This document shows positions 1 through 64,000 of a stretch of 64,000 nt of DNA, one piece after another (the stretch's first letter is position 1; the number at the start of each line of letters is the position of its first letter). The translations under genes were made by a program, and so were the position numbers. Location of the stretch: NCBI GenBank assembly GCA_002050465.1, contig MWYX01000059.1, positions 1 to 64,000 on the forward strand. The letters are read 5' to 3'. The stretch is from Chitinophagales bacterium 65-1 (lineage in GTDB: Bacteria > Bacteroidota > Bacteroidia > Chitinophagales > Chitinophagaceae). The notes beneath the pieces are model-generated. The model made no database searches. It had not been told where the DNA came from and saw only the letters and a list, made by a program, of their open reading frames with translations.

Positions 1-118
1 CCAAAGGATTCGGGGTAGCTGCTGTAAATCTAAATTCTGATTTTACCGTCTGGCTTGCAGCCGATGCAAATGTTATAGCCTTATTTCCTGAAGCTGCATT
101 GTATGTTCCGGAAATCAT
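1..118 (-). CDS. N-terminal fragment of a CDS running off the left window edge (MISGTYNAASGNKAITFASAASQTVKSEFRFTAATPNPL...)
   Basis: Open minus frame from an ATG at 118 to the window edge; too short to assign a family. Confidence 0.3.
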   Translation of the reverse strand, partial: MISGTYNAASGNKAITFASAASQTVKSEFRFTAATPNPL

Positions 119-415
119 ACTTTGTATTTACATATACGGGCATAAAATTTTTTTTCCATAAAGCAGATTTTGGGTTTACAATTAGTTTAGTTAAGAGTCA
201 GGTAATTTTAAATAGATGAGGCAATAATAAAATGTAAATAGTTGCAATAAGGTAGAATTAGTTTTTAGCAATGAATATTCAGCAGGCAATCTATTAAATA
301 ATTTTGAAAAACAGAATGATTTATATTAACCATTCATATAATAATTTATACGATACGGAAACTTTCTGTTCTTAACCCATAACATGTTTTTTACTCTTAC
401 TGATGGTTATTAAAT

Positions 416-1096
416 TTATACACCGGAAGGTAAGGCAACCCAACATTTATTTACTGCATTAAAAAATGCCTGTAATTTATTTTCATCCAGTTTGTCATTG
501 GTTCTAACGCCACTGCAAACATCCACTCCATATGGAGATACTACTTCAATAGCTTGCTTAACATTTCCTGCATTCAATCCACCTGCAAGAAAAACAGGAA
601 TAGAGATGCTTTCTTTTATTTTCCTGCTGATCTTCCAATCATGTATCCGCCCGGTTCCACCCAGTTCTTTTATTTTGAGTTTAGGATTGCCACTGTCGAG
701 TAAAAGTGCATCAACATATGCTGAAACTCTTATTGCTTCTTCAACAGACTTTTCATCCATCACATGTATTACCTGAACCAGTTTTACTGCGGGTATAGCT
801 TGCTTAATTATTGCATATTCCTTTTCCTGCAGCTCATCAACCAATTGAATAGTATTGGTAAACGTTCTGTTATGATGTAGTATTATTTGTTGCGATGAAG
901 TTTCACTTGTTAAAAGAAAAGTAGCAACCGGGGGAGGAATAGTAATAGCAATTGCTTTTATCAATTCATCATCAATAAGCCCCGGCCCACTGGGCATACG
1001 CCCTACAAGCCCTATTGCAGAAGCACCAAATTGCATCGCCAGCTTTGCCTCTGGTATACTGTTTATGCAGCATATCTTTACTTTAGGAAGAACCAT
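416..1096 (-). CDS. Phosphoribosylanthranilate isomerase-like protein (TrpF family, divergent)
   Basis: VKICCI, LLLDS, GGTGRIHDW and FLAGGLNAGNV...YGVDVCSGV match the TrpF TIM-barrel pattern; the active-site loop region is atypical. Confidence 0.75.
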   Translation of the reverse strand: MVLPKVKICCINSIPEAKLAMQFGASAIGLVGRMPSGPGLIDDELIKAIAITIPPPVATFLLTSETSSQQIILHHNRTFTNTIQLVDELQEKEYAIIKQAIPAVKLVQVIHVMDEKSVEEAIRVSAYVDALLLDSGNPKLKIKELGGTGRIHDWKISRKIKESISIPVFLAGGLNAGNVKQAIEVVSPYGVDVCSGVRTNDKLDENKLQAFFNAVNKCWVALPSGV

Positions 1097-1168
1097 AAAA
1101 GGGATGGATAAAAATCCAAAATATTTGGTGAGAGATTACGTTTTATTAAAATTATAACATAGCCTGCT

Positions 1169-3703
1169 TTATTCTTTAATAATTTTTTTATTATAAGGGA
1201 GCTGTAATGATTTATAAATATTATCCATGGATGCAATATAAATTCCCCTTCCATGTGTGCCAACTACTATTTCATTGGCCGTTTTTTGTATTACAATATC
1301 ATGCACCGGCACTCTTGGAAGGTTACCAAGTGTTATAAAAGTTTTTCCCCTGTTAAATGATGCATACAAACCGTTATCACTTCCAAGGTAAAGAACATCC
1401 TGATTTTTATGATCTTCTTTTACAACATTCAATGGTTCAGCCGGTAAATCATTTCCCAATCTTGTCCACGTGGTTCCATAATCTTCACTTATAAATAAAT
1501 AAGGAGTAAAGTTATCATTACGATATGCGTTCAAAGTAGCAAATACTCTTCCTTCTGCAAATTGAGAAGCTACTACCCTGCTCACATATAATGCCTTTGG
1601 TAAATTTTTATTTTTTATCACCCATGTATACCCGCCATCACGGCTTAACTGGATATTCCCATCATCAGTTCCAACATACAGTAATCCAAATTTTAATGGT
1701 GATTCACTTATTGTTGTAATTGTACCATAGGGTACATCGCCTTCTTTTTTACCTGTGGTTAAATCCCCGCTAAGTGCCTGTATTTTTTCGCCTTTATTCA
1801 TACTTCTGTAAAACCGGTTAGTACCTTTATATAATATATCCTGGTTATGCCGGCTCAATAAAATAGGCGTTTGCCAGTTATATCGCAGTTGTTGATCTCC
1901 CAGGTCATTCCTGGCATAGATTGATTTTGACTGCCTGATGGAATCAGTATTTTTTTTGCTATAAAATCCAAACTGCGAGCCCGAATAAACAGTTTTATTA
2001 TCACGTGTATCTACCTGTACCTGCATACCATCACCACCGCCTATAAATCTCCATGGGTACGGGCTTTCATACTGCCATTGATCTGTATCTTTTGTTGTAG
2101 AGGGCCCAAACCAAACCCCATTATCCTGCATGCCTCCATATACATTGTATGGTTTTGCATCATCCACCTCTATAGCATAGAACTGGGCAACAGAGGGCGT
2201 GTTTACTTTAAACCAATGTTTGCCATTATCATATGTAACATTGCAGCCGCCATCATTACCAGCCACCCAATGCCCATCATTATTCGGGTTTATCCATACT
2301 CCATGCCAATCAGCATGTGTTACATTTTGTTTATCAACAACTTTAAAAGTTTTACCGCCATCCTCGCTTAGCATTAAATTAATTGCGCTGATAATAATTT
2401 TGTTTTCATTTGCAGGCGATACCGAAATTTTTCCGAAATAATATCCATAGGTATTATAAAATTCCAATCCTTTCAGATTTACTTTTTTCCAGCTAGCACC
2501 CCCATCAACACTTTTATATACTTCGCACCCAATAACAGGGGTATCAAATAATGCAGTATTGGCATCAAACAAATATTCATAAACAGCTGTAGGCTTTATT
2601 TTTCCGGTTCTTACCAATTCTTTTACTGAAGAATCCCTGTATCTATCTTCAAATGAGTTTTTTATTAAAAATGAGTCTAACTTTTTGCTGTTAAGTTGTA
2701 AAAATTGTTCCCTTGTTATATTTTGAAAATCCCTTAGTGTATAATTTTGTGTATCTTTTTTAGCGGTATCGGGACGTACATTTTGATTATCCACTGTGGC
2801 ATATATAATTTGGGGATTTGCAGCAAAAACAGCAACGCCTATTCTTCCCGTATTCTTATCCCCCGGAAAACCTGATTCTTTGCCGGTTATAAGCTTCCAT
2901 GTATTTCCTCCATTTGTACTTTTATAAATTGCTGAGCCTGTACCGGCTTCAACAAAATTCCATGCTCTTCTTTCCCTATGCCATGTTGCGGCATATAATT
3001 CATCAGGATTTTTTGGATTAATATCCATATCAATACCACCTGAATTTTCATTAACGTACAAACAATGTTTCCATGTTTTTCCGCCATCTTGTGTTTTATA
3101 AATACCTCTTTCTTTGTTAGGGGAATATAAATGGCCAACAACTGCCACCCACGCAACGTTGTTATCATTTGGGTGCAGAAGGATTTTACCTATATGGTGA
3201 CTCTCGGGCAAACCAAGATACTGCCAGCTTTTACCATTATTATCAGTTTTATAAATGCCTATGCCGGAGTAGGAAGACCGGCTGCTATTGGATTCACCGG
3301 TACCGATCCATATTTGTTTATTTTGCCAGTTAACAGCAAAATCTCCTATGCCAATTACATTTTCTTTATCAAAAATCGGAATAAGGCTTTGCCCGTTATT
3401 AGTAGTATGCCATAACCCGCCGGTGGCATAGGCAACATAAAACTCTGTAGGGTCAGCAGGGTTCACTTCAATATCTACAACCCTCCCACTCATTATACGT
3501 GGCCCAATGTTGCGAAATTTAATCTCTTTTAAAACAGATCTTTCCTCTAAAGCGTTTCTTTTTGCAAGGCCGCTCAAACGCTCCTGCGCCGAGGTGGGGG
3601 CTATTTGCCCGGCGGAAAATAAAAAGGTTAAAGTTGTTACAAAGGTTAGTGCCGACAACAAAAAAAATCTTCTTATTATAGTAAATTTGGTATAGTATAT
3701 CAT
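1169..3703 (-). CDS. Sortilin/VPS10-like BNR-repeat (YVTN/beta-propeller) secreted protein
   Basis: Repeated S-x-D-x-G-x-T-W/F Asp-box motifs (TNNGQS, TDNNGKSW, TQDGGKTW, SEDGGKTF, SRDGGYTW); N-terminal signal peptide. Confidence 0.8.
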   Translation of the reverse strand: MIYYTKFTIIRRFFLLSALTFVTTLTFLFSAGQIAPTSAQERLSGLAKRNALEERSVLKEIKFRNIGPRIMSGRVVDIEVNPADPTEFYVAYATGGLWHTTNNGQSLIPIFDKENVIGIGDFAVNWQNKQIWIGTGESNSSRSSYSGIGIYKTDNNGKSWQYLGLPESHHIGKILLHPNDNNVAWVAVVGHLYSPNKERGIYKTQDGGKTWKHCLYVNENSGGIDMDINPKNPDELYAATWHRERRAWNFVEAGTGSAIYKSTNGGNTWKLITGKESGFPGDKNTGRIGVAVFAANPQIIYATVDNQNVRPDTAKKDTQNYTLRDFQNITREQFLQLNSKKLDSFLIKNSFEDRYRDSSVKELVRTGKIKPTAVYEYLFDANTALFDTPVIGCEVYKSVDGGASWKKVNLKGLEFYNTYGYYFGKISVSPANENKIIISAINLMLSEDGGKTFKVVDKQNVTHADWHGVWINPNNDGHWVAGNDGGCNVTYDNGKHWFKVNTPSVAQFYAIEVDDAKPYNVYGGMQDNGVWFGPSTTKDTDQWQYESPYPWRFIGGGDGMQVQVDTRDNKTVYSGSQFGFYSKKNTDSIRQSKSIYARNDLGDQQLRYNWQTPILLSRHNQDILYKGTNRFYRSMNKGEKIQALSGDLTTGKKEGDVPYGTITTISESPLKFGLLYVGTDDGNIQLSRDGGYTWVIKNKNLPKALYVSRVVASQFAEGRVFATLNAYRNDNFTPYLFISEDYGTTWTRLGNDLPAEPLNVVKEDHKNQDVLYLGSDNGLYASFNRGKTFITLGNLPRVPVHDIVIQKTANEIVVGTHGRGIYIASMDNIYKSLQLPYNKKIIKE

Positions 3704-3714
3704 CTTAATTTATT

Positions 3715-4395
3715 ATGAAAAACAATTTTTTAAAAATACAACAGTTACCTTTTATTATTGTATTACTTTTCTTATTTAATAATTCCAGTGCTCAATATAA
3801 AACATACGAGTTATCTGTTAACCGGGATACTTTAAATGCCATTGATAAAAAGAATTTCAGGCAGGGGAAGTGGGTAATAAAAGTTGGAGAACTTAGAGGT
3901 GAACCTGGGTTTGAAGATGAAGGAATTTTTAAAAATGACAAAAAAGAAGGAATATGGCGACGATACAGCCTTACAGGTGATTTAATTGCAATTGAAAATT
4001 ACAGATACGGTGGAAAAGATGGATTACAACAGTATTTTACAAACATGGGAGATTTAATGCGGGAAGAAGGCTGGAGAGCTTATAATCCTGATGCACCTTA
4101 TGATACCATCCCCATATACGGTACGGGCAGTAATGAAATAATCAATTACAAAATTGTGAAAGCTGAGCAATACAGTGTAAAACATGGTGCATGGAAAATT
4201 TATGATCCAACAACAGGAAGGCTCATTAAAAGTGAAACTTATGACCGTGGATTTTTACCAAGAGAAATAGAAAACAACGTGGATGTTGCTGATAATAAAA
4301 TTAAAAAGGTTAAACCCAAAGAAGTACTTGAATACGAAAAAAAGCATAGTGGCAAAAAGAAAGTAAAAACAAGAGATGGCCAAACAGGATATTGA
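3715..4395 (+). CDS. MORN/YwqK-like repeat secreted protein
   Basis: Signal peptide; repeated G-x-W and Y-x-G-G-K-x-G-x-x-Q-Y-x-x-x-G type repeats. Confidence 0.6.
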   Translation: MKNNFLKIQQLPFIIVLLFLFNNSSAQYKTYELSVNRDTLNAIDKKNFRQGKWVIKVGELRGEPGFEDEGIFKNDKKEGIWRRYSLTGDLIAIENYRYGGKDGLQQYFTNMGDLMREEGWRAYNPDAPYDTIPIYGTGSNEIINYKIVKAEQYSVKHGAWKIYDPTTGRLIKSETYDRGFLPREIENNVDVADNKIKKVKPKEVLEYEKKHSGKKKVKTRDGQTGY

Positions 4396-4399
4396 TTAA

Positions 4400-6526
4400 T
4401 TATTTAACCTGTTTAAGGCTTACTGCACAACCACCTCCGGGAGCTAATTTTACAGATAATCTGCTTGTATTATCAACTGTTTGCTTTGAAATAATATATG
4501 ACATGGGATTATTTTTCCAATCAGCATCCTTGCCATCTGCATAAATTATTGCCATATACTTTTTGCCTTTATCAAGAAAGTCTAAATTGATATTTATATC
4601 CCTGGCATTCTCATCTGTAATACTACCTATAAACCAATCCTGCTTCCCCTTTGCCTTACGTGCTATCGTAATATAATCCCCCGGTTCCGCTTCAATTATT
4701 CTTGTATCATCCCAGTCTACCGCAACATCTTTTATAAATTGAAATGCATCCATGTGCTTCTCATAATTTTCAGGCAGATCAGCAGCCATTTGTAGTGGAC
4801 TATACATGGTTATATACAGCGCTAACTGTTTAGCAAGCGTGGTATGAACCTGCTCAGTTTTTTTTGGATCATATTTATCCATCTTAATTTGAAAAATACC
4901 TGGCGTATAATCCATAGGCCCGCCCATCAACCTTGTAAATGGAAGAATAGTTTCATGATCAGGATTATTTCCTTTGCTCCATGCATTAAATTCATTTCCT
5001 CTTGCTGCTTCGGATGCCAGCCAGTTAGGGTAAGTTCTGTGTAAGCCGGTAGACCTAACCGGTTCATGCATATCAACCATTATATTATAAGATGCTGTTT
5101 TTTCCGCAACCCGTAAATAATGATTGATCATCCATTGTCCATCATGGTGTTCGCCACGTGGAATAATCCTTCCTACATAACCCGTTTTAACAGCATCATA
5201 CCCAAACTTTTTCATGAAGCGATATGCAGTATCCATCTGTCTTTCATAAGAAGAAACAGCGCCACTGGTTTCATGATGCATTATCAATTTTACATTTTTC
5301 AACCTGGCATACCGGCTTAATTCCTTAACATCAAAATCAGGGTAAGGAGTAATAAAATCAAAAACATTTTCTTTCCATTTTCCAAACCAATCTTCCCATC
5401 CTGTATTCCATCCCTCTACCAATACGCCATCTATTTTATTTTTTGCAGCAAAGTCTATGTAGCGTTTTACATTAGCGGTAGTTGCGCCATGCCTGCCACT
5501 AGGTTGCAGATCTTGTGCATTGCTTGCATCCTGGGTGCCGGCATAATCCCACGTAGACTTCCCTACATGCATTTCCCACCATACACCTACAAACTTCATT
5601 GGCTTTATCCATGTTGTATTTTTAATTTTTGATGGCTCATTTAAATTTAAGATCGTTTTACTGGCAAGAATATCAGTTGCCTTATCACTAACAATAATTG
5701 TTCGCCACGGAGTTTTTGCAGGTGCAATTAAATAAGCTTTTATTCCATATGCATCAGGTACCAGCGTACTTGATAAAACATAATTGTTTTTATTGAGTGA
5801 AAGATTCATTGCAGGATAATCAACCAAAGCTGCTTCATGAATATTTATGTACAGCGCATTATTGGTTTTCATCATTAACGGCGTTTGAACTGTTTTGTTA
5901 TCAATACTGGTTTTAAATGCGATCTCGTTTACTTCCTTTCCATCGGATGCATTCACATCGCTGAGATTAGTTACTGAGGGTTGAAATTCATTACTATCAA
6001 AATCTCCCGGTATCCAGAATGTCTTGTGATTGCCTGTTAGATGGAATTGCGTTGTTTCATCGGCAACGGCAAAAACATTTAAGTTCTTTTGTGAAGGGAA
6101 TTCATACCGAAATCCCACACCATCATCAAATACGCGAAAAATAATGTTCAGCCGCCGTTGCAGATTATCTTTTTCAATTAAATGAAAAATATATTGGCGG
6201 AAATTATTTCTTATTGTTTTCACTTCTCCCCAAACAGGCTGCCATGTATCATTTGCAAGAGAAGAATCAACCCTGCTCACTAAGAAATTATCCTTCATTG
6301 GCGGCATATCTTTTAATGAAGGATTTTCCTTTAATTCAAACCCCATTGAAGATGATTCAATAACTGCTTTATTCTTAAAATAAACCCTGTACTCGGGTTG
6401 TCCTTTTTTATTCACTAAAAACTCAGCTTTCACTATTGAGTTAGGCGATTGAATTGTATAAGTCTGGCTTTTTGTAAGATGCGCTATGGCGAATAAAAGG
6501 CAAACAGAAATTATTTTTTTTGTCAT
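4400..6526 (-). CDS. Glycoside hydrolase family 97 protein (alpha-glucosidase/galactosidase type)
   Basis: 708 aa; signal peptide, SPNSIVKAEF N-terminal beta-sandwich, WWEMHVGKSTW, VLVEGWNTGWEDWFG, LMHHETSGAVSSYE. Confidence 0.9.
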   Translation of the reverse strand: MTKKIISVCLLFAIAHLTKSQTYTIQSPNSIVKAEFLVNKKGQPEYRVYFKNKAVIESSSMGFELKENPSLKDMPPMKDNFLVSRVDSSLANDTWQPVWGEVKTIRNNFRQYIFHLIEKDNLQRRLNIIFRVFDDGVGFRYEFPSQKNLNVFAVADETTQFHLTGNHKTFWIPGDFDSNEFQPSVTNLSDVNASDGKEVNEIAFKTSIDNKTVQTPLMMKTNNALYINIHEAALVDYPAMNLSLNKNNYVLSSTLVPDAYGIKAYLIAPAKTPWRTIIVSDKATDILASKTILNLNEPSKIKNTTWIKPMKFVGVWWEMHVGKSTWDYAGTQDASNAQDLQPSGRHGATTANVKRYIDFAAKNKIDGVLVEGWNTGWEDWFGKWKENVFDFITPYPDFDVKELSRYARLKNVKLIMHHETSGAVSSYERQMDTAYRFMKKFGYDAVKTGYVGRIIPRGEHHDGQWMINHYLRVAEKTASYNIMVDMHEPVRSTGLHRTYPNWLASEAARGNEFNAWSKGNNPDHETILPFTRLMGGPMDYTPGIFQIKMDKYDPKKTEQVHTTLAKQLALYITMYSPLQMAADLPENYEKHMDAFQFIKDVAVDWDDTRIIEAEPGDYITIARKAKGKQDWFIGSITDENARDININLDFLDKGKKYMAIIYADGKDADWKNNPMSYIISKQTVDNTSRLSVKLAPGGGCAVSLKQVK

Positions 6527-6547
6527 AAAAATTTGATTGATAATAAA

Positions 6548-7366
6548 TCAAGGGTTATGACCTTGAAAATATTTTTTAAAGAACAGGAGCTGAAAATGAA
6601 CTGCATACTTCCAATATTCCCAGTTATGTTTGCCGGGTCTTTCAATATATTCATGTGGAATTTTAAGTGCCAGTAATTTTTGATGAAGTTTCCTGTTACC
6701 GGTAATAAAGATATCATCTATCCCATCGTCAATAATAATAGCCAGCGAATCAGAAAGTTTATTTTCCACTACATTAAGAACCGAATAGTTGTGCCAGTTA
6801 TCTTTAAAATGTAAGGTATCTCCCAATAAATTGCTGATACCATATTTGTTTTTTACCTCAGACATATCAACAACACCACTCATACTTCCTGCTGCTGCAA
6901 ATATTTCAGAATGTTTCCATGCGATAGACAACGCGCCATGGCCGCCCATACTTAACCCTGTTATTGCCCGGTGATCTCTATTGGCAATAGTTCTGTAAGC
7001 GGAGTCTATATAATGTGGTAGTTCCTTAGAAATATATGTTTCATACCTTATATTATTATCTACCGGGCTATCAAAATACCAGCTTGCACTACCATCAGGA
7101 CATACAATTAGTAATCCATATTCATCGGCATAATCTTTTAATTCCGGGACTCTGATTATCCAGTTAGCATGCCATCCTGCATAACCGTGTAATAAATAAA
7201 CAGTCGGAAACCTTACTGTCTTTTTCTTATAGCCTGAAGGTTTTATTACAACACATTTAATTGGTTTTTGCATACTGTTACTAAAAACAACTATTGTATC
7301 AACTTTGGCAGCTTTTACTAATGAGAATGTCCATAACAATAAAATTGAAAATAACATATGTTTCAT
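6548..7366 (-). CDS. Esterase-family alpha/beta hydrolase (putative esterase / S-formylglutathione hydrolase-like)
   Basis: YLLHGYAGWHANW oxyanion region, nucleophile elbow GLSMGGHGAL, PGKHNWEYW catalytic His, signal peptide. Confidence 0.85.
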   Translation of the reverse strand: MKHMLFSILLLWTFSLVKAAKVDTIVVFSNSMQKPIKCVVIKPSGYKKKTVRFPTVYLLHGYAGWHANWIIRVPELKDYADEYGLLIVCPDGSASWYFDSPVDNNIRYETYISKELPHYIDSAYRTIANRDHRAITGLSMGGHGALSIAWKHSEIFAAAGSMSGVVDMSEVKNKYGISNLLGDTLHFKDNWHNYSVLNVVENKLSDSLAIIIDDGIDDIFITGNRKLHQKLLALKIPHEYIERPGKHNWEYWKYAVHFQLLFFKKYFQGHNP

Positions 7367-7542
7367 TACATCAAATATAACAAGTCGGCTTATAAAAACA
7401 GTGCGTTAATAAGAATGAAGGTGTTTGCGCAGGTTTTAAGATATTAAAAATGTTGCTAATAATTTTTTAAATAATGAATGATTTTGAGATAAAACCTTAA
7501 CTTTAGAGGGATCAATTTTATTAATTCTGTAAAACATATTTT

Positions 7543-7893
7543 ATGAGTGTAAATAGTAAACACATGGCAACTTTTTTATTAGGTGCTGCAGCGGCTTTTG
7601 GTGCCTATAAATATTCAAAATTAAGTGATGAAGAAAAAGAAAGGCTAATAAGTACCTTAAAGGAAAAAGCCCACAACTTAAAAGATCAGGCAGAAGAGTC
7701 AGTTGATAAAGCAAAAGACTATTTCGCCGAACTAAAAGCAAAGGGCGGAGATGCTTTAAAAGAGCACTTTCCTGAAGCGGATGAATTTTTAAGTCGTTTA
7801 TTCAAAAGTGATAAACAATCAGGCAATACGCCTGAGGTAACTAATAGCACAACGAGTACTACCGCTACTACCACAACTACGCCAGGTACTTAA
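7543..7893 (+). CDS. YtxH-like small protein
   Basis: FLLGAAAAFGAYKYSK segment followed by a Lys/Glu-rich amphipathic region; Thr-rich low-complexity tail. Confidence 0.55.
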   Translation: MSVNSKHMATFLLGAAAAFGAYKYSKLSDEEKERLISTLKEKAHNLKDQAEESVDKAKDYFAELKAKGGDALKEHFPEADEFLSRLFKSDKQSGNTPEVTNSTTSTTATTTTTPGT

Positions 7894-7920
7894 TAAAAAA
7901 AAGTTGTAATACATATTCAA

Positions 7921-7945
7921 ATCAGGCTTTATGCCTGATTTTTTT
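7921..7945 (+). terminator. Intrinsic terminator after the YtxH-like gene
   Basis: ATCAGGC-TTTAT-GCCTGAT followed by TTTTTT. Confidence 0.8.
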
Positions 7946-7967
7946 AATACCCTGAACATTAGTAGTT

Positions 7968-9260
7968 TCAGTCTTCCATTTCATCTGTTATTTCATCAGA
8001 AATTTTAACCAGTACTTTATCTATTCTTTGCGCATCCATATCAATAATTTCAAATTCAAAGCCCCGCCACTCAAAGGTTTCGCCTGTATGAGGGATGTGC
8101 TTTAATTCATGTAAAATAAACCCGGCAAGCGTATCAAATTCCTGTTCACCGTCATTCATCCAATCAGTTTTTCCGAACCGGGTTAAAAAATCATAAAACT
8201 GAATTTGTGCATCAATAAGGTAAGTTCCATCTTTTCTTTCAACAATGGCATAGTCGTCGTCTTCATCCTCCGGCATTTCGCCCACAATTGCTTCCAGGAT
8301 ATCATTGATGGTTATCATACCATGCATAGTTCCATATTCATCAACAATAAAAGCGTAGTGAATTTTTGTTGCCTTAAATTTTTCAAGCACCTGGTAAGCA
8401 GTATTGTTTTGAGGAACAAATAAAGCTTTCTTACAAAGATCTGTAAGGGGAATTTCAGGATTTAAATACATATCCTTTATATAAATTACTCCATTTATGT
8501 TATCAATATCTCCATCACAAAGCGGATAAACTGAATGCAGGTATTCCCGTATTTTATTATTTATAGAAGTTTTATCTTCATTTACATCAAACCAAACTAT
8601 ATCGGTTCTATGTGTCATTAAAGATGTAATATTCCTGTCACCCAGATGAATTACTCTTTCAATTATTTCTTTTTCATCTTCTTCGATGGCACCGTGTTCA
8701 CTTCCCTCTGAAATAATTGCCTTTATTTCTTCCTCAGTTACCTGATTATCTTTTACTTTAAGGTTAAAGAGTTTTACGATGATGTGTGTTGAATTAGTTA
8801 AAAGCCAGATAAAAGGAAATGTAATTTTGCTTAATACACTCATTGGCTTTGCCATAGCTTTAGCAATACTTTCCGGCCTGGAAAGTCCTATCCTTTTTGG
8901 TACCAACTCGCCTATAACCAATGAAACATAGGTTATTATTATTACAATGATGGTTGTGGCAATGCCATTACTGTATGCACTAAGCCATGGTATTTTATTT
9001 ATTACAGATGCAAGTGGGGCCTGAAATTTTGCACCGGAAAAAATACCGGTTAATATCCCGATAAGAGTAATACCCACTTGTACAGTTGATAAAAAAATAT
9101 CCGGATGATTTGCAAGTTTCAGGGCATCTTTTGCTTTTTGATCACCCTTTGCTGCCTGTGATTCCAGCCTGGCCTTTCTTGCAGATACTACTGCAATTTC
9201 TGCCATAGCAAATACCCCGTTCAAAATGATCAATCCTAATAAAATAAATATTTCAACCAT
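7968..9260 (-). CDS. Hemolysin/CorC-family CNNM transmembrane protein with CBS domains
   Basis: DUF21 N-terminus (NGVFAMAEIAVVSARKARLE), CBS pair (THRTDIVWFDVNED, HYAFIVDEYGTMHGMITINDILEAIVGE), CorC_HlyC C-terminus. Confidence 0.92.
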   Translation of the reverse strand: MVEIFILLGLIILNGVFAMAEIAVVSARKARLESQAAKGDQKAKDALKLANHPDIFLSTVQVGITLIGILTGIFSGAKFQAPLASVINKIPWLSAYSNGIATTIIVIIITYVSLVIGELVPKRIGLSRPESIAKAMAKPMSVLSKITFPFIWLLTNSTHIIVKLFNLKVKDNQVTEEEIKAIISEGSEHGAIEEDEKEIIERVIHLGDRNITSLMTHRTDIVWFDVNEDKTSINNKIREYLHSVYPLCDGDIDNINGVIYIKDMYLNPEIPLTDLCKKALFVPQNNTAYQVLEKFKATKIHYAFIVDEYGTMHGMITINDILEAIVGEMPEDEDDDYAIVERKDGTYLIDAQIQFYDFLTRFGKTDWMNDGEQEFDTLAGFILHELKHIPHTGETFEWRGFEFEIIDMDAQRIDKVLVKISDEITDEMED

Positions 9261-9269
9261 ATTTTCTAA

Positions 9270-9989
9270 TTACGTCTGCCTTTTTAAAACTGTTCTATTA
9301 AATAAATATCCCATTAAATATCCTAATACTATTCCAAGTAAAATCCCTCCTAAAATATCTACCGGAAAATGAACCCCTACATATATCTGTGCATAACATG
9401 GTATAAATGCCCATAAAAAAATTAATGCCCACCATTTTTTTATACTTACTCTATGCCTGAGAGTTGCAAAGATAAACATAGCTGCAGCAAAATGATTAGC
9501 AGCATGTGACGATGTAAAACTCGAATTTGTACCGCAATTTTTTACTAAAAACCTTACGCTCTCTGCTATTGCAGGATCGCGGCAAGGGCGTAGCCGAAAA
9601 AAATTATCTTTTATTAAAGTGCTGCTTACCTGATCACTAACTACTACATTTAATACTAAAAACAACACCCATAGCCAGCCAAATCTTTTAAAATTGATAA
9701 TTACAAATAGTACAAGGAAAAAATAGAATGGAAGCCAAAAAAAAGTTTCCCGGGTAAAAGGAAAAAATGTATCAAAAAATGTATTATGCCATTTACCATT
9801 TATTTTGGAAAATATGTAATAATCCAGTGCTTTTATTTTTTCCGGCAGGGTAAATAACAGTATGGTGCATATTTGCATTCTGTAAACAAAAATAATTTTA
9901 ATTATTGGAAGAGAACTTAATTTGCACGTTTTAGCTTTAAAGCTATTCTCCAATAAATTAGCATAAATATTTTTGAATATCGGCTGCAA
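9270..9989 (-). CDS. PAP2-family phosphatase
   Basis: KDNFFRLRPCRDP, SFTSSHAANHFA and YVGVHFPVDILGG are the three PAP2 signatures; the true start may be an internal ATG. Confidence 0.9.
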   Translation of the reverse strand: MQPIFKNIYANLLENSFKAKTCKLSSLPIIKIIFVYRMQICTILLFTLPEKIKALDYYIFSKINGKWHNTFFDTFFPFTRETFFWLPFYFFLVLFVIINFKRFGWLWVLFLVLNVVVSDQVSSTLIKDNFFRLRPCRDPAIAESVRFLVKNCGTNSSFTSSHAANHFAAAMFIFATLRHRVSIKKWWALIFLWAFIPCYAQIYVGVHFPVDILGGILLGIVLGYLMGYLFNRTVLKRQT

Positions 9990-10041
9990 AAGATGCCTTT
10001 AAAACAAAAAAAAGTAAAAGGAATATCTTTGAGTTCTTCTC

Positions 10042-12030
10042 ATGATAAAAAAATTAAATATCCCTAAAACAGTTCCGGTTACTATTCAATGGATAATGGG
10101 TTTATGGGTAATTTATTTTATAATTTTTACTTTATTCAGGATAGCAACTGTTTCCCTTTTCCGTCCATTAAACACCCCGATCACTTCAATACTCCCTTCA
10201 TTTTGGCTCGGTTTTCAGTATGATGCAAAGTGGATTGCCATAATTCTTTTACCTATTGCCTTATTATCCGTTCATCCAAAATTCTCTCCTTTTTATTCTG
10301 AAAAAAATAAACGATGGTGGTCGTATTACCTGGCTTTTACAACATTAGTAGTATTATTTTTCTTTGGCGCAGATTTCGGAAATTTCAGTTATAACCATAC
10401 ACGAATAAATGCCAGTGCATTAAATTTTGCAGAAGACTTTTTAATTTCTTTTAAAATGCTTTGGGAGAGTTATCCTATCGTATGGATATTATTAGCACTG
10501 GTTTTAGCGGTTATCATGCTCCAGACATTATTTAAACGAACTCATGTATATGTGGTAAAAAAAAATACAGAAGATGTAGTTTATAAAAGACGGTGGCATG
10601 GTTTAGCTATTATTTTTCTTGTGTGGTCAGTGTTTGGCATATTTTCATTTACACCGCTAAGATGGAAAGATGCATTTGAATTCAACAATAACTTCAAATC
10701 GTATGTGGCATTAAACCCTTTACAAAACTTTTTTACAACTCTTCAGTTCAGGATACCCTCATTTGATGTTGCAAAAGCTAAAAGATATTATCCGGTAATT
10801 GCTGATTTTTTACAGTTAGACTCACTAACAAGAGTTACCAACAGCTACGAAAGAATAATAGAGCCCGGAAGCAGGTCTTTGGAGAGCAGGCCTAACATTG
10901 TTTTAGTTATTGGTGAGAGCTTTAGTATGTATAAAAGCAGCATGGCAGGTAATCCTTTAAATACCACACCATACTTTAAAGTATTATGTGAGAACGGGAT
11001 CTTTTTTGAAAGATGCTTCAGCGCTACATTTGGTACCGTTCGTGGTGTATTTGCAATTCTTACAGGCATACCAGATGTACAATTATCTAAATTCTCCAGC
11101 CGTAATCCTGAGGCGCTTAAACAACATGTTATCATAAATAATTTTCAGGAGTACAATAAATTTTATTTCCTGGGTGGGAGCAGTGAGTTTAATAATTTTG
11201 AAGGATTGCTGAAAAATATTAATGGCATTCGTATTTACCAGGATGGCTCTTACAAATCGCCGCAGCTAAATGTTTGGGGAATAAGTGATAAAAATCTTTT
11301 TTTAGAGGCTAATGAAGTTTTAAAAGAGCAACAGAAACCTTTTTTTGCAATTATTCAGACAGCAGATAATCACCGTCCGTTCAGCATTCCTGAAGAAGAT
11401 GCGGATTTTGAAAAAAGAATAGTACACCCTGATACATTAATGAAATACGGATTTGAATCTTTACAGGAATTCCAGGCTTTTTGTTATTCGGATTATTGTT
11501 TTAAAAAATTCATTGAAAAAGCAAAAACAGAAACTTACTTTGATAATACAATTTTTATTTTTACAGGCGATCATGGCGTAGGCGGTAATGCCGCGGAAAT
11601 ATATCCCCCTGTGTGGACTGTGAACCAGCTGACTGTTGAACATATACCCCTGCTGTTTTATGCACCTTCACTACTATCTCCGCAAAAAAGAAGTGAAGTG
11701 GTTTCTCAAATTGACATATTACCTACTGTTGCAGGTATGATCCACCAACCCTACAGGAATACCACACTTGGGAGAGACCTGCTCAATCCAAAAAAGAAAA
11801 ATAATGCTGCATTTATTATTCATCATGATGAGGGAAATATCGGGGTGATGACAGATAATTATTATTTTATAAAAAATCTCAGGATAACCAAAGAAGAATT
11901 GGTACCGGTAACATCAAACCAATTAAATCTATCCCCTGTTCAAAAAGATTCAGTAAAGCGTTCATTGTCTACATTAACTTCTGCTATCTACGAAACTGCA
12001 AAGTGGATGCTGGCAAATAATAAGAAGTAA
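10042..12030 (+). CDS. LTA synthase/sulfatase-family membrane phosphotransferase
   Basis: Five predicted TM helices, then a sulfatase fold with NIVLVIGESFSMYKSSMAG, FGTVRGVFAILTG, FIFTGDHG. Confidence 0.9.
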   Translation: MIKKLNIPKTVPVTIQWIMGLWVIYFIIFTLFRIATVSLFRPLNTPITSILPSFWLGFQYDAKWIAIILLPIALLSVHPKFSPFYSEKNKRWWSYYLAFTTLVVLFFFGADFGNFSYNHTRINASALNFAEDFLISFKMLWESYPIVWILLALVLAVIMLQTLFKRTHVYVVKKNTEDVVYKRRWHGLAIIFLVWSVFGIFSFTPLRWKDAFEFNNNFKSYVALNPLQNFFTTLQFRIPSFDVAKAKRYYPVIADFLQLDSLTRVTNSYERIIEPGSRSLESRPNIVLVIGESFSMYKSSMAGNPLNTTPYFKVLCENGIFFERCFSATFGTVRGVFAILTGIPDVQLSKFSSRNPEALKQHVIINNFQEYNKFYFLGGSSEFNNFEGLLKNINGIRIYQDGSYKSPQLNVWGISDKNLFLEANEVLKEQQKPFFAIIQTADNHRPFSIPEEDADFEKRIVHPDTLMKYGFESLQEFQAFCYSDYCFKKFIEKAKTETYFDNTIFIFTGDHGVGGNAAEIYPPVWTVNQLTVEHIPLLFYAPSLLSPQKRSEVVSQIDILPTVAGMIHQPYRNTTLGRDLLNPKKKNNAAFIIHHDEGNIGVMTDNYYFIKNLRITKEELVPVTSNQLNLSPVQKDSVKRSLSTLTSAIYETAKWMLANNKK

Positions 12031-12075
12031 TATTGAGGGTGAATAATACCAATTTAATAAACTTATTTATGATTA

Positions 12076-12840
12076 TCACTTTACTACTTTCCTCGCTATC
12101 ATAATCATTCTTGGAGATTTTTTTACATCATAGTCATTAAACAAATAATTGCCAAAAACTTCCTGTATCTGCAAACCCTGGTAGGCTAACATTTCGGTAA
12201 AATCACCTAACGAGAACTTAGCAACTTTTTCTGTATACTCTAATGGTTCTTCCAGATTTTCATCTTCCACCACTATTTTTTTATAAAAATGCGTTTCATC
12301 AAACCACTTGGTTATATAATAATTTACCTCATCAATTTGCTTTTCACTTTTATGCACCAAATGATCTTCAGCATAGTGTACATTTAAATAATCCAATACA
12401 AAAACTCCATTTGGCTTTAAAGACTGTGCTATGGTGCGGATCGCATTATCATGTTCCCTTCTTGTTTTAAAATATCCGAAACTTGTAAAAAAATTAAATG
12501 CATAATTGAAGTAATTTACCCTGAAAGGAAGCCGCATATCATGCACAAAAAATTCAAGATTATCTGATTCAAATTCTTTTGCTTCCCTGATACTGTCTTC
12601 CGAAAGATCGATGCCGGTTACTATAAATCCTTTACCCGCCAGTTGTACAGAATGTCTTCCTCTTCCGCAGGCTACGTCAAGCATTTCAGCATGTTTACCG
12701 GGTGTAAGATGATCTATCAGCTTATTTATAAAAGCTGCAGCTTCTGTTTCATCCCTTTTAAAATATAATTGATGGTAATAGGGGGAATTGAACCAATCTC
12801 TAAACCAGGTTGTTACCGACATTATCCAAAAATACATCAT
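12076..12840 (-). CDS. Class I SAM-dependent methyltransferase
   Basis: MLDVACGRGRHSVQLA motif I and FVLDYLNV. Confidence 0.88.
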   Translation of the reverse strand: MMYFWIMSVTTWFRDWFNSPYYHQLYFKRDETEAAAFINKLIDHLTPGKHAEMLDVACGRGRHSVQLAGKGFIVTGIDLSEDSIREAKEFESDNLEFFVHDMRLPFRVNYFNYAFNFFTSFGYFKTRREHDNAIRTIAQSLKPNGVFVLDYLNVHYAEDHLVHKSEKQIDEVNYYITKWFDETHFYKKIVVEDENLEEPLEYTEKVAKFSLGDFTEMLAYQGLQIQEVFGNYLFNDYDVKKSPRMIMIARKVVK

Positions 12841-12926
12841 TAGTCAATAGTCATTATGTCAATATATTTAATCAATAAGAAGATATAAAGTTCATAGTCA
12901 ATGGCTATTGACCAATGACCAATGAC
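12840..12926. repeat. Intergenic AGTCAATAGTCATTA / GACCAATGACCAATGAC inverted short-repeat block
   Basis: Tandem GTCATTA-like units and their reverse complement; contains hairpin GTCAAT-GGCT-ATTGAC. Confidence 0.6.
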
Positions 12927-12936
12927 ATTTTTAAGT

Positions 12937-12944
12937 TACATTTG
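12937..12944 (+). promoter_or_regulatory. Bacteroidota -7 type promoter element TACATTTG upstream of glmM
   Basis: Exact TAnnTTTG match 23 bp before the TTG start. Confidence 0.45.
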
Positions 12945-12967
12945 CATGCTAAAAAAACACCAGGAAA

Positions 12968-14368
12968 TTGGCACTGATAAAAAGCATATCCGGCATCCGC
13001 GGAACAATTGGCGGTAAGCCGGGAGATAACCTTTCACCATTAGATATTGTAAAATTTACAGCGGCTTATGGGAGTTGGCTGACGCAACAAACTGCAAGCC
13101 TGCCTACCGGTCAGGCAGGTAAAAAAATTATTATAGGCAGGGATGGACGTATTAGCGGAAAGTTAGTTAACAGGCTTGTAGTAAGTACGTTGCTTGCGCT
13201 GGGTTTTGATGTGACTGACCTTGGTGTAAGCACCACCCCTACTGTAGAACTTGCAATAAGTGCAGAAGATGCAGCCGGAGGTATTATAATAACGGCAAGC
13301 CATAATCCTAAAGAATGGAATGCCCTGAAACTTTTAAACAACAAGGGCGAATTTATTAATGCTGAAGAGGGTTTAGCTGTTTTAGAATTAGCAGAAAAAG
13401 AAAATTTTGATTTTGTTGCTGTTGATAAAGCCGGCACCTACAAAACGGATGATTCTTATCTGCAAAAACATATTGATGCAGTGATAAATTATGAATTGGT
13501 TGATACAGCAGCGATTAAAAGATCAAAGTTTAGAATTGTGGTTGATGGCATTAACAGTTCGGGGTCCATTTTTGTTCCTGCATTATTAAAAGCTTTAGGA
13601 GTAAAAGAGGTTATTACATTGAATGAAGAAGTTAATGGCCAATTTGCCCATAACCCTGAACCTTTGCCGGAACACCTGTCGGGATTAAGTGCGGCTGTAC
13701 AAAAAAACGAAGCTCATCTGGGGATAGCTGTTGATCCTGATGTAGATCGTGTATGTTTTGTTTGTGAAGATGGAAGTATGTTTGGAGAAGAATACACATT
13801 AGTTGCTGTATCAGATTATGTGCTAAGCAAGAGAAGTGGAAATACCGTTAGCAATATGTCTTCTACCAAAGCATTAAAGGATATTACAGAAAAACACGGA
13901 GGCAAATACTTTCCCTCTGCCGTTGGAGAGGTAAACGTTGTAAATAAAATGAAAGCCGTAAATGCGGTGATAGGCGGGGAAGGCAACGGAGGAATTATTG
14001 TTCCGGATTTTCATTACGGAAGGGATGCATTAATAGGAATAGGATTATTTCTTACCCACCTTGCTAATTCTAAAAAAACAATAAAGCAGCTAAGAGGTTC
14101 TTATCCTGATTATTTTATTTCTAAAAATAAAATTGCTTTAGATGAAAATGTTGATGTAAAGGAAATTTTTAAAAAGATAAAAGAAAAATATAAAAACAAT
14201 CCTATTAATACAGAGGATGGGCTGAAGATAGAATTTAATAACGATTGGGTTCACCTGCGAACCAGCAATACAGAACCTATTATAAGAATTTATTCAGAAA
14301 GTAATTTTGAAACAACAGCACAGAATATTGCCCGCAAGCTGATGAAAGATATTAGTGAGGTGATGTAA
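12968..14368 (+). CDS. glmM: Phosphoglucosamine mutase (phosphohexomutase family)
   Basis: SGIRGTIGG, ITASHNPKEWNALKL, DPDVDRVCF, GEGNGG, RTSNTEPIIRIYSE; apparent TTG start. Confidence 0.92.
   Translation: MALIKSISGIRGTIGGKPGDNLSPLDIVKFTAAYGSWLTQQTASLPTGQAGKKIIIGRDGRISGKLVNRLVVSTLLALGFDVTDLGVSTTPTVELAISAEDAAGGIIITASHNPKEWNALKLLNNKGEFINAEEGLAVLELAEKENFDFVAVDKAGTYKTDDSYLQKHIDAVINYELVDTAAIKRSKFRIVVDGINSSGSIFVPALLKALGVKEVITLNEEVNGQFAHNPEPLPEHLSGLSAAVQKNEAHLGIAVDPDVDRVCFVCEDGSMFGEEYTLVAVSDYVLSKRSGNTVSNMSSTKALKDITEKHGGKYFPSAVGEVNVVNKMKAVNAVIGGEGNGGIIVPDFHYGRDALIGIGLFLTHLANSKKTIKQLRGSYPDYFISKNKIALDENVDVKEIFKKIKEKYKNNPINTEDGLKIEFNNDWVHLRTSNTEPIIRIYSESNFETTAQNIARKLMKDISEVM
13099..13119. repeat. In-frame palindromic element CCTGCCT-ACCGGTC-AGGCAGG inside glmM
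   Basis: Perfect 7-bp inverted repeat; encodes the extra peptide SLPTGQAG. Confidence 0.7.
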
Positions 14369-14371
14369 AAA

Positions 14372-14440
14372 CAGTCATTAGTCAATAGTCATTAGTCAAA
14401 AAAAAACACAGTGACTTAATGACCCTAATGCCCAATGACC
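14372..14440. repeat. Intergenic GTCATTAGTCAATAGTCATTAGTC / AATGACCctaATGcCCAATGACC block
   Basis: Same unit and arrangement as 12840-12926; the two blocks flank glmM. Confidence 0.6.
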
Positions 14441-14444
14441 AGGT

Positions 14445-15572
14445 ATGAACAGAATTTATTTCGATAACGCTGCCACCACCTCACTTGATCCGCAGGTGTT
14501 GGATGCAATGATGCCTTATCTGACCGAAAAATTTGGCAATCCTTCTTCTATTTACTCTTATGGCCGGGAAACAAGAATGGCAATTGAAAATGCAAGAAAA
14601 TCAGTTGCAAAAATTTTAAATGCACATCCTGCAGAAATATTTTTTACCAGTGGCGGAACGGAAAGCAGCAATACTGCAATAAATGCAGCAGTAAGAGATC
14701 TGGGATGCAGGCATATAATCAGTTCTGCAATCGAACATCATGCAACATTACATACTGTACAAAACCTACAAAAATCAGGAGAAGCTGAAGTAACTTATGT
14801 AAAGCTTTTACCCGATGGTCATATTGACCTGGATGATTTGGAAAAAGTATTAGCCGGAAGCAAAAAAAAATGTTTGGTTACGTTGATGCATGCGAATAAT
14901 GAAATAGGAAATATGTTGGATATTAATGCTGTCGGGCAACTTTGTAAAAAGAATGATGCCATCTTTCATTCGGATACTGTACAAACTGTAGGACATTTCC
15001 CATTTGACCTGAGAAATACACATGTGGATTTTATTACAGGAGCCGCACATAAGTTTCATGGGCCAAAAGGCGTAGGTATTTTATATGTAAATGAAAAGAT
15101 CAAAATAAAGCCATTTGTACATGGCGGCGGACAGGAACGAAACATGAGGGCAGGTACTGAAAACTTATACGGCATAGTTGGATTTGCAAAAGCACTCGAA
15201 ATCGCCACATCAAATTATGAATCAGATAGTGAAAAGATCAAAAGTCTGAAAAATTATATGATGAATAATCTAAAAAAAAATATTCCTACAGTTGTTTTTA
15301 ATGGTGACCCATCCCAAAAATGTTTATACACAGTTTTAAGCGCAAGTTTTCCAAAATCAGAAAAGTCTGAAATGCTTCTTTTTAATCTTGATATACATAA
15401 TATTTGTGCCAGTGGTGGAAGTGCATGTACTTCAGGAGCAGATGCAGGCAGCCATGTTATCAAGGCTGTTACTAATAATTCAGATAAGATAACTGTAAGA
15501 TTCTCTTTTAGTAAACACAATACAGAAGAAGAAATAGATTATGTGGTGAAAACTTTAAAGGAGTTAATTTAA
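14445..15572 (+). CDS. Cysteine desulfurase (class V aminotransferase, NifS/IscS family)
   Basis: YFDNAATTSLDPQV, TSGGTESSN, GAAHKFHGPKGVG, SGGSACTSG catalytic Cys loop. Confidence 0.93.
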   Translation: MNRIYFDNAATTSLDPQVLDAMMPYLTEKFGNPSSIYSYGRETRMAIENARKSVAKILNAHPAEIFFTSGGTESSNTAINAAVRDLGCRHIISSAIEHHATLHTVQNLQKSGEAEVTYVKLLPDGHIDLDDLEKVLAGSKKKCLVTLMHANNEIGNMLDINAVGQLCKKNDAIFHSDTVQTVGHFPFDLRNTHVDFITGAAHKFHGPKGVGILYVNEKIKIKPFVHGGGQERNMRAGTENLYGIVGFAKALEIATSNYESDSEKIKSLKNYMMNNLKKNIPTVVFNGDPSQKCLYTVLSASFPKSEKSEMLLFNLDIHNICASGGSACTSGADAGSHVIKAVTNNSDKITVRFSFSKHNTEEEIDYVVKTLKELI

Positions 15573-15611
15573 TATATTTCATAGGGTATCCTTCTTTAAG
15601 CTAAAGGTGAG

Positions 15612-16373
15612 TCATAAATTATCATCCTGCTTTTTTAACACTGAAGCTTCTTTTGTTTTGATAGACCCTTCAACCATTTTATTAATTGTATCAATTTCAA
15701 CCTGCGTTAAGTATCGCCATTTGCCCGGTGCTATTCCTGATAAAGTGATGTTCATGATCCGGATACGAATAAGCTTTGTTACATGATAATTCAATGCTTC
15801 ACACATCCGTCTTATCTGCCGGTTTAAACCCTGTGTTAATATTATTCTGAAAACATATTTACTCTCCTGCCTTACAAAACATTTTTGCGTTATAGTATCT
15901 AAAATTTTTACCCCGTTACTCATTCGTCTAATAAAATCAGGAGTTATGGGTTTATCAACTGTTACTATATATTCTTTTTCATGATTATTTCCTGCACGCA
16001 ATATTTTATTTACGATATCGCCGTCATTAGTTAAAAAGATTAATCCTTCTGAAGGCTTATCCAGCCTGCCAATGGGAAATATTCTTTTTGGATAACTAAT
16101 ATAATCAATAATATTGAATTTGTCTTTCCGGTCTGTTGTACTTGAAACTCCAACAGGTTTATTGAACGCAATATAAATGGGTTTATCTTTCGGCTCTAAT
16201 GGATTGCCATCAATTTTAATTGTATCGCTATAACTAACACGATTACCTGATTGCGAGAATTTATCATTTACTGTAACTCTTCCTGCTGCGATCAACTTAT
16301 CGGCTTCACGCCTTGAGCAAAATCCCGTTTCACTAATAAATTTATTTAAACTTATGCCTTCTTGTCCGGCCAT
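15612..16373 (-). CDS. rluF: 23S rRNA pseudouridine synthase, RluF/RsuA family
   Basis: S4 domain (LNKFISETGFCSRREADKLIAAGRVTVN), FPIGRLDKPSEGLIFLTNDG, GLNRQIRRMCEAL. Confidence 0.88.
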   Translation of the reverse strand: MAGQEGISLNKFISETGFCSRREADKLIAAGRVTVNDKFSQSGNRVSYSDTIKIDGNPLEPKDKPIYIAFNKPVGVSSTTDRKDKFNIIDYISYPKRIFPIGRLDKPSEGLIFLTNDGDIVNKILRAGNNHEKEYIVTVDKPITPDFIRRMSNGVKILDTITQKCFVRQESKYVFRIILTQGLNRQIRRMCEALNYHVTKLIRIRIMNITLSGIAPGKWRYLTQVEIDTINKMVEGSIKTKEASVLKKQDDNL

Positions 16374-16381
16374 ACAATCAA

Positions 16382-17452
16382 TTAAACAACATTATAGCTC
16401 AACTTCTTTATTAACTGTTCTGGCAAACCTGGTAATTTCTTTCTTTCAATTAAGAAAGTAGAAAGGCTTTCGATATCCCTGAAAACATTGTGCTTTGTTA
16501 ATGCACCCTCAAGATATCCGGAGCCTGAAGTGCCTCCTGTTCCGGTTCTCATCCCAATCATTCGGCGTACCATAACTAAATGCTTATGCCTCCACCCTGC
16601 CATTTGATGATCAATTTCAACGAGGCTATCCAGCACCTGGTAAGATGTTTGAAATACAGGAAAGTCCCTGTACAACATGATAAACAATGCAGCTCTCATT
16701 GCTTCCCGTGATAATGAAGTTTTATTTAATTCTACCTGTTCATCACTTAATGTATTCCTGTTCTCAAAAAAAAGAAGATCAAAATAATTAATATTAGCAA
16801 TTTCTCTCTCAGTTAATCCGCTCTTATAAATTCTCCTGTAATCGCTCCAGAAAGGATGCATTTCATCAGCCGGCTTATGATAATCTCTCCAGAACTCATG
16901 TTCAAAAAATGGCATTCTTTCAAGCCAGCTATTTATTAATTGTAGTAATGATTGTTCTGTTTCAGTCTGATTTATTTTCTCAAAATCTTCTGTTGTAAAA
17001 CCGCCCTCATTTGTTCGTTTATAATAATCTTTTTGATAACGGGTATCCATCGATAAGCCCAGCTTCGTCTCTACCAGCCTGAATTGCAGACTCTGAAAAC
17101 CAGAAGATGGAGTAAGCAGATTTCTGAACTCTAAAAAATCCAAAGGTGTCATTGTATCCATTAATCCTACCTGTTGGTTCAACAATTCAAGAATGCGAAC
17201 CACACGATGCAGCCGATGCCTTATAAGATTCAGGTCTTCAGAATTATCATCGATCTTTTCTTTTTTAAAAACATTGCAAACAAATTCCAGCTCAAAAAGA
17301 ATTTGTTTAAACCAAAGCTCATACACCTGATGAACAATGATGAACAGCATTTCATCGTGTGCCGGTTGATTAAGCCTAAAGCTCTCGGGATGTTGTGCTT
17401 CAAGAATTTTAGTAAGCTCAAGATAATTGCTGTAATACAATTTTTTCTCCAT
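16382..17452 (-). CDS. kynA: Tryptophan 2,3-dioxygenase family protein
   Basis: AHDEMLFIIVHQVYELWFKQILFE, LTPSSGFQSLQFR, HKHLVMVRRMIGMRTGTGGTSGSGYL. Confidence 0.93.
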   Translation of the reverse strand: MEKKLYYSNYLELTKILEAQHPESFRLNQPAHDEMLFIIVHQVYELWFKQILFELEFVCNVFKKEKIDDNSEDLNLIRHRLHRVVRILELLNQQVGLMDTMTPLDFLEFRNLLTPSSGFQSLQFRLVETKLGLSMDTRYQKDYYKRTNEGGFTTEDFEKINQTETEQSLLQLINSWLERMPFFEHEFWRDYHKPADEMHPFWSDYRRIYKSGLTEREIANINYFDLLFFENRNTLSDEQVELNKTSLSREAMRAALFIMLYRDFPVFQTSYQVLDSLVEIDHQMAGWRHKHLVMVRRMIGMRTGTGGTSGSGYLEGALTKHNVFRDIESLSTFLIERKKLPGLPEQLIKKLSYNVV

Positions 17453-17454
17453 AT

Positions 17455-20070
17455 CTACTTAACCATATTTTTTATTTCCTGCAATTTAAGCAATGCTTCA
17501 ACCGGGGTGAGGCGGTTGATATCTACGGCTTCTAATATTTTTCGTATTTCATCGAAAGCCTGTGAGTGTGCATCAAAGATACTTAGCTGCAATTTTGGAG
17601 CAGACAATTTTTTTATATTGGCCTTTAAGCTGTCACCCTGCTCGTAAGAAGGGTCATCAACATGCTTGGTTTCCAATTGTTTTAAAACTTCATTTGCCCG
17701 TTGAATTAATGAAGGTGGCATACCTGCCATTTTTGCCACATGAATTCCAAAGCTATGGGTACTTCCGCCCGGAGCAAGTTTTCTTAAAAAAAGAATTTTA
17801 TTGCCAACCTCTTTATTGGTTACATGATAGTTTTTTACACGTGGTAATTTATTTTCCAACTCATTCAATTCATGGTAATGCGTAGCAAATAAAGTTTTGG
17901 GCATATGAGGAGATGCATGCAAAAATTCCACAATACTCCAGGCAATGGAAATACCGTCATAAGTTGAAGTGCCTCTTCCTATCTCATCTAACAGTATCAA
18001 ACTTTTGGCTGTTATATTATTAATAATGCTGGCGGTTTCATTCATTTCTACCATGAAAGTGCTTTCACCACTACTCAAATTATCATTTGCCCCCACTCGG
18101 GTAAAAATTTTATCAGTTAAAGGAATTCTTGCTTCATTAGCAGGCACAAAACTTCCCATATGTGCCATTAAAGTTATCAAGGCTGTTTGCCGGAGAATAG
18201 CGCTTTTACCACTCATATTTGGCCCGGTTAAAATTATTATTTGCAAAGAGGAAGGATCTAAAGAAATATTATTTGGAATATAACTTTCACCTTGGGGCAA
18301 ATTTCTTTCTATTACGGGATGACGGCTTTCTGTTAATTGCAATTCATTCCCGTTATGCAATCCAGGCTTTTTATAATTGAATTGTAAGGCATTATTTGCA
18401 AAGCAACAAAGACAATCCAGTACTGCCATTACATGACCATTTATTTGCATGGGAGCAATATAATCCTGTAGTTCATTTAAAAGCCTTTCAAAAATTTGAT
18501 GTTCTATCTGAAGAATTTTCTCTTCTGCACCTGTAATTTTTTCTTCATACTCTTTTAGTTCCGGCGTAATATATCTTTCAGCATTTGTCAGGGTTTGTTT
18601 TCTTATCCATTCAGCAGGTACTTTTTCTTTATGGAGGTTTGTGACTTCAAGGTAATAACCAAAAACATTATTGAATCCTATTCGTAATGAAGAAATACCT
18701 GTTGCATCACTTTCCTTTTTCTGCAGTTGAAGTAAGTATGTTTTACCATGCGTTGCTATATTTCTCAGCTCATCCAGGTTTTCATCAACATTCATTGCAA
18801 TCACATTTCCTTTTGAGGTAGCAATAGGAGGATTATTGATGATCTCTTTGAAAATTTTATCAGCTATATATTGACAGGGATTAAGGGAATCTCCCAATCT
18901 TTTTAAATATTCGTTATTAGAATTTTCGCATAGTAACTTTATTAATTGCACCTGCTGTAATCCCTTTGCAATTTGTAAAACTTCTCTTGGGTTTATTTTT
19001 TTTAAAGAAATTTTACTAACAAGTCTTTCCACATCACCCGATTGCTTTATTGACTGGGATATCCTGTTTCTTATATCTACTGATTTAATAAAAAATTCAA
19101 CCAGGATTAAACGTTCTTCAATTTTATTAATATTGGTAAGGGGCAGCAACAGCCAGCGTTTAAGGAGCCTGGCGCCCATTGGAGAATCGGTATTGTCCAG
19201 CACTTTCAATAAAGAATTATTTCCCTCCACACCACCAAGTAATTCAAGATTGCGGATAGTAAAACGGTCCATCCATAAATGATCTGTCTTATCTATTCTT
19301 TGTAAGGCGGTAATATGCTGCAGGTTAGGATGTTCTGTGTCTTTTAAATAATGAAGAACAGCGCCAGCAGCTACTATGCCATTACGCAGATCTTCCACAC
19401 CAAAACCTTTTAAACTTTGGGTGCCAAAATGTTTTAATAAACTTTCGTTAGCATATACTTCAGTAAATATCCATTCATCTAAAGTGTAGGTATAAAATTT
19501 ACTGCCAAAAAAACTTTTGAAATTCTTCTGTTGGTTTCGTTGGAATACAATTTCAGCCGGTTGAAAACTTTGCAATAATTTATCTGCGTATTCCTTATCT
19601 CCTTCCGCAATAAAAAATTCTCCGGTTGAAATATCTAAAAATGCCAACCCTAACTTCTCTTCATTAAAATGCATACCACACAAAAAATTATTCTTGTTAT
19701 GCTCCAGCAGTTTATCATTGGTGGCAACACCGGGAGTAATCATTTCAGTTACCCCACGTTTCACAATTCCTTTAACCAGCTTCGGATCTTCCAGCTGATC
19801 ACAAATGGCAACCCTATATCCTGCCTTTACAAGTTTATGTAAATATGTATCAAGTGCATGATGGGGGAAGCCTGCCAGCTCAGATGCAGTGGGAGAATTA
19901 TTATTTCGCCTGGTGAGAGTAATACCTAACACTTTAGAAGCAGTTACAGCATCAGCCCCAAAGGTTTCATAAAAGTCACCTACACGAAACAACAATATAG
20001 CATCAGGGTATTTAGCCTTAATAGTATTATGCTGAAGCATCATTGGAGTATCGGCAGTTAACTTAGACAT
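17455..20070 (-). CDS. mutS: DNA mismatch repair protein MutS
   Basis: LLFRVGDFYETFG mismatch-binding motif, TGPNMSGKSAILRQ Walker A, LLDEIGRGTSTYDG, FATHYHEL. Confidence 0.98.
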   Translation of the reverse strand: MSKLTADTPMMLQHNTIKAKYPDAILLFRVGDFYETFGADAVTASKVLGITLTRRNNNSPTASELAGFPHHALDTYLHKLVKAGYRVAICDQLEDPKLVKGIVKRGVTEMITPGVATNDKLLEHNKNNFLCGMHFNEEKLGLAFLDISTGEFFIAEGDKEYADKLLQSFQPAEIVFQRNQQKNFKSFFGSKFYTYTLDEWIFTEVYANESLLKHFGTQSLKGFGVEDLRNGIVAAGAVLHYLKDTEHPNLQHITALQRIDKTDHLWMDRFTIRNLELLGGVEGNNSLLKVLDNTDSPMGARLLKRWLLLPLTNINKIEERLILVEFFIKSVDIRNRISQSIKQSGDVERLVSKISLKKINPREVLQIAKGLQQVQLIKLLCENSNNEYLKRLGDSLNPCQYIADKIFKEIINNPPIATSKGNVIAMNVDENLDELRNIATHGKTYLLQLQKKESDATGISSLRIGFNNVFGYYLEVTNLHKEKVPAEWIRKQTLTNAERYITPELKEYEEKITGAEEKILQIEHQIFERLLNELQDYIAPMQINGHVMAVLDCLCCFANNALQFNYKKPGLHNGNELQLTESRHPVIERNLPQGESYIPNNISLDPSSLQIIILTGPNMSGKSAILRQTALITLMAHMGSFVPANEARIPLTDKIFTRVGANDNLSSGESTFMVEMNETASIINNITAKSLILLDEIGRGTSTYDGISIAWSIVEFLHASPHMPKTLFATHYHELNELENKLPRVKNYHVTNKEVGNKILFLRKLAPGGSTHSFGIHVAKMAGMPPSLIQRANEVLKQLETKHVDDPSYEQGDSLKANIKKLSAPKLQLSIFDAHSQAFDEIRKILEAVDINRLTPVEALLKLQEIKNMVK

Positions 20071-20159
20071 ATATTATAACTTCCAAAAATAAGGCATTAC
20101 AATATTGCTTCGAAAGTTTACCGCCATTGTGAATTACTTTTACTACAAGTTTATAGTAA

Positions 20160-20690
20160 ATGAAGAAACTTAGCATGGATGAACTGGCCAGGAAGAGCTT
20201 AGATGAATTTAAACGTTCAGAAAAATTTCCTGTAATAATTGTTTTAGAGAATATACGCAGCATGCATAATGTGGGCAGCGTATTTCGAACTGCCGATGCA
20301 TTTTTAATTGAAGCTATTTACATTTGCGGATATACAGCACGGCCTCCCCGGAAAGAAATTGATAAAACTGCCCTCGGTGCAACAGAAACCGTAAATTGGA
20401 AATACTTCTCTTGCGCAAATGATGCTGTTAAAGAATTAAGAGAAAATGATTATAATATTTTTGCTATTGAGCAGGTTGACAAAAGTATTTCCCTGGAAAA
20501 ATTCGAAAAGCTAAATCCAAATAAAGTTGCATTAATATTTGGTAATGAAGTAAGCGGTGTTGAATCCGAAACAATTTCTTTAAGCGATGGTTGTATTGAA
20601 ATACCGCAGTTTGGGATGAAGCATTCTTTAAATATTTCTGTGGCAGCAGGAATTGTTTTATGGGAAATAGTCAGAACCCGGATTATCTGA
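20160..20690 (+). CDS. SpoU/TrmH-family RNA methyltransferase
   Basis: ENIRSMHNVGSVFRTADAF, ALIFGNEVSGV, IEIPQFGMKHSLNISVAAGI. Confidence 0.92.
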   Translation: MKKLSMDELARKSLDEFKRSEKFPVIIVLENIRSMHNVGSVFRTADAFLIEAIYICGYTARPPRKEIDKTALGATETVNWKYFSCANDAVKELRENDYNIFAIEQVDKSISLEKFEKLNPNKVALIFGNEVSGVESETISLSDGCIEIPQFGMKHSLNISVAAGIVLWEIVRTRII

Positions 20691-20732
20691 ACCATGATTT
20701 GGGTGGATTAAAAGATTAAATAGATTTAGTTA

Positions 20733-21635
20733 ATGGCGAACACGAAAATTAGAAGTTACCTCTCTCTTATCAAATTTTCGCATACCATTTTTGCTATGCC
20801 CTTTGCATTGATCGGTTTTTTTCTGGCTTTAAAAACCACTTCTTTTGCAACTACTAAACCATGGTGGCAATTGTTTTTGCTCGTTATAGGATGTATGGTT
20901 TTTGCTAGAAGTGCTGCTATGGCTTTTAACCGCTGGCTGGATAAAAACTTTGATGCGTTAAACCCACGTACAGCAATTAGAGAAATTCCTTCGGGAATTA
21001 TTTCAGAAAAGAATGCAATGATCTTTGTTATTCTTAATTGCCTTGCCTTTATCACTTGTACTTACTTTATCAATTCAATTTGTTTTTATCTTTCTCCCGT
21101 AGCTTTACTTGTTATTTTATTTTATAGTTATACAAAAAGATTTACTCCGCTTTGTCACCTCGTACTTGGACTGGGATTAAGCCTTGCACCTATCGGGGCT
21201 TATCTTGCTGTAACCGGTAAGTTTGATCTGTTGCCCGTTTTATTCTCCTTTGCAGTTTTATTTTGGGTAAGTGGCTTCGACATTATTTATGCATTGCAGG
21301 ATGAAGAATTTGATAAAGAAAATAAGTTGTATTCCATACCGGCCGCTTTAGGAAAGAGGAAGGCATTGAAAGTTTCGGAAACATTACACATCCTTAGCCT
21401 TGTCTGTGTTATAACAGCAGGAATTTATGGACATTTTAGCTGGCTGTATTTGATGGGTGTTGTTGTTTTCGGAGGAATGCTTATTTATCAACATTCACTT
21501 GTAAAACCCAATGATCTTAGCAGGATCAATGTTGCATTCATGACATCAAATGGGATTGCTTCTGTAATTTTTGCAATCTTTGTTCTGTTAGATTTATTCA
21601 TTCTTAAAAACAAAATTCCTCCTTTAGGGGGTTAG
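20733..21635 (+). CDS. UbiA-family prenyltransferase (4-hydroxybenzoate octaprenyltransferase/MqnP-like)
   Basis: MAFNRWLDKNFDALNPRT (NxxxDxxxD) and DIIYALQDEEFD motifs, multiple TM helices. Confidence 0.9.
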   Translation: MANTKIRSYLSLIKFSHTIFAMPFALIGFFLALKTTSFATTKPWWQLFLLVIGCMVFARSAAMAFNRWLDKNFDALNPRTAIREIPSGIISEKNAMIFVILNCLAFITCTYFINSICFYLSPVALLVILFYSYTKRFTPLCHLVLGLGLSLAPIGAYLAVTGKFDLLPVLFSFAVLFWVSGFDIIYALQDEEFDKENKLYSIPAALGKRKALKVSETLHILSLVCVITAGIYGHFSWLYLMGVVVFGGMLIYQHSLVKPNDLSRINVAFMTSNGIASVIFAIFVLLDLFILKNKIPPLGG

Positions 21636-21641
21636 GGTATG
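21611..21641 (+). repeat. GC-rich element CAAAATTCCTCCTTTAGGGGGTTAGGGTATG at the ubiA/ruvX junction
   Basis: Near-identical to 22139-22171; spans the ubiA C-terminus/stop and the ruvX start codon. Confidence 0.7.
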
Positions 21642-22082
21642 GCAAGAATACTTTGTATTGACTACGGCGGGAAACGAACCGGTATTGCTGTTACTGATCC
21701 TTTGCAAATAATTGCCACCGGCTTAACTACGGTGGATTCAAAAGAACTCATTCCATTCTTAAAACAATATTTTTTGAGCGAACCTGTGGAATTGATGGTA
21801 ATTGGCGAACCAAAAAATCTTGATGATACTGATACACATGCAAGCCCTTTAGTAAAAAAAACTATTAAAGAATTACAAAGGGAATTCCCGCAAATACCGA
21901 TCACAAAAATTGATGAACGTTTTACCTCTAAAATGGCTAAACAGGCAATGATAGATATGGGAATGAAAAAAAAAGACAGGAGAAATAAAAGAACAGTAGA
22001 TAAAATTGCTGCAACCATGATGTTACAGGAATATTTAATCTCCCAAAACCGCTCCGAAGGAAGGGCTTCCCACAGCTCATAG
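21639..22082 (+). CDS. ruvX: RuvX/YqgF Holliday junction resolvase-like protein
   Basis: ILCIDYGGKRTGIAVTDPLQIIA, IGEPKNLDD, DERFTSKMA, DKIAATMMLQEYL. Confidence 0.95.
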   Translation: MARILCIDYGGKRTGIAVTDPLQIIATGLTTVDSKELIPFLKQYFLSEPVELMVIGEPKNLDDTDTHASPLVKKTIKELQREFPQIPITKIDERFTSKMAKQAMIDMGMKKKDRRNKRTVDKIAATMMLQEYLISQNRSEGRASHSS

Positions 22083-22138
22083 ACCGGTCTTTTCTATTTA
22101 CAATCTTTTATTATTCATAAATTTGGTTTTTATTCAAT

Positions 22139-22171
22139 CAAAATTCTCCCTTTAGGGAGTTAGAGGGTATG
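22139..22171 (+). repeat. GC-rich element CAAAATTCTCCCTTTAGGGAGTTAGAGGGTATG ending in the def start codon
   Basis: Palindrome CTCCC-TTTA-GGGAG plus GTTAGAGGGTATG tail; matches 21611-21641. Confidence 0.75.
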
Positions 22172-22747
22172 ATTCTTCCTATTGTTGCTTACGGTTCACC
22201 GGTATTAAGAAAAGTTTGTAAAGACATTTCGCCTGAATATCCGCAATTGGATAAACTGATCGATGATATGTGGGAAACAATGTATAATAGCAAAGGCGTA
22301 GGGCTTGCTGCTCCTCAAATTAATCAAGGTATCCGGTTATTTGTAATGGATAGTTTACAGATCATTGAAAGCCTTGATGAAGAAGAAAAAAAAGAATATC
22401 CAAATGACCCCGGATATAAAGGCGTCTTTATCAATGCACAACTATCTTCTCTTACGGGTAAAGAATGGCCATACAATGAAGGATGTTTGAGCATACCCAA
22501 AATAAGAGAGGATATTTACCGCAAAGAAGAAGTTACTATAGACTTTGTAGATGAAAATTTTGAACCCCATTCAAAAACCTTTAATGGTATAACAGCCAGG
22601 GTTATTTTACATGAGTATGATCATATTGAGGGTAAATTATTTATCGATCTTCTGATACCTTTAAAAAGGAAATTACTAAAACGCAAGCTTGAGGATATTA
22701 CTAAAGGGAAAATAAGTGTTGATTATAAAATGGTTTTTTCAAAATAG
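22169..22747 (+). CDS. def: Peptide deformylase
   Basis: GVGLAAPQI, EGCLSIP, HEYDHIEGKLFID. Confidence 0.97.
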   Translation: MILPIVAYGSPVLRKVCKDISPEYPQLDKLIDDMWETMYNSKGVGLAAPQINQGIRLFVMDSLQIIESLDEEEKKEYPNDPGYKGVFINAQLSSLTGKEWPYNEGCLSIPKIREDIYRKEEVTIDFVDENFEPHSKTFNGITARVILHEYDHIEGKLFIDLLIPLKRKLLKRKLEDITKGKISVDYKMVFSK

Positions 22748-22804
22748 TAGTCTTACGGTCCCGTTTTCGTCTTCAGCAAATTTTTAATAGATTAAATTTA
22801 TAGT

Positions 22805-23746
22805 ATGTTCAGTAAGTCTATTGCAGCCTTAATTTTTTTTATCCCTGCTGTTATTTTTGCTCAAAATAAAAACGATACCGTTGTAAATATTGAAGGAAGG
22901 CTTGTCACCCTTTCGGAGGTAGTTATTAATAATAAAATAAATGTTCCTGCTTTTATTGACAGGGTAAGAAATGATACCACTTTTTACAAGGCATTCCGCA
23001 CCCTAAGGATAATTGGTTTTACTGCTCTGAATGATATAAGAATGGTAAATAAGGATGGCGACATTAAAGCTTCATTAAGAAGTAAGATAAGACAGCTAAG
23101 AAGTAATAACTGTAGATCTATGGAAGTGTTGGAAGAAGTTACTACAGGCAATATTTATGATCCCAATAGCTATCGGGATAAAAATTTTAATTATTACACA
23201 GGAGAAATGTATGCAGGTCTTTTTTTTACAAAAGGAACCGTATGCGGAGAAGATAATATTGTAAAAGGAAGGGAACATTCTACAGCAGGTTTAAGCGGAA
23301 TGGAAAAACATAAGGCGCAATTAAAAATGCTATTCTTTAATCCCGGTAAGCAAATAAATGGAATTCCTTTCATCAGTGGAAAGACAGCCATTTTTGATAA
23401 AGACATGGCTGACAAATATGATATGAGCATTGATATGGAAGAGTATAATAAAACCAGTTGCTATATATTTAAAATAAAAGCAAAAAGCAACCGGAAAAGT
23501 GATGTGGTTATAGATGAAATGACAACATGGTTCAATGATAAAACATTTGAAATTGTTGCAAGAAATTATTCATTAAGCTATGATGCCGGAGTATATGATT
23601 TTAATGTACAGATGCAGGTAGAGCTAACCAAATTCGGTGATTATCTTATACCATCACTTATTAGATACGTTGGGAACTGGAAAGCTATTTTCAAAAAACG
23701 TGAAAGAGGAATTTTTACCGCAACGCTTTTTGATTTTGTAAAATAA
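22805..23746 (+). CDS. Secreted hypothetical protein
   Basis: Signal peptide; no confident family; contains the DPNSYRDK palindrome peptide. Confidence 0.7.
   Translation: MFSKSIAALIFFIPAVIFAQNKNDTVVNIEGRLVTLSEVVINNKINVPAFIDRVRNDTTFYKAFRTLRIIGFTALNDIRMVNKDGDIKASLRSKIRQLRSNNCRSMEVLEEVTTGNIYDPNSYRDKNFNYYTGEMYAGLFFTKGTVCGEDNIVKGREHSTAGLSGMEKHKAQLKMLFFNPGKQINGIPFISGKTAIFDKDMADKYDMSIDMEEYNKTSCYIFKIKAKSNRKSDVVIDEMTTWFNDKTFEIVARNYSLSYDAGVYDFNVQMQVELTKFGDYLIPSLIRYVGNWKAIFKKRERGIFTATLFDFVK
23160..23179. repeat. Palindromic element ATCCCAATAG-CTATCGGGAT, in-frame in the hypothetical CDS
   Basis: 19/20 identical to the perfect palindrome at 43558-43577 in htpG. Confidence 0.75.
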
Positions 23747-23751
23747 AGAAT

Positions 23752-24024
23752 ATGCCTGTCATTCATTTATTAATAAAAGGTAACGTACAGGGTGTTTTTT
23801 ACAGGGCGACTGCTAAAAAAATTGCAGATAAACTCAAAATTACCGGCTGGATAAAAAATACAAAAGATGGTAATGTGGAAGCTATTGTTACCGGCGATGA
23901 AGCACAATTACAGCAATTTATTAACTGGTGTAAAACAGGTCCGGAAAAAGCAAACGTAACAGATGTAATTATTACATTCCAACCAGAAACATTTTTTACT
24001 CATTTTGAAATTGTAAGAGGCTAA
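23752..24024 (+). CDS. acyP: Acylphosphatase
   Basis: IKGNVQGVFYRATAKKIADKLKITGWIKNTKDGNVEAIVTG. Confidence 0.96.
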   Translation: MPVIHLLIKGNVQGVFYRATAKKIADKLKITGWIKNTKDGNVEAIVTGDEAQLQQFINWCKTGPEKANVTDVIITFQPETFFTHFEIVRG

Positions 24025-24025
24025 G

Positions 24026-25372
24026 TTATTCTTCTTCAAGCAAAAAATTATTTAATCCTGTATCTGCATTTAATTCTTTAACCGAGCCAAAGCCGATAGC
24101 ATCTATCATTACACCAGGCTCAATGGTTTCACAAGCTTTGCGAACACTGTTTTTACCATATTTATTTTTTATAAGGTACATTGTTTTGCGCAGCTTATCC
24201 TGCCGGACACGATTATCAAATAATTGATATTGAATAAATTCATCTTTGATAAAATGCTGAACTGTTATATTTATACTAAACACATCTTTAGTAAGAATAA
24301 GCGAAGACGGGCAGGCGGTTTCATATTCTTTTATACGTTGCATTATATAACTTCTAAGCTCAATAGCATCCTGTAATGGATTAGCAAAATGGAAAAGTGT
24401 TTTCCATGGGTTTCGGTTTTTATATCCAACTGTAAAAATTGCCTGCCTGCAAAAAACCGATTGCTTTACCATACGCTCTTCCAGCCTGGTACCAAGAGAA
24501 ATGATAAGTGCATCTAAGGTTTGAATAGAGGCACTTTGTTTAGCAGCCACAGTTCTGCCGGCACCCATACTTTTGGTTTGATTCATATACAGGTCAACCT
24601 CATAAAAATGTAACCTGCAATGCCAGTAATAACCAACAATGCCTCCAAAGGCTTTTCGTAACAAGGATATTGAAGCATATCGCATTTCCAGAGGGGTATA
24701 AATGCCTACTTTCTTTAATCGCTTTTCATTGGCCGCGGCAATCCCAGGCAGTTCAGTAAGCTTCAATTTCTTCAGATGTTCATCTATATTATCCGCAGTA
24801 ATTTCAACTAAGCCATCTGGTTTTTGAAGATCAGTTGCCAGCTTGGCCAGAAAGGCATTTGGCGCAATACCTATAGAACATTTTAGATAATCTGCATGCT
24901 CTTTAATATCCTTTTTTATATTACAGGCTATGGAAATAAAATCTTTGTAAATCAATTTATATTCGGTAAAATTCAGAATTGCCTCGTCAATGCTTTTGGG
25001 AATTACATCATCGCAATATTTTTTAAGCACATTAATGATTGCCACATGAAAAAGACGATACTTAACCGGCTGGGCTGGCTTTATAATTAATTCAGGACAA
25101 AATTGCCGGCATTCAATAAGCCGCATTCCTGTTGTAATACCCATTGCTTTGGCTTCCAGGGAAACAGCGATCACAGCAGCATTCGTGCTTTCGTAAGGAC
25201 AAACTCCCACAGGCTTTCCTCTTAATGCGGGATCAAGCTGTTGCTCACAACTTGCAAAAAAACTATTCATATCCACATACATTACAATACCCCCTGTATT
25301 TTGCTTTATGGAATTTTTAGCATACCGCTCATCTTTCATTACTAAAAATTTTAGTAAAGATGTAGCTATCAT
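24026..25372 (-). CDS. Y-family DNA polymerase (DinB/UmuC-like)
   Basis: YVDMNSFFASCEQ, KSIDEAILNFT catalytic DE, ELPGIAAANEKRL HhH; internal clamp-type motif QYQLF; likely start at an internal ATG. Confidence 0.9.
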   Translation of the reverse strand: MIATSLLKFLVMKDERYAKNSIKQNTGGIVMYVDMNSFFASCEQQLDPALRGKPVGVCPYESTNAAVIAVSLEAKAMGITTGMRLIECRQFCPELIIKPAQPVKYRLFHVAIINVLKKYCDDVIPKSIDEAILNFTEYKLIYKDFISIACNIKKDIKEHADYLKCSIGIAPNAFLAKLATDLQKPDGLVEITADNIDEHLKKLKLTELPGIAAANEKRLKKVGIYTPLEMRYASISLLRKAFGGIVGYYWHCRLHFYEVDLYMNQTKSMGAGRTVAAKQSASIQTLDALIISLGTRLEERMVKQSVFCRQAIFTVGYKNRNPWKTLFHFANPLQDAIELRSYIMQRIKEYETACPSSLILTKDVFSINITVQHFIKDEFIQYQLFDNRVRQDKLRKTMYLIKNKYGKNSVRKACETIEPGVMIDAIGFGSVKELNADTGLNNFLLEEE

Positions 25373-25393
25373 CCGAAATAAAAAAATTGGATT

Positions 25394-26566
25394 TTAATTA
25401 TGCCTCGTTCCTGCATACAACTCATACTCTAATAAACGACAGTCTATCTTACTGGTATAAAATTCTATCTTCCTTTTAGCTTTCAGGCCAATCTTTTTTG
25501 CCAGTGTAAGATTGCCGGTAAAAATATACCCTGTATACCCTTTGCATTTTTTTTTCATAAAATCACCAATAGCGGCATACGTTTTTTCCAATTCGGCTTC
25601 CTCTCCCATTCGATCACCATATTCAGGATTTAAAAAAACAATACCGTTAGTATTTTCAGGTATAGGCGTATCCTCAAAGCTGCACCGGATAAATTCAATG
25701 TAATTTTCCACCCCTGCAGCCCCGGCATTTATTTTGGAGATATTAATGGCATCTTCACTTATATCTGTTGCAATAATTTTTAAATCCGGCAGGTCAATTA
25801 TTTTTTCGCCCAGTGCTGCTTTTTCTTTCTCAAAAAAAATATCGTCAAAACCTTTTATGTGCATAAATCCATAATTATCCCGGAATAACCCGGGCCGGCG
25901 ATTGGTAGCAATTAATGTTGCTTCAATTGCAATGGTTGAAGATCCACACATGGGATTAATAAAAGTTGATTGCCTGTTCCATTTTGTGGCAAATATAGTT
26001 GCTGCAGCCAAAGCCTCAAGCATAGGAGCTTTGCCCGGGATCTTTCTGTAACCATGCTTGGCAAGCGTTTGCCCGGATGTATCAATAAAAACTTCAGCAG
26101 TTTCATTCTTCCAGAACAAGTGTATTACTGCAGCTTCCAGGGATGAGCCCGAGTCGGGTCTTCCCCCTGTTTTACTACGCATTCTGTCTGCAATGGCGTC
26201 CTTCACTTTTACATTGGCGTATAATGAATTATTTATACTGGGATGATCGACATTACTTGTTACAGAAAAATAACCGTTATTGGATAAAACCCTCTCCCAT
26301 GGCATCCGGAACAATTCACGGTAAACATCATCAGGGCTTTCGGAAGGAAATTCTTTTAATGAATACAGTACCTGGCTTGCACAGCGAAGATTTAAATTGA
26401 GCCTGATACAATCATTCATTGTACCCAGCAATTCCACTCCGGTTGAAAAAGTGCGAACAGGTATAAAACCTAATTCGACTATTTCCAGCTCAAGATAAGG
26501 CGATAAGCGTTTGCTGCAGGTTACAATTATACGCCTGGGCGTTAAAAGATCAATTAATTCCATCAA
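25394..26566 (-). CDS. THUMP-domain class I SAM-dependent RNA methyltransferase (RlmL-N/TrmN-like)
   Basis: THUMP N-terminus, GGRPDSGSSLEAAVIHLFWKN, FINPMCGSSTIAIEATLIA, FLNPEYGDRMGE. Confidence 0.88.
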   Translation of the reverse strand: MMELIDLLTPRRIIVTCSKRLSPYLELEIVELGFIPVRTFSTGVELLGTMNDCIRLNLNLRCASQVLYSLKEFPSESPDDVYRELFRMPWERVLSNNGYFSVTSNVDHPSINNSLYANVKVKDAIADRMRSKTGGRPDSGSSLEAAVIHLFWKNETAEVFIDTSGQTLAKHGYRKIPGKAPMLEALAAATIFATKWNRQSTFINPMCGSSTIAIEATLIATNRRPGLFRDNYGFMHIKGFDDIFFEKEKAALGEKIIDLPDLKIIATDISEDAINISKINAGAAGVENYIEFIRCSFEDTPIPENTNGIVFLNPEYGDRMGEEAELEKTYAAIGDFMKKKCKGYTGYIFTGNLTLAKKIGLKAKRKIEFYTSKIDCRLLEYELYAGTRHN

Positions 26567-27434
26567 CCTGCATTTCTTTATTTATTTTTTGAATAAGTCC
26601 CTGTAATACTTTGCCTGGTCCTACTTCTGTAAAATGGTTGGCGCTATCCATAATCATATTGTTTATAGTTTGTGTCCACCTGACAGGATTTGTTAATTGT
26701 TGAATTAAATTTCTTTTTATTTCATCAGGATCTGTAACTGCCTTTGCAACTACATTTTGATATACCGGGCAAACAGGCGATTTAAAATTTATGGCTTCAA
26801 TTGCAGTTGATAATTCATCTTTAGCCGGCTCCATCAATGAAGAATGAAAAGCTCCGCCCACCGATAGTATTAATGCCCGTTTAGCTCCGGCCTGCTTCAT
26901 TAATACACATGCCTCTTCAATACCTTTATTACTCCCGGATATAACTATTTGACCCGGACAATTATAATTAGCCGCAACCACCACTTCATTCCTTATCGAA
27001 GCACAAATGGATTCTACTTTATTATCCTCTAAGCCCAAAATAGCAGCCATTGCAGATGGATTTATCTCACAGGCTTTCTGCATTGCGTTAGCTCTTACAA
27101 ATACTAATTTTAATGCATCTTCAAAACGTAAACCCTCATTAGCAACCAATGCTGAAAATTCTCCCAGGGAATGTCCTGCTACCATATCAGGTTTTACATC
27201 CGTTATGGTTTTATAAAGAATAACTGAATGCAGAAACACAGCAGGCTGTGTAACATTTGTTTGTTTCAGATCTTCAACACTCCCTGAAAACATTATATCT
27301 GATATTCTGAAGCCTAAAATATCATTGGCATTTTCAAACATTTCTTTTGCTGATTCATTTATCTCGTATAGGTTTTTGCCCATGCCGCTAAACTGCGAAC
27401 CTTGTCCGGGAAAAATGTAAGCATGCTTACTCAT
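26550..27434 (-). CDS. fabD: Malonyl-CoA:ACP transacylase
   Basis: YIFPGQGSQFSGMGKNLY, VAGHSLGEFSALVA, GGAFHSSLM. Confidence 0.97.
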   Translation of the reverse strand: MSKHAYIFPGQGSQFSGMGKNLYEINESAKEMFENANDILGFRISDIMFSGSVEDLKQTNVTQPAVFLHSVILYKTITDVKPDMVAGHSLGEFSALVANEGLRFEDALKLVFVRANAMQKACEINPSAMAAILGLEDNKVESICASIRNEVVVAANYNCPGQIVISGSNKGIEEACVLMKQAGAKRALILSVGGAFHSSLMEPAKDELSTAIEAINFKSPVCPVYQNVVAKAVTDPDEIKRNLIQQLTNPVRWTQTINNMIMDSANHFTEVGPGKVLQGLIQKINKEMQVDGIN

Positions 27435-27443
27435 ACCTAAAAT

Positions 27444-28040
27444 TTAGTGCAATTTTGAACTTATCAATTTTAAAAATTCACTCCGGGTAGGATTCTTCAT
27501 AAATTCGCCGTCAAATGCTGAAGTGGTAGTTACCGAATTTTGCTTTTGCACTCCTCTCATCATCATGCAAAGATGCTTTGCTTCTATTACAACAGCCACT
27601 CCTATCGGATTCAGGGTATCTTTTATTGCACTTAATATTTCGGTGGTTAATCGTTCCTGAACCTGCAACCGGCGGGAATAAACATCCACCACCCTTGCAA
27701 TTTTACTTAATCCTGTTATCCATCCGTTTGGAATGTATGCAATGTGCGCTTTACCAAAAAACGGAACCATATGGTGTTCACACATACTATACAGCTCTAT
27801 ATCTTTTACCACGATCATCTCACTTATTTCTTCATGAAATTTAGCAGAATTTAATATTTCATGTGCATCCTGCTGATATCCCTGTGTAATAAATTGCATT
27901 GCCTTTGCAATACGTTCCGGCGTTTTAAGCAACCCCTCCCTCTCAGCATTCTCGCCTAATAAGCTAATAGTATGCTTATAATTTTTTATAAGAGCATTGG
28001 TAATTTCTTCATCAAAATATTCAGTTTTTTTATATCCCAT
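27444..28040 (-). CDS. folE: GTP cyclohydrolase I
   Basis: [53 protein letters not shown]; start trimmed from 28091 to the internal ATG at 28040, clear of the upstream gene. Confidence 0.96.
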
Positions 28041-28050
28041 TTTTATCTTT

Positions 28051-28467
28051 TTAATTTGCCGGATATTCAACAAAATTTCTTTCTGTTTCATAAAGCCTTA
28101 TCTGTAGCTCAAGGCTTTTATCAATTTTATCTCTTAAGATATTGTAGATAATTATTGCAATATTTTCGGCAGATGGATTTAAATCTTTAAACTCCGGTAC
28201 ATCAAGATTAAGATTTTTATGATCAAATTTTTCCAAAACATTTTCTTTAATAAGATCACTGAGCATTTTCAGATCTATCAGGTACCCCGTTTGCTTATCA
28301 GGCTCACCAACTACTTTTACAATTAAATCATAATTATGGCCATGATAGTTTGGGTTGTTACATTTCCCGAATATTAAAATATTCTTCTCCTCAGTCCATG
28401 CAGGATTGTGCAGTCTGTGAGCTGCATTAAAATGCTCTTTTCTAAAAACGGAAACTTTATGGCTCAT
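28051..28467 (-). CDS. 6-pyruvoyl-tetrahydropterin synthase / QueD family protein (copy 1)
   Basis: [41 protein letters not shown]. Confidence 0.93.
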
Positions 28468-28478
28468 TTTAAAGATAA

Positions 28479-28889
28479 TTAATCACCAAAATACTCAACG
28501 TAGATTCTTGGTGTTTCATACAATTTAATACAATGCAACTGAACATCTTCTGATAATCGATTTTGCAACTGGTTCCATATACCTTTTGCCAGATTTTCAG
28601 TAGAGCATATTTGCTCCTTTAAAAAATCAACCTCAACATTCAAGTTTTTATGATCTACTTTATCAAGCACTTGTTCTTTAATAAGAACACTCAATTTTTT
28701 TGCATCAAATAAAAAACCTGTTTCCTTATTTACCTCTCCTTTAATCGTTACAAATAACTCGTAATTATGTCCATGCCAGTTTTCGTTAGCACATTTACCA
28801 AACACCGCTTCATTTTTCTCTGTGTCCCATTCAGGATTGTAAAGCTTATGGGCAGCATTAAAATGTTCAACTCTTGTTAAGTAAACCAT
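28479..28889 (-). CDS. 6-pyruvoyl-tetrahydropterin synthase / QueD family protein (copy 2)
   Basis: FNAAHKL, FGKCANENWHGHNYEL, VDHKNLNVEV, STENLAKGIW, KLYETPRIYVEY. Confidence 0.93.
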   Translation of the reverse strand: MVYLTRVEHFNAAHKLYNPEWDTEKNEAVFGKCANENWHGHNYELFVTIKGEVNKETGFLFDAKKLSVLIKEQVLDKVDHKNLNVEVDFLKEQICSTENLAKGIWNQLQNRLSEDVQLHCIKLYETPRIYVEYFGD

Positions 28890-28933
28890 CTGAGGAGGAG
28901 TATTTCTTCAAAGGTAACAGAGAAAATTAAAGT

Positions 28934-29590
28934 GTGGCTTCTAAATCCGAAATTTGTATGATGAAGATTTTAGTAGTTGCAGCAACAGAACTGGAAATAG
29001 AACCGTTTATAAAATTGGAGAATACTATCGAAGTATTTATTTGCGGTGTAGGAATCCCTGCTACAGTATATCATCTCACTAAAATATTAGTACAAGAAAA
29101 GTATGATTTTGTGATACAGGCGGGCATTGCCGGCTCTTTCTCAAAAAAAATAAAAAAAGGAGATGTGGTTGCAATAAGTCAGGATGCTTTTGCAGATATA
29201 GGTGTTGAAGAGGATAGAAAATTTAAAACCATCTTTCAATCAGGACTAGGCAACAAAAACGAATTCCCTTTTACGAATGGGTTACTCATTAATACTTCTG
29301 AAATATTACAATCTACATTATTTAAAAAAGTAAAAGCAATTACAATAAATAAAATCAGCGATAGAAAAAAACAGATAAAACAATTAAGAAAAATATTTGG
29401 TGCAGATATTGAAAGTATGGAAGGAGCTGCATTTCATTATGTTTGCCTGCAACAAAATATTCCTTTTGTACAGATAAGAAGTATATCCAATAAAGTGGGA
29501 GAAAGAGATAAAACAAAATGGAAAATAAAAGATGCGATTGAAAACCTTAATTATGAATTAATAAAACTTGTTGCCTCAATTGATAAATAA
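28934..29590 (+). CDS. mqnB: Futalosine hydrolase
   Basis: Nucleosidase fold (GVGIPATVYHLTKIL, GIAGSF, DIESMEGAAFHYVC) directly upstream of mqnD; likely start at the internal ATG preceding MKILVVAATELE. Confidence 0.88.
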   Translation: MASKSEICMMKILVVAATELEIEPFIKLENTIEVFICGVGIPATVYHLTKILVQEKYDFVIQAGIAGSFSKKIKKGDVVAISQDAFADIGVEEDRKFKTIFQSGLGNKNEFPFTNGLLINTSEILQSTLFKKVKAITINKISDRKKQIKQLRKIFGADIESMEGAAFHYVCLQQNIPFVQIRSISNKVGERDKTKWKIKDAIENLNYELIKLVASIDK

Positions 29591-30420
29591 TGAAGCTGAC
29601 ACTTGGATTTTCTCCATGCCCGAATGATACTTTTATTTTTGATGCATTGGTAAATAATAAAATTAATTCCGGTGAAATTAAGTTTGAAGTAATACTGGAA
29701 GATGTTGAAACATTGAATGAGCTGGCATTAAAAAATACGTTAGATCTTTCCAAGATTAGTTATGGAGTTTTGCCATTATTGTTGGATAACTATTTTGTTT
29801 TGAACAGCGGCAGTGCACTGGGCACTGGTGTGGGGCCTCTGCTTATTGCTAACAGGGAAATATCAAACGAAGAAATTAATGATTATACAATTGCAATACC
29901 CGGTAAACATACCACTGCACATTTGTTATTTAATCTGGCCTTTGCTGAAGCAAAAAATAAAATTTTCATGCGATATGATGACATTGAGGAGTTTATTTTA
30001 TCGTCAAAAAATAAAAAAGCGGCAGGTGTTATTATCCATGAAAACCGATTTACTTATCAACAAAAGGGGTTGATAAAAATTATTGACCTTGGGGAATTTT
30101 GGGAGCAAAAAACACAATTACCCATCCCGCTGGGAGGCATTGTTGCAAAAAGAAACATAGATAATACATTATTAAAAAATATAGATGGTTTAATTAAGCA
30201 AAGTATCAAATACTCTCTCAATAATTACCCGATGATCAGCGACTTTGTTCGAAAGCACGCACAGGAAATGGAAGAAGATGTAATGCGAAAGCATATTGAT
30301 TTGTATGTAAATGATTATTCAGTAGACTTGGGGGAAAAAGGCAGCAAGGCAATATTACAAATGTTAACCGTTAATAGTGTATTAAACCAACGGACCAGTA
30401 ACTCAATTTTCCTTCAGTAA
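29590..30420 (+). CDS. mqnD: 1,4-dihydroxy-6-naphthoate synthase
   Basis: LTLGFSPCPNDTFIFDALV, SYGVLPLL, IPGKHTTAHLLFNLA, PLGGIVAKRNI. Confidence 0.94.
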   Translation: MKLTLGFSPCPNDTFIFDALVNNKINSGEIKFEVILEDVETLNELALKNTLDLSKISYGVLPLLLDNYFVLNSGSALGTGVGPLLIANREISNEEINDYTIAIPGKHTTAHLLFNLAFAEAKNKIFMRYDDIEEFILSSKNKKAAGVIIHENRFTYQQKGLIKIIDLGEFWEQKTQLPIPLGGIVAKRNIDNTLLKNIDGLIKQSIKYSLNNYPMISDFVRKHAQEMEEDVMRKHIDLYVNDYSVDLGEKGSKAILQMLTVNSVLNQRTSNSIFLQ

Positions 30421-31320
30421 TTCTGACTGTATTAAAGTATGGATTTCTTTTAGATTTTTATTTCTATATTCTATATTTCTAAATTGCTTTACCCACCTGA
30501 TACCTTTAATTGAATTTGTCACAAATACTTCATCGGCATTTTCCAGTTCATCAATTGTAAGCAGCTTTTCTATAATATTGAAATTTGATTCTATAAGCTT
30601 TTCGATAATAAATCTTCTCATTACACCGGCAATACATCCTTCACTTAAAGGAGGAGTATATATAATATCATTCTTAATAATAAAAATATTTGCAATAGTT
30701 GTATCACAGACCCTGTCGAAGCAGTTTAAAACTATGCAATCATTAACCTTACTTTGTTTTGCATATAAACCTGCCATTACGTATGGAAGGAAATTATTGG
30801 TTTTAAGGTTTGCGAATTTATCACATGTTTTCTTTGCTCCAGGATAAATATCTATTGTAAGACCATTTGAATTTAATTCTTGGGAATGTTCAACATTCCA
30901 TGTTTGTATAATATAATCAGGCAGGTTTCTTTTATAATCATATAAACCATTACCACCCCGAAAAACCATTAATCGAACACGCGTAAAAGAATTATGTTTA
31001 TTTTTTCTACATAGCTCTAATATTTTGTCTTCAAGATAAATTGGTGTAAAATATTTGGGTATTTCAAACTGTAATGTTTTCATCCCGTAAAACAAACGTT
31101 CAAAATGATACTCCCGCAATTGAATTATCCTTTTATTGGTCATTAATGTTTCAAATACACCATCACCATATTTTAATGACCGGCTATCAGGTCCAATAAC
31201 AAATGTTCCTTCCGGATAAAAGTTATCGTTATAACAAAAGAAATGCTTACTCATTAATTGTATAGAAAAATTTAAAACAGCTTGTGGTAAACCCGATCCC
31301 GCAAAAACCGGGGAACTCAT
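30403..31320 (-). CDS. Aminotransferase class IV (aminodeoxychorismate lyase/BCAT-like)
   Basis: SLKYGDGVFETLMT, FTRVRLMVFRGG, CDTTIANIFIIKND, PLSEGCIAGVMR; real start possibly an internal ATG. Confidence 0.88.
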   Translation of the reverse strand: MSSPVFAGSGLPQAVLNFSIQLMSKHFFCYNDNFYPEGTFVIGPDSRSLKYGDGVFETLMTNKRIIQLREYHFERLFYGMKTLQFEIPKYFTPIYLEDKILELCRKNKHNSFTRVRLMVFRGGNGLYDYKRNLPDYIIQTWNVEHSQELNSNGLTIDIYPGAKKTCDKFANLKTNNFLPYVMAGLYAKQSKVNDCIVLNCFDRVCDTTIANIFIIKNDIIYTPPLSEGCIAGVMRRFIIEKLIESNFNIIEKLLTIDELENADEVFVTNSIKGIRWVKQFRNIEYRNKNLKEIHTLIQSELLKEN

Positions 31321-31350
31321 TACACATAACTAAAATATAATTTTTTTTTA

Positions 31351-31358
31351 TATATTTG
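31351..31358 (+). promoter_or_regulatory. Candidate -7 promoter element TATATTTG upstream of the 66-aa gene
   Basis: Exact TAnnTTTG match. Confidence 0.4.
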
Positions 31359-31431
31359 TAACCTTTAAAATAAATAGATTATAAAAGACTTCATATTGGA
31401 TAATTATTTGCACTAACATTTCAAATCTTCT

Positions 31432-31632
31432 ATGGCTACAGAAATAAATAATGGTCAGGCATCAGTTAAAGTAGATTGTAAATCTTCTAAAATAGAAATT
31501 TCATACAGGGGTTTTGCATCTATTGATCAGGAAATTGAGAGAGAAATTGCAATGCAATGGTTTTCATCTAAGAAAAATGAGAAGAAGAGTAGCTATTCCC
31601 AAAGAAACTATTTATTAAAAAAATCAGTTTAG
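31432..31632 (+). CDS. Small hypothetical protein (66 aa)
   Basis: Non-overlapping ORF in its own intergenic slot, preceded by a TAnnTTTG element. Confidence 0.5.
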   Translation: MATEINNGQASVKVDCKSSKIEISYRGFASIDQEIEREIAMQWFSSKKNEKKSSYSQRNYLLKKSV

Positions 31633-31658
31633 TTGATCGGTTTTGAGAGTTTTATTTT

Positions 31659-32312
31659 TTAAAAAATCATTTCCGGAATCTCTCCTTCAATAATCAAACG
31701 ACCTAACGTTTTACTTTTAATTTCATCTACGGATACCGATGGAGCCCTTTCCAACAATTTAAATCCACTTTCTGTTACATCTAATACTGCTAATTCAGTT
31801 ACAATTTTTTTCACACACCCTACCCCGGTTAATGGCAATGTGCACTTTGGCAATAATTTAGATTCGCCTTTAGGATTGGTATGCATCATCGCAACAATAA
31901 TATTTTTTGCACTTGCAACCAGGTCCATCGCTCCTCCCATACCTTTAACCATCTTTCCGGGTATTTTCCAATTTGCTATATCGCCGGTATCACTCACTTC
32001 CATTGCCCCCAATATTGTCAGATCAACCTTTCCGGCCCGTATCATACCAAAACTCATAGCGCTATCAAAAAAAGCCGAGCCCGGTACAGTAGTTATAGTT
32101 TGCTTGCCGGCATTAATTAAATCCGGATCTTCTTCACCTTCCATTGGAAATGGTCCCATACCGAGTAATCCATTCTCTGATTGAAGAATTACATTTACTC
32201 CTTTAGGGATATAATTAGCTACTAAAGTTGGAATGCCAATTCCAAGATTTACATAATACCCATCTCTTAATTCTTTCGCTATTCGCTGGGCAATTTGGTT
32301 TTTATCTAACAT
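31659..32312 (-). CDS. scoB: 3-oxoacid CoA-transferase subunit B
   Basis: [40 protein letters not shown]. Confidence 0.95.
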
Positions 32313-32323
32313 AAACCCAATGT

Positions 32324-32416
32324 GATAATTTGATAATTTGCTGATGCGCTAATAAAAAAATATTTTACAATTGAAAGCTACATTATCAAATCAGCATATT
32401 AGCTAATCAGCTAATT
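32324..32416. repeat. Inverted short-repeat block between scoA and scoB
   Basis: GATAATTTGATAATTTGCTGATGCGCTAAT ... ATTATCAAATCAGCATATTAGCTAATCAGCTAAT. Confidence 0.55.
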
Positions 32417-33104
32417 TTCTTACTGTTCTTTGTTCAATTCTTTTTTGATAATTCTCTCCTTTAAAAATTCTATGAACATAAATACCGGGTGTATGAATAT
32501 TGTTGGGATTCAACTCTCCTGCTTCTACTAGTTCCTCTACTTCTGCTATTGTAATTTTACCCGCCATTGCCATCATAGGATTGAAATTTCGGGCGGTTTC
32601 CCTGTATATTAAATTGCCCTGATCATCACCTTTCCAGGCTTTTACTATTGCAAATTCCGCATCAAATGCATATTCCATTAAATATTTTTTTCCATCAAAT
32701 TCCCTGATTTCTTTTCCGGTAGCTACTTCAGTACCTACACCTGCCGGAGTAAAAATTGCTGGCATACCATAACCTGCGGCCATACATCTTGTGGCTAATG
32801 TACCTTGCGGAATTAATTCTACCTCCAGCTCTCCACTCAACAATTGTTTTTCAAACTCTGCATTTTCTCCAACATAGGAGGAGATCATTTTTTTAACCTG
32901 TTTTCGCTGTAACATTAAACCTATTCCAAAATCATCAACACCGGCATTATTAGAAATACAGATTAAATCTTTTACATTTTTTTTTACCAATGCGTCAATG
33001 CAATTTTCAGGAATACCGCATAACCCAAATCCCCCTAACATTAAAGTTGCCCCATCTTTTATATCATGTAGTGCCTCCTCAGCATTTTTAAAAACCTTAT
33101 TCAT
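32403..33104 (-). CDS. scoA: 3-oxoacid CoA-transferase subunit A
   Basis: TLMLGGFGLCGIPENCIDAL, FFTPAGVGTE-like IFTPAGVGTEVATGKE, EYAFDAEFAIVKAWKGD. Confidence 0.95.
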   Translation of the reverse strand: MNKVFKNAEEALHDIKDGATLMLGGFGLCGIPENCIDALVKKNVKDLICISNNAGVDDFGIGLMLQRKQVKKMISSYVGENAEFEKQLLSGELEVELIPQGTLATRCMAAGYGMPAIFTPAGVGTEVATGKEIREFDGKKYLMEYAFDAEFAIVKAWKGDDQGNLIYRETARNFNPMMAMAGKITIAEVEELVEAGELNPNNIHTPGIYVHRIFKGENYQKRIEQRTVRKLAD

Positions 33105-33115
33105 GTTATAATTAT

Positions 33116-33490
33116 TTATTTTACACTATCGCTCATATTTTTGTATGGAGGGTGAGTTTCATAATTTATTTTTCTACTTTGCTGCGCATTTAAGCTATCC
33201 AGCATTGTTTGCAATATATCCGGATGTTGCACATAGTAGGAATAGCTTTCTTTAAATTGTTCTTCCGTAATATTATGAATCAAAAATATTTTGTTTGAAA
33301 GTTTATTCTTTTCATCAATTAGTGATTTAGATGAATCATTTTTAACAATTTGCTGAGAAAGTGCATCTGCTCTTAAAATATCCCATAAAATTTCCTGCAT
33401 CTTTTTGGGGTTAATAACCCCCGAAGGGGTTGACTCTTTGCATGAATATAAAAGAACTAACGTTGAAATAATTAAAACAACCCTTATCAT
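33116..33490 (-). CDS. DUF4296-like lipoprotein
   Basis: Lipobox LLYSC; MQEILWDILRADAL and EEQFKESYSYYVQHPDILQTMLDSL pattern; adjacent to the PorD-like gene. Confidence 0.75.
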   Translation of the reverse strand: MIRVVLIISTLVLLYSCKESTPSGVINPKKMQEILWDILRADALSQQIVKNDSSKSLIDEKNKLSNKIFLIHNITEEQFKESYSYYVQHPDILQTMLDSLNAQQSRKINYETHPPYKNMSDSVK

Positions 33491-34404
33491 TTTAATTCAT
33501 CTTTATATTTTGAAATATTTGAAATATCAAGACGTTGCAGATATTCCAAAGCCTTGGATTTTTCTGATGATGTTGCTTTAGAAAAGATTTTAATTAATTC
33601 CTGTGTTTTCCCCTGAAAAAAAAATTGAAGAATCATAGTATTTGGATTATCAGTATTTAAATTATTTAGCAGGTTAAGAACATTTATAATCTGATTTCTG
33701 GCCATTGCCTCATCTTCATATAATTTATCCATACCCATTCTGTAAAAGCTATAATACGCATCATGGATAAGTGAATAACGATTATTCAGTAAATTTTCTG
33801 CGAGCCAATAGCGGTTACGGGTACCATCAAATGCCTTCCAGCCTGAGATGCTTCTACCTTCTGGTGCATTATTTACAATATTTTGGGCTTTCTGAAAATA
33901 AATATTTCCTGTACGGGGGGAAAAAGAATCATAATCCAATCCAAGAATAATATTGATATAATAAGCTATAACAGCAGTTAGATTAGCAGTGAGCGGATCA
34001 GTGCCTGCAACACGGTTATCATTAAACTCCAATTGCTGGAATTCGACATATTTAAAAATTATATCATTATCCTGAAAATTAATTATAGGCGATAAATAGG
34101 AGGAATTAAATACGGGACGTGCTGATTGTATAGTCAGTGATGCTTTGTATACATTTACCTCATTAGTAGACTCAACATTTAAAAGGAAGCTGCAATCAAT
34201 TTTTTCTTCCGGCGAAAAATTGTCATTTGTCCACTTACGGTTATTGATAAAATTGTTTAAAGCTGTCTGCAATGTTTGAAATGTTTTCTTATCAACATTT
34301 CCACCTACCCTGTTTGATAATACATTTATCCTGGCACGTAACTCCTGAGCCTTTACAGTATTAGCTAAGAAAAAAATAGTTATTATAAAAATTATTTTAT
34401 ACAT
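33487..34404 (-). CDS. DUF4835 / type IX secretion-associated PorD-like protein
   Basis: QELRARINVLSNRVGGNVDKKTFQTLQTALNNFINNRKWT; linkage to coaBC, rpoZ and bamD. Confidence 0.82.
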   Translation of the reverse strand: MYKIIFIITIFFLANTVKAQELRARINVLSNRVGGNVDKKTFQTLQTALNNFINNRKWTNDNFSPEEKIDCSFLLNVESTNEVNVYKASLTIQSARPVFNSSYLSPIINFQDNDIIFKYVEFQQLEFNDNRVAGTDPLTANLTAVIAYYINIILGLDYDSFSPRTGNIYFQKAQNIVNNAPEGRSISGWKAFDGTRNRYWLAENLLNNRYSLIHDAYYSFYRMGMDKLYEDEAMARNQIINVLNLLNNLNTDNPNTMILQFFFQGKTQELIKIFSKATSSEKSKALEYLQRLDISNISKYKDELK

Positions 34405-35590
34405 TTTTATGTTGCATAATAGTGTTTACAATATCCTTAGCTATTAGTTTCTTGGATTTTGTGTCAAAGTATAATTCATTTCGGTGTTTATCAAAAATTG
34501 AGACTTTATTGGTGTCTGTTCCAAACCCCGCTCCCTCATCATTCAGAGAATTTAAAACAATCAGATCTATATTTTTATTTTTTAATTTAGACAATGCATT
34601 TTCTTTTTCATTATCAGTTTCCAGGGCAAATCCAACAATTATCTGATCTTTATTTTTTTGTTCCCCCAACTTTTTCAAAATGTCATTCGTTCTCTTTAAT
34701 TCAAGCATAAAAATATCCTCTGATTTTTTAATTTTCTTTGTAGAAAAATCATGTGGCATATAATCAGCTACAGCGGCAGCCATCACAGTTATATCGGCCC
34801 CCGTAAAATTATTCAAACAAGCTTCATACATTTCCTGAGCTGAAGTAACATTTATAATATGTATATTTTTACCCACTTCTATCTGAGAAGGACCTAAAAT
34901 TAACGTTACCTCACCACCCCTGCGTGAAAACTCTTCTGCAATTGCGATACCCATTTTACCTGAAGAACGATTACCAATAAATCTGACAGGGTCTATAGCT
35001 TCATGGGTAGGGCCGGCAGTTACCAATATCTTTCTTCCTGTTAATTCTTTACTATTTAAAAAAAAATCCTGAAGATGTTGTAGAATTTGTTCCGGCTCTG
35101 CCATTCTTCCCTCACCATATAACCCACTGGCCAATTCTCCATTTCCTACAGGTATTATTGTATTCCCGAATGACTTTATTTTATTTAAATTTAATTGGGT
35201 GGAGGGATGACTCCACATATCCTCATCCATTGCGGGAACACACATTACAGGCGCTGTAGAAGATAAATAAATTGCAAGCAATAAATTATCGCAATGTCCG
35301 CCAGCCATCTTTGCCAAAGTATTACAACTTAAAGGAGCTATCAGCATAACGTCAGCCCATCGCCCCAGGATAACATGATTAGCCCATGAAGTTTCATTAA
35401 AAAGGTCAATTAAAACTTCATTTTTTGATAAGGTTGAAAAGGTCAAGGGTGATACAAAATCTTTTGCTGATGGCGTCATTATTACTTTCACCTCTGCACC
35501 GGCTTTTACCAGTAAGCGTATTAAAAAAACAGCTTTATAAGCAGCGATACTGCCTGTAACTCCCAAAAGTATTTTTTTACCGGATAACAT
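34397..35590 (-). CDS. coaBC: Bifunctional phosphopantothenoylcysteine decarboxylase/phosphopantothenate-cysteine ligase
   Basis: LLGVTGSIAAYKAV, ILVTAGPTHEAIDPVRFIGNRSSGKMG, AAAVADYMP. Confidence 0.97.
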   Translation of the reverse strand: MLSGKKILLGVTGSIAAYKAVFLIRLLVKAGAEVKVIMTPSAKDFVSPLTFSTLSKNEVLIDLFNETSWANHVILGRWADVMLIAPLSCNTLAKMAGGHCDNLLLAIYLSSTAPVMCVPAMDEDMWSHPSTQLNLNKIKSFGNTIIPVGNGELASGLYGEGRMAEPEQILQHLQDFFLNSKELTGRKILVTAGPTHEAIDPVRFIGNRSSGKMGIAIAEEFSRRGGEVTLILGPSQIEVGKNIHIINVTSAQEMYEACLNNFTGADITVMAAAVADYMPHDFSTKKIKKSEDIFMLELKRTNDILKKLGEQKNKDQIIVGFALETDNEKENALSKLKNKNIDLIVLNSLNDEGAGFGTDTNKVSIFDKHRNELYFDTKSKKLIAKDIVNTIMQHKNV

Positions 35591-35675
35591 AAAATAAAAA
35601 CGACGATTATAACAATCGTCGCTAAAAATATATTTTCTTATCTAAAGATTAATATAAAAGTTTATACACTTAATA

Positions 35676-36017
35676 TCAACTGAAAAGGTCATCTTCATTT
35701 TTACGGTAATATACTTTATCATCCATAAACTCAGTTGTTGCTAATAATGCAGGGTTGGGCATTCTTTCATATGCCTTTGAAATTTCAATTTGCTCTTTAT
35801 TTTCGTGAATTTCTTCCAGGCTATCTGTATGACTTGCAAATTCTTCTAACTTATTATGTAATTCTTCTTTTAAAGAAATATTAATTTGATTCGCACGTTT
35901 GGCTATAACCGCAATGGACTCATATAAATTGCCTGTTTTACTTTTAATCTCTGTTAGATTTTTTGTTTCTACGACATTACTTGTATTAACGCTTTGTTGT
36001 CGTCTTAGCTTGCTCAT
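35676..36017 (-). CDS. RNA polymerase omega subunit (Bacteroidota Rpb6/RpoZ-type)
   Basis: TGNLYESIAVIAKRANQI, YERMPNPALLATTEFMDDKVYYR; position after bamD. Confidence 0.85.
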   Translation of the reverse strand: MSKLRRQQSVNTSNVVETKNLTEIKSKTGNLYESIAVIAKRANQINISLKEELHNKLEEFASHTDSLEEIHENKEQIEISKAYERMPNPALLATTEFMDDKVYYRKNEDDLFS

Positions 36018-36810
36018 TTTGTAATTCTTTAATGTGATTTAAACTTAAATTGTTATATTCCTGTGCGTCCTTTAATAATTTACTTTCCGGATAACGGTCA
36101 GTAAAGTCATTAAATTCAGTTATTACTTTTTCGTAACGCTCAATTTGTTTTTCCGGAACACTCAGTTTTGCAAACTGGTAAAATGACTTTATGCTCATTA
36201 ATTTATATTCATCACCCAATGTTGATTCAGGATAATTGTTTAATAAATTAGTAAACGCAATGCCTGCAGCCCTGTAATGTTGTAATTTATAATATAACTC
36301 CGCACTTTTATATTCTTTTACTTCAAGCTTAGCCCTGCTTTTGTCAATAATGTCAAATGCATCTTTTAACCTGGAAGATCCCGGATGAGTATTTATAAAA
36401 GTTTGCATCATACCAATAGCTTTAGCAGTGTTTATTTGTTCTAATTCAACTTTGGGTGATTGCAAATAATATGTATAAGCATGCATATACGATATTTCCT
36501 CTTCTTTTGAACTATTTGGAAATACCTCTAAAAATCCATTAAATCGACTTTGGGCTTCTTCATAATTTTTTAAAAAATAAGAGCAATAGGCAAATTTGTA
36601 ATATAAATCTTCAAATTTTTCTGTGCCTTTAACTACTGGAAACAATTCAATATATAATTGTTCGGCTTGCTTATACTTTTTTTTGTAAAAATATTCATCA
36701 GCCATTTTTAACTGATAATTATAGTCCTTACTTTTAAGAACTTTAGAGAACTCATTATTGCATGAAACTATAGTGAAAAAGATAATTACCAGAAAGCTAG
36801 TTAATTTCAT
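35986..36810 (-). CDS. bamD: Outer membrane assembly lipoprotein BamD
   Basis: Lipobox FTIVSC; TPR-like repeats (KYKQAEQLYIELFP, NYEEAQSRFNGFLEVFPNS). Confidence 0.9.
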   Translation of the reverse strand: MKLTSFLVIIFFTIVSCNNEFSKVLKSKDYNYQLKMADEYFYKKKYKQAEQLYIELFPVVKGTEKFEDLYYKFAYCSYFLKNYEEAQSRFNGFLEVFPNSSKEEEISYMHAYTYYLQSPKVELEQINTAKAIGMMQTFINTHPGSSRLKDAFDIIDKSRAKLEVKEYKSAELYYKLQHYRAAGIAFTNLLNNYPESTLGDEYKLMSIKSFYQFAKLSVPEKQIERYEKVITEFNDFTDRYPESKLLKDAQEYNNLSLNHIKELQNEQAKTTTKR

Positions 36811-36919
36811 AAAGAGCGCAAAATTACATTTTTAAAAGAATTCTATAAAAATATCTTTTATTAGCCTTAATAATACATAATCCGTTAAATAACACCCGGA
36901 TTTAATAATATATTATGAA

Positions 36920-36946
36920 AAAAACCCCTCGGATACCGAGGGGTTT
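36920..36946 (-). terminator. Intrinsic terminator after the OmpA-family gene
   Basis: Minus strand AAACCCCTCGG-TATC-CGAGGGGTTTTTTT. Confidence 0.85.
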
Positions 36947-36965
36947 ACTTTTTACAATTAGATAT

Positions 36966-38603
36966 TTATTTGGTAGTACTTCTTATGTCAATGGTATTTG
37001 CATCACCACCGCCAACTTCACAATTGGTAGAAATTCTATCTGAACTTATTCCTTCCTGCTCAACTAAGTATTGTCTTACAGCATCTGTTCTTCTGTTACA
37101 CAAAGACTGAGAAGCTTTAGAAGCTGCAGGATAGCCTGTAATAGTTATATTACAATTTGCGTTTTCTTTTAATCTTGAAGCCACAGTAGCTAACATGGAT
37201 TTGGCGTCAGCCGATAAAGTACTGCTATTTCCTCTTAATGAAATGCTTGGTAAATCACCAATTGTGCAAGCACTGTCAACCGCAGCAACAGCATTTTTGC
37301 AGCATTCTGGTTCCGGACACTTACCAACGCCGTCAGCATCAACAGGTTGACAATATGTAGGAGTATTTAATTCTTTATCCTTACAATCAACAACACCATC
37401 GCCATCTGTATCCCTGCTAACGCCATGCGTATCAACAGGACAGCCTGCAGGTGTATTTGGCTCTTTATCAAGTTGGTCAATCACGCCATCTCCGTCTGTA
37501 TCATCAAGTATGGGCTTAGGTAATTTCATATGGCGTGGATTATTCAACTCACTATATGCATAATCCAATGGATTTATCCACCAAAGAGGTTGCACTCTGT
37601 TTGCTCCGATATTAAAATTCAGTCCAATGGAGGCGAAATTATAACTATCAAAATCTGATGTTATTACTGCATCCCCGGAAGCGTGCTCCTGCCATATTTG
37701 CCCGTCTATATAATCATCTTTAATTACGGTGTATTTTTCCTCAAAAGCCAAATTTATACGATCACTTAGTTTAACTGCAATACCTCCAATAAAATGTCCG
37801 GAAGGTCTAAGGGTCCTACCTCCGATTTTATCACGACGGACACCTGGCGCTTGTGCCGGCGTTTCATACGAATCATCCATACCATCTTTAAGTTTATCTA
37901 GTACCTTCTTCCGATTATCATTGGTTTGGTCTGACGGGGGTATGCTTGAAAATAATGCAGAATAGGTTTGCCCGCTTTCATTTCGTGCATTAACATTAGT
38001 TTGATAAGCGGTCATCCCAAACCCCAAACCACCATATAGAGAAAGCCGGGTAGTACGTTTATGAAAACGAATATTATTAAAACTAAATAACCCTTGCATA
38101 GTTAATTCATGTACCCGTGATCTATAATTATAAAATACAGTTTCAGCCGGCCGGTTGCCTATTGTACTTCCAATAGCGCCAGTACTTGATCTGGTGAGAG
38201 CTGCATAGCCATTCCAGGCGGTATTTTTTGCGTAATTCCGAGCACCTTGCCAGTGAAGCCCTTTAGCGATGCCATAGGTATATTGCGCTCTTATTGAAAA
38301 TAAATACCCAATTGCTTTACGAATATGTATAGCTGCACCAAGTGTTGGCATTCTTGCAGGTACATCTCCACTTACAGTAAACATACCACCCTTAATTCCT
38401 AATTCCCATTGATTTCGTGGTTTTGCAGGAAAACTCTCGGTGTTATTCCAAAAAGCATTTTGCTGAGTCATGTCTTTAGAGGAAATAACAGTAGAATCAT
38501 ACACATCATAAACGTCTTTTTGTGCATGTGAACTATAAGTTAACAGAGAAAATATTCCAAGTAAAAATAACTGGAATAAGAGAGGTGATTTTTTGTTTGC
38601 CAT
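36966..38603 (-). CDS. OmpA-family outer membrane protein with TSP type-3 calcium repeats
   Basis: DTDGDGVIDQLDKEPNTPAGCPVD and DTDGDGVVDCKDKE repeats; C-terminal OmpA domain (ITGYPAASKASQSLCNRRTDAVRQYLVEQ). Confidence 0.9.
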   Translation of the reverse strand: MANKKSPLLFQLFLLGIFSLLTYSSHAQKDVYDVYDSTVISSKDMTQQNAFWNNTESFPAKPRNQWELGIKGGMFTVSGDVPARMPTLGAAIHIRKAIGYLFSIRAQYTYGIAKGLHWQGARNYAKNTAWNGYAALTRSSTGAIGSTIGNRPAETVFYNYRSRVHELTMQGLFSFNNIRFHKRTTRLSLYGGLGFGMTAYQTNVNARNESGQTYSALFSSIPPSDQTNDNRKKVLDKLKDGMDDSYETPAQAPGVRRDKIGGRTLRPSGHFIGGIAVKLSDRINLAFEEKYTVIKDDYIDGQIWQEHASGDAVITSDFDSYNFASIGLNFNIGANRVQPLWWINPLDYAYSELNNPRHMKLPKPILDDTDGDGVIDQLDKEPNTPAGCPVDTHGVSRDTDGDGVVDCKDKELNTPTYCQPVDADGVGKCPEPECCKNAVAAVDSACTIGDLPSISLRGNSSTLSADAKSMLATVASRLKENANCNITITGYPAASKASQSLCNRRTDAVRQYLVEQEGISSDRISTNCEVGGGDANTIDIRSTTK

Positions 38604-38854
38604 AACTTTTGTTTATTTAAGTGATTGATTTATATCTGTAAAATTAAATAGTGTGTTTGCAAAAATATTAAAATAAGGTTAGAATCCAAATCTTTTTAGC
38701 TTTTCTTTAGATTTTTTTAAAGCTTTAAATAATATCTGTATGACCTTTTTGTAAAGTTATTTGCTGCTTTACCTAAAAAATTAGATAAATAGTAAGGGAA
38801 CTATTTCATATTATTCTAATAATATTTGTTTCTGCACTATATTGCCAGCATCAT

Positions 38855-39817
38855 ATGCAATTCTCTAAAAGCCTGATAGCAGAGGAATTAAGAACTTTTG
38901 AAAAAAAGTTTGAAGAAGCTGTAAAAAGCGATACACCTTTACTTGATCGAATAATGAAATACATTATTAAGCGAAAGGGGAAACAATTGAGGCCAATGTT
39001 TGTTTTTTTAAGCGCTAAGCTTCATGGCGAGATAAACGAATCAACTTACAGGGCTGCAGCACTGGTAGAACTATTACATACTGCAACACTGGTTCATGAT
39101 GACGTTGTAGACGAATCTTTAGAGCGCAGGAACTTTTTTTCTGTAAATGCATTATGGAAAAACAAAATTGCAGTTTTGGTAGGTGATTACCTTCTTTCAA
39201 AGGGACTTTTGCTATCAACAGAAGCCGGCGATTTTAAGCATTTACATATTCTATCTGATGCCGTAAAACAAATGAGTGAAGGCGAATTACTGCAAATTGA
39301 AAAAGCAAGAAAATTAAATTTAAAAGAAGATATTTATTTTGAGATCATCAGAAGCAAAACCGCTTCACTTCTTTCGTCTGCATGTTGTGTAGGTGCATGG
39401 AGTACGAGCAAAGATGAAATTATTGCAGATAAAATGAAATTGTTTGGAGAGAAAGTCGGTATTGCATTTCAAATAAAAGACGATCTTTTTGATTATGGAA
39501 GAGAAGATATAGGCAAACCAACAGGAAACGATCTTAAAGAAAAGAAACTAACCCTGCCATTAATTTATGCACTAAATAATATTGATAAATCAAAAAGAAG
39601 AGAAGTGATTTATATCATTAAGAATCAAAATAAAAATAAAAATAAAATAAATTATGTACTAGATATTGTAATAAGTGTAGGAGGGATAAAATATGCTTAT
39701 CAAAAAATGAATGAATATAGAGATGAGGCCTTAGCTATATTATACGAGTTTCCGGAAAGCGAGGCCCGTAAAGGATTAGAGGAATTAGTAAGATATACAA
39801 CAGATAGAAAATATTAA
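38855..39817 (+). CDS. Polyprenyl synthetase family protein
   Basis: LVHDDVVDESLERR and QIKDDLFDYG Asp-rich motifs, GKQLRPMFVFLSA. Confidence 0.95.
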   Translation: MQFSKSLIAEELRTFEKKFEEAVKSDTPLLDRIMKYIIKRKGKQLRPMFVFLSAKLHGEINESTYRAAALVELLHTATLVHDDVVDESLERRNFFSVNALWKNKIAVLVGDYLLSKGLLLSTEAGDFKHLHILSDAVKQMSEGELLQIEKARKLNLKEDIYFEIIRSKTASLLSSACCVGAWSTSKDEIIADKMKLFGEKVGIAFQIKDDLFDYGREDIGKPTGNDLKEKKLTLPLIYALNNIDKSKRREVIYIIKNQNKNKNKINYVLDIVISVGGIKYAYQKMNEYRDEALAILYEFPESEARKGLEELVRYTTDRKY

Positions 39818-41532
39818 TGCAAAAAAGGTGGAACATATTATTAGCAGATGATGATAAAGTTGCGGCTTTACAAGAAGCACTTAATATTAGTAAAACATTG
39901 TGCACAATATTAGTGCAGCGAGGCGTGGATACCTTCGATAAAGTGAAAGATTATTTTCGTCCACAGCTAACACATTTATATGATCCATACCTTATGAAGG
40001 ATATGGATAAAGCGGTTAATAGAATTTTATCTGCTATACATAATAATGAAAAGATTCTCGTGTTTGGAGACTACGATGTAGATGGTACTACTTCTGTAGC
40101 TTGTATGTATAAGTTTTTGCAAAAAATATATCAACCACAAAATATCGAGTTTTATATACCGCACCGGTATAGAGAAGGTTATGGGGTAAGTAAGATAGGT
40201 ATTGATTTTGCAAAAGAAAATAATTTTTCGCTTATCATTTCTCTGGATTGCGGAATAAAATCTATAGACCTTATCAAATATGCTAAAGATTTAGGATTGG
40301 ATTTTATTGTTTGCGATCATCATTTACCCGATATTGAATTACCGCCTGCTGTTGCCATACTTAATCCAAAACAAAAAGACTGCAATTATCCATATAAAGA
40401 ATTATGTGGTTGTGGTGTTGGATTTAAACTAATTACTGCACTTTGTAAATGCCTGAATATTCCTGAAAGTGAATTTTTAATTTATCTGGATCTTGTTGCC
40501 ACTGCTATTGCTGCTGATATTGTACCACTGACGGATGAAAACCGGGTTCTTGCTTTCTATGGATTAAAAAAAATTAATGAAAATCCAAGTGCAGGAATTA
40601 AAGCTTTAATGCAGTTGAGCGGCGTTAAAACCAACTACAGTATAAATAACGTGGTATTTATAATTGCTCCCAGGGTTAATGCTGCCGGACGCATGGATGA
40701 TGCCAGGAAAGCGGTGCTAATGTTTGTTGCTGATGATATTAAAACGGCATTAGAATATGCAGAGATGTTGCATACTGACAATATTGACAGAAAGGATGCT
40801 GACACCACCATTACAGAAGAAGCGTTGGCAATTATTGATGGTGATGAAATTCATATTAAAAGAAAATCAACCGTTGTCTTTAGAAATCATTGGCATAAGG
40901 GAGTTGTAGGCATTGTTGCATCAAGATTAATTGAAAAATATCACCGTCCTACAGTGGTATTAACTCAAAGCGGTGAGGTAGTTTCCGGAAGTGCAAGGAG
41001 TGTTTCTGGATTTAATTTGTATGAAGCCATTCATGCGTGCCGTGAGCACCTGATTGGCTATGGCGGGCATTTTGCAGCTGCAGGCTTAACTATGTTGCCG
41101 GCTAATGTAGAAGCTTTCAGTAATAAGTTTGAAGAGATTGTTGAATCTATTATTGAGCCTCATTTATTAATTCCTGAAATTATAATTGATGCTGAAATAA
41201 ATTTTAAAAATATTACCCGAAGTTTTTATAATATCATTTCCCAAATGGAGCCTTTTGGTCCTCAAAATATGCGCCCTGTTTTTATTACCAAAAATGTTTT
41301 TGATACTTCCTGGTCAAAAATTGTAAAGGAACAGCATGTAAAATTTATTGTAAAACAGGATAATATAATTTTTACAGGAATAGGATTTAATATGGCTGAT
41401 AAATTTTATTTACTCCAAATGAATAAGCCAATTGATATTGTTTATACCCTTGATGAAAATGAATGGAACGGAGAAACGCATCTTCAACTTAAAGTGATAG
41501 ATATAAGATTATCAGAAGCACTTTCAGCATAA
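39817..41532 (+). CDS. recJ: Single-stranded-DNA-specific exonuclease RecJ
   Basis: VFGDYDVDGTTSVA, DCGIKS, CDHHLPD, APRVNAAGRMDDA, GYGGHFAAAGLT. Confidence 0.97.
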   Translation: MQKRWNILLADDDKVAALQEALNISKTLCTILVQRGVDTFDKVKDYFRPQLTHLYDPYLMKDMDKAVNRILSAIHNNEKILVFGDYDVDGTTSVACMYKFLQKIYQPQNIEFYIPHRYREGYGVSKIGIDFAKENNFSLIISLDCGIKSIDLIKYAKDLGLDFIVCDHHLPDIELPPAVAILNPKQKDCNYPYKELCGCGVGFKLITALCKCLNIPESEFLIYLDLVATAIAADIVPLTDENRVLAFYGLKKINENPSAGIKALMQLSGVKTNYSINNVVFIIAPRVNAAGRMDDARKAVLMFVADDIKTALEYAEMLHTDNIDRKDADTTITEEALAIIDGDEIHIKRKSTVVFRNHWHKGVVGIVASRLIEKYHRPTVVLTQSGEVVSGSARSVSGFNLYEAIHACREHLIGYGGHFAAAGLTMLPANVEAFSNKFEEIVESIIEPHLLIPEIIIDAEINFKNITRSFYNIISQMEPFGPQNMRPVFITKNVFDTSWSKIVKEQHVKFIVKQDNIIFTGIGFNMADKFYLLQMNKPIDIVYTLDENEWNGETHLQLKVIDIRLSEALSA

Positions 41533-41537
41533 TATAT

Positions 41538-42236
41538 TTGATGAAATATTTTTACTACCTGCGCTTATTTTTTTTCATCTCTTTTAACTGGAATATAAGA
41601 TTAGCATGGTTTACTATTTACCATGAAATTAGAGGTGAAAGAAAATACAATCTCAATACAAGTAAACTTGCCCATTTAAAAAAGCTATCAGTAAAAGGAA
41701 ATAATATAGAACATGCTGAAATATACCAGGGTGCAAATTACTACCTGCTGGAAAAAACTTTCGATTACCTGCAAACAATAGAATCAAACCATCACATTCT
41801 TGATTATGGATCCGGCAAAGGCAGAGTACTTGCTGTTGCTGCTTATTATGGTTTTTTAAAGATATCCGGAGTAGAATTTGCAAAAGAATTATGTGATATT
41901 GCAAGAAAGAATATCATCCCTGTTCAACAAAAATTTCTTGATAAAATCTTCAATGTTATTTATGCAAACGCAGTTGATTTTAATATAGAAGCAGATACCA
42001 ATGTATTCTTCTTTTTTAACCCCTTTGATGAAGTTGTAATGCTTGCGGTAGTAAAAAATATACTATTCTCTTTAAAAGAATATCCGAGGGAAGTTTATGT
42101 GGTTTATATCAACCCAATTCATAAAGAAATATTTATGAGTGCTGGCTTTGAGCAGGTATTTCACATGCAGAAATTAAAATATATCGAGGCAAGTATTTTA
42201 ATGATGAATGCCCGAACTGCGATGCCAGAAACATGA
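41538..42236 (+). CDS. Class I SAM-dependent methyltransferase
   Basis: ILDYGSGKGRVLAVAAYYG, SGVEFAKELCDIARKN. Confidence 0.85.
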   Translation: MMKYFYYLRLFFFISFNWNIRLAWFTIYHEIRGERKYNLNTSKLAHLKKLSVKGNNIEHAEIYQGANYYLLEKTFDYLQTIESNHHILDYGSGKGRVLAVAAYYGFLKISGVEFAKELCDIARKNIIPVQQKFLDKIFNVIYANAVDFNIEADTNVFFFFNPFDEVVMLAVVKNILFSLKEYPREVYVVYINPIHKEIFMSAGFEQVFHMQKLKYIEASILMMNARTAMPET

Positions 42237-42244
42237 TTTAATAA

Positions 42245-42282
42245 TCTCCCTAAAAGTTTCCTTTAGAGAGAGTTAGAGGGTA
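42245..42282. repeat. GC-rich element TCTCCCTAAAAGTTTCCTTTAGAGAGAGTTAGAGGGTATT between the methyltransferase gene and htpG
   Basis: Shares CTTTAG-n-GTTAGAGGGTAT with 22139-22171. Confidence 0.55.
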
Positions 42283-44250
42283 TTACACATCTACAATAAT
42301 CCTGCTTTTATTTTCTCCCTGCATCATCTCCACACTCCTGTTTATAAAATTAGTAAGCTCACTACCCTTTAATAATCCTTGTGAAAGCAAAGCGAGGTCA
42401 GCTAAATTTCTTACCTGCCTTTGCTGGGTCTCGGTATTGTCCTCTCTTAATATATTTTTATAAACAGGATGATTGCCATTAATTGTTAGTGTAACATCTT
42501 CAGCCATATTTCCATAAAAACTTCCCATGCCGCCTCCATGCTGTGCCATATCTTTCATCCGGCGCATAAATTCTGGCCTGGTTGCTATTACCGGCGGGGT
42601 TTCAGGATTTAATCCTTTCACTTCAACAGATACATGCATTTCAGGAATTTCTACTTTGAACAATTCTTTTAGCTTTTCTTCTTCCTCTTTGTTTAAAACA
42701 CTTTCAGTTTGCTCAGCTTTATCAATTAAATTTTCTGTTATATCTGCATCAACTCGTACAAACTGCATATCTGTCCATTTCATTTCCATGTTATTGATAA
42801 ATGCAGCATCCACAATGGTTTCAAGCTTAATAACGAGATATCCTTTTTTATTAGCAGCCTGTATATAACTATCCTGCTGTATGGGATCTGTTGTGTATAA
42901 CATTACTAGCTTACCCTCTTTATTCTTTTGCAGAGACTCCGTTTCTTTTTTATATTCTTCAAGCGTATAAAATTTCTTTAAAGAATCAGACCCTTCGGAA
43001 GTCCCTCCGTTGGAGGGATTTAGGGAGGCTTCAAATACATTGAACTTGCTTGCCTTCTCTAAAAATTTATCATCAGTCATCATTCCATACTTCACAAACA
43101 ATCCAAGACTCTCCCACTTCTCTTCAAATGATTTCCTGTCATTATTAAAGATATCCTCTAATTTATCTGCAACTTTTTTAGTGATATGGGCATTTATCTT
43201 TTTTACATTTGGATCACCCTGTAAATAACTTCTGCTCACATTTAAAGGAATATCAGGACTGTCAATCACCCCATGTAATAGCATTAAAAATTCAGGAACT
43301 ATATCCTTTACTTCATCAGTAACAAAAACCTGGTTACTGTATAATTGTATTTTATCTTTTTGAATTTCGTAACGCTCTTTTATCTTGGGAAAATAGAGTA
43401 TACCGGTAAGGTTAAAAGGATAATCTACATTCAGGTGTATCCAGAACAAAGGTTTTTCACCGAAGGGATAAAGTTCTTTATAAAAATTCTCATAATCTTC
43501 TGTAGTTAATTCACTTGGCTTTCTTGTCCAGGCAGGGTTGGTATTATTTATTGGTTTATCCCGATAGCTATCGGGATCTTCGCCTTCCTTTTTGTCTTTT
43601 TTATCTTCATTTTCATCAATAAAAAATATCGGCACAGGTAAAAACTTACAGAATTTTTCAAGAATTGATTTTACTCTGTAAGGCTCTAAAAACTCTTTGC
43701 TTTCTTCATTTATATAAAGTATAATATCGGTTCCTCTTTGTTGTTTTTCTGTTTCCTCCAGGGTAAATTCAGGGCTGCCATCACACTCCCATCTTACTGC
43801 TTTGGCATCTTCTTTAAAACTCTTGGTATATATCTCCACTTTATCACTTACCATAAAAGAGGAATAAAAACCAAGGCCAAAGTGACCAATAATATTTGCC
43901 TCATTCTTTCCTTTATATTTTTCCAAAAATTCTTCAGCACCACTGAAAGCAACCTGGTTTATATATTTATCAACTTCCTCAGCTGTCATTCCCACACCTT
44001 TATCAGAAATGGTTAGCGTCTTTTTTTCTTTATTTACTCTTACTTCAATATTAGTATCACCTATTTCGCCCTTTGCTTCGCCGATGGAAGACAGCGTTTT
44101 TAATTTTTGAGTGGCATCAACTGCATTGCTCACCAATTCACGGATAAAAATCTCATGATCACTGTAAAGAAACTTTTTAATTATCGGGAAAATGTTTTCC
44201 GTCTGTACACGAATACTGCCTTTTTGCATAAGAATATTTTTGCCGAGCAA
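42283..44250 (-). CDS. htpG: Molecular chaperone HtpG (Hsp90)
   Basis: FIRELVSNAVDATQKLK, TISDKGVGMTAEEV, IGHFGLGFYSSFMV, SRSYLQGD; likely start at MQKGSIRVQTENIFPIIK. Confidence 0.97.
   Translation of the reverse strand: MLGKNILMQKGSIRVQTENIFPIIKKFLYSDHEIFIRELVSNAVDATQKLKTLSSIGEAKGEIGDTNIEVRVNKEKKTLTISDKGVGMTAEEVDKYINQVAFSGAEEFLEKYKGKNEANIIGHFGLGFYSSFMVSDKVEIYTKSFKEDAKAVRWECDGSPEFTLEETEKQQRGTDIILYINEESKEFLEPYRVKSILEKFCKFLPVPIFFIDENEDKKDKKEGEDPDSYRDKPINNTNPAWTRKPSELTTEDYENFYKELYPFGEKPLFWIHLNVDYPFNLTGILYFPKIKERYEIQKDKIQLYSNQVFVTDEVKDIVPEFLMLLHGVIDSPDIPLNVSRSYLQGDPNVKKINAHITKKVADKLEDIFNNDRKSFEEKWESLGLFVKYGMMTDDKFLEKASKFNVFEASLNPSNGGTSEGSDSLKKFYTLEEYKKETESLQKNKEGKLVMLYTTDPIQQDSYIQAANKKGYLVIKLETIVDAAFINNMEMKWTDMQFVRVDADITENLIDKAEQTESVLNKEEEEKLKELFKVEIPEMHVSVEVKGLNPETPPVIATRPEFMRRMKDMAQHGGGMGSFYGNMAEDVTLTINGNHPVYKNILREDNTETQQRQVRNLADLALLSQGLLKGSELTNFINRSVEMMQGENKSRIIVDV
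42991..43028. repeat. GC-rich element CCCTTCGGAAG-TCCCTCC-GTT-GGAGGGA-TTTAGGGAGG in-frame in htpG
   Basis: Perfect 7-bp inverted repeat; encodes EASLNPSNGGTSEG between conserved HtpG blocks. Confidence 0.7.
43558..43577. repeat. Perfect 20-bp palindrome ATCCCGATAG-CTATCGGGAT in-frame in htpG
   Basis: Encodes DPDSYRD; 19/20 match at 23160-23179. Confidence 0.8.
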
Positions 44251-44369
44251 ATTTCAAAAAAAGTGCCACGATAAAATTGCTGACAGGTTGGCAATTGTTT
44301 ATAAATAAAAGAGTTGTTACCCATTATTAAATACTTAATAAATTAACTTCGCCTGACTAAATTATATAC

Positions 44370-47300
44370 ATGAAAAAAATTTACTTACTCATACTTTTAT
44401 TTTCAGTTTTTTCTGCAAGATCACAGGTAGTTATTAATGAGGTGTATGGTGGTGGTGGTAATGCCGGCTCTACTTATAGGAATGATTTTATAGAGTTGTA
44501 TAATAATGGAACTACTGCTATTAACTTAGCCGGATGGTCAGTACAATATGCAAGTTCAACAGGAACTACATGGGCAGTTACGAACTTAACAGGAAGCATA
44601 CCAGCAAAAGGCCATTATTTAATTCAGCAAGCTGCCGGTACCGGGGGAACAACGAATTTACCCACACCAAATGCAACAGGCTCTATTGCTATGAGCGGTA
44701 CTGCAGGCAAAGTAATTTTGTGTAATATAACAACTGCCCAAACAGGGGCAAATCCAACAGGGGCCCAAATTATAGATAAGGTAGGTTATGGGGCAGGTAC
44801 TAATGGTTTTGAAGGTGTAGGGCCAACAGCAACATTATCCAATACCACCTCAGCTCAAAGAACACCAAATGGTTTTGACAGCAATAATAATCTTACTGAT
44901 TTTACAATAGGAGCACCCAGCCCAACCAATGCAACCGGTGGAACTGATGTAACACCCCCGGCAATTGTTACCTTATTCCCGGCAAACAATGCAATTAATG
45001 TTAGTACATCTTTTACAGCTTCGATTACTTTTAATGAAACAGTACAAAAAGGTGTGGCCGGAACAATTACTGTTAAAAAAGTATTGGATAATGCTGTTGT
45101 ACAAACAACAAATATTACCAATGCCAATGTTATAGTTTCCGGAAGTTCAGCTTCCTTTGATGTTAGTTCTTTAGCTTTTAATACAGCTTATTATATAGAA
45201 ATTTCTGCAGGGGCATTTAAAGATCTTGCCAATAATAATTTTGCAGGAATAACAGGTAACGCTACCTGGAGATTTACAACAGCTGCATCAGCCCCAATAG
45301 GTATATTAGGTACAGCTTACAGCTTTAATACATGTGGCTCTGTATTGCCTGATGGTTTTAGTCAATATAATGTAACAGGCGATCAAAAATGGGGATGTAC
45401 AACATTTGGAAGAGACCCTGCTAACCTGCCATCGGGAAGCGCACCAAACGGAGTACAGATAAATGGCTTTTTAGTAACAAATATTTTAAATGAAGATTGG
45501 CTTATTACACCATCATTTAATTTAACAGCTACTACATTTCCTTTACTTTCTTTTTGGAGCAGAACCGCATTTAACGGGGCACCGCTGCAATTAAAAGTTT
45601 CCACCAATTACCCCGGAACAGGTGACCCCAGGAATTTTACCTGGACAGATCTTAACGGACGATTTCCTAACCAGGCATCAGATGTGTGGACTTTATCAAA
45701 CAATATAAACCTCTCTGCTTTTAAACAACCTTCAGTATTTATTGCATTTGTTTACAACTCCAGCAATGATGATGGAGCCAGATGGACTTTAGATGATATT
45801 AAAATTGAAAATTCACCTACACCTCCGCCACCGGCACTTACAGCTAATGTAACCGATATGCAATTTCCTTATGTTGCCAGTGGCTCAACTGCTGATAAAA
45901 CATTTGCTTTTATCGGTAACGATCTAACTGCTAATGTTACTTTAACATCAACCGGACTATTTTTATTATCAAAAGATGGAACTAATTTTTCATCTTCTAT
46001 AACCTATACTGTTGCTGAAGCAAATAATATATCAAAAACTGTATTTGTAAGATTTGCGCCAAATTTAGCTAACCAGAATTTTACAGGAACTGTTATTGTA
46101 ACTACATCTGCTTTATCATCTACAATAAATTTAAAAGGAACAAGTATTGATCCGGCTACCACTCTTGAAGTTGTAAACTGGAATATTGAATGGTTTGGCA
46201 GCACCGGATTTGGACCAACTAACGAGATCCTTCAGGAGCAAAATGTAAAAACTGTTTTACAAAATATTGGGGCAGATATTTATGGTCTGGTAGAAGTAGT
46301 AGATACTGCAAAATTAGGCAATGTGGTACGGCAAATGCCGGGATACGCCTACATAGTAAGCAATTACGGGTCACGTGTTAACCCACCGGACCCTACCGGA
46401 GGACCGATTGCCGAAGCACAGAAAGAAGCATTTGTTTATAAAACCTCACTCTTTAAAAACATAACATCAAGGCCTTTAATAAATAACCAGAATATTACAA
46501 GCACCTCCTATAATAACTGGGCCAGTGGCCGCTATCCATTTTTAATGACAGCTGATCTAACGCTTAATTGTGTAACAAAAAGAATAAATTTTGTTTTGAT
46601 ACATGCAAAGGCAAATACATCTCCTACTGCAACATCGTATGCACGCAGACAAGCGGCTGCAACGGAATTGCATGATACATTAAATCTATATTTTCCGAAT
46701 GATAATATAATTATTTTAGGAGATTTTAATGACGATCTTGACCAGTCTATCACTGCAGGATTTACTACTACTTCATACAGTGCATTTACAACAGACCCGG
46801 CAAGTTTCTTTTCGCCAACATTGGCATTAAGCCTTGCAGGTAAAAAATCTACAGTAAGTTATAATGATGTGATAGACCATGTTATCCTGTCAAATGAATT
46901 TCAGCCATTTTATTTACACGCTACAGCAACTATTTTAACGGATGTTGCAGCCTTAATACCTAATTATGGTAAAACCACAACTGATCACTACCCTGTATTT
47001 ACCCGTTACCAGTTTAGAAATACAAGTGCACCAATAATTCCAGCATGTGTTCCTGCAACATCATTTTGCGCAAGCAGTAATAATGTTTATACTGTACCAA
47101 CACTTTCTGCAACTGATGATTGTGGAGTTGTAAATTACAGTTATGTAATCAGTGGTGCCACATCAAGAACGGGAAACACTAATAATGCAAGTGGAATATT
47201 TAACCCGGGAATAAGTACAATAACCTGGATGGTTACTGATGATTTTTTAAATACAGCAACCTGCCAGACAACTATTACCATTAATTCCAATCCAACTGTT

Positions 47301-47942
47301 ACCATACCGGATGCATTTTCGATAACGCAGGGAGTAGCAGCCAATACTGTTTATCCCGGTTATTCTCCGGCAAGCTTATTAACTTTAAATGCAAATGCAA
47401 GCGGCGGCACACCTGACTATACTTACAGCTGGTCAAACGGAACATCAGGAATTTCTACAACAGTTAGCCCAACTGCAAATACACTGTATAATGTTGTGGT
47501 CACTGATTCAAAAGGCTGCCTGGCATCTGCTTCAAAAACTATAACTGCAATTATTGTAAGAGGAATTAGAAATTCAAATAACGTGGTTATATGTCATAAA
47601 GCAAATACTATAGAAGTTGAAGTCAATGCTGTTTCAGCTCACCTGGCACATGGAGATTTTTTAGGCAGCTGCTCTTCATCTGCTCCTTATTCTGATCTTT
47701 CTATTTCTGCAGCTCCAAACCCTTCCAAAGATTATTTCATTATTACGATCTTAGGTGGCAATACTCCAGAGCCAATGAGTATATTGGTAAGTGATGCAAT
47801 GGGAAGAGAAGTTGAACGTTGGAACAATACATTTACAAAATCATTCAGGTTAGGTGCTAACTATATGCCCGGGTTGTACATGGTTCGTGTAATACAGGTA
47901 AGAGAAATGGCAACCATAACCTTGCTTAAACAACCCAGATAG
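44370..47942 (+). CDS. Secreted multidomain protein: lamin-tail domain, Ig-like, endonuclease/exonuclease/phosphatase domain, HYR/SprB-like repeat, T9SS C-terminal signal
   Basis: VVINEVYGGGGNAGSTYRNDFIELYN (LTD); VVNWNIEWFG...ILGDFNDDL...DHVILS...TDHYPV (EEP); SISAAPNPSKDYFIITILGG...YMPGLYMVRV (type A sorting domain). Confidence 0.88.
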   Translation: MKKIYLLILLFSVFSARSQVVINEVYGGGGNAGSTYRNDFIELYNNGTTAINLAGWSVQYASSTGTTWAVTNLTGSIPAKGHYLIQQAAGTGGTTNLPTPNATGSIAMSGTAGKVILCNITTAQTGANPTGAQIIDKVGYGAGTNGFEGVGPTATLSNTTSAQRTPNGFDSNNNLTDFTIGAPSPTNATGGTDVTPPAIVTLFPANNAINVSTSFTASITFNETVQKGVAGTITVKKVLDNAVVQTTNITNANVIVSGSSASFDVSSLAFNTAYYIEISAGAFKDLANNNFAGITGNATWRFTTAASAPIGILGTAYSFNTCGSVLPDGFSQYNVTGDQKWGCTTFGRDPANLPSGSAPNGVQINGFLVTNILNEDWLITPSFNLTATTFPLLSFWSRTAFNGAPLQLKVSTNYPGTGDPRNFTWTDLNGRFPNQASDVWTLSNNINLSAFKQPSVFIAFVYNSSNDDGARWTLDDIKIENSPTPPPPALTANVTDMQFPYVASGSTADKTFAFIGNDLTANVTLTSTGLFLLSKDGTNFSSSITYTVAEANNISKTVFVRFAPNLANQNFTGTVIVTTSALSSTINLKGTSIDPATTLEVVNWNIEWFGSTGFGPTNEILQEQNVKTVLQNIGADIYGLVEVVDTAKLGNVVRQMPGYAYIVSNYGSRVNPPDPTGGPIAEAQKEAFVYKTSLFKNITSRPLINNQNITSTSYNNWASGRYPFLMTADLTLNCVTKRINFVLIHAKANTSPTATSYARRQAAATELHDTLNLYFPNDNIIILGDFNDDLDQSITAGFTTTSYSAFTTDPASFFSPTLALSLAGKKSTVSYNDVIDHVILSNEFQPFYLHATATILTDVAALIPNYGKTTTDHYPVFTRYQFRNTSAPIIPACVPATSFCASSNNVYTVPTLSATDDCGVVNYSYVISGATSRTGNTNNASGIFNPGISTITWMVTDDFLNTATCQTTITINSNPTVTIPDAFSITQGVAANTVYPGYSPASLLTLNANASGGTPDYTYSWSNGTSGISTTVSPTANTLYNVVVTDSKGCLASASKTITAIIVRGIRNSNNVVICHKANTIEVEVNAVSAHLAHGDFLGSCSSSAPYSDLSISAAPNPSKDYFIITILGGNTPEPMSILVSDAMGREVERWNNTFTKSFRLGANYMPGLYMVRVIQVREMATITLLKQPR

Positions 47943-47961
47943 ATTTTAATTTAACCATACC

Positions 47962-47991
47962 AGGAGCGGCACTTGCCGCTCCTTTTTTTTT
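47962..47991 (+). terminator. Intrinsic terminator of the secreted nuclease-like gene
   Basis: AGGAGCGGC-ACTT-GCCGCTCCTTTTTTTT. Confidence 0.88.
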
Positions 47992-48001
47992 GAATAAGAT
48001 T

Positions 48002-48736
48002 TTAGTTTCCCGGTTGAACAGAGCCACTGCCCGATTTATGAATTTGAGGAGATGATGGATTTCCGCTATAATTAATATCGCCGCTTCCGCTAACAGTTGC
48101 ATTTAATTTAATGCTGGAAAATACATGTGCATTTCCGCTACCGCTAACCTTAATATTTGTATTCTCGCTTAACAGGTTTTTGGCCATCAATTCACCACTG
48201 CCGCTTATCTTACAATTGAAATTTTTTGTTCGTCCCTGCGCTCTAATGTTGCCGGATCCGCTTATAGTTGCAATAACTGATGGGGTTTCAATATTTAAAT
48301 TGATCTCGCCGGAACCGGACACCTTCATCTCAATCTGCCTCTTATCTTTGATAACGTTTTTTGACATAATTGTACCCGAACCCGTTACTGATAAATTTTG
48401 CATTAATGGGGTATTAACAAAAACCCTGACATTTATATTTCTGTACGATAATTTTTCCTTTAGATAAATATGCAGTATGCCATCTTCTATTTTTGTTATT
48501 ACATATTGCATAACATTATCATCAGCTTCAACTTTTATTTCCTTGCTTTCAGTTTGCATCACCTGTACATCTATTGAACCTGAATTTTTTATTCCTGTAA
48601 ATTCATTATAATTTCTTACTTCAGTGATTATATTTCCACTTCCGGAGATTGATTGGCAGGAGATAAGAACAGTGGCTGATAAAAAGGCAAATAATAATCG
48701 TTGCATATAAACAGTTTTAATAAAGCTATGAATCAA
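48002..48736 (-). CDS. DUF2807 (head-GIN domain) lipoprotein
   Basis: Lipobox [21 protein letters not shown] and repeated xVSGSGxI beta-helix motifs. Confidence 0.88.
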
Positions 48737-48743
48737 AACGCTG

Positions 48744-48751
48744 TAACTTTG
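48744..48751 (+). promoter_or_regulatory. -7 promoter element TAACTTTG just upstream of the probable guaA start
   Basis: Exact TAnnTTTG followed by CGGCCA-ATG. Confidence 0.55.
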
Positions 48752-48757
48752 CGGCCA

Positions 48758-50287
48758 ATGGGTGATAAAATATTAATTCTTGATTTTGGCTCTCAATATA
48801 CCCAGTTAATTGCACGTTCCGTGAGGGAAGCAAATGTGTATTGCGAAATTATTCCATTCAATAAAAAAATAGAATTTGATGGCTTGAAAGGTGTTATACT
48901 TTCCGGGTCTCCTTTTTCAGTTAATGACGACTTTGCACCTATTGCGGATATCAAAAAACTGTCAGGAAAATTGCCGGTATTGGGTATTTGTTATGGTGCA
49001 CAACTTACAGCCAAAGATTTTGGTGGTATAATAGAAAAAAGTGATAAAAGGGAGTATGGACGTGCTGTTTTAAAGGTTATACAAAAAGATACATTGCTAA
49101 AAGGCCTTCCTAAAACTTCAAACGTTTGGATGAGTCATTCCGATAGTATAAAAAAACTTCCGGATGGATTTGAAATATTAGGCACTACAGAAAGTATTCC
49201 GGTTGCTGCCTTTAAAAGCACAAACCCTGATCATACTATTTATGGCCTGCAATTTCATCCCGAAGTTTATCACTCTGCAGAAGGCAAAAAAATAATAAAG
49301 AATTTTTTAGTTGATATATGTGGCTGTAATCAGGATTGGACACCTGCACATTTTATTACCGATACAGTTGAAGCCTTAAAAAAACAGATCGGTAATAAAA
49401 AAGTAATAATGGCATTAAGTGGTGGTGTTGATTCTACGGTTGCTGCTTTCTTAATTCATAAGGCAATCGGCAAAAATCTTTTTGGAATTTTTGTTGATAA
49501 CGGACTTCTTAGAAAAGATGAATTTGAACAGGTTTTATCTACTTGCAAAAATTTGGGATTGAACATTAATGGTGTAGATGCCACGGATCATTTTTACGCC
49601 AAACTTGCCGGGAAAGTTTTGCCTGAAGAAAAAAGAAAGGCTATAGGAAAAAGTTTTATAGAAATATTTGATGAGGAAGCACATAAAATCACCGGAATTG
49701 ATTTTTTAGCACAGGGTACCATTTATCCTGATGTTATTGAATCAGTTTCAGTACATGGTCCATCGGTAACAATTAAATCACATCATAATGTTGGAGGATT
49801 ACCGGCTGCAATGAATTTGAAATTAATTGAGCCTTTGCGTTCGCTGTTTAAAGATGAGGTAAGAAAAGTTGGAAAAGAATTGGGTATTCCTGATGAAATA
49901 CTATCCCGGCATCCATTTCCGGGTCCGGGATTAGCGATTAGGATACTGGGAGAAGTAACGGAAGAAAAGGTACAATTGTTGCAACTGGCTGATGCCATAT
50001 ATACAAATGGTTTGCGAAAACATAATTTATATGCAACTGTATGGCAGGCAGGCACTATCTTATTGCCGGTAAAAAGTGTAGGTGTGATGGGTGATGAAAG
50101 AACATATGAATTTACTGTTGTATTAAGAGCAGTTACATCAGTGGATGGAATGACGGCAGACTGGGCACACCTTCCATATGATTTTCTTGCAGAAATATCG
50201 ACTGAAATAATAAATAATGTAAAAGGGATAAACCGGGTGGTATATGATATCAGCAGCAAGCCACCTGCCACTATTGAATGGGAATAA
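48758..50287 (+). CDS. guaA: GMP synthase (glutamine-hydrolysing)
   Basis: [52 protein letters not shown]; start moved from 48701 (TTG) to the ATG at 48758. Confidence 0.97.
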
Positions 50288-50318
50288 AAATTTTAAATCA
50301 TCGATTAAGAAAGCTACT

Positions 50319-51506
50319 ATGAAGAAAACAATTTTAGGCTTTTTTGTGTTGGTATTTTTTACAGGTAACAAATATCTATTTGCGCAGGAAAATTATAACA
50401 CACAAAAAGTATATAAAGTTGGCGTTTTTGCCCCATTATACCTTGATTCCGTATTTACTAATTACCAGCTTCGTTCAGATAAAACCATTCCCAAATTTAT
50501 TATGCCTGCGGTAGATTTTGTACAGGGTGCAGAAATTGCATTGGATACATTATCTCTCTTTAATCAACGGGTAGAAGCATTTATTTATGATACCAAGTCT
50601 TTTACTCAGCCTCTGCCATGGCTTATACAAAATAAGCTATTAGACAGCTTTGATTTAATAATAGGCTGTGTAAAAGATACAGATTTTAAAGTGCTGGCTG
50701 ATTTTTCTGCCAAAAAAAATATTCCTTTTATATCTGCAACCTACCCAAATGATGGCGGTGTATCAGGTAATCCCAACCTTATAATAATAAATTCAACATT
50801 AAAGGCGCACTGTGAGGGCATATATAGTTATATTTTACAAAATCATGGTACGGATAAAATTATTCTTTTAAAAAAACCCGGAGTGCAGGAAGATAAAATA
50901 GCATCTTATTTTAAAACACAGAATGAGCAGGAAGGCAAGCCATTATTAAATATTCAAACCATACATGTAGATAGTACTATATCCTCTTATTTTTTGAAAT
51001 CAAGATTAGATAGTACAAAGCGTACTGTAATTATAGCTGCAAGCTTAGATGAAAGTTTTGCAAAAACAGTAGCAAATGCCTGCTTTGCAATTAGAAAAAG
51101 TTATCCTCTTATTTTAATCGGAATGCCGAACTGGGATGGATTTAAAATATTTACAGCTAAAAATGCTTACAAAGATTTTCCGGTGCACTTCACAACACCT
51201 TATTACAATTCAAAAAGCAATTGGTTCAATACTACGCTAACAAATGAGTATTTGAGAAGATATAAAACAAAACCCTCAGATATGGCCTATAGAGGCTTCG
51301 AAACAATTTATATGTTCACAAAGCTTTTATTAAGATACCCGGGGAATATTTTATCTCATTTAAATGATAAATCGCAAACTATTTTTAATGAACACAATTT
51401 CAGGCCGGTATTTTTAAAGAAAGGGGCTTTACAGCCGGATTATTTTGAAAATAAGCATTTATATATTATGCGTATTTTAAATGGGGCTGTATCACGTGAA
51501 TGGTAA
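50319..51506 (+). CDS. Secreted protein with periplasmic-binding-protein type I-like fold
   Basis: Signal peptide after ATG at 50319; VGVFAPLYLDS, DFVQGAEIALDTL, IGCVKDTDFKVLADFSAKKNIPFISATYPND. Confidence 0.7.
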   Translation: MKKTILGFFVLVFFTGNKYLFAQENYNTQKVYKVGVFAPLYLDSVFTNYQLRSDKTIPKFIMPAVDFVQGAEIALDTLSLFNQRVEAFIYDTKSFTQPLPWLIQNKLLDSFDLIIGCVKDTDFKVLADFSAKKNIPFISATYPNDGGVSGNPNLIIINSTLKAHCEGIYSYILQNHGTDKIILLKKPGVQEDKIASYFKTQNEQEGKPLLNIQTIHVDSTISSYFLKSRLDSTKRTVIIAASLDESFAKTVANACFAIRKSYPLILIGMPNWDGFKIFTAKNAYKDFPVHFTTPYYNSKSNWFNTTLTNEYLRRYKTKPSDMAYRGFETIYMFTKLLLRYPGNILSHLNDKSQTIFNEHNFRPVFLKKGALQPDYFENKHLYIMRILNGAVSREW

Positions 51507-51617
51507 GGGCATCTACTTAGCCTGAATGCCGGCAAACAGAAATTCCCGGCCTCTTTGTGAAGGCAAATCCAAAGCTTTTTACTATAACTTACAGCACGCT
51601 TGTAACTTAGAAATTTA

Positions 51618-52673
51618 TTGCAGATGAATCTTATAAGTTTTACAGATAAAGGGCTTTGTTGTTCTCAGGGTAATTTTTATATTGACCCCTGGAAACCGGT
51701 GGACAGTGCTGTAATAACTCACGCCCACAGCGATCATGCATATTTTGGCCATAAAAAATATCTGTGCCATCATTATACAAAACCTTTATTGCAATTACGC
51801 CTGGGTGATAACAACTATGAAAGTATTGAATGGGGAGAAACAATAAATATTAATGGGGTAAAAATTTCTTTATATCCGGCCGGACATATTATAGGATCAT
51901 CACAAGTAAGATTAGAATATAATGGAGAAGTTTGGGTTGTAAGCGGTGATTATAAAAATGAAGATGATGGATTGAGCGGAAGGTTTGAACCATTAAAATG
52001 CAATACGTTTATTACTGAATCAACATTTGGCTTACCTATTTATAAATGGAAACCTCAGCAGGAAATTTTTGAGGGTATTATCAATTGGATCAACAGGAAC
52101 AAGGAAAATGGAAAAACAAGTGTACTGCTGGCATACAGCCTTGGTAAGGCCCAACGTGTGTTACAATATATAAAAGAAACCACGCAGGATATTTATGTGC
52201 ATGGCGCCATATGGAATACACATGAAACCTTATTAAATGCCGGATGGAAATTACCAGTTGTAAAAAGAATAACCCCGGATACTCCAAAGGAAGCGTTGAA
52301 GGGAACGGTTGTAATTGCCCCACCCAGTGCAGACTCATCCCCATGGATGAAAAAGTTTCAACCTTATTCAGTAGGTGTATGTAGCGGATGGATGCAGGTA
52401 AGAGGGAATGCAAGAAGAAGAAATGTGGATGCAGGCTTTGCATTAAGTGATCATGCAGACTGGAAAGGCTTACTTGAAAGTATAAAAGCAACTGAAGCTG
52501 AAAGGGTTTTTGTAACACATGGATTTCAATCAGCCTTCAGTAGGTATTTGAATGAAGAAGGAATTGCCATTGCAGCAGAAGTTAAAACAGAATATGGTAA
52601 TGAGGATGAAGAAGCCCCACCTATCCTCCCCCAAAGGGAGGAACAAAATGAAGAGCGCTTAGACTTGCAATAA
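51618..52673 (+). CDS. Ligase-associated MBL-fold DNA exonuclease (Exo)
   Basis: HAHSDHAYFG, AGHIIGSSQVRLEYNGEVWVVSGDYK, ALSDHADWKGLL, VFVTHG; directly upstream of an ATP-dependent ligase. Confidence 0.92.
   Translation: MQMNLISFTDKGLCCSQGNFYIDPWKPVDSAVITHAHSDHAYFGHKKYLCHHYTKPLLQLRLGDNNYESIEWGETININGVKISLYPAGHIIGSSQVRLEYNGEVWVVSGDYKNEDDGLSGRFEPLKCNTFITESTFGLPIYKWKPQQEIFEGIINWINRNKENGKTSVLLAYSLGKAQRVLQYIKETTQDIYVHGAIWNTHETLLNAGWKLPVVKRITPDTPKEALKGTVVIAPPSADSSPWMKKFQPYSVGVCSGWMQVRGNARRRNVDAGFALSDHADWKGLLESIKATEAERVFVTHGFQSAFSRYLNEEGIAIAAEVKTEYGNEDEEAPPILPQREEQNEERLDLQ
52625..52641. repeat. GC-rich palindrome CCTCCC-CCAAA-GGGAGG in the Exo C-terminal codons
   Basis: 6-bp perfect inverted repeat in AT-rich context; encodes part of PPILPQREEQ. 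Confidence 0.5.
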
Positions 52674-52691
52674 GTTATTGAAACGAAGTTT

Positions 52692-54350
52692 ATGCAGATT
52701 GATAAGACTAATAATGAGTCAATTCAAACTCCTTCCCTGTGGGGGAAGGATGGGATGGGGCAATTTGCTGCATTAGTAACACAAATAAGTTCTTCTACAA
52801 AAACAAATGATAAGCTTGAATCACTGGCGGAATATTTTACTGTTGCAGATGATAAAGATAAAGTTTGGGTAATTGCAATTTTTTCCGGAAGAAGGCCCAG
52901 GCGAATAGTAAGTTCTACCTTACTTTCACAATGGTGTATAGAAATGGCTGGCATTCCATCCTGGTTATTTGTTGAAAGCTATAGTACTGTTGGCGATCTT
53001 GGTGAAACTATTGCTTTATTACTCCCTGATCCAATTATTAAAAGTGAAGGAAAAAGTCTCTCTTTCTATTTAGAAAAATTTATTGAAATAGAAAAAGAAA
53101 ATGAGTATGTTAAAAAACAATTTATTCTTGATAGCTGGAATAAAATGACCCAGGCTGAAAGATTTGTTTTTAATAAACTTATTACAGGTAGTTTTAGAAT
53201 AGGTGTTTCACAAAGTTTAATGGTAAACGCCTTATCAAAAATTGTTGACCTGTCATCATCTGTTATTGCACACCGTATAAGCGGTAATTGGGATCCTTCA
53301 ACAACAACTTTTTCTAACCTGTTAAGTACTGAAGTTACTGATATAGATCACTCTAAGCCTTACCCCTTCTACCTTGCTTATGCTTTGGAAGATGAACCAT
53401 CTGCTTTAGGAAATCCTGAAGAATGGCAGGCAGAATGGAAATGGGATGGTATCCGCGGACAAATGATAAAAAGGAATAATGAATTATTTGTATGGAGCCG
53501 TGGTGAAGAATTAATGACAGATAAATTTCCTGAGTATTTTATTTTAAAAGATCTACTTCCTGATGGGATTGTTTTAGATGGAGAAATTATTCCTGCAGAA
53601 AATGGAAAGCCTATGCCTTTTGCTGTTTTACAAACCAGAATCGGCAGAAAAAATATTACAAAGAAACAATTAATAGAAGCCCCGATCTGTTTTTTTGTTT
53701 ATGACCTTCTTGAATTTAATTACGAAGACTGGAGAAATAAACCTTTAGCCGAAAGAAGAAATAAACTGGAAGAAATATTGCAAATTATAAATAACAATGC
53801 AATACGGTTATCTTCTGTAATTAATTTTACCAATTGGAATGATTTGGCAGAGCTAAGAAAAAGCTCGAGGGAAATGAACAGTGAAGGGATAATGTTGAAG
53901 AGAAAAAATTCAATTTATCAGGTTGGCAGAAAAAGAGGCGATTGGTGGAAATGGAAAATTGATGCACTAACAATTGATTGTGTAATGATCTATGCCCAAA
54001 AAGGCAGTGGCCGAAGAAGTAATTTATATACTGATTATACATTTGCTGTTAGGGATGGTGATAAGCTTATTGCCTTTACAAAAGCTTATTCAGGATTAAC
54101 AGATAAAGAATTTGCGCAGGTTGATAATTTTGTCAAACGAAATTCGATTGAAAAATTCGGCCCTGTTAGAACTGTAAAGCCGGAGCTTGTATTTGAGATT
54201 GCCTTTGAAGGAATTGCTGCAAGTAATCGCCATAAAAGTGGTGTGGCTTTGCGTTTCCCCAGGATGAGCAGGTGGAGAAAAGATAAAAAGGTGGACGAGA
54301 TAAATACACTTGAAGATTTAAAAGCGATGCTGAAAATGTATGGTAAATAA
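52692..54350 (+). CDS. ATP-dependent DNA ligase, ligase-associated cluster (Lig)
   Basis: Adenylation motif EWKWDGIRGQ, DGEI, NSEGIMLKRKNS, KRGDWWKWK; alternative start ATG 52755 (MGQFAALV). Confidence 0.94.
   Translation: MQIDKTNNESIQTPSLWGKDGMGQFAALVTQISSSTKTNDKLESLAEYFTVADDKDKVWVIAIFSGRRPRRIVSSTLLSQWCIEMAGIPSWLFVESYSTVGDLGETIALLLPDPIIKSEGKSLSFYLEKFIEIEKENEYVKKQFILDSWNKMTQAERFVFNKLITGSFRIGVSQSLMVNALSKIVDLSSSVIAHRISGNWDPSTTTFSNLLSTEVTDIDHSKPYPFYLAYALEDEPSALGNPEEWQAEWKWDGIRGQMIKRNNELFVWSRGEELMTDKFPEYFILKDLLPDGIVLDGEIIPAENGKPMPFAVLQTRIGRKNITKKQLIEAPICFFVYDLLEFNYEDWRNKPLAERRNKLEEILQIINNNAIRLSSVINFTNWNDLAELRKSSREMNSEGIMLKRKNSIYQVGRKRGDWWKWKIDALTIDCVMIYAQKGSGRRSNLYTDYTFAVRDGDKLIAFTKAYSGLTDKEFAQVDNFVKRNSIEKFGPVRTVKPELVFEIAFEGIAASNRHKSGVALRFPRMSRWRKDKKVDEINTLEDLKAMLKMYGK
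52728..52760. repeat. GC-rich element ACTCCTTCCCTGTGGGGGAAGGATGGGATGGGG at the lig 5' end
   Basis: CCTTCCC-n5-GGGAAGG inverted repeat plus GGGATGGGG tail containing an in-frame ATG. Confidence 0.65.
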
Positions 54351-54384
54351 TCAGGATAATTAATAATATTATTTCAGCAAATTA

Positions 54385-55116
54385 TTATTTTCCCCCATTA
54401 GCTTTAAGATCAGCTATACAATTTGCGTCTAACGAAGGTATGGAATTAGCCGTTGTACCTGTTTCAATGGAATAATACATCAGGCATTTGTTATTAGTAC
54501 AATGAGCACCATTAGCTGCATCAATATGATTGGTTTGCATGGATGAACCCTGGTTTACCAAACCCATTAAATGCCCTAACTCATGTTGAAGAATTGTACT
54601 CATTAATGCTGTTCTGGTAACCTGTCCTGCACCACCGGATTTATCATTTATTGCTTTTCCAAAGATGCATATCGAAGTGTTCCAGTATGAAGTACCTATT
54701 GAAGCAGGACTTGAAGAATAATATCCATCAGTTACTAATACATGCACAGCAATACTGTTATTACCCGTATAAATAGTGCGTTTCTTTTTTTCTATGCTTA
54801 CAATTTCACTTAATGCCAAAGCAGACTTACCACTGGCTTCAATTTGCTGCTGATTTACATTTATTCCTCCCGGCTTATTAATATGTTGCTTTAAAAAATT
54901 AACCATATTATTAATACTGGAGGTGTCAATTGCATATCCGGGCATATAGTGAATTTCAATTTGTAATTCGGAATACGGATCGGTAGAGAGCAGACTATGT
55001 GCTGATGAGCCCAGCGTTTTATAATCCCTGTTACCTAAAGCATCTTCTTTTTTACAGGCGTTGGAAAATACTATAGTAAATAACAGGAAATAAAGAAAAT
55101 ATCTTTTTTTATACAT
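54385..55116 (-). CDS. Putative zinc metalloprotease lipoprotein (metzincin-like)
   Basis: Lipobox SNAC; HELGHLMGL ... HCTNNKCLMYYS (HExxHxxG plus HCx4CxM). Confidence 0.75.
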   Translation of the reverse strand: MYKKRYFLYFLLFTIVFSNACKKEDALGNRDYKTLGSSAHSLLSTDPYSELQIEIHYMPGYAIDTSSINNMVNFLKQHINKPGGINVNQQQIEASGKSALALSEIVSIEKKKRTIYTGNNSIAVHVLVTDGYYSSSPASIGTSYWNTSICIFGKAINDKSGGAGQVTRTALMSTILQHELGHLMGLVNQGSSMQTNHIDAANGAHCTNNKCLMYYSIETGTTANSIPSLDANCIADLKANGGK

Positions 55117-55159
55117 GTTTTACAATATCCTGCAAAAATAGTTTGATAATGTATAAAAT

Positions 55160-55190
55160 AAAAAAACCGGGTCAGTTTAGAGACCCGGTA
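55160..55190 (-). terminator. Intrinsic terminator after the 55.2-kb gene
   Basis: Minus strand ACCGGGTCTC-n-GACCCGGTTTTTT. Confidence 0.8.
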
Positions 55191-55209
55191 TAAATAATTA
55201 ATTACTAAT

Positions 55210-55902
55210 TTACTCAGCGCAATGATGGGTATTAATCCAAGTACTAATAACATCAGCTGCATTTTTTGCATTACCGCAATTGGCTATGCTACCATTAGAT
55301 TGATTTGGTAAAAAAGTATCAGTTAATTTAGATTGAGTTGAAAGCCAACATTCAATTGTAGCAACAGCAGTAGTAAGAGAAACATCTGCTGCAATATCAA
55401 CACCACTCAGCAAAATTGCAGAAAGCTGCGTAAATGCTTTTTTAGAATCTTCTATACCACCTTTGTTAGAAGAATTCCATATTGCAAGTCCTTCTGCATT
55501 GGTATATGTCTTTCCGCCGATCGTTACGGTTTTTAAGCCAAGAGAAGGATCTGTTGCATCTACATACCATGGATGAATGCCATTACGATGATTTACGTTA
55601 TTTGCAAACCAATAACCCTGTGAAAAAGAGCAATCTTCTTCCTCTATCTTACAACCAATGCCTGCGTTTGGGTAAGTGGCAGCGCAGCAACCTGTGTTTG
55701 TGCCAGATTTAAACAATACATTAAGATCAGCAGTACCCCAATTACCATTCAATACCATTCTGTATTGCGTTGGAGTTCTGCCTTTAGTGCCATAATCAAA
55801 TTTGAAAACATTCTCTAAACTACATCCACCTTTGGTTAAACTTGGATCAGGTTCCGTATCAAGATTTGTGATATTAACCCATTCTGTACCATTAAATTTT
55901 AG
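55210..55902 (-). pseudogene. 5'-truncated secreted hypothetical gene
   Basis: Open frame 55902-55210 (LKFNGTEWVNITNLDTEPDPSLTKGGCSLENVFKFDYG...CSFSQGYWF...) lacks a start and signal peptide; an in-frame TAG at 55905-55903 separates it from a 37-codon upstream frame. Confidence 0.5.
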
Positions 55903-56049
55903 CTACCTCTGGGCGTGTTCAAAGCCATTGAGTGAAAAGGAACTTTCATTTGGTGGATTTTGTAAAACCTCAACAGAATTTTTTTCTGGAAGGTGGTTTG
56001 CGTTGTTTTGTTGCATACATTTGCTTTTTAATTGTGAGACAATATTTGC

Positions 56050-56079
56050 AACCCTTCATTTACGGTGAAGGGTTTTTTT
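56050..56079 (+). terminator. Plus-strand intrinsic terminator with no plus-strand gene upstream
   Basis: AACCCTTCA-TTTACGG-TGAAGGGTTTTTTTA. Confidence 0.75.
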
Positions 56080-56428
56080 ATTTTATAATTACATCCCAAT
56101 ACATTTTTATTTCAAAATCAGTTGTGGTGCCTGTTAGCGTTTCCCTCATACAGCCGTATAATGGTTTTCTAAAATCAATTTGCCGAGGGCAACCGGATAT
56201 ATTTTCTACCTTAAAATCAAATGATATATCCTGCTTACCATATTGCTTTGCAGGTACAATATGTTTTGCTGTTAACCAGTAAACTTTATCATTGCTGTAA
56301 AAAACATCATAGAATAATGTTTTAGAAGTTGGATTGATAGATACAGAAGCTGTAAAGAGGTTTGGTTTTTCTATGTGCTCTTTTGAACAAGCTGTTAAGA
56401 ATAATAATATGGTAAATAATTTTCTCAT
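56078..56428 (-). CDS. Small hypothetical lipoprotein
   Basis: MRKLFTILLFLTAC signal peptide and lipobox. Confidence 0.65.
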   Translation of the reverse strand: MRKLFTILLFLTACSKEHIEKPNLFTASVSINPTSKTLFYDVFYSNDKVYWLTAKHIVPAKQYGKQDISFDFKVENISGCPRQIDFRKPLYGCMRETLTGTTTDFEIKMYWDVIIK

Positions 56429-56443
56429 TTGTTTTTGTTTTTA

Positions 56444-56476
56444 AAAAAAAGCCTCAGCGTAGAAACGCAAGGCTTT
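56444..56476 (-). terminator. Minus-strand intrinsic terminator for a transcript from the 56.5-57.1 kb block
   Basis: Minus strand AAGCCT-TGCG-TTTCTA-CGCTG-AGGCTTTTTTTT. Confidence 0.65.
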
Positions 56477-56674
56477 AACTTGATTTGACTTTACCCTCTT
56501 TAATAATCTTTGTTTACCTTTTATCTGTCCAGGGATTATATTCTATGCTGCGTTTACTCCTGCCATCCCTGTTGTTTTTAATTAAGTTTATAACAATATC
56601 ATGCACGCTCCTCATTAAAGGAGGTACTATTGGATAGTTTGAATAAGGAATACGGTATTTCTACTATTTATTAT

Positions 56675-56742
56675 GGTACTTATACCCTGTCAGGCCGCAA
56701 AGGAAATGTTATTTTTTAGTATCCTAATTAAAGTTACCCACA
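56675..56742 (-). promoter_or_regulatory. Repeat copy 1 of a ~68-bp promoter-like unit (minus orientation)
   Basis: GGTACTTATACC-n7-GCCGCAAAGGAAAT...AATTAAAGTTacCCACA; minus strand contains CCTTTGCGGCC. Confidence 0.5.
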
Positions 56743-56960
56743 TTTCACAAGAATGGTTTTTGACTTATAGATTCTATATTCTAATTTTTTGAATAGATGA
56801 ATCTTTTTAAAACTCTACAATTCCAGTTATAAATTAGTACAAACCATTCCCATATGGAATAAATTAGATTGTTGGTTTTTGTGATGAAGTTTCTTTTTTA
56901 GGGAAAATTCTTAGCAATCCGGAGGGTACAAGGAAAGATGGTATGAATACAATTTAAAAA

Positions 56961-57027
56961 GGTATTTATACCAATATGGGCGCAAAGGAAATCTATTTAT
57001 TTTAATTCTTAATAAAAGTTGTCCACA
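56961..57027 (-). promoter_or_regulatory. Repeat copy 2 of the ~68-bp promoter-like unit (minus orientation)
   Basis: GGTATTTATACC-n6-GGCGCAAAGGAAAT...AATAAAAGTTgtCCACA; minus strand contains CCTTTGCGCCC. Confidence 0.5.
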
Positions 57028-57191
57028 GAAACTTAATACCCAGTTACGCATTTCTTTGAACTAATTCGATAAGCCTTATTTTTATTGAAATAGTAAACCT
57101 AAGGCATTAAAAGCTGAACCTATAACATTTGTATCCTTTATCCTTCCTTAAATACAGATATTTAGGATAATCAGTTTTATAAAAAAATATC

Positions 57192-59696
57192 TTGATACTA
57201 ATAAAAACCAAGGGATATAGCATCATTTCAGATTGGCTTGCAGCTAAAGGGAACCAACCATTTGCTTTCCAGGAAGAAACATGGCAGCATATAATTGAAA
57301 AAAGATCAGGATTGGTGAATGCGCCAACAGGCTGCGGAAAAACTTATTCTATTTTTCTTGGCGCAATAATAGATTTTATTAATAATCATTCAACCGATTA
57401 CAAAACCAAACAGAAGAACGGATTACAATTATTATGGATAACACCTTTACGTGCATTGGCTAAAGATATTGGCCGTGCAATGCAAGAAGTTATAGTAGAG
57501 CTGGATATGAAATGGGAAATAGGCATTAGAAATGGTGATACAGAAATAAGTGAACGGCAAAAACAAAAGAGGCAAATGCCGGAAGTGCTAATCATAACTC
57601 CTGAGAGCATGCAGCTGCTTTTAGCACAGAAACATTATCCTGATTTTTTTAAAACATTAAAAATTATTGCTGTAGATGAATGGCATGAATTATTGGGAAG
57701 TAAAAGAGGTGTACAAGTAGAATTGGCTATTTCAAGATTAGTAGCATTAAATAAGCTTCAAGCCGGAAGCCGGAAGCTGCAAGTATGGGGAATATCAGCA
57801 ACCATTGGAAACCTAGAACAAGCTAGGGAAGTGCTGCTCTCCCCGCTTTCCATGTGGAGAGGGGAAGGGGGTGAGGTAGTTACCGCAGAAATAAAAAAGA
57901 AAATTGAGATAGAATCTTTAATACCAGACGAGATAGAAACGTATCCCTGGGCAGGACATATTGGGATAAAACTCGTTCACAAAGTGATCCCTATTATTGA
58001 GCAAAGTACAACTACACTCATCTTTATAAACACAAGAGGAATGAGTGAGCAATGGTATCAGGGAATATTAAATGCGGCTCCCGAACTGGCCGGGGCTATT
58101 GCCTTACATCATGGAAGCGTTGAGCTTGAGCTTCGCAGCTGGATAGAAGAAAATCTGCATACAGGAAAATTAAAAGTGGTTGTCTGTACCTCAAGTCTTG
58201 ATTTAGGAGTTGATTTCAGGCCTGTTGAAACGGTAATACAGGTTGGCTCACCCAAAGGCGTTTCAAGATTTTTACAACGGGCAGGAAGAAGCGGACATCA
58301 GCCGGATGCTACCAGTAAAATTTATTTTCTTCCAACCCATTCATTGGAATTAGTTGAAGCCGCAGCATTGAAAGAGGCCACAGAAAAAAGATTTATCGAG
58401 GATCGTGAGCCAAGAATTTTATGCTTTGATGTACTGATACAATATTTAAGTACGCTTGCTATTTCAGATGGATTTAACCAAGAGGAACTTTATAAAGAAA
58501 TAATATCAACACATTGTTATAGTGAAATTACAGAAGATGAATGGCATCAGCTTTTACAATTTATAACTGCAGGTGGCATTGCACTGCAGCAATATGATGA
58601 TTTTAAAAAAGTAGAGATAATAAATGGTATGTATAAAATAAATAACCGGAGGATGGCCATGCGGCATCGCATGAACATAGGGACGATTGTTGGTGAACCC
58701 ATGATGAAGGTTAAATTTATCAGTGGTGGCTTTATTGGGGCTGTTGAAGAATGGTTTGTTTCAAGATTGCAGCCGGGGAATGTTTTTACGCTGGCTGGCA
58801 GAAACCTGGAGTTTGTAATGATAAAAGACATGACCGTATTGGTAAGAAAATCCAACTCGCAAAAATCTATGGTGCCCAGCTGGCAGGGAAGCAGAATGCC
58901 GCTTTCAGCAAAGCTTGGTTTTATGCTGAGAAAGAAATTTGACGAGGCCGCTGACCTCTCTAAATCTCTCCTGAAGGGGAAGACTTGCGACGAACTTACC
59001 GTCTTGAAACCTCTCTTCGAATTACAACAATACTTATCTCATATACCAAAAGAAAATGAACTGCTGATAGAGCAAATTGAAACCAAAGATGGCTATCATC
59101 TTTTCGTTTTTCCTTTTGAAGGAAGACTGGTGCATGAGGCTATAGCAGCTATATTGGCATATCGAATAAGCCAGATAACACCAATAACATTTTCCTTAGC
59201 GATGAATGATTACAGCTTTGAACTTCTGAGCGATCAACCAATACCGGTTGATGATTCTAATGTATATGAATTATTTTCTCCAAACAATTTATTGAATGAT
59301 ATTCATAAAAGCGTGAACAGTTCAGAAATGGCAAGAAGAAAATTCAGGGAAATTGCTGTTATCGGCGGACTTATTTTCCAGGGGCTTCCGGGGCAACAAA
59401 AAAAGGCAAGACATATCCAGGCTTCTGCATCGTTGTTGTATAATGTGTTTGCAGAATATGATCCCAATAATCTTTTACTAAGACAGGCACATAATGAAGT
59501 AATGGAACAGGAAATGCAGGAAGCCCGTTTAAGAAATATGCTGGAACGAATTCAAAAAGGGAATATCATCATTACATTTCCAAAGCGGTTAACCCCATTT
59601 TGTTTCCCGGTTAAAGTAGATAGCTTACGGCAGGATCTTTCATCAGAAAAACTGGAAGACAGGGTAAAGCGTATGCAGATGCAACTTGAGAAATGA
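57192..59696 (+). CDS. Ligase-associated Lhr-type DEXH-box helicase
   Basis: NAPTGCGKTYS, WITPLRALAKD, DEWHELLGSKRGVQVELAISRL, WGISATIGN, RAGRSGHQPDATS; TTG start. Confidence 0.94.
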   Translation: MILIKTKGYSIISDWLAAKGNQPFAFQEETWQHIIEKRSGLVNAPTGCGKTYSIFLGAIIDFINNHSTDYKTKQKNGLQLLWITPLRALAKDIGRAMQEVIVELDMKWEIGIRNGDTEISERQKQKRQMPEVLIITPESMQLLLAQKHYPDFFKTLKIIAVDEWHELLGSKRGVQVELAISRLVALNKLQAGSRKLQVWGISATIGNLEQAREVLLSPLSMWRGEGGEVVTAEIKKKIEIESLIPDEIETYPWAGHIGIKLVHKVIPIIEQSTTTLIFINTRGMSEQWYQGILNAAPELAGAIALHHGSVELELRSWIEENLHTGKLKVVVCTSSLDLGVDFRPVETVIQVGSPKGVSRFLQRAGRSGHQPDATSKIYFLPTHSLELVEAAALKEATEKRFIEDREPRILCFDVLIQYLSTLAISDGFNQEELYKEIISTHCYSEITEDEWHQLLQFITAGGIALQQYDDFKKVEIINGMYKINNRRMAMRHRMNIGTIVGEPMMKVKFISGGFIGAVEEWFVSRLQPGNVFTLAGRNLEFVMIKDMTVLVRKSNSQKSMVPSWQGSRMPLSAKLGFMLRKKFDEAADLSKSLLKGKTCDELTVLKPLFELQQYLSHIPKENELLIEQIETKDGYHLFVFPFEGRLVHEAIAAILAYRISQITPITFSLAMNDYSFELLSDQPIPVDDSNVYELFSPNNLLNDIHKSVNSSEMARRKFREIAVIGGLIFQGLPGQQKKARHIQASASLLYNVFAEYDPNNLLLRQAHNEVMEQEMQEARLRNMLERIQKGNIIITFPKRLTPFCFPVKVDSLRQDLSSEKLEDRVKRMQMQLEK
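57753..57784. repeat. AAGC(T/C)-rich repeat AAGCTTCAAGCCGGAAGCCGGAAGCTGCAAGT in-frame in the helicase gene
   Basis: Internal GCCGGAA duplication; encodes KLQAGSRKLQV before WGISATIGN. Confidence 0.6.
57837..57877. repeat. GC-rich element CTCTCCCCGCTTTCCATGTGGAGAGGGGAAGGGGGTGAGGT in-frame in the helicase gene
   Basis: CTCTCC/GGAGAG inverted repeat plus G-rich tail; encodes LSPLSMWRGEGGEV. Confidence 0.7.
58955..58986. repeat. GC-rich element CCTCTCTAAATCTCTCCTGAAGGGGAAGACTT in-frame in the helicase gene
   Basis: Aligns with the htpG element read on minus, CCTCCCTAAATCCCTCCAACGGAGGGACTT. Confidence 0.65.
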
Positions 59697-59776
59697 ATAT
59701 TTATTTTTACAACACATTTTCTGCCCAGTTAAAAAAACTGATAAGAGAAAGAATGAGTTGATCAATCCAAACATAA

Positions 59777-61393
59777 GTGAATTTATTATCCGGAATAAAT
59801 AAAATTGAAAATACTAACCGATGGAATAACTGGCTTTTCCTGCTGGTTATCGTTTTACTATTATACGGATATCTGGCAGCCCTGGGGACGTTACCTGTTG
59901 ACAACAGAACTGATGAAGGCCGCAGGGCTTTAGTTACAGCAGAAATGAGAATAAGCGGCGATTATTTTACACCAACATTGTACGCCCAACCTTATCTAAA
60001 TAAACCTCCTTTATACAATTGGATAATCGCTTCCTCATTCCATGTATTGGGAAGTTATTCATCGTTTGCACTAAGATTACCTGTTATTATTTCTCTTTTT
60101 ATCATGGGGTTTTGTATTTACTATTTTGTAAAAAGATACGTAAATAATACAGTGGCCCTGCTAAGCGCTATTACATTTTTAACTAATGGCAGAATACTGA
60201 TTTATGATTCACTGCAGGGGTTAATAGATATTTCTTTTGGATTGATAATGTACACTTCGATGATGCTTGTATACCACCTGGATAAAAAGAAAAAAATTGA
60301 ATTATTATTTCTCATAACATATTTCTTAACAGCTATAGCCTTCCTGATGAAGGGCTTGTCTGCGGTTGTATGCCAGGGTATTACCTTAACTATATATTTT
60401 ATTTATACAAAACGAATCAGGCTGCTATTCTCACTATCGCATTTTACAGGCATTTTATTATTTCTGATAATCACCGGAGGTTATTATTTAATCTATTTTC
60501 AAAAAAATAATTTTGAGCCTCTTCTACTTTTTAAAAAACTGCTTACAGAAAGTACTGACAGAACAATCGTTAAATTTTCGATAGGTGATATCATTCTTCA
60601 TGTAGTAACATATCCTTTCAAGCTTTTATACCATTATGCTCCGTGGATGATACTGTTAGTATTATTATTTCGGAAAGGTTTTTATCAAAAACTAAACAGT
60701 AACCCATTCATTTTTTATAATGCTGTTATTTTTTTAAGCAACTTTATTATTTACTGGTCTTCTCCGGAGGTATATGCCCGTTATCTTTTTTTTATACTTC
60801 CTTTGTTATTTACAGTGTTAACTTTTTTTTACTATGAATATAAAAATTCGGAGGACTGGAAAAATAAATTCATTTCATATGTTTTTGGGGGCTGGCTTCT
60901 GTTACTGCCTGCGGTTTGTTTACTATTTCCGTTTATTAAAATGACAAATTCTATTAATTATGTCTGGATTAAATCAATGGCTTTATGTATAGCTTTTGTT
61001 GGCGTATGCCTTATCTTTTTTAAATCACAATTGAATAAAATACTTGTTTTTGCACTTGCCCTGGCATTAATGCGAATTGGATTCAATTGGTTTGTGGTAG
61101 ATCAGCGGGGAGAAAGTTTAAGACAATTAGAAAAAGATGCTTCAATAATATCCCACATAACAAAAAATAAGCCTATGTATATACTTAGCGGAAGTGATGT
61201 AGGTAATCTGGATGGATTTGCATTTCACCTAAATATAAGTAGAAATGATATTCTACAACTAACTGATAGTATTAAAAAAGATAATTTTTACATAACCGAT
61301 AAACTCCATTTGCAAAATCACCAGGTTAAAGTGTTTCATGAGTTTAATAATGAAAAGCCATATCATTTATACCTGGTCCAGTTCACGCAATAA
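59777..61393 (+). CDS. Glycosyltransferase family 39 / ArnT-like membrane protein
   Basis: DNRTDEGRRALVTAEMRISGDYFTPTLYAQPYLNKPPLYNW N-terminal motif, many TM helices; GTG start. Confidence 0.88.
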   Translation: MNLLSGINKIENTNRWNNWLFLLVIVLLLYGYLAALGTLPVDNRTDEGRRALVTAEMRISGDYFTPTLYAQPYLNKPPLYNWIIASSFHVLGSYSSFALRLPVIISLFIMGFCIYYFVKRYVNNTVALLSAITFLTNGRILIYDSLQGLIDISFGLIMYTSMMLVYHLDKKKKIELLFLITYFLTAIAFLMKGLSAVVCQGITLTIYFIYTKRIRLLFSLSHFTGILLFLIITGGYYLIYFQKNNFEPLLLFKKLLTESTDRTIVKFSIGDIILHVVTYPFKLLYHYAPWMILLVLLFRKGFYQKLNSNPFIFYNAVIFLSNFIIYWSSPEVYARYLFFILPLLFTVLTFFYYEYKNSEDWKNKFISYVFGGWLLLLPAVCLLFPFIKMTNSINYVWIKSMALCIAFVGVCLIFFKSQLNKILVFALALALMRIGFNWFVVDQRGESLRQLEKDASIISHITKNKPMYILSGSDVGNLDGFAFHLNISRNDILQLTDSIKKDNFYITDKLHLQNHQVKVFHEFNNEKPYHLYLVQFTQ

Positions 61394-61408
61394 GCTTATT
61401 TTTTTTAC

Positions 61409-62071
61409 ATGCAACAGCAATTATTTATTTTAAAAAATAACCACCTCTGGCTTTCCGCTGAGCGTTGCATTTTTTGGGAAGAAGAAAAAGCATTGATATT
61501 ATCTGATCTTCATTTTGGTAAAACAGGGCACTTTAGAAAATCAGGTATTGGTGTTCCGCAAAACATATTTAAAGAAGACCTGCAGCGATTATTTGCGCAG
61601 GTACAATTCTTTAACCCATTGCAACTATTTATTGTAGGTGATCTTTTTCACAGCCATGCCAATAAAGAAATGGATATGTTCCTAAAATGGAGAAATGATC
61701 TTGCTCATTTACAAATACGGCTTATAAGAGGAAACCATGATATTCTTGCAAAAAAATATTATAAAGAGGCTAATATCGATGTAACAAAACAAAAACTTTC
61801 AGTAAATAATTTTTGTTTTACACATGATATTAATGAAACCTGCGAAGAGGAATCTTCTAATACCAACTTCACTTTTTCAGGCCATGTTCATCCCGGCATT
61901 TACATGAATGGAATAGGAAAGCAGTCTTTACGCTTTCCATGTTTTTACTTTACCAAAGATTATGCAATACTGCCCGCATTCAGCCATTTTACCGGGCTTT
62001 ATAAGATAAATCCGAAAAAAACTGATAAAGTTTTTGCACTGGTTCAAAACAGAATCGTAAAAATTCAATAG
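61409..62071 (+). CDS. pdeM: Ligase-associated metallophosphoesterase/endonuclease (PdeM/MPE)
   Basis: LSDLHFGKTGHFRKSGIGVP, VGDLFHSHAN, RGNHD, FSGHVHPGI. Confidence 0.92.
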   Translation: MQQQLFILKNNHLWLSAERCIFWEEEKALILSDLHFGKTGHFRKSGIGVPQNIFKEDLQRLFAQVQFFNPLQLFIVGDLFHSHANKEMDMFLKWRNDLAHLQIRLIRGNHDILAKKYYKEANIDVTKQKLSVNNFCFTHDINETCEEESSNTNFTFSGHVHPGIYMNGIGKQSLRFPCFYFTKDYAILPAFSHFTGLYKINPKKTDKVFALVQNRIVKIQ

Positions 62072-62075
62072 AAGA

Positions 62076-63284
62076 TTATGCTTTCTGTCTTCTCCTTTTC
62101 AATTCCTTTTTAATAAGCTGCAACTCTCTTCCGGTTTGACCGCTTACGGATGAATTTTCCTGTGCTCTTCTCATTAAATATGGAACAACATCTTTTAGCG
62201 GCCCGAATGGCAAATATTTGCTTACTGAACATCCTGCTTTGGCAAGATTAAAAGTAATATTATCACTCATGCCAAGCAATTGAGAATAGTGTACATGAGA
62301 ATGATTTAGTGGAAGATTTTTTTGCTGAAGAAGTTGTGTAGCATTAAGATTACTGTATTCATTATGAGATGCTACAATTACGAATAATTTATCAAGTTGT
62401 TCCATGGAAAATTCTATTGCTGCATTATAATCGTTATCTGTGCTTTCCTTATCATGTTGAATAGGTGATGGATAATTCATGGCTGTAGCTCGTCTTCTTT
62501 CTTTTTCCATGTAAGCCCCTCTCACCAGTTTAACACCTAAAATAAAATTATTCTTTTGCGCTTCAGCTAAACTGTCTTTAAAAAACTGTAACCTATCATG
62601 CCTGTAAAGCTGTATAGTGTTATAAACAACCACTTTGCTTTTATTAAACCTTTCCATCATTTGCATAGTGAGTGCATCCACCGGATCCTGTATCCATGTT
62701 TCTTCAGCATCTACTAACACACCTACATTATTTCTTTGCGCTGCTTCGCAAATCTTTATCAACCGAATAACAACTTTATTCCATTCTGCTTTTTCGTTGT
62801 CTGTTAAAGCCTCAATATTTATTCTTCCTTCCACGCCGCTTTTATTATCTGCTGCTGTATCTAACTTTTTCAACAACCCAAACCTTGCAAAGCCGGTAAG
62901 CTTGATGCTGATAAAAGGTATACTTGGCTGTGTTGCTGCATATTGAATAACCTTAATAAATTCATCAGCAGCTTTATCAAAACTATCCTCACCTTCTATC
63001 CCTTCAACACCATAATCCAAAATTACCTGCACATTATATTGCGCTAATTTATCTGCAACTCCTGCAGTTTCCTGCAATGTTTCGCCGCCCACAAATTGTT
63101 TAAAAATAGTATTTCGAATAATACCATTTATGGGCAGGTGAGCTTTTATAGCCCAGGGAGTTAACCGTGTTCCTAATTTTACCAGCCACCCAATACCCAT
63201 AGAAGAGAAAAGGAATTTTGCTTTCTTTAATTCTTTGGTTGTTTTGTAGGCAAATGCCAATTCAGTATTATCAAAAGAGACCAT
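62076..63284 (-). CDS. Proline dehydrogenase (monofunctional)
   Basis: FVGGETLQETAGVADKLAQYNVQVILDYGVEG, ISIKLTGFAR, LGVKLVRGAYMEKER, SHNEYSN. Confidence 0.93.
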   Translation of the reverse strand: MVSFDNTELAFAYKTTKELKKAKFLFSSMGIGWLVKLGTRLTPWAIKAHLPINGIIRNTIFKQFVGGETLQETAGVADKLAQYNVQVILDYGVEGIEGEDSFDKAADEFIKVIQYAATQPSIPFISIKLTGFARFGLLKKLDTAADNKSGVEGRINIEALTDNEKAEWNKVVIRLIKICEAAQRNNVGVLVDAEETWIQDPVDALTMQMMERFNKSKVVVYNTIQLYRHDRLQFFKDSLAEAQKNNFILGVKLVRGAYMEKERRRATAMNYPSPIQHDKESTDNDYNAAIEFSMEQLDKLFVIVASHNEYSNLNATQLLQQKNLPLNHSHVHYSQLLGMSDNITFNLAKAGCSVSKYLPFGPLKDVVPYLMRRAQENSSVSGQTGRELQLIKKELKRRRQKA

Positions 63285-63433
63285 ATAAAAATTTGGAAAC
63301 CGAAATTACTGATTTGATAATTGATTACTAATTAAGGATTAGTTAACGCATAATCTACTTTATCCACTTATATACTTTAGGTCCTCTATTTACTTTATAT
63401 ACTCATCAAAGGTATCTTTACAAAAAAATAAAA

Positions 63434-63946
63434 ATGGAAAGAAAAAAGCCATCAGAAAGTTTAATAATAATGACGGAACTGGTATTGCCCAACGATACCA
63501 ATGTTTTTGGAAATTTGATGGGCGGAAGATTGATGTACTGGATGGATATTGGAGCCGCTCTTTCAGCCACAAAACACTCAGGTTCTCCCGTAGTAACTGC
63601 TTCTGTAGATAATATATCTTTTACAAATCCAATAAGGCTTGGCAATGTGGTTCATATTGAAGCTAAGGTAACAAGAGCCTTTAATACCAGCATGGAAGTT
63701 CATTTAAATGTTTGGGGAGAAGATATTATCCGGCAGCATAAATATAAAAGTAATGAGGCCTATTATACATTTGTAGCCCTTGACCCACATGGAAAACCTA
63801 AACCAGTAATTACTGCTGAACCTCAAACAGAGTATGAAATAAAATTATTTGAAGGTGCATTGCGCAGGAGACAAATAAGATTGATTTTAGGGGGAAAAAT
63901 GAAACCTAAGGATGCAAAGGAATTGAAAGCTTTATTCAGTTCATAG
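63434..63946 (+). CDS. Hotdog-fold acyl-CoA thioesterase (YciA/BACH-like)
   Basis: LVLPNDTNVFGNLMGGRLMYWMDIGAALSATKHSGSPVVTASVDNISFTNPI. Confidence 0.93.
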   Translation: MERKKPSESLIIMTELVLPNDTNVFGNLMGGRLMYWMDIGAALSATKHSGSPVVTASVDNISFTNPIRLGNVVHIEAKVTRAFNTSMEVHLNVWGEDIIRQHKYKSNEAYYTFVALDPHGKPKPVITAEPQTEYEIKLFEGALRRRQIRLILGGKMKPKDAKELKALFSS

Positions 63947-64000
63947 TTCATAGCTAATAGTTAATAAGCCCCACCTATAAACCATGAACTATCAGCCATG
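63938..64000. repeat. Inverted short-repeat block AGTTCATAGTTCATAG ... ACCATGAACTATCAGCCATG
   Basis: Same tandem-plus-inverted layout as the other intergenic blocks; starts within the thioesterase stop region. Confidence 0.55.

Follow-up and report, generated by a model that had tools for sequence, protein, structure and literature searches.

The gap between the lipoprotein gene and lhr

The window (the whole stretch of 64,000 nucleotides analysed) belongs to an assembly of 1.96 Mb that is 79.5% complete. Between 51618 and 62071 it carries a ligase-associated repair cluster (TIGR04120-04123) that is interrupted: minus-strand genes part the ligase from lhr, and a PMT_2 glycosyltransferase-like gene parts lhr from pdeM. 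The ligase-associated exonuclease, ligase, DEXH helicase and PdeM all score above NCBIfam cut-offs, which bears out the placement of the block studied here inside a repair cluster. The block, 56429-57191, is a divergent gap with an orphan lipoprotein gene (56078-56428, minus) on one side and lhr (57192-59696, plus) on the other. It is AT-rich (29.6% GC versus 35%) and is a mostly non-coding stretch of what is probably a Bacteroidota genome. Its features and the adjoining lipoprotein gene are as follows.

56078-56428, minus strand: orphan putative lipoprotein of 116 aa with an LTAC lipobox seen by eye, the next gene downstream of the terminator
56444-56476, minus strand: intrinsic terminator, -14.9 kcal/mol, whose T-run stops some 13-16 nt short of the lipoprotein ATG
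56514-56615, minus strand: 33-codon ATG frame, no homologue found, coding status doubtful
56654-56742, minus strand: repeat copy A (proximal), promoter/leader-like, identical to copy B in 65 of 95 aligned columns
56654-56664, minus strand: second arm GTAGAAATACC of copy A, outer GGUAU/AUACC pairs kept, hairpin -3.7 kcal/mol, z -1.8
56675-56686, minus strand: near-palindrome GGTATAAGTACC of copy A
56698-56705, minus strand: -7-like box TTCCTTTG of copy A, with 5 of 6 fixed bases of TAnnTTTG, a frequency not above chance
56940-57027, minus strand: repeat copy B (distal), promoter/leader-like, 87 bits against a model built from copy B itself
56940-56950, minus strand: second arm GTATTCATACC of copy B, can pair with GGTATAAATAC, hairpin -5.7 kcal/mol, z -2.0
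56961-56972, minus strand: near-palindrome GGTATAAATACC of copy B
56983-56990, minus strand: -7-like box TTCCTTTG of copy B, likewise with 5 of 6 fixed bases and a frequency not above chance

Apart from one weak 32% match to a lipoprotein, no family or homologue was found for the orphan lipoprotein. The spacer between ligase and helicase is itself variable among relatives. In the relative G008, whose Lhr is 90% identical, an antiporter gene joins ligase and lhr, and 54385-57190 is wholly absent. The spacer in G015 holds an antiporter and an MNT/HEPN-like pair, and in G010 an efflux adaptor precedes lhr, both judged by reading the sequence. The G015 pair occupies the antiporter-lhr interval (L036, about 508-1167) and resembles by eye a nucleotidyltransferase/HEPN pair of the MNT-HEPN toxin-antitoxin type. 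In the window, the spacer contains minus-strand genes, one of them, 55210-55758, a truncated fragment. It looks like part of a larger protein, as residues 1-43 of it match (50%) a frame of 1154 residues from one family genome. An open minus-strand reading that lacks a front part extends over 55210-55901. The neighboring 54385-55116 encodes a probable secreted or lipoprotein metallopeptidase, weakly archaemetzincin/reprolysin-like and under curated cut-offs.

The duplicated element and the terminator

The repeated thing is an element of about 94 bp with sharp edges, not a unit of about 285 bp. Copies A and B have the same orientation and are 68% identical, with one 1-nt indel and a longest perfect match of 12 bp. 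The first alignment paired 56693-56742 with 56978-57027 (74% identity, offset 285). The local self-similarity score of the block is 98, compared to a mean of 48.7 and a maximum of 80 in 1000 shuffles, and a maximum of 81 over 966 random real segment pairs of the window. The flanks are unrelated: 197 of 1000 shuffles score as well upstream and 706 of 1000 downstream. It is this sharp end of the likeness at both edges that defines the element. The preliminary description gave direct repeats of about 68 bp at 56675-56742 and 56961-57027, offset by 285-286. They are present at these places; their length is not as given, since the copies really span 57027-56940 and 56742-56654. The longer element takes in a second arm, GTAnnnATACC, beyond the repeats as first described. 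Its consensus begins with TGTGGnnAACTTTnATTAnGA; after AT-rich sequence that varies come ATTTCCTTTGCGnCC, a short variable spacer, GGTATAArTACC, further variable sequence and finally TAAATnGTAnnnATACC. The shared motifs already described, TGTGGnnAACTT, TTTGCG(G/C)CC and GGTATAAnTACC, are found in both copies, and TGTGGnnAACTT and GGTATAAnTACC are absent elsewhere in the window.

Two known kinds of site were considered for the element. The plus-strand 9-mers at 56734-56742 and 57019-57027 (TTACCCACA, TTGTCCACA) each differ at a single position from the DnaA box TTATCCACA, which is probably due to chance. A Xer dif-like site was weighed by eye and rejected for unsuitable spacing.

A minus-strand terminator had been proposed at 56476-56444, and it is borne out. 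Its 12-bp stem contains a bulge and leads into a T-run, and the stability of the hairpin (z -4.1) is reached by none of 200 shuffles. Hairpin terminators in 485 upstream regions of this genome are strongly biased to the sense strand (30 sense versus 4 antisense). This bias implies a minus-strand transcript above the terminator, present or past. Since a terminator within 45 nt of the ATG is common here (13 of the 485 regions), its nearness to the lipoprotein ATG is no evidence for attenuation. No second terminator is seen between copies A and B, so both copies would feed one unit.

A GGUAU...AUACC pairing is possible in both copies, which are too few sequences for covariation. The candidate transcripts of 247 nt and 536 nt fold no better than shuffles (leader z -1.1).

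Promoter likeness, coding potential and relatives

The -7 box of Bacteroidota sigma-A promoters is TAnnTTTG (PMC9723704, PMC7366714). Promoter statistics were collected from about 1.05 Mb of this genome with a simple ORF caller. TAnnTTTG occurs 154 times in the sense and 94 times in the antisense direction in 76 kb of upstream regions, and 1142 times on both strands of the 1.05 Mb, an upstream enrichment of about 3.7 times the genome rate. CTTTGCG is also enriched upstream of genes (12 sense versus 3 antisense). TTnnTTTGC is not (14 versus 17), indicating that the A at the second position matters. Both copies read TTCCTTTG, with TT for TA at the first two positions, and thus neither contains TAnnTTTG. 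The minus strand of the block holds 8 boxes with 5 of the 6 fixed bases, against a shuffle mean of 9.1. A perfect TAnnTTTG is found on neither strand of 56429-57191, which leaves the lipoprotein gene with no better visible promoter.

The repeats had been likened to the guaA promoter, TAACTTTGCGGCC. The likeness extends to 5 of the 6 fixed bases and fails at the TA, which is present in guaA. The repeats share the TTTG core and the CTTTGCG context with guaA and other upstream regions, and fit TACCTTTGCGCC-type sites save one base. They also have in common an upstream TGTGGnnAACTTT, which is not in the sigma-A (sigma-ABfr) consensus. From these sequences, it is plausible but unproven that the repeats are promoters, and they may be weak or activator-dependent ones.

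The two short frames reported earlier both exist. The 29-residue frame as quoted has no start codon, and the 48-residue frame has an ATG for its last 33 codons only. No relative of the 48-residue frame was found in 150 genomes, its 33-residue ATG part has no match in phages or plasmids, and neither the 48- nor the 29-residue frame matches a Pfam or NCBIfam family. These searches gave no support to the suggestion of a micro-protein.

Pattern and model searches of the same genome recovered these two copies only, and a search for further copies, as the preliminary description had proposed, found none there, nor a convincing one in relatives. The element was not found in the other 19 genomes of the genus set (n=20), and the repeat model identified no relative in 399 family genomes beyond coding matches, the best of them in paaE. 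A BLASTN search with the block against 150 relatives gave a best foreign match of 41 bits, at chance level. The exact composite pattern matched 4 times in about 85,000 GTDB genomes, and not in viral contigs. All four matches were judged to lie inside coding sequence, three from listed ORFs and the fourth (L122) from its own sequence, and were rejected as relatives. Weak model matches of 17-20 bits were rejected as well: 16 of the 17 examined (16 from relatives, one from the same genome) overlap predicted ORFs. Plasmid and phage BLASTN searches with the element gave no matches or chance ones. A convincing relative is thus absent from the 20 genus, 399 family and about 85,000 GTDB genomes, plasmids and phages searched. 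Rfam at gathering and relaxed thresholds gave nothing credible in the block; such a match is not required of a new small RNA.

Outside its own genome, the repeat model scored best in two paaE (reductase) genes of the 399 genomes, with 27.4 (about 27.5) bits for one distant gene and 21.8 bits for the other. Both matches fall at the same place and on the same strand, at the P-x-G-N-F ... A-F-A-A-G-S-G-I-T-P motifs, with a per-genome E-value of 6e-6, or about 0.0025 over the 399 genomes. The repeats resemble the coding sequence of PaaE-type ferredoxin/flavin reductases (FNR family) in the order of the PxGNF and AFAAGSGITP codons and in their rough spacing. They differ from it in having broken frames, no upstream match and no significance with protein or DNA profiles. 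The gene was not found in this 79.5%-complete assembly and is present in most of the genus. A relic of paaE was therefore attractive at first, and most follow-up tests were then negative. One modest local match came from tblastn (E 0.008 within the block). A DNA profile built from 30 paaE genes did not match the block, and frameshift-tolerant protein alignment at strict settings was equalled by 46 of 200 shuffles; by this method copy A taken alone is borderline, with 10 of 200 as good, and copy B is not significant. An early lenient alignment beat 150 of 150 shuffles and was discarded, because its path was a mosaic and did not run through the motif in the expected way. The paaE genes of the closest relatives do not score best. 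Upstream of the motif there is no in-register likeness, and in the first 24 nt downstream it is slight (0.44-0.45 in register versus 0.27-0.28 off register). Direct alignment of copy A with the same-genus paaE of G010 beat 300 of 300 shuffles and 200 of 200 real intergenic segments; with that of G008, 3 of 300 shuffles and 5 of 200 segments were as good. Copy B was not above controls in alignment with same-genus paaE. Because paaE was picked after a large search, the copy A alignment is not proof, and we treat the likeness as probably due to chance.

Leader, small RNA or debris

Our tentative choice is to read the block as a minus-strand unit specific to this lineage, a leader or small RNA that precedes the orphan lipoprotein gene. 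Each 94-bp repeat would be a start-plus-leader module, with the upstream TGTGGnnAACTTT, the -7-like box and a weak 5' hairpin/palindrome. Transcription from copy B would start near 56975 and give about 530 nt, and from copy A near 56690 and give about 245 nt. The one terminator, immediately ahead of the lipoprotein start, would stop both transcripts, yielding leader or small RNAs, and some read-through may express the lipoprotein. The two copies share an orientation and face a strong terminator on their own strand. That the sharing is confined to about 94 bp, with unrelated flanks, is expected if only a control module is common to them. The repeat and the terminator are real; that the repeats start transcription, and that the unit has any regulatory role, we infer. 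In the collections searched, no sequence conservation that would point to selection on the element was found. The preliminary description had suggested tandemly duplicated small transcription units. A minus-strand repeated element ending in a real terminator agrees with this; the duplication does not extend that far, as only about 94 bp are common, the downstream sequences are unrelated and there is one terminator.

A start site and a Rho-independent terminator mark the high-confidence intergenic small RNAs of B. thetaiotaomicron (PMC7366714). The block does have an intrinsic terminator at the 3' end. Like the intergenic terminated small RNAs of Bacteroides and Flavobacterium (GibS, Rfp18), it combines a start-like element with a same-strand intrinsic terminator at about 245 nt. 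It differs from them in that it is not conserved in relatives and its structure is at background.

We slightly prefer this leader or small-RNA unit to non-functional debris, which is a serious possibility. If the ligase-lhr gap was rearranged in this lineage, the block could be decaying, with an old fragment, possibly a coding relic, present twice and a leftover terminator. The changing gap content of relatives, including the absence of 54385-57190 from G008, the open fragment without a front part at 55210-55758, the AT-rich composition, and the two paaE matches at one place together with the missing gene all fit debris. However, most paaE tests are negative (DNA profile, frameshift alignment, upstream register, closest relatives), and uniform decay leaves unexplained why just these 94 bp are common to the copies. 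Copy A (and B) could also produce stand-alone small RNAs or a 33-residue micro-protein unrelated to the lipoprotein gene. The terminator, the same-strand repeats and the 33-codon ATG frame between copy A and the terminator are consistent with such products, which the lack of an Rfam match, a peptide relative, a structure signal above shuffles and a second terminator for copy B makes unlikely. It is quite improbable that the 94 bp are a start-and-leader module newly arisen in this lineage, perhaps from reductase-coding sequence, that was copied once and drives tandem small RNAs or a leader governing the orphan lipoprotein within the DNA-repair cluster. Least probable of all is the proposed phase-variable cassette, in which recombination between the repeats would act as the switch. 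Two direct repeats do lie 285 bp apart, but copies that are 68% identical, with at most 12 bp matching in a row, are too dissimilar to recombine efficiently, and there is no pair of inverted repeats that convincingly flanks a promoter.

The element is probably ordinary. It looks like a small RNA or gene leader of local origin, or else like a remnant in decay, and neither outcome would change the field. If transcribed, it would add one more lineage-specific small RNA or leader, and illustrate how such elements come about where the ligase-associated repair cluster has a variable gap. If it is not transcribed, it cautions against taking TTTGCG-containing repeats as promoters in AT-rich gaps.

At the other edge of the gap, lhr (57192-59696) lacks an ATG at the place where G008 has one, reading ATACTA... 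there, compared to ATGCTG... in G008. The frame would need a TTG start at 57192, exactly where the non-conserved gap begins.
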